From a virus, in IMG/VR virus record IMGVR_UViG_3300021409_000103, positions 1 to 28,543 of that record: 28,543 nucleotides of DNA. One strand, written 5' to 3'. A program made the position numbers and the translations under genes. The notes below the pieces were generated by a model. It was not told the DNA's origin. It saw only the letters and a program-made list of their open reading frames with translations, and ran no database searches. Of this stretch, positions 1 to 28,543 are shown piece after piece (position 1 is the first letter of the stretch; every line of letters begins with the position of its first letter).

Positions 1-684
1 TCATAGCTTCCTCTGGACTGCGACGACGCGGCCGATGATCTCGATCTCGCCGTCATAGGCGGTGAAGGGCGTTACCTCTTTCTTGTCGGACGAAACCTCG
101 ATCCCGCCGCCGGGGACGGGGCGCAGGCGTTTGATCATGCCGCAATCGGCATAGGTCAGCACCCAGATGCGATCTGCGGTGTTGAGCTGGCGCTGGGCGG
201 TGTCGATCAGGAGCAGATCGCTATCATGCAGGGTTGGCTCCATGCTGTCGCCGATGCCCTGGGCGAAGTAGAGCTTGTCAGGAGCTGAACGGGTGTAGCG
301 GCGCAGCCAGGCGCGCGGGAAGTGATGGACTTCCTCGGTGATTGGGACATCGAGATAGGTGGCACCCATGCCATAGGCGAGATCGATCTCTCGGACGGGA
401 ACAAGATCAAGCTCGGGCTCGCCAAAGAGCGGCGCTGGCTCCTTCGGCCGGAAAGGCATTCTCCCTTCGCTCGCGCCTAAGCGCAACCAGCCGGGAAAGT
501 CAGGATAAGCAGCCTTCAGCTTTTCGATCGTGCTGAGGCTTAGCCTTGTCTCGGCTGTGCCGTTGAAATGCCGATTGATTGTGGATGAGGCGAGGCCAGC
601 AGCCCGCGCAACCTCCGCAGAAGTCTTGCCCGAAAACCGGACGAGGTCGCGCACCAGCGCAGCGTCTTGCTCAAGCCCCTCCAT
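1..684 (-). CDS. Phage repressor, HTH plus S24 (LexA/CI-like) domain
   Basis: A 227-residue protein read leftward, ending at the window edge. The N-terminal part (about residues 8-60) looks like a helix-turn-helix, with the recognition segment around TSAEVARAAGLASSTINRHF. The C-terminal half is an S24 peptidase fold: the nucleophile is in GIGDSMEPTL (Ser147) and the general-base lysine is in MIKRL (Lys185). Family knowledge: such proteins dimerise on operators and keep the prophage silent. The usual Ala-Gly self-cleavage dipeptide is not obvious; the matching place reads AYGMG (103-107). The gene diverges from the small HTH gene at 773, the layout of Mu c and ner. Role as immunity repressor is inferred from domain and position. 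Confidence 0.88.
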   Translation of the reverse strand: MEGLEQDAALVRDLVRFSGKTSAEVARAAGLASSTINRHFNGTAETRLSLSTIEKLKAAYPDFPGWLRLGASEGRMPFRPKEPAPLFGEPELDLVPVREIDLAYGMGATYLDVPITEEVHHFPRAWLRRYTRSAPDKLYFAQGIGDSMEPTLHDSDLLLIDTAQRQLNTADRIWVLTYADCGMIKRLRPVPGGGIEVSSDKKEVTPFTAYDGEIEIIGRVVAVQRKL

Positions 685-772
685 GCCGCCTGCCTATCAA
701 GCGGCGGATAGCAACAGAAATTGCAAAATTGCTATTGCAAGCGCGCATTATTGCTAATAATGCTATGCACCT
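685..772. promoter_or_regulatory. Divergent early/repressor operator region
   Basis: An 88-bp gap between the leftward repressor and the rightward early operon, much richer in A/T than its surroundings. It contains TTGCAA at 721-726 and again at 735-740 (14-bp spacing), further TTGC at 729 and 751, and a perfect palindrome with arms GCATTATT (745-752) and AATAATGC (756-763) around GCT. By analogy with Mu, this place holds the operators for both regulators and may serve as the transpositional enhancer. No clean sigma-70 promoter could be fixed by eye; TTGCAA 735-740 with an A/T-rich block near 757-762 is the best rightward candidate. Confidence 0.7.
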
Positions 773-1024
773 ATGGACCAGCAAACGACCATCCGGGACA
801 TTGAGCGGCGCGCGAAAGCAGCCCGCGTGCCCATCGCTCAGCTTTGCCGTCGGGCAGGAATTCACCCCGTGACCTTCTTCAAGTGGAGGAAGAGCCCGAA
901 GAATCCTGACCCGGTGGGGGCGAATTTCCATTCGATCGAGGCGCTCTATCGTGAGCTCGACAAGATCGACGCCGATGATGCCAAGCGGCTGGCGCGTCGC
1001 AGCGGCAAGAAGGTGGCGGCATGA
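773..1024 (+). CDS. Small HTH regulator, Cro/Ner-like position
   Basis: An 83-residue basic protein, first gene of the rightward early operon. Residues about 8-40 read as a helix-turn-helix (AKAARVPIAQLCRRAGIHPV, then TFFKWRKS), consistent with a small DNA-binding protein. The position opposite the repressor matches Ner of Mu or Cro of lambdoid phages, so it probably represses at the shared operator; this is inference. There is no good Shine-Dalgarno before the ATG, so it may be translated from a short or leaderless transcript. Its last bases form part of a 30-bp direct repeat that recurs at the end of the next gene, and its stop overlaps the next start (ATGA). Confidence 0.75.
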   Translation: MDQQTTIRDIERRAKAARVPIAQLCRRAGIHPVTFFKWRKSPKNPDPVGANFHSIEALYRELDKIDADDAKRLARRSGKKVAA

Positions 1025-1030
1025 GCGCGC
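1001..1030 (+). repeat. Direct repeat copy 1 at gene junction
   Basis: The 30 bp running from the last codons of the 773 gene into the start of the next gene match 28 of 30 positions at 1270-1299. Both copies encode SGK-x-VAA-stop with an overlapping ATGAGCGCGC start. Confidence 0.9.
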
Positions 1031-1293
1031 GTGGTTCATTGCCCCTTCCTCCTGAAGGCAAGGGTCTCGGGCGCTTTGCCAGCGCGGCGCATGGCGAATG
1101 GCTGAAGGCGGAAAGCCTGCGCCTTGCTGCCCTGTTCGGCATCGATCACAGCGATGCGGAGACGATTGCGCGGCAGTTCCGCGCCTATCCCGATCAGCGC
1201 CGCTCGGAAGACCTCACCAAGCATTGCGCGCTGACCTTGCGCGCTCGCAAGCGGTTCCTGTCGCCCAACAGCGGCAAGGCGGTGGCGGCATGA
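1021..1293 (+). CDS. Hypothetical early phage protein (90 aa)
   Basis: A 90-residue basic protein of unknown function. It starts with ATG overlapping the upstream stop and ends with ATG of the next gene overlapping its own stop, which supports translational coupling. No transmembrane segment or recognisable motif is seen. The gene is bracketed by a near-identical 30-bp repeat: its start lies in copy one and its end in copy two, and both preceding proteins end in SGK-x-VAA. Confidence 0.65.
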   Translation: MSARGSLPLPPEGKGLGRFASAAHGEWLKAESLRLAALFGIDHSDAETIARQFRAYPDQRRSEDLTKHCALTLRARKRFLSPNSGKAVAA

Positions 1294-1299
1294 GCGCGC
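1270..1299 (+). repeat. Direct repeat copy 2 at gene junction
   Basis: Second copy of the junction repeat, 269 bp downstream of the first. It differs at two adjacent bases (GC for AA in the lysine/alanine codon). The two copies exactly bracket one gene. Confidence 0.9.
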
Positions 1300-1649
1300 T
1301 GCGAGCCGAGGAAAGCCGCTGGCAGGCGCTTGAGCGCCGCATTGACCAGCTGGAGCGGTTGATCGCCTCGCAGGCGATGACGCAGAGCCCGGCGTTCGCT
1401 GAGGCGGCGACGTTCGCGCCATCAGTGTTCCGCCTTATCAATGAGGAGGGTGAGCTGCGCAGCCAGCACTACTCGCCCTATTGGCACGATCAGGAAGTGC
1501 GGGCGCTGATCATTGCCCTTCACCGCCAGACTACCATCGCGCAGGCTGTCGATCTGATCGCGCAGCAAGTGGGTGAGGAGCGCGCGCCTTCGAAAAGTGC
1601 GCTTGGCCGCATGTGGAAGCAGCTCGACATGGTCCGAGGTGCGGCATGA
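1290..1649 (+). CDS. Hypothetical early protein with N-terminal coiled coil
   Basis: A 119-residue protein. I chose the ATG at 1290 because it forms an ATGA overlap with the upstream stop, although the frame is open back to 1098. Residues about 5-30 (ESRWQALERRIDQLERLIAS) have heptad spacing typical of a short coiled coil. The C-terminal part (IIALHRQTTIAQAVDLIAQQ, then SKSALGRMWKQLD) could be a helix-turn-helix, which would suit a small DNA-binding regulator; this is a weak inference. It ends in an ATGA overlap with the following gene. Confidence 0.65.
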   Translation: MSALRAEESRWQALERRIDQLERLIASQAMTQSPAFAEAATFAPSVFRLINEEGELRSQHYSPYWHDQEVRALIIALHRQTTIAQAVDLIAQQVGEERAPSKSALGRMWKQLDMVRGAA

Positions 1650-2059
1650 TCCGGCCTCTTGAAGATATCGGCTTTGCCGAGCGCGCTTTGATCCGTCCGC
1701 TGGTGCGGCGGGTGGCGATCCGGTCTGCGACGAAGGAGGCCAAGGCCTCAATCGAGGCACTGCGTGACCTCCTCAATGAGCATCGCGAGGCGCTGGGCGG
1801 CGATGATGCGGCCCTGATTGCTCAGGGCCTCGGCCTGACCGCCTGCGATGGTGAGGGCAGCCTCGGCAGCGCTGCGATCAATCTGCGCAAGCGCAACGCA
1901 TTGCGCGAGCACCAGCTGCTGCAGGGCGTAGATCTGATCGCGCAGCTGCTCGACCAGGTCGATATCGGGGTGCGGCATGGGCTGTTCTCCTGTGCAAGTG
2001 ACGAGGAGGCTAACCGCGCCGAGAGCGCGGCGCATCGTCTATGTGGGGGTGCGAAATGA
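1646..2059 (+). CDS. Hypothetical early protein (137 aa)
   Basis: A 137-residue protein held in the operon by ATGA overlaps at both ends (1646-1649 and 2056-2059), which is the main reason for calling this strand. The first 80 residues are arginine- and glutamate-rich and helical (ATKEAKASIEALRDLLNEHR). The last third is less protein-like. The opposite strand is also open here and encodes a plausible helical peptide, so this region deserves caution. Function unknown. Confidence 0.55.
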   Translation: MIRPLEDIGFAERALIRPLVRRVAIRSATKEAKASIEALRDLLNEHREALGGDDAALIAQGLGLTACDGEGSLGSAAINLRKRNALREHQLLQGVDLIAQLLDQVDIGVRHGLFSCASDEEANRAESAAHRLCGGAK

Positions 2060-3045
2060 ACGCTCCTGCGAAGTCGCTGCTCGACGGCGCGGAAGTGATG
2101 GCCTTCGATCCCAATGAGATCGATACCTCGGGCCGGATCGGGTTCTATCATCCGGACAAGGCGGTTGCGGTTGGTCGCCTGCTCTACAAGGATGGCCAGC
2201 GCGATCTGATCAAGGTCGCGGCCTCGAAGAAGCCGGGCTTCAGGTGGCGACTGCTCGTTGGCCTTCACCGCACCGAGGGCGCCAAGCTGGAAGGCCTGCC
2301 GGTCTACGGCGTGGTCGTTTCGGGCAAGCCGGAAATCCTGCGCGAGCTGGAAGCGTCCGAAAACATACACCGGCGGCCTTTGCTGCCGATTGAGCACGCC
2401 AAATTCGTGTTCGAGTTGTGCCGCGCGGCGCAGGAGCGGATAGCGCGTGAACATGGCAATCTGTCTCAGCAGCAATTGGGTGCAAAGGCTCGCTGGGACC
2501 GGCAAAAACACTGGGAGATCACCGCCGATCAGGCGCTCCAAGAGGAAACCGACGATGCTGCGGACAAAATGTCCGCAGCATACGGATGGCAGGACAGCGT
2601 TGCCGAGGCACTCGATCTGGGCAAGCGCCAGATCCGCCGTTGCCTTGCGATTTATCGGCTTGTGGTCGAGCCGTTTCCCGAGCTTGCTGAGGCGCTCGAA
2701 AAGCACCCTGTGGTTGGCGGAAATGCTAGCCAGCTGCTCAAGATCGCCAACCAGGGCGATGAGGCGGTGCGCCGCCGGGTGGTCGAGGCGCTGATCCGCG
2801 ACGAAACGCTCAATGCTGACGCCGCGATCCTGCAATTCGGCGAAACTGCGCGCAGCGCGGCGAAAGAGCCGCTCGACCCGACCAGAAAACACAAGGACGC
2901 CATTCGCAATAATTGGGATCGGTTGGCGCATCGTAAGATGCAGTTTATCCCGACTTTCGCCAGTTGGCTGACACGCCCTCAAGCACTGGCGATGCAAGAT
3001 GCGGTTGCTCAGCGCCTATCCGAATTGGGAGATGGTGATGAGTAA
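2056..3045 (+). CDS. ParB N-terminal domain protein
   Basis: A 329-residue protein. I chose the ATG at 2056 (MNAPAKSLLD) because it overlaps the upstream stop. Residues about 15-130 match the ParB/Srx fold: a box I-like segment (LLVGLHRTEGAKLEGLPV) and a box II-like segment (ASENIHRRPLLPIEHAKF). A helical region follows, with a possible helix-turn-helix near SVAEALDLGKRQIRRCLAIY, as in ParB-family DNA-binding proteins. Chromosomal ParB proteins bind and hydrolyse CTP; whether this one does cannot be judged, since the usual GERRWRA-type arginine cluster is reduced to GLHRTEGAK. No parA or parS is visible, so a partition role is not supported; it may regulate or bind phage DNA. Spacing to the next gene is an 8-bp overlap. 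Confidence 0.8.
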   Translation: MNAPAKSLLDGAEVMAFDPNEIDTSGRIGFYHPDKAVAVGRLLYKDGQRDLIKVAASKKPGFRWRLLVGLHRTEGAKLEGLPVYGVVVSGKPEILRELEASENIHRRPLLPIEHAKFVFELCRAAQERIAREHGNLSQQQLGAKARWDRQKHWEITADQALQEETDDAADKMSAAYGWQDSVAEALDLGKRQIRRCLAIYRLVVEPFPELAEALEKHPVVGGNASQLLKIANQGDEAVRRRVVEALIRDETLNADAAILQFGETARSAAKEPLDPTRKHKDAIRNNWDRLAHRKMQFIPTFASWLTRPQALAMQDAVAQRLSELGDGDE

Positions 3046-3295
3046 GGTCGCACTCTGGCAGCGGCGCAGTGCCCGGCAGGTAGTAGCTCAATACACTGCG
3101 CGACGTTCGCCGTCAGCATGGTGCGAAGATGAAGATCAGCGGATTTCGTTGGTGCGAAGTCTTTGTCTCTCTCTGATCTTTGCGATCGCCCTCCGAATTC
3201 CAGATGAAGAAATTGGTGCCCAGCTTCTGGAAATCTGGCGCCGCGCCCATGGCTTTGAAGCCGCCACCGAGGAGGCGCTCAATGTCGGTGCGTAG
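3038..3295 (+). CDS. Hypothetical early protein (85 aa)
   Basis: An 85-residue protein starting at ATG 3038, with GGGAG at 3027-3031 as ribosome-binding site and an 8-bp overlap with the ParB-like gene. The basic N-terminus (WQRRSARQVVAQYTARR) is followed by a hydrophobic helix (LVRSLCLSLIFAIALRIP), which might be membrane-associated or simply buried. No family recognised. Confidence 0.6.
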   Translation: MSKVALWQRRSARQVVAQYTARRSPSAWCEDEDQRISLVRSLCLSLIFAIALRIPDEEIGAQLLEIWRRAHGFEAATEEALNVGA

Positions 3296-3404
3296 GAAGA
3301 TGGCTGTTTGGGCGGTGCTGGCCATTGCGGCCTGGGTGGTGGTGATCGCTGCCGCCTATGGCGTGGCGCTGGCGGCTGACTGGGCGTGGAGGGCGATCCA
3401 ATGA
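3282..3404 (+). CDS. Very small membrane protein (40 aa)
   Basis: A 40-residue open frame starting inside the end of the previous gene, with a strong GAGGAGG ribosome site at 3269-3275. The protein has a basic start (MSVRRK) and one long hydrophobic stretch (MAVWAVLAIAAWVVVIAAAY, about residues 7-31) and so should be a single-pass inner-membrane protein with its N-terminus inside. Its stop overlaps the next ATG. Such mini-membrane proteins in early phage regions sometimes act on host envelope processes, but no function can be assigned. Confidence 0.65.
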   Translation: MSVRRKMAVWAVLAIAAWVVVIAAAYGVALAADWAWRAIQ

Positions 3405-3544
3405 GGCCGCTCTTGCCCAGTGAAATCGCCGTGATGCGCGAGATGGCCGAGACCGGGCTTGATGAGATGCAGGCGATCCGCCGCATCCAGCAGCGCCGCG
3501 TGCTGATCCGCAAGGCCCGGCAAGAGCGGAGGGCTTCGCGATGA
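3401..3544 (+). CDS. Hypothetical 47-aa basic protein
   Basis: A 47-codon frame that fills the gap between two genes exactly, with ATGA overlaps at both ends (3401 and 3541). The sequence is entirely helix-forming, acidic in the middle and strongly basic at the end (RRIQQRRVLIRKARQERR). Its length is below usual gene-finding limits, but the perfect fit in the overlap chain and the GC-rich third positions support it. Function unknown. Confidence 0.6.
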   Translation: MRPLLPSEIAVMREMAETGLDEMQAIRRIQQRRVLIRKARQERRASR

Positions 3545-3810
3545 TCTCTCTCACCCTTACGCAGCAGCGCGTCTTGCGCTTTATCGCAGGCCATATCGAG
3601 GCCGAGGGCCGTGCGCCCAGCTATGCCGAGATCGCCGCCGGATGCGGTTTCGCCAGCAAAGGAACCGCGCATAGCTGTGTCAAGCGGCTGGCGGATCGCG
3701 GCGCGCTGACGACGCGCACCTTTATTGAGCTGACCGGCAAGGTTGCCATCCCGCGCGCGCCCGATGGTGAGCCGCTGTTCTTTGTTCCTGCACCGGAGGC
3801 GCGGCCATGA
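3541..3810 (+). CDS. LexA-like winged-helix protein without peptidase
   Basis: An 89-residue protein whose residues about 4-60 follow the LexA DNA-binding domain: LTQQRVLRFIAGHIEAEGRA, then PSYAEIAAGCGF and a turn into VKRLADRGAL. In LexA this domain is followed by a hinge and S24 peptidase; here the protein ends after about 30 further residues, so it cannot self-cleave. It probably binds DNA as a small regulator of phage or host SOS-like sites; the target is unknown. It overlaps its neighbours by ATGA. Confidence 0.75.
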   Translation: MISLTLTQQRVLRFIAGHIEAEGRAPSYAEIAAGCGFASKGTAHSCVKRLADRGALTTRTFIELTGKVAIPRAPDGEPLFFVPAPEARP

Positions 3811-4115
3811 TTGATGTGCGTCCCGGTGATCGCGTGCTGTTCCGTGAGCTTGATAGCTTTGGCGTCGCCAAGGTTGATCTGGTGCGCGAACGCCATGTCA
3901 CCTGCTTTGTCTATCAGCCAGCCTATCGGCGGTTCAGCGCGCTGCGCCGCCGCATCCCGCTCACCTCGTTGGTCAGAAAGATTCAACGACATGAGCACAG
4001 CGAACGGATCGTGAAGCGCATCGAGGCGCTGCGGAATGAGAGAAACGGCAAGCGGATCGAAGCGCAGCGCTGGTTCGAGGCGCGTGTTGCCGATCTGATT
4101 GGGGAGGACGCGTGA
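3807..4115 (+). CDS. Hypothetical early protein (102 aa)
   Basis: A 102-residue protein. The first 40 residues look like a small beta-barrel (MIDVRPGDRVLFRELDSFGV), the rest is a highly charged helix (ERIVKRIEALRNERNGKRIE). It resembles nucleic-acid-associated small phage proteins in style but no family is recognised. Starts with an ATGA overlap after the LexA-like gene. Confidence 0.6.
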   Translation: MIDVRPGDRVLFRELDSFGVAKVDLVRERHVTCFVYQPAYRRFSALRRRIPLTSLVRKIQRHEHSERIVKRIEALRNERNGKRIEAQRWFEARVADLIGEDA

Positions 4116-4366
4116 TGCCCCGGTTTGCGAGCAAGGCCGAATATTACCGCCACCACCGTAAGGTGATGGAGCTGGCGATGGAGCTGGGCGTCACCCCGAT
4201 CGAGGCCGAGGCGCGGATGAAGGCGGTGGAAGTGCGCGAGCGCCACCGGGCCAAGATGGCGCGGCGCGGGCTGCGTTCGGCTCTGCCGCCGCTGAGCCTT
4301 CGCCCCGAACAGCCGCGGCCGGCGACCTTCGAGGATTTCGACGCCCGCTGGATGATGAGGAACTGA
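4115..4366 (+). CDS. Hypothetical basic early protein (83 aa)
   Basis: An 83-residue, mainly helical, arginine-rich protein. GTG at 4112 and ATG at 4115 are both possible starts; GGGGAGGA at 4101-4108 lies 6 bases before the ATG, which is the better spacing. The middle part (GVTPIEAEARMKAVEVRERH) is a charged helix and the C-terminus is proline-rich. No family recognised. Confidence 0.6.
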   Translation: MPRFASKAEYYRHHRKVMELAMELGVTPIEAEARMKAVEVRERHRAKMARRGLRSALPPLSLRPEQPRPATFEDFDARWMMRN

Positions 4367-4369
4367 GCG

Positions 4370-4636
4370 ATGAGCGAGCTCTTCATCACCCGCCATGCGA
4401 TCCGCCGCTATCAGGAGCGCGTTGCCAATGTGCCCGCGCCCGAGGTGTGGCGCGCGCTGGATTGCCGGGCGGTGCAGCTGGCCATTGAATTGGGCGCGCA
4501 TTTTGTGCGGCTGGCAGGCGGGCAGCGCGCGGTGCTGCGCGAGAACCGCGTTGTCACCATCCTGCCCAAGGAAACGCATGAAAGCGCGCTCGATCCGAGG
4601 CGCGATCCCCTGTTTGAAGATGGGGGTGAGGCATGA
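4370..4636 (+). CDS. Hypothetical early protein (88 aa)
   Basis: An 88-residue protein with the opening FITRHAIRRYQERV, a motif (H-A-x-x-R-Y-x-E-R) seen in many small phage and mobile-element proteins, some of RelE-like or DUF4258-like fold. The remainder alternates strands and helices (RLAGGQRAVLRENRVVTILP), compatible with a small nuclease or toxin-like fold, but no adjacent antitoxin is evident. Function not assigned. The stop overlaps the next ATG. Confidence 0.6.
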   Translation: MSELFITRHAIRRYQERVANVPAPEVWRALDCRAVQLAIELGAHFVRLAGGQRAVLRENRVVTILPKETHESALDPRRDPLFEDGGEA

Positions 4637-4881
4637 GCCGCTGGCGCACACTTGCGCGCGAACGCATCGCCGCGCTGGTCGCTGATCTGCCGGCGGATGC
4701 CACGGTTGCCGATCGTCGCCGCGCCCTTCGCGGGCAGGGTTTCACCTGTGGTTGGGCAAAGAAGGTCTGGCACCAGGAATGCAGCGCCTATCTCGCGCGG
4801 CATGGCGCTAAGCCCCGCAAGGGCAGCGCGCCGCTTTTCCCCGATCATGTCCACTTCCCGTTCCGAGAGGAGCGCTCATGA
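4633..4881 (+). CDS. Hypothetical early protein (82 aa)
   Basis: An 82-residue basic protein. Characteristic segments are RRRALRGQGFTCGWAKKVWH and QECSAYLARHG. I see no zinc-binding pattern (two cysteines only) and no membrane segment. ATGA overlaps at both ends place it firmly in the early operon. Function unknown. Confidence 0.6.
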   Translation: MSRWRTLARERIAALVADLPADATVADRRRALRGQGFTCGWAKKVWHQECSAYLARHGAKPRKGSAPLFPDHVHFPFREERS

Positions 4882-5147
4882 GCCTCGGCAAACTTCGCAA
4901 GCGCGAATTCAACATCACCAGCGAGCTACTCGCCGATCTCGCCCGCATCTTTGCTGCCAACCCCGGCGAAGGAACGCCGCGGGTCATTGGCTACTACGAC
5001 CGGGCGGGCGCGCTTCGCCGCATCGTCGCAACATATCCGAATGGCTGGACGGTGACCGGCAACGTGAACGCCAGAGGCTACGTCACCAGCACGCGGTTTC
5101 GCTGCACCTTCAAGGCGATGGTGAGGGAGATCAATGCCCAAGGCTAA
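4878..5147 (+). CDS. Hypothetical early protein (89 aa)
   Basis: An 89-residue protein. The N-terminus is helical (LRKREFNITSELLADLARIF), followed by what looks like a small antiparallel sheet (TPRVIGYYDRAGALRRIVAT, YPNGWTVTGN). No family recognised. It overlaps the next gene by 14 bp. Confidence 0.6.
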   Translation: MSLGKLRKREFNITSELLADLARIFAANPGEGTPRVIGYYDRAGALRRIVATYPNGWTVTGNVNARGYVTSTRFRCTFKAMVREINAQG

Positions 5148-5595
5148 GGCTCATCCCGGCCAGCTCGGCTTTGACTTCGCGGCTCCTGCGCCTGCCAAGG
5201 GCGTGGCTGAGCTCGCCGGGCTCGAGCGGCAGATCAATGCTCTCGTCGGCACGGTGCTGGCGAGCGATCCGCGCCCGCGCGAGGTGATCGCTGCGGAGAT
5301 GAGCGTGCTGCTCGACGACACGATCAGCAAGGCCATGCTCGATGCCTATTCGAGCCCGGCGCGCCCCGATCACAAGGTTCCCGCATCGCGCCTGTTCGCG
5401 CTGCTGGTGGTGACCGACCGGCAGGATCTGCTCGATCCGATCATGCGCAAGATCGGCGCGGCGCTGCTGGTGGGCAAGGAAGTGAAGACCGCGCGGCTCG
5501 GCCATCTGCAGCAACTGATTCAGGCGGCGCAGGCCGAGATGAAGTCGCTGAGGGCCGATGCCCCGCAAATCAGAGAAGGTGGTGAAGATGTCTGA
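5134..5595 (+). CDS. Hypothetical protein preceding the transposase
   Basis: A 153-residue protein with a ribosome site GGGAG just upstream (5125-5129). The opening contains GQLGFDF, a short acidic-hydrophobic motif that resembles a sliding-clamp-binding peptide (QLxFDF type); this is inference. The body is helical (ARLGHLQQLIQAAQAEMKSL at the end). It directly precedes the transposase and overlaps it by 8 bp, so it probably belongs to the replication/transposition unit. No assigned family. Confidence 0.65.
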   Translation: MPKAKAHPGQLGFDFAAPAPAKGVAELAGLERQINALVGTVLASDPRPREVIAAEMSVLLDDTISKAMLDAYSSPARPDHKVPASRLFALLVVTDRQDLLDPIMRKIGAALLVGKEVKTARLGHLQQLIQAAQAEMKSLRADAPQIREGGEDV

Positions 5596-7552
5596 AGTGG
5601 CCCGCGTTCCTGATGTGCCCTTCGAGCAAGACGCCTGGTTCACCGCCAGCGAGCTGGAAGACCTCGGCCTGCCGGGCCTGCCGGGTGACAAGCGTTCGAT
5701 CAACCGGCGCGCCCAGACCGAGCGCTGGACCGCGCGGCTTGGCCCGGATGGCCAGCTGCTGGTGCGCAAGCGCTCCGGGCGCGGCGGCGGGGTGGAATTT
5801 CATGCCAGTCTGCTGCCCGGCGAAGCGCGCATCGAGCTCGCCCGGCGCGGGTTGATCCGCACCCGGCCCGAGCCTGCCAGCAATGGCCTCGCCAGCGCCT
5901 GGGCATGGTTTGAAAAGCAGCCCAAGAAGGTGAAGACTGAAGCGCAGCGGCGGCTCGACATCATCAGCGCCATCGAATTGCTGTGCGAGGCGGGATCGAC
6001 GCGCACCTCGGCGATCGCGCAGGCGTGTGATGATCACCGCATCAGCCGCGCCACGATCTGGAACTGGCTGCGCAGCCTTGAAGGAATCGAGCGCAGCGAT
6101 TGGTTGGTCGCGCTCGCCCCGCGCCGCCAGGGCGGCGGCTGCGCGGCGGAAATCCACCCTGAGCTGTGGCAGATTTTCCGCAGCGATTTCCTGCGCCCGT
6201 CCGCGCCGACGCTTAACAGCTGCTATCGACGCGTCGTCAATATCGCCCGCGAAAGAGGCATCAAAGTGCCTTCTGAGCGCACCTTCAGGCGCAAGCTGGA
6301 GCGCGAGGTTCCCACCGAGGTCATCCGGCTGAAGCGTGAAGGCGAGGAAGCGCTGCGCCGTTCGATCCCCGCCCAGCGCCGCAGCGTGGCCGAGCTTCAC
6401 GCGCTCGAATGGGTGAACATCGACGGGCACAAGTTCGATGTCTTCGTGAAGCTGCCCGATGGCCGGGTGATCCGCCCGATTCTGGTGGCAATTCAGGACA
6501 TCTACAGCCGCAAGTTCGTCGGCTGGCGGCTTGGCGGTGAGGAAAGCGCGATCCAGACGCGGCTCGCTTTTGCCGATGTGTTCCGCAATTTCGGCATCCC
6601 GATGCACTGCGTGTTCGATAATGGCCGGGCGTTTGCCTCGAAGTGGATCACCGGCGGCGCGAAGAGCCGGTTCCGGTTCAAGATCAATCCTGAAGAGCCG
6701 ACCGGCCTGCTCACCGGGCTGGGCGTGCGCATCCACTGGGCGTTGCCGTTTCGCGGGCAGTCCAAGCCGATCGAGCGGGGCTTCCGCGATCTGTGTGACA
6801 GCATTTCAAAACACCCGGCTTGCGAAGGCGCTTACACCGGCAGCAACCCGACTGCGAAGCCCGAGAATTACGGATCGAAGGCGATTGCCTGGGATCGCTT
6901 TGTGGCGCTGGTGGATGAAGGCATCGCGCTCCACAATGCGCAGCCCGGCCGCCGCACCGAGATGGCGCAGGGCCGCAGCTTTGATGAGGTGTTCGCCGAA
7001 AGCTATGCCGCTGCCCCCATCGGCAAGGCGACGCCTGAGCAGCTGCGCATGGCGCTGCTGGCGGCAGAGAACCGTCTGATCAACCGCCAGACCGGCGAGA
7101 TCGAGCTGCACGGCAACCGTTACTGGCACCCCGAGCTTTCCACCTTGCGCGGCGAGCGGGTGACGGTGCGGTTCGACCCCGACAATCTGCATTCCGAGAT
7201 CCACGTCTATGATCTGGAAGGCCGTTACATCACCGCGGCTGATCTCATCGCCGACACCGGGTTTGGCGATGCCGCCGGGGCCAAGGAAGCGGCCAAGCGG
7301 ACAGCCGAATATCGCAAGCGCGCCAAGGCCATGGCCGAGGCTGAAGACCTGCTTTCCGCCGAACAGATCGCCGATCTGCAGGCAGGCGCGCGGCCCACCG
7401 CAACGCCCAGCGCCGGGATTGTGCGCCCGGTGCGCCACGCCGCCCATCAGGCGCGCCAGAACACCAGCAAAACAGAAGCGGGCAGCGCCGATGTGCTGCC
7501 GATCGACCGGATGCGGCTTGGCCTCGCCAAGTTCGCGAGCGGCCAGAACTAA
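5588..7552 (+). CDS. muA: MuA-type DDE transposase
   Basis: A 654-residue transposase that cuts and joins phage ends to target DNA. The N-terminal Mu DNA-binding wing is seen at about residues 17-80 (DAWFTASELEDLGLPGLPGD). Helix-turn-helix end-binding domains follow (about 130-250). The catalytic core carries the DDE triad: Asp279 in WVNIDGHKFD, Asp344 in CVFDNGRAFASKW and Glu396 in QSKPIERGF, spaced like MuA D269/D336/E392. Further MuA signatures are CEGAYTGSNPTAKPENYGS and VRFDPDNLHSEIHVYDLEGR. The frame is open to an ATG at 5558, which would add ten residues; I prefer 5588 because it overlaps its neighbour by 8 bp like other pairs here. The basic C-terminal tail is where MuA contacts MuB. 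Confidence 0.96.
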   Translation: MSEVARVPDVPFEQDAWFTASELEDLGLPGLPGDKRSINRRAQTERWTARLGPDGQLLVRKRSGRGGGVEFHASLLPGEARIELARRGLIRTRPEPASNGLASAWAWFEKQPKKVKTEAQRRLDIISAIELLCEAGSTRTSAIAQACDDHRISRATIWNWLRSLEGIERSDWLVALAPRRQGGGCAAEIHPELWQIFRSDFLRPSAPTLNSCYRRVVNIARERGIKVPSERTFRRKLEREVPTEVIRLKREGEEALRRSIPAQRRSVAELHALEWVNIDGHKFDVFVKLPDGRVIRPILVAIQDIYSRKFVGWRLGGEESAIQTRLAFADVFRNFGIPMHCVFDNGRAFASKWITGGAKSRFRFKINPEEPTGLLTGLGVRIHWALPFRGQSKPIERGFRDLCDSISKHPACEGAYTGSNPTAKPENYGSKAIAWDRFVALVDEGIALHNAQPGRRTEMAQGRSFDEVFAESYAAAPIGKATPEQLRMALLAAENRLINRQTGEIELHGNRYWHPELSTLRGERVTVRFDPDNLHSEIHVYDLEGRYITAADLIADTGFGDAAGAKEAAKRTAEYRKRAKAMAEAEDLLSAEQIADLQAGARPTATPSAGIVRPVRHAAHQARQNTSKTEAGSADVLPIDRMRLGLAKFASGQN

Positions 7553-7570
7553 GAGGAGGAAACCACCGCA

Positions 7571-8539
7571 ATGATCAACGTCACCAACTTGCCGGTCGAT
7601 GTCGAAGAAGTCCGGATGTGGCTGACTGGCTATCGCAATATGGCCGAACCGCCGATCCCATGGAGCCAGCTGGCCAAGGAAACGGAAATCCCGGCAGGCA
7701 CGCTCCAGCCCTTTGCTGCTGGCAAGTATCAGGGCGATAACGAGAAGATCGCGCGCAAGCTGTTCCAGTTCCGCCAATCGGTTGAACAGCAGGCGGTGCG
7801 GCAAAAGACGCTGCCGACCAATCCCGGCTTCTTCCAAACGGACACTTCGCAGCGCCTGCAGATGCTGCTTGAGGTGGCGCATATGGGCCGCATCACGGTG
7901 GGCGCGACCGGCCCCGGCACCGGCAAGACGATGACGGTGCGGGACTATGCCGAGCAGGCGCAGCCTGTCTGGATCGCCACGATGAAGCCGAGCTGCGCGC
8001 GGCTGGGCGCGATGGTGAAAGAGGTTCACCGCGCGCTGGGGCTGGAGCCGCGCAACATCCCCGTGGCCGAGGCTTCGCGCATTGTGCTTGACCGGGTGCG
8101 CCAGCGGCGCGGCCTGCTGGTGATCGATGAGGCGAACTACCTCACCATCGACAGCATCGAGGAAATCCGCAGCTGGCATGATGAGACCGGCGTTGGCATC
8201 TGCCTTCTGGGCAATGAAGAGCTGCTCGCCCGGATCGAGACCGGGCGGCACCGCGATCAGTTCGCCCGGCTCAACCGCCGGATCGCGATGCGCCACACCC
8301 AGCGCGTGCCGCTGCCGGGCGATGTGCGCGCCTTTTGCGATGCCTGGGGGATCACGCAGCCCGATATCCGCCACTATCTCGATACGATTGCGCGCACGCC
8401 CGATTCGGGCGGGCTGGGTGAATGCCAGCAGCTGATCGAAAGCGGATCGATGCTGGCGGCGGCTGATGATCGCGGCCTGTCACTGGCCGATCTGCGCGAG
8501 GCGCAGATGTTCCGCGCCACCAAGTGGATCAAGACGTGA
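7571..8539 (+). CDS. muB: MuB-type AAA+ ATPase, transposition target selector
   Basis: A 322-residue ATPase that in Mu coats target DNA, delivers it to the transposase and stimulates strand transfer. The N-terminal 75 residues hold a helix-turn-helix (IPWSQLAKETEIPAGTLQPF). The AAA+ core shows Walker A GATGPGTGKT (111-120, Lys119), Walker B LLVIDEANYL (182-191, Asp186-Glu187) and a sensor-like CLLGNEE (211-217). The C-terminal domain about 250-322 corresponds to the MuB DNA-binding tail. AGGAGGA at 7554-7560 is a strong ribosome site 10 bases before the ATG. It follows the transposase by 18 bp. Confidence 0.95.
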   Translation: MINVTNLPVDVEEVRMWLTGYRNMAEPPIPWSQLAKETEIPAGTLQPFAAGKYQGDNEKIARKLFQFRQSVEQQAVRQKTLPTNPGFFQTDTSQRLQMLLEVAHMGRITVGATGPGTGKTMTVRDYAEQAQPVWIATMKPSCARLGAMVKEVHRALGLEPRNIPVAEASRIVLDRVRQRRGLLVIDEANYLTIDSIEEIRSWHDETGVGICLLGNEELLARIETGRHRDQFARLNRRIAMRHTQRVPLPGDVRAFCDAWGITQPDIRHYLDTIARTPDSGGLGECQQLIESGSMLAAADDRGLSLADLREAQMFRATKWIKT

Positions 8540-8685
8540 TCGCCCGCATCCGCAACCTTGTGGCCGAATTCGATGCCGAGTTCGGCCCCGGCGCTGCCGC
8601 TGCCGAGGCGCGCTGGCTGATCGCCATCGCCCATGCCGCGCCGCTGTTGCTGCTCGGCCTTGCCATTCTGTTGGGAGAAAACTGA
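8536..8685 (+). CDS. Small single-pass membrane protein (49 aa)
   Basis: A 49-codon frame beginning with GTG in a GTGA overlap with the MuB-like stop and ending in a TGATG overlap with the GemA gene. The N-terminal half is amphipathic (IARIRNLVAEFDAEF); residues about 27-46 are one hydrophobic segment (WLIAIAHAAPLLLLGLAILL). The gap has no other candidate gene. Likely an inner-membrane protein; function unknown. Confidence 0.6.
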   Translation: MIARIRNLVAEFDAEFGPGAAAAEARWLIAIAHAAPLLLLGLAILLGEN

Positions 8686-9371
8686 TGCCCGCTGCCACCG
8701 CCCGGCGCGCCGCGCCTGCCACCTTCGCGCCCGATCCGCGCCGCCGCGCGATGATCGCCAAGCTGCACGTCGCCAAGAAGCAGCTGGCGCTGGCCGAGGA
8801 TGATTATCGTCAGATCCTGTTCGAGGAGACGGGCCAGACAAGCGCCGCCGATTGCGATGCGCGCGGCCTTGAAAAGGTGCTGAAACGGTTGGAGGCCAAG
8901 GGCTTCAAGCCGCTGCCCAAAAAGGGCGTGCCCGGCGCAGCGCAGCACCCGATGGCGAGGAAGGCGCGCGCCTTGTGGATCAGCCTTTATCACCTCGGCG
9001 CGGTGCGCAATTCCTCGGAACGCGCGCTGGAAGCTTTTGCCCAGCGCCAGTTGGGATGCGAGCGGCTGGTCTGGGCCAAGCAGTCCGAGGCCTTCCGCCT
9101 GATCGAGGCGCTGAAGGCGATGGCCGAGCGCCATGGCTGGCCGCAGACCGATGGGGCATCACCGCGCGCGCTCAATGAAGCGCTGTGCCAGGCGATCCTG
9201 TGGAAGCTGAAGGGTGCGGGCGAAGTGCCCGCCGACTGGACGATCGACACCGCCGCCTTCCGCCTCGCCGGGATCGAGACCGGGGCCGAAGGGCCGATGG
9301 ACGCCGAAGCCTATCAACGCCTCGCCGCCGTGCTGGGCGAAAAGCTGCGCGCAGCGGGAGGTGGGGAATGA
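8685..9371 (+). CDS. gemA: GemA (Mu gp16-like) regulatory protein
   Basis: A 228-residue protein of the GemA/gp16 family. The signature N-terminal stretch MIAKLHVAKKQLALAEDDYR, followed by FEETGQTSAADCDARGLEKV and LKRLEAKGF, matches the family; Mu GemA was reported to alter host gene expression and DNA supercoiling through gyrase, but the mechanism here is unknown. The start at 8685 overlaps the upstream stop, and GGGAG at 8674-8678 supplies the ribosome site. The C-terminal helices (SPRALNEALCQAILWKLKGA) complete the family length. Confidence 0.88.
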   Translation: MPAATARRAAPATFAPDPRRRAMIAKLHVAKKQLALAEDDYRQILFEETGQTSAADCDARGLEKVLKRLEAKGFKPLPKKGVPGAAQHPMARKARALWISLYHLGAVRNSSERALEAFAQRQLGCERLVWAKQSEAFRLIEALKAMAERHGWPQTDGASPRALNEALCQAILWKLKGAGEVPADWTIDTAAFRLAGIETGAEGPMDAEAYQRLAAVLGEKLRAAGGGE

Positions 9372-9682
9372 ACGTATCAAGGCACACGGAAGGGCCGTGG
9401 CGCGTCAATGTCGATGGCTGCGGTGACACGTTCATTTCGGGGCCGAACGGAGAATACCTCGCAGACCTTGGTGCTTCCTCGGATGAGCAAGAGCAACTTA
9501 GGGCTGATGCTCATCTTCTCGCGGCTTCACCGTGCCTCTTGGCAGAGGCTGAGACCGATTTGCAGGCATGGGAGAACGTGCTGGAATTGGGCCTGATGCC
9601 CGAACAGCACCGAGATACAGTTCTGGCGCGGATAGGTCGCCTTCCTACCGTAATCGTGAAGGCGAAAGGCGGAAAACAATGA
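9368..9682 (+). CDS. Conserved phage protein, 'DARLIAAAP' family type
   Basis: A 104-residue protein. It opens with RHTEGPWRVNVDGCGDTF and contains LRADAHLLAASPCLLAEAET, which correspond to the HTPGPW start and DARLIAAAPELLEAL motif common to a widespread phage family of unknown function. Its base composition is a little less GC-rich than its neighbours, suggesting a separately acquired cassette. ATGA overlaps at both ends. Confidence 0.75.
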   Translation: MNVSRHTEGPWRVNVDGCGDTFISGPNGEYLADLGASSDEQEQLRADAHLLAASPCLLAEAETDLQAWENVLELGLMPEQHRDTVLARIGRLPTVIVKAKGGKQ

Positions 9683-9891
9683 ACGCGCCCTTTGCCAGCA
9701 AGGTGATCAAGGGCGGGGCCTCTGCCCACTTCCGCTTCACCCCGAAGCCTGCGCCGCTCTGCTATCACGAGGGCGAGGTCAACCGCTGTCCGCAGTGCGG
9801 CCACAAGGGCTGGCACGTTGGCCGTGTCACCGCCGAGTGCGCGCATTGCGGCCACCCGCTGCCATTGGCGCAGGCCACCATCACCAGATGA
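9679..9891 (+). CDS. Small zinc-ribbon protein
   Basis: A 70-residue protein. Four cysteines in two knuckles (CPQCGHKGWH, Cys37/Cys40; CAHCGHP, Cys54/Cys57) form a classic zinc ribbon of the rubredoxin-knuckle type. Start at 9679 overlaps the upstream stop. It precedes the Mor-like activator and may be a regulator or nucleic-acid binder; the function is not assigned. Confidence 0.72.
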   Translation: MNAPFASKVIKGGASAHFRFTPKPAPLCYHEGEVNRCPQCGHKGWHVGRVTAECAHCGHPLPLAQATITR

Positions 9892-10292
9892 TGACCATCC
9901 CCGCCGATCCCCTGCCTCAGGTGCTGGCCGATATCGCCATGATCGCGGGCGAGGAAGCGGCGCGCCGGGTGGCGGGCGCGGTGGGCGGGACGCGCGTCTA
10001 TATCCCGCCGCATCCCGGCCCTGATCACTGGCTGGCCAAGCTGGTGGGGCTGGAGGCCGCGCGCAAGATCGCCGATCATTTCACCGCCGGTGCACTCGGC
10101 GCGCGGGTGGATATCCCGCTTGGCGATACCGGCTTTATCGCCAGCCAGCAGGCGCGCATTGATGCCATGATCCTTGCCGGGCGCAGCGAGCGTGACATTG
10201 CGCTCGCCTGCGGATACACCGACCGGACCGTCCGCCGCCGCCGCGCCCGGCTCAAAGCAATGGACGATTCGCGCCAGGGCAAGCTGTTCTGA
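9888..10292 (+). CDS. Mor/C-family late transcription activator
   Basis: A 134-residue protein. GGTRVYIPPHPGPDHW (33-48) matches the Mor family hallmark GGxxVYIP, the dimerisation strand; the C-terminal helix-turn-helix is at about 97-121 (SERDIALACGYTDRTVRRRR). In Mu, Mor activates the middle promoter and its relative C activates late promoters by contacting RNA polymerase. Here only one such gene is visible, directly before the lysis genes, so it may do both jobs. A second, strand-like segment (GARVDIPLGD) follows the first. ATG 9888 (ATGA overlap) and 9891 are both possible starts. Confidence 0.82.
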   Translation: MMTIPADPLPQVLADIAMIAGEEAARRVAGAVGGTRVYIPPHPGPDHWLAKLVGLEAARKIADHFTAGALGARVDIPLGDTGFIASQQARIDAMILAGRSERDIALACGYTDRTVRRRRARLKAMDDSRQGKLF

Positions 10293-10300
10293 AGCGCTGA

Positions 10301-10324
10301 GCCGGACAGGCGTCCGGGGCGAAG
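10301..10324 (+). promoter_or_regulatory. Late control element copy 1 (palindromic)
   Basis: GCCGGAC-N4-GTCCGGGGCGAAG. The core is a perfect 6-bp inverted repeat, CCGGAC (10302-10307) and GTCCGG (10312-10317). The same 24-bp pattern, with only the four spacer bases changed, recurs at 18836-18859. It lies 30 bp before the endolysin gene and 8 bp after the Mor-like gene. Possible activator site for a late promoter, or a 5'-leader RNA hairpin. Confidence 0.65.
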
Positions 10325-10354
10325 CTCCCGCCAAATTCCACCATCCAGCGAGGC

Positions 10355-10939
10355 ATGACCCAGCCCCGCCTCACCATCCGCGCCCACATGGAAATCATCG
10401 CGCATGAAGCCATCGTCTTCGAGGCTTACAAGTGCAGCGCTGGCAAATGGACCTGGGGCGTCGGCGTCACCAATTCGAGCGGGCACATCGTGCATCCGCG
10501 ATACTTCCAGAGACCGACCAGCCTCACGCGCTGCCTCGAAGTCTATGAATGGCTGGTGCGCACCAAATATCTGCCCGAGGTGCTGCGTGCATTCCGGGGC
10601 CGCCAGTTGACCGAGGCGCAGCTTGCCGCCGCGCTGAGTTTCCACTGGAACACCGGTGCGATTGATCGTGCTGCCTGGGTCAATTCGTTCCTCGCTGGGC
10701 GCACCGCGCAGGCGCGGCGCGAATTCATGAACTGGCGCAATCCGCCTGAAATCATCCGCCGCCGCGAGGCCGAGCGCGATCTGTTTTTCGATGGCCGCTG
10801 GACCAATCGCGGCACGCGCGCGCGCATCATCCACCGCGTCAATCCCCGCCCGCCGCACAATCCGGTGTGGTCGAGCGCTGTGATGACCGAAATCGGGCCT
10901 CAGCTGCGCGAGGTGCTCGCGCGGGCGGAGCGCGGCTGA
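10355..10939 (+). CDS. Endolysin, glycoside hydrolase family 24 lysozyme
   Basis: A 194-residue muramidase that cleaves peptidoglycan at lysis. The active-site pattern E-x8-(D/C)-x5-T is present as Glu18, Cys27 and Thr33 in HEAIVFEAYKCSAGKWTWG; the Asp-to-Cys form is known in phage lysozymes. LTEAQLAAALSFHWNTGAI matches the family's second conserved block, and the protein ends with an extra 40-residue tail. No signal or signal-anchor sequence is seen, so a holin should be needed for export. An alternative start at 10388 would still keep Glu18. First gene after the Mor-like activator. Confidence 0.88.
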   Translation: MTQPRLTIRAHMEIIAHEAIVFEAYKCSAGKWTWGVGVTNSSGHIVHPRYFQRPTSLTRCLEVYEWLVRTKYLPEVLRAFRGRQLTEAQLAAALSFHWNTGAIDRAAWVNSFLAGRTAQARREFMNWRNPPEIIRRREAERDLFFDGRWTNRGTRARIIHRVNPRPPHNPVWSSAVMTEIGPQLREVLARAERG

Positions 10940-11592
10940 TGTGGCTGGCGCTGAAGCTGTTCTTCTCGGGCGCGTTTGAGAAAGGGATCAAAGCGCTCTC
11001 AAGTGGTGCTGAGTGGCTGCTTAAAGAGTGGTGGCGTGCGCCGCTGATCCTTTTTGCGCTGGGGTTTGCGGTGATGGCGTTCATCCGCGTTCCGGCGTTG
11101 CAGCGCGAGATCGCTGGGCTTGAGGCCAGTGTTGCCGCCGAGCAATCGGCCCATGCAGGCACCGTCGCCGCCTTTCTCGATGCCACCCGGCAGGCCGAAG
11201 CCGAAGCCAGGGACAATGCGCTGCGCGTCGAGCGCGAACAGGAGATCATCACCGATGCAACCATCCAGCACCTCGAAGGCGACCTTGCTGCTCTGCGCGC
11301 TCGCTTTGACCGCCTGCGGGCAGCAGCGTCCGCAGCCGCTTCCGGCAGCGCCTCGGCAGTTGATCTGCCCGGCACCGGCCACGCCGCCGGCCGAATTGAT
11401 CCAGCGGCCCCGGATCACCACCTTCGCGCCGCCGGAGCGCTGAGCGCGGCTGTCTCCTGCCCGATCGGGTTGGTGTGCCTCACCATCGATGAGGCCGAGG
11501 CCGCGAGCGAGGATGCGCACCGGTTCAACCGGCTGATCGACTGGGTAATCGCCCAGAGCGCCATCCCCTTCACGCCCGAGCCGCAGCCATGA
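10939..11592 (+). CDS. Rz: Rz-like inner-membrane spanin
   Basis: A 217-residue protein. One membrane segment (APLILFALGFAVMAFI, about 34-49) is followed by a long periplasmic coiled coil (about 53-130, LQREIAGLEASVAAEQSAHA), the form of an i-spanin, which fuses inner and outer membranes with the partner o-spanin. Start ATG 10939 shares a base with the endolysin stop. A lipoprotein gene lies within it in another frame, exactly as in Rz/Rz1. The extra hydrophobic and helical C-terminus (after about 165) is longer than in lambda Rz; it covers and runs past the nested gene. Confidence 0.85.
   Translation: MWLALKLFFSGAFEKGIKALSSGAEWLLKEWWRAPLILFALGFAVMAFIRVPALQREIAGLEASVAAEQSAHAGTVAAFLDATRQAEAEARDNALRVEREQEIITDATIQHLEGDLAALRARFDRLRAAASAAASGSASAVDLPGTGHAAGRIDPAAPDHHLRAAGALSAAVSCPIGLVCLTIDEAEAASEDAHRFNRLIDWVIAQSAIPFTPEPQP
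11255..11443 (+). CDS. Rz1: Rz1-like outer-membrane lipoprotein spanin, nested
   Basis: A 62-residue gene fully inside Rz in a different frame. It has a lipoprotein signal (KATLLLCALALTAC, lipobox LTAC, Cys21) and a short, proline-rich mature part of 42 residues (QQRPQPLPAAPRQL), both hallmarks of o-spanins. The protein would be lipid-anchored in the outer membrane and meet the Rz coiled coil in the periplasm. Start ATG 11255; ends near the final third of Rz. Confidence 0.85.
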   Translation: MQPSSTSKATLLLCALALTACGQQRPQPLPAAPRQLICPAPATPPAELIQRPRITTFAPPER

Positions 11593-11828
11593 AGGGCGCG
11601 CCGATGGATCTGGGTGAGCGCGGGCTTGAGCGCGCCGAGACGTTCGAGCGGATATCGAACGAGGCCGCGATCGCGCGCATCCGCAACAATCTGGCAGGCC
11701 TTGGCGAGGAATTCTGCATCACCTGTGGTGACCGGATCGAGGATGAACGCCGCGCCGCGCTGCCATCGGCGACGCGCTGCGTCACCTGTCAGGGCAAAGT
11801 CGAAAAGCAGAAGGCATCGCGGCGATGA
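11589..11828 (+). CDS. TraR/DksA-type zinc-finger protein
   Basis: A 79-residue protein with the C4 finger CITCGDRIEDERRAALPSAT followed by RCVTCQ (Cys43, Cys46, Cys64, Cys67). This is the TraR/DksA family; short phage versions can bind the RNA polymerase secondary channel and mimic ppGpp/DksA. The gene is coupled to Rz by an ATGA overlap, so it is expressed with the late genes and could tune late transcription or host shut-off (inference). Confidence 0.85.
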   Translation: MKGAPMDLGERGLERAETFERISNEAAIARIRNNLAGLGEEFCITCGDRIEDERRAALPSATRCVTCQGKVEKQKASRR

Positions 11829-12274
11829 TCCAGAACCTTGCCGCGCCGATGGGGGCCAAGAAATTCGCCTCGCTGTGGCTGCCAACGATGGCGGTGGCGG
11901 CGGCAATGCCCGATGCGGCGATCCCGCTGGGCGAGCGGTTTCTCATCGATGTCTTCGACCTGCCCGTTCCCGTTGTGACGTGCCTGCTCGGCGCGCTCGG
12001 CATCGTGCTGTCGCGCCCGTTTGCCCATATTTCGGAATATGATCTGGGCTGGAAGCTGCGCCTGCTGGTCGGCGTCATCATGCTGGTGATCGTGCAGCTG
12101 TGGATCATCGAAACCCGGCCCGGCTGGCTGTTCGCCTTTGTGGTGGCGATCGGGCTGGGTTTTGCCGGGCATTCGCTCCTCGAACAATTCGCCGAGCAGG
12201 CGGGCGAGCTCTTGCGCCGGATGCTGGGCAAGGCGGCAGACGCGATCATCGGAAAAGGACACGAAGGCCCATGA
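11825..12274 (+). CDS. Membrane protein, probable holin
   Basis: A 149-residue protein with several hydrophobic stretches: VPVVTCLLGALGIVLS (about 48-63), LLVGVIMLVIVQLWII (about 80-95) and FAFVVAIGLGFAG (about 103-115). It has a basic C-terminal helix. Lying in the lysis cassette after endolysin and spanins, it is the best holin candidate; small multi-pass proteins here in other transposable phages are often called holins. Function unproven. ATGA overlaps at both ends. Confidence 0.65.
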   Translation: MIQNLAAPMGAKKFASLWLPTMAVAAAMPDAAIPLGERFLIDVFDLPVPVVTCLLGALGIVLSRPFAHISEYDLGWKLRLLVGVIMLVIVQLWIIETRPGWLFAFVVAIGLGFAGHSLLEQFAEQAGELLRRMLGKAADAIIGKGHEGP

Positions 12275-12687
12275 GCCCCAGCGACACATTGGAACTGGCG
12301 ATCATCGCCTTCATCATTATCGGCATCGGCATGGCGATCTGGCGCGGCGGGGCGAAGAACCCGGTCGCCACCGGCACGCTCGACAAGAAGCTGGGTGCGA
12401 TCACCACCGAGGTCGCAGCGGTCAAGACCAAGGTGGCCGCCGTCGAAAAGCGCCTCACCAAGGTGGAGGGGGTCGCTGCCACCGCCGCCGATATCCAGCG
12501 GCTGGAAGGCCAGATCGCCGACTTCATGCGGGTGCTACCCGATATCGAGGCCCGCCAGCGCGCGCTTTCCGACAAGATGGCCGAGCATGCCAAGCAGGCG
12601 ACCGCCACGGCCACCACCGTCCAGCACATCGATAAGCAGCTCGACCGGATCTATGCCGTTGTCGTTCCCAAGGGGATGGAGAAGTGA
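12271..12687 (+). CDS. DUF2730-like phage membrane/coiled-coil protein
   Basis: A 138-residue protein with one N-terminal membrane segment (ELAIIAFIIIGIGMAIW, about 8-24) then an unbroken charged helix to the end (EVAAVKTKVAAVEKRLTKVE). The architecture and place before the small terminase genes match DUF2730 proteins of Mu-like prophages (Mu gp25 region). Role unknown. Start 12271 overlaps the holin stop. Confidence 0.7.
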   Translation: MSPSDTLELAIIAFIIIGIGMAIWRGGAKNPVATGTLDKKLGAITTEVAAVKTKVAAVEKRLTKVEGVAATAADIQRLEGQIADFMRVLPDIEARQRALSDKMAEHAKQATATATTVQHIDKQLDRIYAVVVPKGMEK

Positions 12688-12992
12688 GTTTCGCGGCCAA
12701 CCTTGCCGAAGGCATCGCGCGCGAGGCGCGGCTCTCGATCCTCAAGGCGCTGGCCGCCCAAGTCGATGGGCGGCTGTCCGACCTGATGCTCAAGAACATG
12801 CTCGACATCTACGGCTATCGCCGGGATCGCGACTGGATCCGCACCCAGATGAAGAAGCTTGCCGATCTTGGCGCGGTGAGCGTGGCCGACAGCGGCGAAG
12901 TGCTGTTCGCCCGGATCGAAGCGCCGGGCCGCGATCATCTGGAAGAGCGCAGCGTGATCGAAGGCGTGATGCGCCCCGGCGAGGCGCGCTGA
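12684..12992 (+). CDS. Mu gp26-like small winged-helix protein
   Basis: A 102-residue protein. The body resembles the winged-helix family found beside Mu-type terminases (VpaChn25_0724-like): ILKALAAQVDGRLSDLMLKN, then RDRDWIRTQMKKLADLGAVS. Helix, recognition helix and wing can be followed in order. It lies immediately before the small terminase gene, as does Mu gp26. Likely DNA-binding in packaging or gene control (inference). Confidence 0.72.
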   Translation: MSFAANLAEGIAREARLSILKALAAQVDGRLSDLMLKNMLDIYGYRRDRDWIRTQMKKLADLGAVSVADSGEVLFARIEAPGRDHLEERSVIEGVMRPGEAR

Positions 12993-12993
12993 G

Positions 12994-13578
12994 ATGGCCC
13001 GCTCGCCCAGGACCAAGCGGCGCGAGGGGCGCGGGCACCTGTCGTCGATCGACATGCTGCCTGATGAGGCCGAGGAGGATATCGTCTGGGCGCTGGAGCA
13101 ATTGCGCGAACGCAGCCTGCCCCAGAACACGATCCTGATGGAATTCAACGAGCGGCTGGCCGACAAGGGGATCGAGCCGATCAGCAAGAGCGCCTGGGGC
13201 CGCTATGCTGTGAGGAAGGCGATCCAGTTCAGGAAGCTCGATGAAGTCCAGCGGATCGGCGGCGAGCTGGTGCGCACGATGGATGCCAAGGAGCCCGATC
13301 AGGTCACCGTGGCGGTGGCCGAGCTGATCAAGGTGGCGGTGTTCGAAGTGCTCGAAGGCGGCGAGGTGACCACCAAAGGCATCATGGAGCTGAGCCGGGC
13401 GCTGCAAAGCGCGGTCGGCGCGCAGAAGGCGAGCGCAGAATATCGCGAACGGCTGGAGAAGGAAGCGGCGGCCCTGCGCGCCGAGATCGCCAAGAAGGTG
13501 GGCGAGATCAGCGAGCGCAAGGGCGTTTCGCCCGAGGCGCTGGCCGAGATCAACCGCGCGCTGCTGGGGCAAGGGTGA
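12994..13578 (+). CDS. terS: Small terminase-like protein (DUF3486, Mu gp27)
   Basis: A 194-residue protein of the DUF3486 type. Characteristic opening: RGHLSSIDMLPDEAEEDIVW, followed by NTILMEFNERLADKGIEPIS and a long C-terminal coiled coil. In Mu-like phages this gene precedes the terminase large subunit and is thought to be the small subunit, recognising phage DNA for packaging. The order gp26-gp27-gp28 is retained apart from an inserted mini-gene at 13578. Confidence 0.8.
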   Translation: MARSPRTKRREGRGHLSSIDMLPDEAEEDIVWALEQLRERSLPQNTILMEFNERLADKGIEPISKSAWGRYAVRKAIQFRKLDEVQRIGGELVRTMDAKEPDQVTVAVAELIKVAVFEVLEGGEVTTKGIMELSRALQSAVGAQKASAEYRERLEKEAAALRAEIAKKVGEISERKGVSPEALAEINRALLGQG

Positions 13579-13727
13579 TGGATCACGAGCCCGATTATCT
13601 GTTCGACGATGAGTTCGACGGCGATTGCGAAGATGATTGCCTCGATGATTGCGGCCTCATGCCTGATGGCCAGTGCATGCTTGCTGGCACCGAGTTCTGT
13701 GACTGGGAATGCGGAGGGCTCGGTTGA
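13578..13727 (+). CDS. Acidic six-cysteine mini-protein (49 aa)
   Basis: A 49-codon frame filling the gap between the terminase genes, with TGATG overlaps on both sides. The protein is very acidic (FDDEFDGDCEDDCLDDC) and contains six cysteines (17, 21, 25, 33, 41, 45) ending in GTEFCDWECG. Spacing suits metal binding or disulfide formation. I recall similar short sequences (C-x-M-x-DGxC-x-L-AGTExCDWEC) in other prophages, but no function is known to me. The compact fit strongly supports a real gene. Confidence 0.72.
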   Translation: MDHEPDYLFDDEFDGDCEDDCLDDCGLMPDGQCMLAGTEFCDWECGGLG

Positions 13728-15139
13728 TGGGTAACGCCCGCAACATCCCGGCAGAGCCCGGCGCGATCATGCTGCCCTATCAGTCGGCATGGATCAGGGA
13801 TGATGCGCGCCTCAAGCTGATCGAGAAATCGCGCCAGATCGGCCTTAGCTGGGCGACCGCCTATGCCGCTGTCTCGCGCACCGCGCTGATGGGCCAGCGT
13901 TACGATCAATGGGTCAGCAGCCGCGATGATATCCAGGCGCAGCTGTTTCTTGAGGATTGCAAGCTGTGGGCGGGCAACCTCAAGATCGCGGCAGAAGACC
14001 TGGGCGAAGTGGTGATCGATCCCAAGGATCGGCAGACTTCCTACACCCTACGCTTTGCCAATGGCCGGCGCATCAATTCGATGAGCTCCAATCCCAATGC
14101 CCAGGCGGGCAAGCGCGGCGGGCGCATTCTGGATGAATTCGCGCTGCATCCCGATCCGCGCAAGCTGTGGACCATTGCCTATCCCGGCATCACCTGGGGC
14201 GGCGCGATGGAGCTGATCAGCACGCATCGCGGCAGCAACAATTTCTTCAACCAGCTGGTGCGCGAGATCAAGGAACAGGGCAATCCCAAGGGCATCAGCC
14301 TTCACACTGTCACCCTGCAGGATGCGCTCGATCAGGGGTTTCTGTGGAAGCTCCAGCAGGCCTTGCCGCCCGATGACAAGCGCCAGGCGATGGACGAGGC
14401 CGCCTATTTCGATTTCATCCGATCGGGCGCGGCGGACGAAGAAAGCTTCCAGCAGGAATATATGTGCCGCCCGGCCGATGATGATGCGGCCTTCCTCGAC
14501 TATGATCTGATCGCGCGCAGCGAATATCCGCAAGGCATCGATTGGGAAGCGATCGAGGACGGCACGCTGTTCCTCGGCATCGATATCGGCCGCAAGAAAG
14601 ACCTCACCGTCCTATGGCTGATCGAGAAGCTGGGCGATGTGTTCTACACCCGCCGCGTCATCACCCTGCAGGCCATGACCAAGCCTGATCAGGAAAAGGT
14701 GATCTGGCCATGGATCGCCCAAGTGCTCGCAAACGGCGGCCGGGTGGCGATCGACAACACCGGGCTTGGCATCGGCTGGGTCGATGATGCCCAGGCGAAG
14801 TTCGGCAAATACCGGGTCGAAGGGGTCAATTTCACCGCGCAATCGAAAGAGGCGATGGCCTATCCGGTGCGCGGCGCGATGGAGGATCGCCGCCTGCGCA
14901 TCCCCTATGATCCCAAGGTCCGCGCCGATCTGCGCAGCGTTACCAAGCAGGTGACCGGCGCCGGAAACATCCGCTTCACCGCCGAACGCACGCCCGATGG
15001 CCACGCCGACAGGTTCTGGGCGCTGGCGCTGGCGATCCATGCGGCCAGCGATGGCAATGCGCCGCGCTGGCGGCCGATGAACGCGCCCGACGCTGGCGGC
15101 AAACCCCTCGATCTCGACGCGAACTGGATCCCGGCATGA
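13727..15139 (+). CDS. terL: Terminase large subunit (Mu gp28-like)
   Basis: A 470-residue packaging motor that pumps DNA into the prohead and cuts it. ATPase signs: atypical Walker A KSRQIGLSW (34-42) and Walker B RILDEFAL (133-140, Asp136-Glu137). The RNase H-like nuclease domain begins at LGIDIGRKKDLTVLW (Asp286), continues with VAIDNTGLGIG (about 340-350) and DGHADRFWALALA (about 424-436), giving the three expected acidic clusters. ATG 13727 shares a base with the upstream stop. Confidence 0.93.
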   Translation: MGNARNIPAEPGAIMLPYQSAWIRDDARLKLIEKSRQIGLSWATAYAAVSRTALMGQRYDQWVSSRDDIQAQLFLEDCKLWAGNLKIAAEDLGEVVIDPKDRQTSYTLRFANGRRINSMSSNPNAQAGKRGGRILDEFALHPDPRKLWTIAYPGITWGGAMELISTHRGSNNFFNQLVREIKEQGNPKGISLHTVTLQDALDQGFLWKLQQALPPDDKRQAMDEAAYFDFIRSGAADEESFQQEYMCRPADDDAAFLDYDLIARSEYPQGIDWEAIEDGTLFLGIDIGRKKDLTVLWLIEKLGDVFYTRRVITLQAMTKPDQEKVIWPWIAQVLANGGRVAIDNTGLGIGWVDDAQAKFGKYRVEGVNFTAQSKEAMAYPVRGAMEDRRLRIPYDPKVRADLRSVTKQVTGAGNIRFTAERTPDGHADRFWALALAIHAASDGNAPRWRPMNAPDAGGKPLDLDANWIPA

Positions 15140-15300
15140 AGACTGGCACGCATAATCTCGGCAGCAATGCCTTTGCCCATCGCACGCTGGTGCGCCTGTC
15201 GGATGGCTCCGCGGTGATCCGCCAGATGTGCCACGGGAGGACACAGGAGGTCACCCTGTCGGGCGAACAGATCGCGCTGCTGAAGGAGCTGCTGGCATGA
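15136..15300 (+). CDS. Hypothetical 54-aa protein
   Basis: A 54-codon frame between the terminase and portal genes with ATGA overlaps at both ends. The sequence is basic in the first half (FAHRTLVRLSDGSAVIRQ) and ends in an amphipathic helix (SGEQIALLKELLA). Short genes in this place (Mu gp28/gp29 junction) are usually of unknown function. Called because it fits the overlap chain precisely. Confidence 0.6.
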   Translation: MKTGTHNLGSNAFAHRTLVRLSDGSAVIRQMCHGRTQEVTLSGEQIALLKELLA

Positions 15301-17534
15301 ACTTCTTCACCAAGGCTCTCGCCCGCCTCACCAGCTCGCTCACCCAGATGCGGCATGGCGCGCAGTCGCTGATGCTGGGCGGCCTGCTGCGCCGCACCCG
15401 GTTCGATTATCGCGGCGCGGTGGGCGATATGCTTGATGCCTCGGTGGTGACAGCGCCGGTCGGCTGGGTGCAGCGCGCCCTGCCCGAGGCAAGGCTCGCC
15501 GCCCGCCAGCCCGGCAATGGCGGCCAGATCATCGAGCTGGATGATCACCCGATGCTGGCGCTGATCAGCAATCCCAACCCCTTCTATGGCGATATCGCGC
15601 TGTGGGGCGCGACCGTGCTCAGCATGATCATGGATGGGAATGGCTATTGGCTGAAGGTCCGCAGCGCATCGGGCAAGGTGGTGGAGCTGTGGTATGCCCC
15701 GCACTGGATGATCGAGCCCAAGCCCGCCAGTGATGGATCGGCCTTCATCGATCACTATGTCTACACGCCGGGCAACGGCGCGGGCCGCTATTATCTCCAG
15801 CCCGAGGACGTGGTGCATTTCCGCAACGGGCTCAATCCGCGCGCGCCTTACATGGGCCTTTCGCCGCTGGGCGGGGTGATCCGCGAAATTTTCTCCGACA
15901 TGGAAAGCAGCAATTTCGTCGCCAGCCTGCTGCGCAATATGGGCGTGCCCGGCGTGGTGATCAGCCCGAAGAACGGCGGCATGGCCAGCCCCGATGATGT
16001 CGCGGCGACCAAGGCGTGGTTTGACCAGGCGTTTGGCGGCGATAATCGCGGCAAGCCGATGGTGATGGGTGCGCCCACCGAAGTGCAGCCCTTCGGCTTC
16101 AACCCCCAGCAGATGAACCTGACCGAGGCGCGCGACGTTGCCGAGGAGCGCGTCTGCGCCGCGATCGGGATCCCGGCCGCAGTCGTCGGCTTTGGCGCTG
16201 GGCTGCAGCAGACCAAGGTCGGCGCGACGATGGAGGAGATGCGCAAGCTCGCCTGGCACAACGGCGTGCTGCCGCTGGCGCGCGCCATGGCGGACGAGCT
16301 GCAGCGCAGCCTGCTGCCCGATTTCGAGCGCGGCAATCGCCGGATCGAGCTTTACTGGGATACCTCCGATGTGCTCGCCCTGCAGGAGGATGAGAACCGC
16401 GCGACGGAGCGCAAGCTCAACGAGTTCAAGGCGGGCGCGATCACGCTTTACGATTACCTGGTCGAGACCGGGCGCGAGGCGGATGACAGCCACCGCTATT
16501 ACGTCCGGCCGTTCTCGGTGATCGAGGTGCCCGCCAACATCGCGGGCACAATGCAAGCGCGCCCGGTTGATGCTGGTGCGCGGGCGACGGCGGTTGCCCC
16601 GGCGCTGGACGAGCCCAAGGCGCAAAAGTCTCTGGCTCCCCCCGAGATCCCTGGTCGGCCTAACGCTCCGCTGCTTGAGACCAAGAATTCCGAGGACTGG
16701 CTTCCGGCCGGAGCGCGGCCCGCCAGCCCGCAAGCGATCGCGCGCGGCGAGCGCTTTGTCATCATGCTCAACCGGCAGGAAAACGGCCTGCGCAATGCCT
16801 TTGAAGGGGCGCTTACCCCCGCCTTTGAAAGCTGGGGCGATGCCGCCAGCAAGGTGGCGCGCGATGTGCTGATCGCCAATGGCTTCGAGGAAAAAGGCCG
16901 CTCTGGCGGGCCTACCGCTTCGCTGCATGAGGCCAGGTTCGAGACCAAGGAAGACAGCCGCCTCATCCAGCAGATCATCGACCTGCTCAATCTCGATGCC
17001 TGGGAACGCCAGCTCTCGAGCATCTATCAGGCGCAATACCTCGCTGTTGCCCGCCAAGTCGCCAGCGCGATCGAGGAATCGGGCTTTGGCACATCGATCC
17101 CCGATCCGGTGATGCGGCGGATCATCGCCACTGGCGGCACGCGCGCCGGGCTGGTTGATGTGCCGCGCCAGACGCGCAATGCCGTGTTCCAGGCGCTCGC
17201 TGAAGGCCGGGCCGAGGGCGAAGGTGCAACCGCGCTCGCCAACCGGATCGCCAACATGATCGAGGGCGGGCCATGGGGCAACGCCGAAACCCGCGCCCGC
17301 GTGATCGCCCGGACCGAGACCAAATACGCCCAGAACATCTCGACGCTGGAGGCAGGCAAGGGCAGCGGCGTTGCCGAATTCGTGGTGTTCGATGGCCGCT
17401 TTGGCGAGCCGCGATCCGAGGCCAGCCATATCGAGCGCGACGGCATGATCGTGTCTGCCGAGGATGCCCAGATCATGGCCGACAACATGCGGCCCAACTG
17501 CACCCTCAGCTTTGCGCCGCATTTCAGCCTTTAG
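15297..17534 (+). CDS. Portal protein fused to MuF-type head morphogenesis domain
   Basis: A 745-residue protein. Residues about 40-400 are an HK97-type portal (GNGYWLKVRSASGKVVELWY, QPEDVVHFRNG, LLRNMGVPGVVISPK, VCAAIGIPAAVVGFGAGLQQ). A low-complexity alanine/proline linker spans about 420-475. The C-terminal part ends with the SPP1 gp7/MuF signature RARVIARTETKYAQN (about 665-680) and a final FVVFDGRFGEPRSEASHIER. Portal normally forms the DNA-entry vertex; MuF proteins act in head assembly and may enter the host with DNA. Mu carries them as separate genes (gp29, gp30), while here one frame encodes both. ATG 15297 overlaps the upstream stop. Confidence 0.9.
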   Translation: MNFFTKALARLTSSLTQMRHGAQSLMLGGLLRRTRFDYRGAVGDMLDASVVTAPVGWVQRALPEARLAARQPGNGGQIIELDDHPMLALISNPNPFYGDIALWGATVLSMIMDGNGYWLKVRSASGKVVELWYAPHWMIEPKPASDGSAFIDHYVYTPGNGAGRYYLQPEDVVHFRNGLNPRAPYMGLSPLGGVIREIFSDMESSNFVASLLRNMGVPGVVISPKNGGMASPDDVAATKAWFDQAFGGDNRGKPMVMGAPTEVQPFGFNPQQMNLTEARDVAEERVCAAIGIPAAVVGFGAGLQQTKVGATMEEMRKLAWHNGVLPLARAMADELQRSLLPDFERGNRRIELYWDTSDVLALQEDENRATERKLNEFKAGAITLYDYLVETGREADDSHRYYVRPFSVIEVPANIAGTMQARPVDAGARATAVAPALDEPKAQKSLAPPEIPGRPNAPLLETKNSEDWLPAGARPASPQAIARGERFVIMLNRQENGLRNAFEGALTPAFESWGDAASKVARDVLIANGFEEKGRSGGPTASLHEARFETKEDSRLIQQIIDLLNLDAWERQLSSIYQAQYLAVARQVASAIEESGFGTSIPDPVMRRIIATGGTRAGLVDVPRQTRNAVFQALAEGRAEGEGATALANRIANMIEGGPWGNAETRARVIARTETKYAQNISTLEAGKGSGVAEFVVFDGRFGEPRSEASHIERDGMIVSAEDAQIMADNMRPNCTLSFAPHFSL

Positions 17535-17544
17535 GAGAACCCCG

Positions 17545-18267
17545 ATGCAGACCAAGAACATGACCGTCACCGAGATGGATGATGCAGGCAAGGGCCTTGC
17601 CCTGATCGCCAATCTCAACACTGTCGATCACGATGGCGACACCTATGCCCCTGGCGCTTTCAGCTGGAAGGAACAATGGGCCCCGCTGCTCACCGCCCAT
17701 GATCGCCACGGCATGCCGTTCGGCAAGGCGCGCGTTTATGAGCAGGGCGACAAGGCGTATGCCGAGCTGCACCTTAATCTGGAAACGCAGGCCGGGCGCG
17801 ATTGGCACTCGGCGCTGAAGTTCGATCTGGCCACCGGCAAGAGCGTGCAGGAATGGTCCTATGGCTACAACGCCATCGACTTCGAATTCCGCGCCGATGC
17901 GCAAAACCGGGTGCGCGTGCTCAAGCAGCTCGATGTGCATGAAGTCTCCACCGTGGTGCGCGGCGCCGGGCGCGGGACGGGCACGATCATGGTCAAAGGG
18001 CTGAATGGTGCGCTGAAGCAGCAGGCGTTTGATGACCTGTTTGCTGATCTGGGCCATATGGTCACCGCGCTGCAGGGCGATCCCGAACTGCTTTCGGCCA
18101 CCGGCATGAAGCAGCTCAAGGAAATCCACGCCTCGCTGGGGCTGGCGATCGAGCGGGCGGGCACCGATCCGGCTGCTGCCGATGCAGAAGCCAAGGCTCT
18201 GATCGAGGCTGAGATGGCGCGTCACCTGACACGCGATGCGCGGCTGCGTTTTGGCGGCCTCAAGTAG
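17545..18267 (+). CDS. HK97-family prohead protease (S78)
   Basis: A 240-residue protease that removes the scaffold part of the capsid protein during maturation. Family blocks: IANLNTVDHDGDTYAPGAFS, LTAHDRHGMPFGKA (candidate catalytic His52), GKSVQEWSYGYNAIDFEF (candidate Ser105) and VHEVSTVVRGAGRGTG. The protein extends about 80 helical residues beyond the protease domain, perhaps acting as scaffold. AGGAGA at 17533-17538 is the ribosome site. Last gene before the inverted nuclease gene. Confidence 0.9.
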   Translation: MQTKNMTVTEMDDAGKGLALIANLNTVDHDGDTYAPGAFSWKEQWAPLLTAHDRHGMPFGKARVYEQGDKAYAELHLNLETQAGRDWHSALKFDLATGKSVQEWSYGYNAIDFEFRADAQNRVRVLKQLDVHEVSTVVRGAGRGTGTIMVKGLNGALKQQAFDDLFADLGHMVTALQGDPELLSATGMKQLKEIHASLGLAIERAGTDPAAADAEAKALIEAEMARHLTRDARLRFGGLK

Positions 18268-18293
18268 CGCAGCGATAGGCCACAAGAACGCAC

Positions 18294-18315
18294 CCCGCCA
18301 GAAACCCGCCAGAAA
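18294..18315 (+). repeat. Perfect tandem 11-bp repeat
   Basis: CCCGCCAGAAA occurs twice back to back (18294-18304, 18305-18315). An 11-bp period is close to one DNA turn, so both copies would face the same side of the helix. Confidence 0.85.
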
Positions 18316-18359
18316 GCCTCAGGATCGCTTCAAGGCCCGCTACCAGCCAAAATTCGCGC

Positions 18360-18406
18360 AAGGGGGTTCTTAGGGCCTCTTAAATCGCCGCTAAGGGGGT
18401 TTTTAT
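18360..18406 (+). repeat. AAGGGGGTT direct repeat pair, 33-bp period
   Basis: AAGGGGGTTCTTA (18360-18372) and AAGGGGGTTTTTA (18393-18405) agree at 12 of 13 positions and lie 33 bp apart, about three helical turns. They lie just beyond the 3' end of the nuclease gene. Confidence 0.8.
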
Positions 18407-18413
18407 CGAAAGG

Positions 18414-18767
18414 TTAGCGGCACCAGTTGCGGCGCTGAGGCCATCGGCTGGCGAGACCTTCGCGGATCAGCTGTTCGCCGATCCCATCAAACCGGGCGAG
18501 CGTGCGGCCATACCGATCCACTCCGGTGCGGTGCAATTCAACTGGGCGGCCCGAATTGAGCAGCACCACAAGGCGATCGCGCGCCCGGATCGCCAGCCTC
18601 GTTTCTTTCTTGCAGCGACCTTTCAATTCGGGTGCATCAATATCGGCGATGCGGATTTTCTCGCCCTGCCACCACAAGGTGTCGCCATCATGGACGCAGT
18701 GCCAACGTCTGGCAGGCGGAGGTTCGCAGACCGAGATCGAGATCGCAAGAGCGGTAAAAAGCAACAT
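18414..18767 (-). CDS. Secreted thermonuclease-like protein (SNase fold)
   Basis: A 117-residue nuclease on the opposite strand. A short hydrophobic start (MLLFTALAISISVC) looks like a signal peptide. All staphylococcal nuclease catalytic sites are recognisable with correct spacing: DGDTLWW (Asp29), Arg39, Asp44 and Glu47 in IRIADIDAPEL, and Arg88 in VDRYGRTLA. The family cuts single- and double-stranded nucleic acids with calcium. It stands alone between protease and capsid genes in an otherwise co-directional block, with flanking gaps of 146 and 175 bp: the pattern of a moron. Start 18767 is the most upstream possible because of an in-frame stop. Confidence 0.87.
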   Translation of the reverse strand: MLLFTALAISISVCEPPPARRWHCVHDGDTLWWQGEKIRIADIDAPELKGRCKKETRLAIRARDRLVVLLNSGRPVELHRTGVDRYGRTLARFDGIGEQLIREGLASRWPQRRNWCR

Positions 18768-18942
18768 CGGTTTGCGCTATCGCCGTCATCGCGTTAATCA
18801 ACACTGACTTCCTCCACATTGGCAGCACTTACACAGCCGGACATCTGTCCGGGGCGAAGGCTCGCGTCTCATCCTCCACAAACGGCTTCGAGTTTCGAAC
18901 CGGCCTTCGCGCTGAGCGGGCCGCCAAGTGGAGATGATCACA
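18768..18942. promoter_or_regulatory. Divergent region between nuclease and capsid genes
   Basis: A 175-bp gap containing the leftward nuclease promoter, if it has its own, and a rightward capsid promoter. The half next to the nuclease gene (18768-18835) is relatively A/T-rich. The late control element is at 18836-18859, about 84 bp before the capsid start. TTCGAGTTTCGAA (18887-18899) is a small near-palindrome. I could not assign -35/-10 boxes with confidence. Confidence 0.6.
18836..18859 (+). promoter_or_regulatory. Late control element copy 2 (palindromic)
   Basis: GCCGGAC-N4-GTCCGGGGCGAAG with arms CCGGAC (18837-18842) and GTCCGG (18847-18852); spacer ATCT in place of AGGC in copy 1. Orientation relative to the downstream gene is the same as at 10301-10324. 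Confidence 0.65.
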
Positions 18943-20265
18943 ATGCCGATCGAGAATTTGAGCCTGGAGCAAGCCCAGGAGAAGCTGCAGGCGAAGTCCG
19001 CCGAGCTCAACGCCCTGATGAAGGAGGCAGCCCGCGAGGACGGCACCTATGATTTCGCCCAGGTGAAGTCGGTCAAGGACATCAAGAGCAATTCGGATCT
19101 GGTCAAGGCCATCCGTGAGCGCAACGCCGAGCTGGATGAGCTGGGTCAGTTCGTCGAAGGCCAGCGCGAGATCAAGCAGGCCGAGCGCGATCAGCAGATG
19201 CGCGAAAAGGGCCTGCGCGGTTTCCCGCTCCCCGGCGCTGGCGGCGGTAATGGTGGCGGTCAGCCTGCCAACCAGATGCAATTCAAGTCGCTGGGCCAGA
19301 TGGTGGCCGAGGCCAAGCAGTTCAAAGCCTGGCACGATGCCGGTGCGGCTGGCGGCGTGACGCTGCAGTTCGATCAGTACCTGCCTTCCGATTTCCTCGC
19401 CAAGTCTGCCCAGTTTGAAACCATGGGCAACAAGGCGCTGATGACGCGCGCGGCCGGTTTCGCGCCGGAAAGCATCCGCCTGCCCGGTTTTGTCGAGGCT
19501 CCGACCCGTCCGATCCAGTTGCTCGACATTCTGCCGATGGGCCGGGTCAGCCAGGCGGCGGTGCCTTACATGGAAGAAACCACCCGCACCCACGCTGCTG
19601 CTGAAACGGCGGAAGGCGAAACCTTTGCTGAAAGCACGTTCGTCTTCACCGAGCGCAGTGTGCCGATCCAGAAGATCACCGACAGCCTGCCCGTCACCGA
19701 CGAGCAGCTGGAGGACGTGGCGCTGATCGAAAGCTACATCAACGCGCGCCTCGCCTTTGGTGTGCGCCAGCGTCTCGATCGCCAGTGCATGATCGGCGAT
19801 GGCACCCCCCCCAATCTGCGCGGCATCCTCAACACCGCTGGCATCCAGACCGAGGCCAAGGGCGCTGATCCGGTGATGGATGCTTTCTATCGCTCGATGA
19901 CGAAGATCCGGCTGACGGGCCGTGCGGTGCCGACGCACCATGTGATGCACCCGCTCGACTGGCAGCAGATCCGGCTGACCCGCACTGCCGATGGCATCTA
20001 CATCTTCGGCGCGCCGACCGAGGCCGGGCCGGAGCGCCTGTGGGGCCTGCCCGTCGTGCTCAATGATGCGATGGCCGAGAACACCGGGCTTGTCGGCAGT
20101 TTTGATCCGGCATGGATCACCCTGTTTGAACGGCGCGGCATCGATATCCAGGTGGGCTTCACCGGCGACCAGTTCACGCGCGGCCGCCGCACCGTGCGCG
20201 CCGATATGCGTGCCGCCCTGGTGGTGATGCGCCCGGCTGCGTTCTGCACTGTCACTGGCATCTAA
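18943..20265 (+). CDS. HK97-type major capsid protein
   Basis: A 440-residue capsid protein. Residues about 5-95 form a charged coiled coil (LSLEQAQEKLQAKSAELNAL), the delta domain that serves as built-in scaffold and is cut off by the upstream protease. A glycine-rich linker follows (PLPGAGGGNGGGQPAN). The HK97 fold is recognisable by VPYMEETTRTHAAAETAEGE, KITDSLPVTDEQLEDVALIE, RLDRQCMIGDGTPPNLRGIL and LWGLPVVLNDAMAENTGLVG. GTG 18928 and ATG 18934 are also in frame; ATG 18943 is best placed after GGAG (18930-18933). Confidence 0.94.
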   Translation: MPIENLSLEQAQEKLQAKSAELNALMKEAAREDGTYDFAQVKSVKDIKSNSDLVKAIRERNAELDELGQFVEGQREIKQAERDQQMREKGLRGFPLPGAGGGNGGGQPANQMQFKSLGQMVAEAKQFKAWHDAGAAGGVTLQFDQYLPSDFLAKSAQFETMGNKALMTRAAGFAPESIRLPGFVEAPTRPIQLLDILPMGRVSQAAVPYMEETTRTHAAAETAEGETFAESTFVFTERSVPIQKITDSLPVTDEQLEDVALIESYINARLAFGVRQRLDRQCMIGDGTPPNLRGILNTAGIQTEAKGADPVMDAFYRSMTKIRLTGRAVPTHHVMHPLDWQQIRLTRTADGIYIFGAPTEAGPERLWGLPVVLNDAMAENTGLVGSFDPAWITLFERRGIDIQVGFTGDQFTRGRRTVRADMRAALVVMRPAAFCTVTGI

Positions 20266-20407
20266 GTTCCTCCCGAGGCTGGTTTTGCGAGTGGCCAGCC
20301 TCAATCCCTCGGGGCCGATTGCTGACTAGTCCTCTTGCGATCGGCCCCGACTTTTCCGGCGGCTTGGCCTGCCATGCCCGAGCCGCCGGACAAGTCAGGA
20401 GAACCCC
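20266..20407 (+). promoter_or_regulatory. Three-hairpin leader/attenuator-like region
   Basis: A 142-bp gap with three strong inverted repeats. Stem I: GAGGCTGG 20275-20282 with CCAGCCTC 20295-20302. Stem II: TCGGGGCCGA 20309-20318 with TCGGCCCCGA 20341-20350, followed by CTTTT. Stem III: TCCGGCGGCT 20355-20364 with AGCCGCCGGA 20381-20390, just before the ribosome site. An alternative stem CCCGAGG (20272-20278) with CCTCGGG (20307-20313) excludes stems I and II. Likely a partial terminator, attenuator or transcript stabiliser after the highly expressed capsid gene. Confidence 0.7.
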
Positions 20408-20674
20408 ATGAGCAACACCATTTCAGGCTTTGGCCGCACCATCGCCACCGCGATCATTCCGGGCGGCGAGGCGGGCGATTTCAAGGTGCCCGGCGGCATC
20501 AAGGCGGGCGATACGCTGCTGAGCGTCGTCTCGGTCACCACTGCCACCCCCCCGGTGCCGACCAACCGGCTGGCCAATGCTTCGATCCCGGCGGGCACAT
20601 CGGACACGGTGGCGATCGCCACGGTCGATACCACCGGCACCTTCCTCATCATCACCTGGGCCAAGGCCCAGTAA
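20408..20674 (+). CDS. Small structural protein, possible capsid decoration
   Basis: An 88-residue protein with CAGGAG ribosome site at 20395-20400. It is beta-rich, threonine/valine-rich (DTLLSVVSVTTATPPVPTNR, SDTVAIATVDTTGTFLIITW), without charge clusters or helices, like small virion surface or fibre proteins. Location directly after the capsid gene suits a head decoration protein; family not recognised. Confidence 0.6.
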   Translation: MSNTISGFGRTIATAIIPGGEAGDFKVPGGIKAGDTLLSVVSVTTATPPVPTNRLANASIPAGTSDTVAIATVDTTGTFLIITWAKAQ

Positions 20675-20694
20675 CCCTCGAAAGGACCAGTTTT

Positions 20695-20958
20695 ATGGCC
20701 AACATGATTTGCAAGCAGCGCCTCTACCTCACCGCCGACAAGGCCAAGGTGGTGGCCGATGGCGATCCCAAGGCGGCGTTCCTTTACGCCGTGCCGGGCG
20801 ATGAAATCCCCGAAAGCGCGGTGAAGCAGTTCGGCCTCACCGATGGCGGCCTGCCTGAAAAGAAGGCGGCCAAGCAGGCGAAAGAGCCTGCCCAGACCAA
20901 GCCTGCCGCCAAGCCTGAAACCAAGCCTGCCGCTGCTGGCGAAACCAAGGGCGCCTGA
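20695..20958 (+). CDS. Small head-region protein with Lys/Ala/Pro tail
   Basis: An 87-residue protein. The first 55 residues fold as a small domain (MICKQRLYLTADKAKVVADG, AAFLYAVPGDEIPESAVKQF); the rest is a repetitive lysine, alanine and proline tail made from PA-K-P-ET-KP units. AAAGGA at 20681-20686 is the ribosome site. Similar short proteins often lie between capsid and connector genes in siphoviruses; role unknown. Confidence 0.65.
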   Translation: MANMICKQRLYLTADKAKVVADGDPKAAFLYAVPGDEIPESAVKQFGLTDGGLPEKKAAKQAKEPAQTKPAAKPETKPAAAGETKGA

Positions 20959-20960
20959 TC

Positions 20961-21527
20961 ATGACGCTGCTCGACCGGGTCAAGGAACGCACCGGCACCG
21001 ATCTCTCCGATGCTGAGATCCTTGCGATGATCGCCGCGATCGCGCAGGAGCTGGACGCGCGCTTTGGCCCGGCGGGCGCAATGACGGTGCATCTCGGCGA
21101 TTTCACCGAGCCGAACACCAGCTTCCTTTCCACTGTGCGGCTGGTGATCCCGGCCGACACGGCTGAGGCCATCACCATCATCGAGCGTGATCCCGGCAAT
21201 TCGGGTCAGGCGGTGGCGGCCACCACGCTGGATGCCGCCGATTACCGCGTGCTGCATAATGGCCGCACGCTCCAGCGGCTGACCACCGGGCCCAATGGCC
21301 GCCAGTTCTGGGCTCCGCTGGTTGAGGTGACTTACACCCCGCAAGGGCTGCAGGCGGCGCGCGACGAGGTGACGATCAAGCTGATCCAGCTCGATCTGTC
21401 CTATCGCGGCGGCCTGCGCAGCGAAAAGGCGGGCGATTACCAGTTCACGTTGAGCGGCGACATGGCCGCCGATCGCGAGGCGATCCTGCAGACGCTGGCC
21501 GACCGGCGCGGGATGGTGATGGCGTGA
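20961..21527 (+). CDS. Head-tail adaptor (connector), gp6-like
   Basis: A 188-residue protein that would sit under the portal. Family signs are a helical start (LLDRVKERTGTDLSDAEILA), a central beta part (DYRVLHNGRTLQRLTTGPNG, VEVTYTPQGL) and a terminal helical stretch ending in SEKAGDYQFTLSGD and REAILQTLADRRG, all typical of HK97 gp6-type connectors. Two bases separate it from the upstream stop. Confidence 0.75.
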   Translation: MTLLDRVKERTGTDLSDAEILAMIAAIAQELDARFGPAGAMTVHLGDFTEPNTSFLSTVRLVIPADTAEAITIIERDPGNSGQAVAATTLDAADYRVLHNGRTLQRLTTGPNGRQFWAPLVEVTYTPQGLQAARDEVTIKLIQLDLSYRGGLRSEKAGDYQFTLSGDMAADREAILQTLADRRGMVMA

Positions 21528-21787
21528 GGGGCTTGTTTCGTAGCATCGGCATGCTGGCCGCTCTCTCACTCGGGAGCGCTGCTGCAGCAGCCCCAGCCTA
21601 TCTGCCACACGGCCTTGAACTGGCTCCTGCCAGCACCGCACGGCGTCAGGCGGCTGTTCGGCTCGCGCGCTCACAGCGGCGTAGGTTCGCCTCGAAGGGC
21701 AAGGCTGGCCGCCCGTGCAAGCACCGTAATCTGCAGCACGTCAGCCGCCGCGTCCGGCGCAAGCATCGCAGGGGAAGGCGCTCATGA
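21524..21787 (+). CDS. Small secreted basic protein
   Basis: An 87-residue frame starting with GTG in a GTGA overlap and ending in an ATGA overlap. The start is a good Sec signal peptide (MRGLFRSIGMLAALSLGSAA, likely cut after AAAAAPA). The mature part is extremely basic (RSQRRRFASKGKAGRPCKHR, then SRRVRRKHRRGRRS). Codon use is less regular than neighbours (AGG, CGT, GGA codons), a sign of recent gain. No family recognised; an exported cationic peptide in a connector block is unusual. Real gene is likely but not certain. Confidence 0.55.
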   Translation: MRGLFRSIGMLAALSLGSAAAAAPAYLPHGLELAPASTARRQAAVRLARSQRRRFASKGKAGRPCKHRNLQHVSRRVRRKHRRGRRS

Positions 21788-22131
21788 TCTCCGGCCGCCT
21801 CACCATGCGCGCGCGGATCGAGCGCGACACCGCGACCGGCACGGACAGCTGGGGCAATGCACCGGTGCCCAATTTCACCGTGCTGCACAACGAACTGCCC
21901 TGCTTTTTCTGGTCGAAGAACAGCCGCGAGCTGGTGGATGGCACCAAGACCGCGATGATCGAGGATGCGCGCATCATGTTCGCACTCCGCGCGGACGTGC
22001 GCGAGGGCGATGTGATCACCACCATCACCGATCGCGGCGGCGCGTTGATTGTCGATGGCCGTCTGAAGATCGAAGGGCCGGTGCAGTTCAAGCACAGCCA
22101 CCTCGAAGCCGCCTTGCAGAGGATCGGCTGA
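21784..22131 (+). CDS. Head closure / head-tail joining protein
   Basis: A 115-residue beta-rich protein. It opens with the joining-family pattern ISGRLTMRARIERDTATGTD and SWGNAPVPNF and contains REGDVITTITDRGGALIVDG. In siphoviruses this family closes the connector and binds the tail terminator. Position between adaptor and gp10-like gene is canonical. Overlaps both neighbours. Confidence 0.72.
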   Translation: MISGRLTMRARIERDTATGTDSWGNAPVPNFTVLHNELPCFFWSKNSRELVDGTKTAMIEDARIMFALRADVREGDVITTITDRGGALIVDGRLKIEGPVQFKHSHLEAALQRIG

Positions 22132-22562
22132 TGGCGCGCAAGAACCTTACATGGAACGGCGCGGCCGTCTCGGAAAAGATGAAGGCCGCTGCCAAGCTCG
22201 GCATCAACGCCACGATGGCCGCTTGCGTTAGCCAAGCCAAGAGTAACCACACCTGGCAAAACCAGACCGGAATTCTCGAAGGCTCGATCAAGATCACGGC
22301 CTTTGCCAGGGAGCAAGGCGCGGGCGTCGTTGGCCAGTGGGGATCATCCGATGCCAATTATGCGCTGATCCATGAGCTGGGCGGCGTGATCCGCCCGGTG
22401 CGGGCCAAGGCGCTGGCGTTCCGCCTGCCCGATGGCAGCTTTCGCATGGCGCAGCAGGTGACGATCCCGGCGCGGCCGTTTCTGCGGCCTGCAGCCGACG
22501 CGCTTTACCCCTTGCTCGCTGACAAGATCCGCAAGGCGTTTGATGGCGGGGCGGCGGCATGA
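22131..22562 (+). CDS. HK97 gp10-like tail-completion protein
   Basis: A 143-residue protein. HK97-gp10 motifs are evident: NQTGILEGSIKI, VVGQWGSSDANYALIHELGG and IPARPFLRPAADAL. These proteins work at the head-tail interface during tail joining. ATG 22131 shares a base with the upstream stop (TGATG) and its stop overlaps the next ATG. Confidence 0.82.
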   Translation: MARKNLTWNGAAVSEKMKAAAKLGINATMAACVSQAKSNHTWQNQTGILEGSIKITAFAREQGAGVVGQWGSSDANYALIHELGGVIRPVRAKALAFRLPDGSFRMAQQVTIPARPFLRPAADALYPLLADKIRKAFDGGAAA

Positions 22563-22990
22563 GCGGCGCTGCTGATCTCACTGGCGGTCTGGTCGCCTAC
22601 CTCAAGACGCCTGCGGTGCTGCACCAGCTGCTGCAAGGATGGGTGTTCGGCGGCGAGCTGCCCGCTGATCGCACCGCCCAGATGCCGCGTAAGGCGCTGG
22701 TGGTGGCTGCTTCGGGCGGCATCTCACTGATGGGCGCAAGCTTTATCGAGGCAGACACCCAGCGCGTCGATCTGTTCGCTTACGGCGAGACGCCGATCGA
22801 GGCGGGTCGGGTGATGGCCGAGGCCGCGCTGGCGATGCGCCGCCTGCGCCGTTCGATCCATGCCGGTGTGCTGATCCACTGGGCAAATCCGGCCGGCGGC
22901 GCGATCCCCGGACGCGAGCCGCAGACCGAATGGCCGCGCCAGTTCCAATCCTTCCAGGTCATGCACGGCCTGCTGAAAATCGAGGAGTAA
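22559..22990 (+). CDS. Tail terminator-like protein (DUF3168-like)
   Basis: A 143-residue protein. A helical N-terminus (AADLTGGLVAYLKTPAVLHQ) is followed by a strand-rich fold (RVDLFAYGETPIEAGRVMAE, then RLRRSIHAGVLIHW). It resembles the DUF3168/tail terminator group that caps the tail tube at the correct length and joins to the head. Its place directly before the tail-tube gene agrees. Confidence 0.68.
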   Translation: MSGAADLTGGLVAYLKTPAVLHQLLQGWVFGGELPADRTAQMPRKALVVAASGGISLMGASFIEADTQRVDLFAYGETPIEAGRVMAEAALAMRRLRRSIHAGVLIHWANPAGGAIPGREPQTEWPRQFQSFQVMHGLLKIEE

Positions 22991-22996
22991 TGATCA

Positions 22997-23605
22997 ATGA
23001 CCCCTTATGAAATCATCGGTGCCCCGCTCACCGTCTGGATCGCGCCGGTTGGCACGGCCATGCCGACGCTGGACGCCGCGCCCGCTTCGCCCTGGATTAA
23101 GCTCGGCACCAATGGCGACCGCAATTATGACGAGGGCGGCGTTACCGTCACCCACAGCAAGAGCTACAACAAGGTGCGCCCGGCTGGCGCGTCCGGCCCG
23201 GTCAAGGCCTTCCTCAATGAGGAAGACCTGATGTTCAGTGTGAACCTGATGGACCTCACGCTCGAGCAGTATCAGTTTGCGCTCAACAACAACCAGATCG
23301 CGACTGTTGCTGCTGGCGTCGGAGCGCCGGGCACCAAGAAGATCGGACTTTCGGAAGATGTCGGCCGCACCGCGGAATTTGCACTGCTGGCGCGGGGCCT
23401 TTCGCCCTACAACGAAGCGCTTGCCATGCAGTATTGCGTACCGCGCTGCTTCCAGTCGGGCGCGCCTGCGCCTCAATTCCGCAAGGGTGAGCCTGCCATT
23501 CTGGCGCTGCAATTCGAAGCGCTTGAAGATCTGTCGGCAGCCAATGCGCAGGAACGGTTTGGCTATATCATCGCGGGCAGCGCTGCTGCCTTGCCTGCTG
23601 GCTGA
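22997..23605 (+). CDS. Major tail (tube) protein
   Basis: A 202-residue protein with GAGGAG ribosome site at 22982-22987. Beta-rich throughout (PLTVWIAPVGTAMPTLDAAP, GGVTVTHSKSYNKVRPAGAS, FLNEEDLMFSVNLMDLTLEQ), as in tail-tube monomers of long-tailed phages; length also typical. It lies immediately before the paired tail chaperones, the lambda V-G-T-H order. Confidence 0.82.
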   Translation: MTPYEIIGAPLTVWIAPVGTAMPTLDAAPASPWIKLGTNGDRNYDEGGVTVTHSKSYNKVRPAGASGPVKAFLNEEDLMFSVNLMDLTLEQYQFALNNNQIATVAAGVGAPGTKKIGLSEDVGRTAEFALLARGLSPYNEALAMQYCVPRCFQSGAPAPQFRKGEPAILALQFEALEDLSAANAQERFGYIIAGSAAALPAG

Positions 23606-23616
23606 TCGGGGCTCTC

Positions 23617-24093
23617 ATGACGGATCGCATCGCCCCGCTGCTCGATATCGAGACGCTCATCATCCGCCCTGCCATCATGATTGATGGCGAGCGGCACGAG
23701 ATCATTGCGCCTGATGAGCTGCCGCTTGATCAATCACATCTGATGGCCGCCAAGGGCCGCCGGATGCAGCAGCTGCAATCGACTGATAGCATGAACCGCG
23801 ATCAGCGGGCCGAGCTGGAGGCGATTGTCGAGCAGCTGTCGGACATCATCATGGAGCCGATCCCCAAAGGCGTGCGCGCCAAATTGCAACCGGCACAGCG
23901 GCTGCAGGTGATCGAGGCTTTTACCGCGCTGTTGCTGAAACGGAGAATGGCCTCAGCAGCAGCGATGATGCCGGGCCAAACCATGATCGAGGCAGCGCTG
24001 GCGGCGCTGGGAGCGGGCAGCAAGCCATCGACTGGGGCGAGCTCATCCCCCGGCTCCAGCGGTTCTTCGGAGGCAGCCCCAGAAGCTGGCTGA
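23617..24093 (+). CDS. Tail assembly chaperone, G-type
   Basis: A 158-residue protein that in siphoviruses binds the tape measure before tail-tube growth. Residues about 1-115 form the chaperone (AILIIRPAIMIDGERHEI-like strands, then QRLQVIEAFTALLLKR); the end is a serine/proline-rich stretch (STGASSSPGSSGSSEAAPEA). An overlapping -1 frame continues as a protein-like T-domain without its own start, so a fraction of ribosomes probably shifts to make a GT fusion. Confidence 0.82.
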   Translation: MTDRIAPLLDIETLIIRPAIMIDGERHEIIAPDELPLDQSHLMAAKGRRMQQLQSTDSMNRDQRAELEAIVEQLSDIIMEPIPKGVRAKLQPAQRLQVIEAFTALLLKRRMASAAAMMPGQTMIEAALAALGAGSKPSTGASSSPGSSGSSEAAPEAG

Positions 24094-24098
24094 GCGAG
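24003..24098 (+). other. Likely -1 programmed frameshift window (G to GT)
   Basis: In the -1 frame relative to the G gene, bases 24027-24098 read AIDWGELIPRLQRFFGGS-PRSWLSE and join without a stop to the ORF at 24099. There is no ATG, GTG or TTG in that frame between 23940 and 24099, so this conserved-looking segment can only be made by frameshifting. The shift should lie before 24027; CTGGGAGCGGGCAGCAAG (24007-24024) is the likely place, though no textbook X-XXY-YYZ heptamer is present. Confidence 0.65.
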
Positions 24099-24347
24099 AT
24101 GCCGGTCACCCTCGTCAAGGCTTATGCCGTGATGCTCCCCCGGCTGGAAGCCGAGGAGCAACTGGCGCGTGTTGAGGCGGGCGTGCTGGCCTTCGGCGGC
24201 AGCGAGAAACAGAAGCATGAGCGCAGACAGGCCATCCGCGATCTGGAGCGCCGCGCGCGCGGCCCAAAGCGGCGCAACAAACCCAAGAAGGCCAATGCGG
24301 GCGATCTGGCGGGCATGGGGATTGGTGTGAGATTGTCCGATGGCTGA
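24099..24347 (+). CDS. Tail chaperone T-domain (GT extension)
   Basis: An 82-codon frame from ATG 24099, but more probably the C-terminal part of a frameshifted GT protein of about 243 residues. MPVTLVKAYAVMLPRLEAEE is the typical T-domain block following the upstream RLQRFFGG part, and the tail is basic (RRARGPKRRNKPKKANAGDL). The T-domain recruits tail-tube subunits to the tape measure. It overlaps the tape measure start by 8 bp. Confidence 0.7.
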   Translation: MPVTLVKAYAVMLPRLEAEEQLARVEAGVLAFGGSEKQKHERRQAIRDLERRARGPKRRNKPKKANAGDLAGMGIGVRLSDG

Positions 24348-26490
24348 GAAACTTGGCGAAGCCATCCTTGAACTGCGCACTGACGATACGCAGCTCAATC
24401 GCGGGATCAAGGAGGCCGAGAGCAAATCGGCGGCGCTGGCCGATCGCTTTGATGCCTTTGGCAAGCGTGCTGCCAAAACCGGCGGCAAGCTGTCGCTTGC
24501 GATCACCGCGCCGCTCACCGTGTTTGGCAAGAAGGCCATTGATGCCGCGCGCGAACAGGAAAAGGCGGTGGCCAGCGTCGATGCTGCGCTCGCCAGCATG
24601 GGCGACCGGGCGGGTTTCACCAGCCAGGAGTTGCAGGCGATGGCATCCGAGATGCAGCGCAATTCGCTGTTCGGTGATGAGGCGATCCTGCAGAAGGTGA
24701 CGGCCAATCTGCTCACCTTCGGCAATGTCACCGGCGATGTGTTTGCCCGCGCGCAGCAGAGCGCGCTCGATCTGTCGGCGCGGCTCGGCACCGATCTGCA
24801 AGGCTCCACCGTGATGCTGGGCAAGGCGCTTAATGATCCGGTGAAGGGGATCACCGCGCTCACCCGTGTCGGCGTGAGCTTTACCGAGCAGCAGAAAGAA
24901 CAGATCAAGGCGATGGCCGAGGCGGGCGATCTGGCGGGCGCGCAGGCCATGATCCTTGCCGAGCTGGAGCGGCAATATGGCGGGCAGGCCAAGGCCGCCG
25001 CCGAGGCTGATGGCGGGATCACCCAGCTTAGCAACTCCTTTGGTGATCTTCAGGAACAGGTCGGCAAGACGCTGATCGAGATGGGGCAGCCGCTGATCGG
25101 GATGCTGGGCGATCTCGTCGGCTGGCTGCAATCATTGGATGATGACACCCGGCGCTGGGTGGTCGGCATTGCCCTGCTCGCCGCAGCGCTTGGCCCGATC
25201 CTTGTGACGGTTGGGCTGATGGCATCGGGCATTGCCGCGCTGATCCCGATTGTGACCGGGCTTGGCACGGCGATGATGTTCATTGCGGCCAATCCGGCGA
25301 TCCTTGCGTTGGCGGCGGTGTTGGGCGCGATCTTCCTTGCCTGGATGTATTGGGACGACATCACCGCCGTGCTCGATAATGTCGGCGGCGCGGTGACGGG
25401 GTTCTGGCGTGACAATGTCCAGCCCGCGCTCGATGCTGTCATGGGCAAGATCGGCGAGGTCATTGATATCTTCGCGCGGATCTTCGGGCCTGAGATCAAG
25501 GCGGTGATCGCCATGGTTTCGGCGCTGCTGCGCGGTGATTTTTCCGCCGCCTGGGATTTTGCCAAGGAAGCGGTACGCCTGTCGATCCAGAGCAAGCTGC
25601 AGCTGATCGAAGGCCTTGCCACTGGCGCCATCACTGCGATGCGCCGCCTGTTTGAAGGTGTGAAGCTGTGGCTGGTGGATAAGTTCAACGGGCTGGTCGA
25701 GATGTTCATGGGCCCGATCCGCAAGATCGAGGGCGGCTTTGCGTGGCTGTATGATCGCGTTGTCGGCAACAGCTGGGTGCCTGACATGATGAATGCGATC
25801 GCGCGCGAGGCGGCGCGCTTTGGCCCAGAGTTTGTCGATCCGCTGCTGGCAGGGGCGCGCGATGTCGATGCGGCCTTTGCTGGGATCACCGGGCCGAGCC
25901 TGTCGCCTGCTGGCGCGCCGGGTGTGCCGGGCAGAGATGATGGGCCTGCCCTGCCGCGCGAGCGCATGGCTGATGATTTCCGCAGAAGCTTCTCAGACGG
26001 CATTCAGGCGGCGCTGAGAGGCGATTTAGGCAGCTTTCTTGAACGATCATTCAGCCAGATCGCGGACAATGCGTTTCGCGGTGTGATCGATGATCTGGTG
26101 AGCGCGTTGTTTAGCGGAAATAATGGCGGCGGCGCGGGCGGCATTCTTTCGGCCTTTGCAGGGCTGTTCGCAACCGGCGGCACCATTCCCAGCGGATCGT
26201 GGGGCATTGTGGGCGAGCGCGGGCCTGAAATTGCGGTGGCGACGCCGGGCGGGCTTGGCATCATGTCCAACAGTTCATCGCGTGCGCTGCTCCAGTCCGA
26301 GCCATCAGGCGGCGGCAGCACCAATGTTTCGATACCGATCACCATTGATGCGACCGGCGCTGATCCGGCGGCGATCGAGCGGCTGCGGCGGCAGCTTGAC
26401 CAGCTGCGCGATGAGTTGCCCGGCAAGATCATCAGCACCGTGCAGGATGCCAGCGATCGCCGGATGATTTCGATGGGAGGCGGGATGTGA
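24340..26490 (+). CDS. Tape measure protein
   Basis: A 716-residue protein that fixes tail length; short for this class, so the tail should be near 100 nm by the usual 0.15 nm per residue rule. N-terminal coiled coil (AESKSAALADRFDAFGKRAA), a TP901-type core (AREQEKAVASVDAALASMGD, GSTVMLGKALNDPVKGITAL), hydrophobic membrane-like segments at about 270-335 (GIALLAAALGPILVTVGLMA), then the C-terminal signature FATGGTIPSGSWGIVGERGP common to tape measures. ATG 24340. Confidence 0.93.
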   Translation: MAEKLGEAILELRTDDTQLNRGIKEAESKSAALADRFDAFGKRAAKTGGKLSLAITAPLTVFGKKAIDAAREQEKAVASVDAALASMGDRAGFTSQELQAMASEMQRNSLFGDEAILQKVTANLLTFGNVTGDVFARAQQSALDLSARLGTDLQGSTVMLGKALNDPVKGITALTRVGVSFTEQQKEQIKAMAEAGDLAGAQAMILAELERQYGGQAKAAAEADGGITQLSNSFGDLQEQVGKTLIEMGQPLIGMLGDLVGWLQSLDDDTRRWVVGIALLAAALGPILVTVGLMASGIAALIPIVTGLGTAMMFIAANPAILALAAVLGAIFLAWMYWDDITAVLDNVGGAVTGFWRDNVQPALDAVMGKIGEVIDIFARIFGPEIKAVIAMVSALLRGDFSAAWDFAKEAVRLSIQSKLQLIEGLATGAITAMRRLFEGVKLWLVDKFNGLVEMFMGPIRKIEGGFAWLYDRVVGNSWVPDMMNAIAREAARFGPEFVDPLLAGARDVDAAFAGITGPSLSPAGAPGVPGRDDGPALPRERMADDFRRSFSDGIQAALRGDLGSFLERSFSQIADNAFRGVIDDLVSALFSGNNGGGAGGILSAFAGLFATGGTIPSGSWGIVGERGPEIAVATPGGLGIMSNSSSRALLQSEPSGGGSTNVSIPITIDATGADPAAIERLRRQLDQLRDELPGKIISTVQDASDRRMISMGGGM

Positions 26491-27182
26491 TCCTCACCCT
26501 TCCTGAAACCCCCAGCGGCATTGCGCGTGTTACATTCGAGATCGAGCGGGTTGATTTCGCCGCCCCGCAGGCCGGTGGCCGCCAGGGCGGTGTCCAGGCG
26601 GGCTGGCCGCTGTGGTCAGCGCGATTTGAGCTGGACCGCAGTGATCCTGAAAGCGCCGATCTGTGGCGCGCCTTTTTCGCGCGGCTGCGCGGACGCATCA
26701 GGCGGTTCTACAGCTGGGATGTGACCCGGCCCTTTCCCGCGAAGTATCGCGGCGGCTTCGCTGGCATGACACGGGCCACCGGCGGCGCGTTCGACGGCAG
26801 CGCGGTGGGATGGTCGCAGACGATTCTTGCAGGCGGTGATGCGCGCATTGCCTTGACCGGCCTGCCTGCCGGGCTTGAGATCGGGGTTGGCGATTACATT
26901 GGTTTCAAATGGAACGCGGCAGGAGCCGCTGCTGGGACGTTCGAGAGGCGGACAGTCGCCCGCGCTGTCCTGCCCAGCACGGCTGGCGGCGGCGGTGTGG
27001 CACAGGTGATTGTCGAGCCTCCAATCAACCCGCTTGTGGTTCCGGCCGGAGCTGTCGCCCACCTCGATAATCCGCGCTGCGTGATGCAGTTGGTGCCTGA
27101 GGAAAGCGAGCTTGGCCCGATTGGCGTAGGCGCGGCGCTGGGCGGCGGTGCGATCATCGCAATTCAGGATCTGCGCCAATGA
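26487..27182 (+). CDS. Distal tail protein (hypothetical, 231 aa)
   Basis: A 231-residue protein starting at GTG in a GTGA overlap. Beta-rich (IARVTFEIERVDFAAPQAGG), with RRFYSWDVTRPFPAKYRGG and long stretches of glycine-rich loops (AVLPSTAGGGGVAQVIVEPP). It occupies the place of distal-tail or minor tail proteins after the tape measure. Similar proteins occur in prophages of alphaproteobacteria, though I cannot name the family. Confidence 0.65.
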   Translation: MILTLPETPSGIARVTFEIERVDFAAPQAGGRQGGVQAGWPLWSARFELDRSDPESADLWRAFFARLRGRIRRFYSWDVTRPFPAKYRGGFAGMTRATGGAFDGSAVGWSQTILAGGDARIALTGLPAGLEIGVGDYIGFKWNAAGAAAGTFERRTVARAVLPSTAGGGGVAQVIVEPPINPLVVPAGAVAHLDNPRCVMQLVPEESELGPIGVGAALGGGAIIAIQDLRQ

Positions 27183-27192
27183 GGTGTTTGGC

Positions 27193-27840
27193 ATGAAGTT
27201 AATCGCTCCGCTTGCGCTGGCAGCGCTGGATAATGGCGAGGCCATTGTGACCGGCGCGGTTGAGGTGACCGCAGTGCCCCCCGTCCGCGTGTGGGGTGGG
27301 CATGGCGACCTCCCATTCGCTGGACGCGCTTTCCAGGGCATCGGTGATCGCGGCCTTGTGCAGGTGGCAGGTGGGGCGCTCGGAGGGGCGGCGCAGAATA
27401 TCACCTTGAGCCTTTCCGGCATTGATGCCGAGACTATGGCCTTGCTGGATGCCAGCGAGGTCAAAGGCGCGCCGGTGGTGTTGTGGCGGCTGATTTTTGA
27501 TCAAAGCGGCACAACCCTTTTGGACGGTCATGTCTGGGCGCGTGGGCGGCTGGATACCTTACTGCGCGATGAAGAGATTGGCGGAACAGCCACCATCAGC
27601 GTGCAGGTTGAGACCGCCGCGCGTGGGGCTGGGCGCAGCGGCGGGCGGATGCGTTCGGATGCCGATCAGCGTCTGATCGATCCGACTGACGGGTTCTTCA
27701 AGAATGTATCCTTTGCCGCTCAAAAGAACCTTTACTGGGGTGGTCGCCGTCCAATGCGGGCGGGATCGGCGCTGCCCGGCACCGGCGGCGGTGGTGGCAG
27801 TTCACCGCAAGATTTCCGGCAACGCGAGATTGCCCGATGA
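27193..27840 (+). CDS. Tail protein, hub/baseplate-like (215 aa)
   Basis: A 215-residue protein. I chose ATG 27193, with GAGG at 27181-27184. It is beta-rich with a strongly conserved-looking C-terminus (RSDADQRLIDPTDGFFKNVS, then KNLYWGG) and a glycine/serine-rich tail. The order tape measure - distal protein - this - DUF6950-like - tip matches tails of alphaproteobacterial siphoviruses. Probably part of the tail-tip complex (inference). Confidence 0.65.
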   Translation: MKLIAPLALAALDNGEAIVTGAVEVTAVPPVRVWGGHGDLPFAGRAFQGIGDRGLVQVAGGALGGAAQNITLSLSGIDAETMALLDASEVKGAPVVLWRLIFDQSGTTLLDGHVWARGRLDTLLRDEEIGGTATISVQVETAARGAGRSGGRMRSDADQRLIDPTDGFFKNVSFAAQKNLYWGGRRPMRAGSALPGTGGGGGSSPQDFRQREIAR

Positions 27841-28241
27841 GCGGCCGCGATCTTACCGCACTGGTGGAGATGATCGAGGCGCGCCAGAATGCGGCGTTCC
27901 GCTGGGACGGCAATTGCTGTGTGCGTTTTATCGCGCGGGGTGTGCGGGCGCAGACCGGGGTTAATCCGCTGGCAGACCTGCGTCGCTGGCGCACGCGGCG
28001 TGAGGCGCTGGCCGTTGCCGATGAACAAGGCGGGCTGATCGCTGCGCTCGATGCGCGGTTTGAACGCATTCCTCCTGCTTTTGCCAAGCGCGGCGATATT
28101 GGCGGCATTGAAGAACCGCTGTTTGGTGTGCGGTTGATGCTGGTGGAAGGCGCGACGCTGGTTGCGCCCGGCAGGCGTGGGTTGGAGCGCCTGCCGCGCA
28201 GCGCGATGGATTTCGCCTGGTCGATCGAGGGCGGTGACTGA
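27837..28241 (+). CDS. DUF6950-like tail-associated protein
   Basis: A 134-residue protein. FRWDGNCCVRFIARGVRAQTG, GLIAALDARFERIPPAFAKR and GDIGGIEEPL are the family-style blocks; the Cys and later Asp/His-type positions resemble the NlpC/P60-like small proteins in tail tips, but a full Cys-His-Asp triad cannot be confirmed by eye. It is adjacent to the tail-tip gene, where lambda has gpK/gpI. Start 27837 overlaps the upstream stop. Confidence 0.65.
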   Translation: MSGRDLTALVEMIEARQNAAFRWDGNCCVRFIARGVRAQTGVNPLADLRRWRTRREALAVADEQGGLIAALDARFERIPPAFAKRGDIGGIEEPLFGVRLMLVEGATLVAPGRRGLERLPRSAMDFAWSIEGGD

Positions 28242-28543
28242 TGGGCCGCGTTGTCAGAGCCATCATCGGGATCGGCGCGGCGATTATCGGTGCGGTGACC
28301 GGCAATTTCGCGCTGGTGTTTGCTGGTGTGTCGATGCTTGGCGGGGCGCTGCTGGAACAGCGCCCATCGCGCCGCCGGGATGCGCAGGCCGCGACCCTGC
28401 AAACGGGCGAAGTGCCCCGGCAGGCGATCTTTGGCCGGGCGGCAGAGGCCGGTTCGCTGGTTGATGCCTTCAACTATGGCGGCCAATACGGCACGGATTG
28501 GGACAGGCCGTGTAAAAACGCGTTGGCAGACGAGCGGCGCTGA
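28241..28543 (+). pseudogene. Start of tail-tip (host-specificity) protein, truncated
   Basis: A 100-residue frame, ending with TGA on the last base of the window. Hydrophobic N-terminus (VVRAIIGIGAAIIGAVTGNF) then QTGEVPRQAIFGRAAEAGSL and VDAFNYGGQYGTDW, which is the well-known opening of the very long tail-tip/J-like protein of such phages. Those proteins continue after about ADHRC for many hundreds of residues; here the frame stops at ALADERR. Either a stop or frameshift has broken it, or the rest continues in another frame beyond the window. The segment RPCKN at 92-96 looks foreign to the family. Confidence 0.55.

What the first reader, a model, noticed from the sequence alone, without database searches (positions are those of the whole stretch)
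10301..18859. Two-copy 24-bp palindromic element before both late operons
GCCGGAC-N4-GTCCGGGGCGAAG occurs at 10301-10324 and 18836-18859 and, as far as I could read, nowhere else in the window. Both copies face the same way, one before lysis/packaging genes, the other before the capsid gene. The spacer varies but the arms and the 3' GGCGAAG flank do not. The Mor/C-type activator lies 8 bp upstream of copy 1. This would be a new late-gene operator: one activator, two late promoters. An RNA hairpin with a common role is the alternative.
Basis: partly seen in the sequence, partly recalled or inferred. Interest (0 to 1): 0.75.

Follow-up and report, generated by a model that had tools for sequence, protein, structure and literature searches.

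The report
Paired late-gene operators of Mu-like phage
The same short palindrome sits in front of the two late gene blocks of a Mu-like phage and is almost certainly the docking site of the phage's own gene-activating protein; in related phages, changes in two or three residues of that protein track matching changes in both docking sites.

Summary
In detail: two copies, same strand, 8,535 bp apart, none expected by chance. The window is part of a Mu-like (DDE transposase/MuB/GemA) phage of Erythrobacter-type alphaproteobacteria. The core is a 16-bp dyad with a 2-bp centre. It is conserved at the same two places in every close relative: just after a Mor/C-type activator gene, and before the capsid gene. 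More distant phages have it before the prohead protease, the position of Mu promoter PI. Within a phage the two copies match (mean 14.8/16). Between phages the sequence differs (8.7/16) and follows the activator's recognition helix: Thr at one position goes with GACA half-sites (21/21), Gly/Ala with GAAC (14/14), through seven coincident switches on the tree. A second helix residue tracks the next base outward. A weak TATAAT-like hexamer peaks 33 bp from the dyad centre, about the spacing in Mu's Mor promoter, so transcription should start near +45. For the lysozyme gene that is its ATG, which predicts leaderless mRNA. An RNA hairpin is disfavoured. The system works like Mu C at Plys/PI and is a new member of that kind. 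The helix-operator rule is the surprising part. Binding and start sites are inferred, not measured.

The parts
9888..10292 (+). Mor/C-type late transcription activator (start ATG 9888 or 9891; C-terminal helix-turn-helix)
   Evidence: PHROG 836 'late transcriptional activator' E 1.4e-24; Pfam Mor E 3.4e-05, just below its gathering cut-off; AF2 model pLDDT 81 with HTH at residues 101-131; HTH aligns to Mu C of PDB 9l0x at Z 6.5, tied with unrelated HTH folds
10227..10238 (+). Codons of T114-V115-R116-R117 in the recognition helix; 114 covaries with half-site positions 3/2, 116 with position 6
10302..10317 (+).
   Evidence: conserved at this place in all close relatives
10318..10321 (+). Conserved GGCG 3' of the dyad, in the -35 region of the inferred promoter
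   Evidence: G9, G10, C11 and G12 in 89-100% of 39 close-family copies; role inferred
10342..10347 (+). Inferred -10 hexamer of the lysis promoter (CATCCA), +33 from dyad centre
   Evidence: position of the TATAAT-like peak in relatives; poor match here
10354..10357 (+). Inferred transcription start at or next to the lysozyme ATG (10355): leaderless mRNA
   Evidence: ATG 43-47 bp from the dyad centre in 26/41 first copies against 1-7% background; start site not measured
10355..10939 (+). Phage lysozyme/endolysin, first gene of the first late block (lysis, terminase, portal, protease)
   Evidence: Pfam Phage_lysozyme E 1.7e-11
18837..18852 (+).
   Evidence: conserved upstream of the capsid gene in all close relatives
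18877..18882 (+). Inferred -10 hexamer of the capsid promoter (CACAAA); inferred start about 18889, about 54-nt leader
   Evidence: inferred
18943..20265 (+). Major capsid protein (HK97 type), first gene of the second late block
   Evidence: Pfam Phage_capsid E 1.8e-40; 57.8-59.5% identical to the capsids of Sinorhizobium phages StopSmel and Aussie

Best explanation
The two palindromes are operators of the phage's own Mor/C-type activator (9888-10292). The activator is made late in the early operon. It probably binds as a dimer (as Mu Mor does), each recognition helix reading one half-site (CCGGACA). Bound at about -44.5, it helps host RNA polymerase to start at two promoters that lack a recognisable -35 and have only a weak -10: P1 before lysozyme, starting at or within a few bases of its ATG (leaderless), and P2 before the capsid gene (about 54-nt leader). 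One early protein thus switches on lysis/packaging and head/tail genes together. Shown by sequence: the paired dyads, their conservation and concerted change, their covariation with recognition-helix residues, the fixed spacing to a -10-like hexamer and, in many copies, to the ATG. Inferred: binding, dimerisation, contact with RNA polymerase, start sites and timing.
For: (1) Both dyads occur at the same two positions in all close relatives (L020-L026, L040, L042, L102, L103, L107 and others), and only there: exactly two in full-length records and in a whole Erythrobacter tepidarius genome. (2) A blind search for paired dyads finds them after 28 of 61 Mor/C-type genes against 12 of 2,056 control gene ends, in unrelated sequences such as GGTGACAN2TGTCACC, CCCGACAN2TGTCGGG, CGTCCGATTTCGGACG and TTGCCATTTTTGGCAA. 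(3) Copies of one phage agree at 14.8/16, copies of different phages at 8.7/16. (4) Thr at helix position 114 goes with GACA (21/21) and Gly/Ala with GAAC (14/14); residue, operator and combined state each change 7 times on a tree built without the HTH, so every switch coincides. Residue 116 tracks half-site base 6: Arg-G 27/28, Glu-C 4/4, Phe/Tyr/His-T 7/7. (5) Patterns chosen from the rule then found operators the blind search had missed (L027, L104, L107, L108, L114, L118, L138). (6) A TATAAT-like hexamer peaks at +33 from the centre in both near and far relatives (2.24 and 2.79 matches of 6 against about 1.1), putting the dyad at about -44.5; Mu Mor's dyad is -51 to -36, centred at -43.5 (PMC4287176). 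(7) No sigma-70 promoter with both hexamers at either site.
Against: No experiment. Pfam Mor is just below its gathering score. The inferred -10s in this window (CATCCA, CACAAA) are poor. The rule was read from the same data that test it. It has limits: four Thr-bearing activators have other cores (L061, L115, L119, L121), one Gly goes with CAAC, and His and Gln are inconsistent. Only 3 of the 7 tree contrasts lie on strongly supported branches, so the formal sign test cannot reach 0.05. About half of the Mor-like loci gave no pair in the blind search, including StopSmel and Aussie. The AF2 model matches Mu C's HTH no better than TrpR and other HTH proteins.
Confidence: 0.92

Rival explanations
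1. The element works as an RNA hairpin (GCCGGAC-N4-GUCCGGGGC) in the leaders of both late mRNAs, for instance for stability, translation control or antitermination.
For: The 6-bp stem is predicted in both transcripts, and changes between GGAC/GTCC and GGAA/TTCC are compensatory, as a stem would also require.
Against: Complementarity extends to a 2-nt centre (position 2 complementary in 82% of close-family copies and 88% of all, position 1 at chance), which an RNA loop cannot use. The arms covary with residues of a DNA-binding helix. The -10-like hexamer and the lysozyme ATG about 45 bp from the centre imply that the dyad is not transcribed from these promoters. No Rfam match. Overall folding of the leaders is unremarkable (z -1.41 and 0.07).
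Confidence: 0.04
2. The dyads are operators of another protein, such as the phage CI-like repressor (1-684) or a host regulator, acting negatively on late genes.
For: The phage encodes a CI/S24-type repressor, and a dyad over a promoter region could repress.
Against: The dyads are beside late genes and none lies in the early control region; the pair follows the Mor/C-type gene and its helix residues. Both exact copies in the host genome lie in the prophage.
Confidence: 0.03
3. The pair is a duplicated or selfish sequence, or a recombination or packaging site, without a role in transcription.
For: Two near-identical copies per genome could come from duplication or conversion.
Against: Only the 16-bp dyad and its short flank are shared. 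The copies keep fixed positions to genes, to a -10-like hexamer and to the ATG, and their sequence follows the activator.
Confidence: 0.01

Closest known systems
Phage Mu C protein and late promoters Plys, PI, PP, Pmom
   Same: Mor/C-family HTH activator; gene just upstream of the lysis gene, with its own target promoter between (Plys); a further target near the head protease/capsid genes (PI); dyad element upstream of promoters with non-consensus -10 and -35 (PMC4461284, PMC4287176; Mu record).
   Different: Two operators per phage here against four in Mu; near-perfect 16-bp dyads, whereas none with 7 or more of 8 pairs was found at the Mu gene positions inspected; start inferred at the lysozyme ATG; second promoter before the capsid gene rather than the protease in this clade.
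Phage Mu Mor protein and middle promoter Pm
   Same: 16-bp dyad (-51 to -36) centred at -43.5, -10 present and no -35 (PMC4287176); here about -44.5.
   Different: Mor drives the middle operon that makes C; here one activator appears to do both jobs, as no second Mor/C homologue was found in the window.
Sinorhizobium phages StopSmel and Aussie
   Same: Gene order Mor, lysozyme, terminase, portal, protease, capsid; capsids 57.8-59.5% identical.
   Different: No matching pair of dyads found.
Erythrobacter tepidarius prophage (NZ_MUYJ01000010)
   Same: Same arrangement, operators at both places, activator 85% identical.
   Different: GGAACNNGTTCC operators with a Gly-Val-Arg-Lys helix instead of GGACANNTGTCC with Thr-Val-Arg-Arg.

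Membership tests
[quoted passage not shown]
   PHROG 836 E 1.4e-24 over residues 7-134; Pfam Mor 24.2 bits against a cut-off of 24.9
[quoted passage not shown]
   AF2 predicts an HTH at 101-131; Mu C (9l0x_I) aligned at Z 6.5, rmsd 2.4 over 53 residues, but TrpR and other HTH proteins tie
[quoted passage not shown]
   Supported indirectly by covariation and spacing
Mu-type late operon control (one activator, several late promoters) | Same dyad in front of each late operon of the same phage | tested here: met
Mu-type late operon control (one activator, several late promoters) | Activator gene directly upstream of the lysis gene with a target promoter between | tested here: met
   Mu map
Mu-type late operon control (one activator, several late promoters) | Promoter lacks a recognisable -35 and has a -10 at a fixed distance | tested here: met
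   No sigma-70-type promoter with both hexamers; hexamer peak at +33 across relatives, though weak in this window
Mu-like transposable phage | Mu A transposase, MuB, GemA, Gp27 | tested here: met
   Pfam DDE_2 7.2e-54, Phage-MuB_C 8e-11, Phage_Mu_Gp27 2e-31; GemA 1.8e-32
Structured RNA leader | Known Rfam family or fold clearly better than shuffles | tested here: not met
   No Rfam match; z-scores -1.41 and 0.07

The most novel reading that the evidence does not exclude
Mor/C-family activators of alphaproteobacterial Mu-like phages read their late operators through a simple modular helix code. Residue 114 sets half-site bases 3/2 (Thr: CA; Gly/Ala: AC), and residue 116 sets base 6 (Arg: G; Glu: C; Phe/Tyr/His: T). 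Phages have repeatedly switched specificity by changing two or three residues together with both operators, and start the lysis transcript at the ATG (leaderless).
Probability: 0.7. Interest if true: 0.72.

Novelty: new member of a known kind. Interest (0 to 1): 0.58.

Why it matters
The regulatory scheme of Mu (one phage-made activator switching on several late operons) is shown by sequence to extend through a large, little-studied group of alphaproteobacterial Mu-like phages, with identifiable operators and promoters. Each phage carries two matched operators, so the family is a natural experiment on how a regulator and its sites change together: repeated switches give directly testable residue-to-base predictions for Mor/C activators and could explain why related phages need not cross-activate each other's late genes. 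It also predicts leaderless lysis mRNAs.

Tried and rejected
Looked for a third copy: none in the window or in 37-39 kb relatives. Looked for the element in named phages: none with similar DNA around copy 1; StopSmel and Aussie show no matching pair. PDB search by sequence found no Mor/C structure, although VIA-align lists Mu C 9l0x_I. tRNA and Rfam searches negative. Mu's own sites as a benchmark of the rule: no dyad with 7 or more of 8 pairs at the gene positions inspected, and exact operators were not recovered, so this was not a usable test. A hairpin hiding the Shine-Dalgarno sequence of the capsid leader looked attractive; it is supported in many relatives but not in this window, where the complementary stretch lies upstream of the inferred start, so it is not part of the finding. 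A first automatic reading of the helix motif mis-assigned L074 and L126; corrected. The literature search found no description of a Mor/C recognition rule or of operators in these phages in the open-access papers held; subscription papers were not searchable.

Full report
What is there. The window is a virus record of 28,543 bases. By content it is part of a Mu-like phage: Mu transposase (DDE_2 7.2e-54), MuB, Gp27, GemA, CI-like repressor, lysozyme, terminase, portal, prohead protease and HK97-type capsid. Copy 1 lies between the gene of a Mor/C-type late activator (PHROG 836, E 1.4e-24), 8 bp after its stop, and lysozyme. Copy 2 lies before the capsid gene.

Conservation. A pattern scan of IMG/VR and protein-led searches gave relatives and prophages, the nearest named one in Erythrobacter tepidarius. 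Every close relative has the dyad at both places and, where records are long, only there; in the 3.2-Mb E. tepidarius genome both exact copies are in the prophage. Two kinds are seen: GGACANNTGTCC and GGAACNNGTTCC, always the same kind at both places of one phage. GGGGCG on the 3' side is conserved in both.

Blind test. I then searched about 60 Mor-like loci for any 16-bp dyad within 300 bp of the activator's stop that recurs 3-13.5 kb downstream, without telling the script the sequence. Many phages have such a pair, with quite different sequences. With the first region cut to about 80 bp, 28 of 61 activator gene ends reach score 28, against 12 of 2,056 ends of other ORFs in the same loci. The two copies of a phage agree at 14.8 of 16 bases on average (lowest 12), copies of different phages at 8.7. 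In phages more distant from the window the second copy stands before genes resembling the prohead protease (recognised by eye from 'IFRAGTH'-type N-termini; Pfam gave no hit), the position of Mu's PI.

The activator tracks the operator. In the recognition helix (residues 112-131 of the AF2 model) residue 114 is Thr in 21 phages with GACA half-sites and Gly or Ala in 14 with GAAC, with no exception between these two cores. On a tree of the N-terminal part, residue, operator and combined state each change 7 times, so all switches coincide. L022 and L023 are near neighbours that differ in both helix and both operators. Residue 116 tracks half-site base 6: Arg-G 27/28, Glu-C 4/4, Phe/Tyr/His-T 7/7, Lys undecided. 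Patterns chosen from the rule found operators that the blind search had missed, for example GCGACAGCTGTCGC for the Glu-bearing L138. Limits: four Thr-bearing proteins have other cores, one Gly has CAAC, His and Gln are inconsistent, and only 3 of the 7 contrasts are on strongly supported branches.

Promoter anatomy. With all copies aligned on the dyad centre, the mean match to TATAAT peaks at offset 33 in both near (2.24) and far (2.79) relatives against a background of about 1.1, with A at hexamer position 2 in 71% and 82%. That sets the dyad centre at about -44.5; Mu Mor's 16-bp dyad is centred at -43.5 (PMC4287176). An ATG stands 43-47 bp from the centre in 26 of 41 first copies and 9 of 41 second copies, against 1-7% elsewhere. 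So the lysozyme mRNA, and some second transcripts in other phages, should be leaderless. In the window the inferred -10s are CATCCA and CACAAA and the inferred starts are about 10354 and 18889. No sigma-70-type promoter with both hexamers is present at either site, as expected for activator-dependent promoters.

RNA or DNA. An RNA stem would explain compensatory changes, but not complementarity up to a 2-nt centre, covariation with a DNA-binding helix, or the inferred start downstream of the element. Rfam is negative and folding is unremarkable.

Verdict. Mechanistically this works like Mu C acting at Plys and PI, and the protein belongs to the Mor/C family by sequence. It is a new member of a known kind, with an unusually clear rule linking operator and recognition helix. 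Binding, start sites and activator dependence remain to be measured.

Noticed in passing
L020, L021, L024, L025, L026, L040, L042, L062, L063, L102, L103, L110: capsid-gene leader downstream of operator copy 2: A stem (TCTCCAC...GTGGAGA or variants such as GTCTTCGT...ACGGAGAC) pairs the Shine-Dalgarno sequence of the capsid gene; its 5' arm begins close to the inferred transcription start. SD accessibility is far below shuffled leaders. Not supported in the window itself.
   Followed up: partly
window 18414-18767 (-): A small staphylococcal-nuclease-like gene (Pfam SNase 1.3e-06) sits on the opposite strand between the protease gene and operator copy 2.
   Followed up: no
window 11589-11828 (+): A DksA/TraR-type zinc-finger protein is encoded in the first late block; such proteins act on RNA polymerase and could matter for late transcription.
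   Followed up: no
L061 about 1425-1440 and about 8281-8296: A relative with Thr-Val-Arg-Arg in its helix uses a different pair, GCGGCCAGCTGGCCGC/GCGGTCAGCTGGCCGC, suggesting that neighbouring residues (Val-Ser-Val instead of Tyr-Thr-x) also set specificity.
   Followed up: partly
L009 4230-4252 (-) and L012 4109-4131 (-): Two metagenomic fragments carry CCGGACAAATGTCCGGGGCGAAG about 90 bp before a protease-like gene (recognised by eye); no Mor-like gene was found on either fragment.
   Followed up: partly
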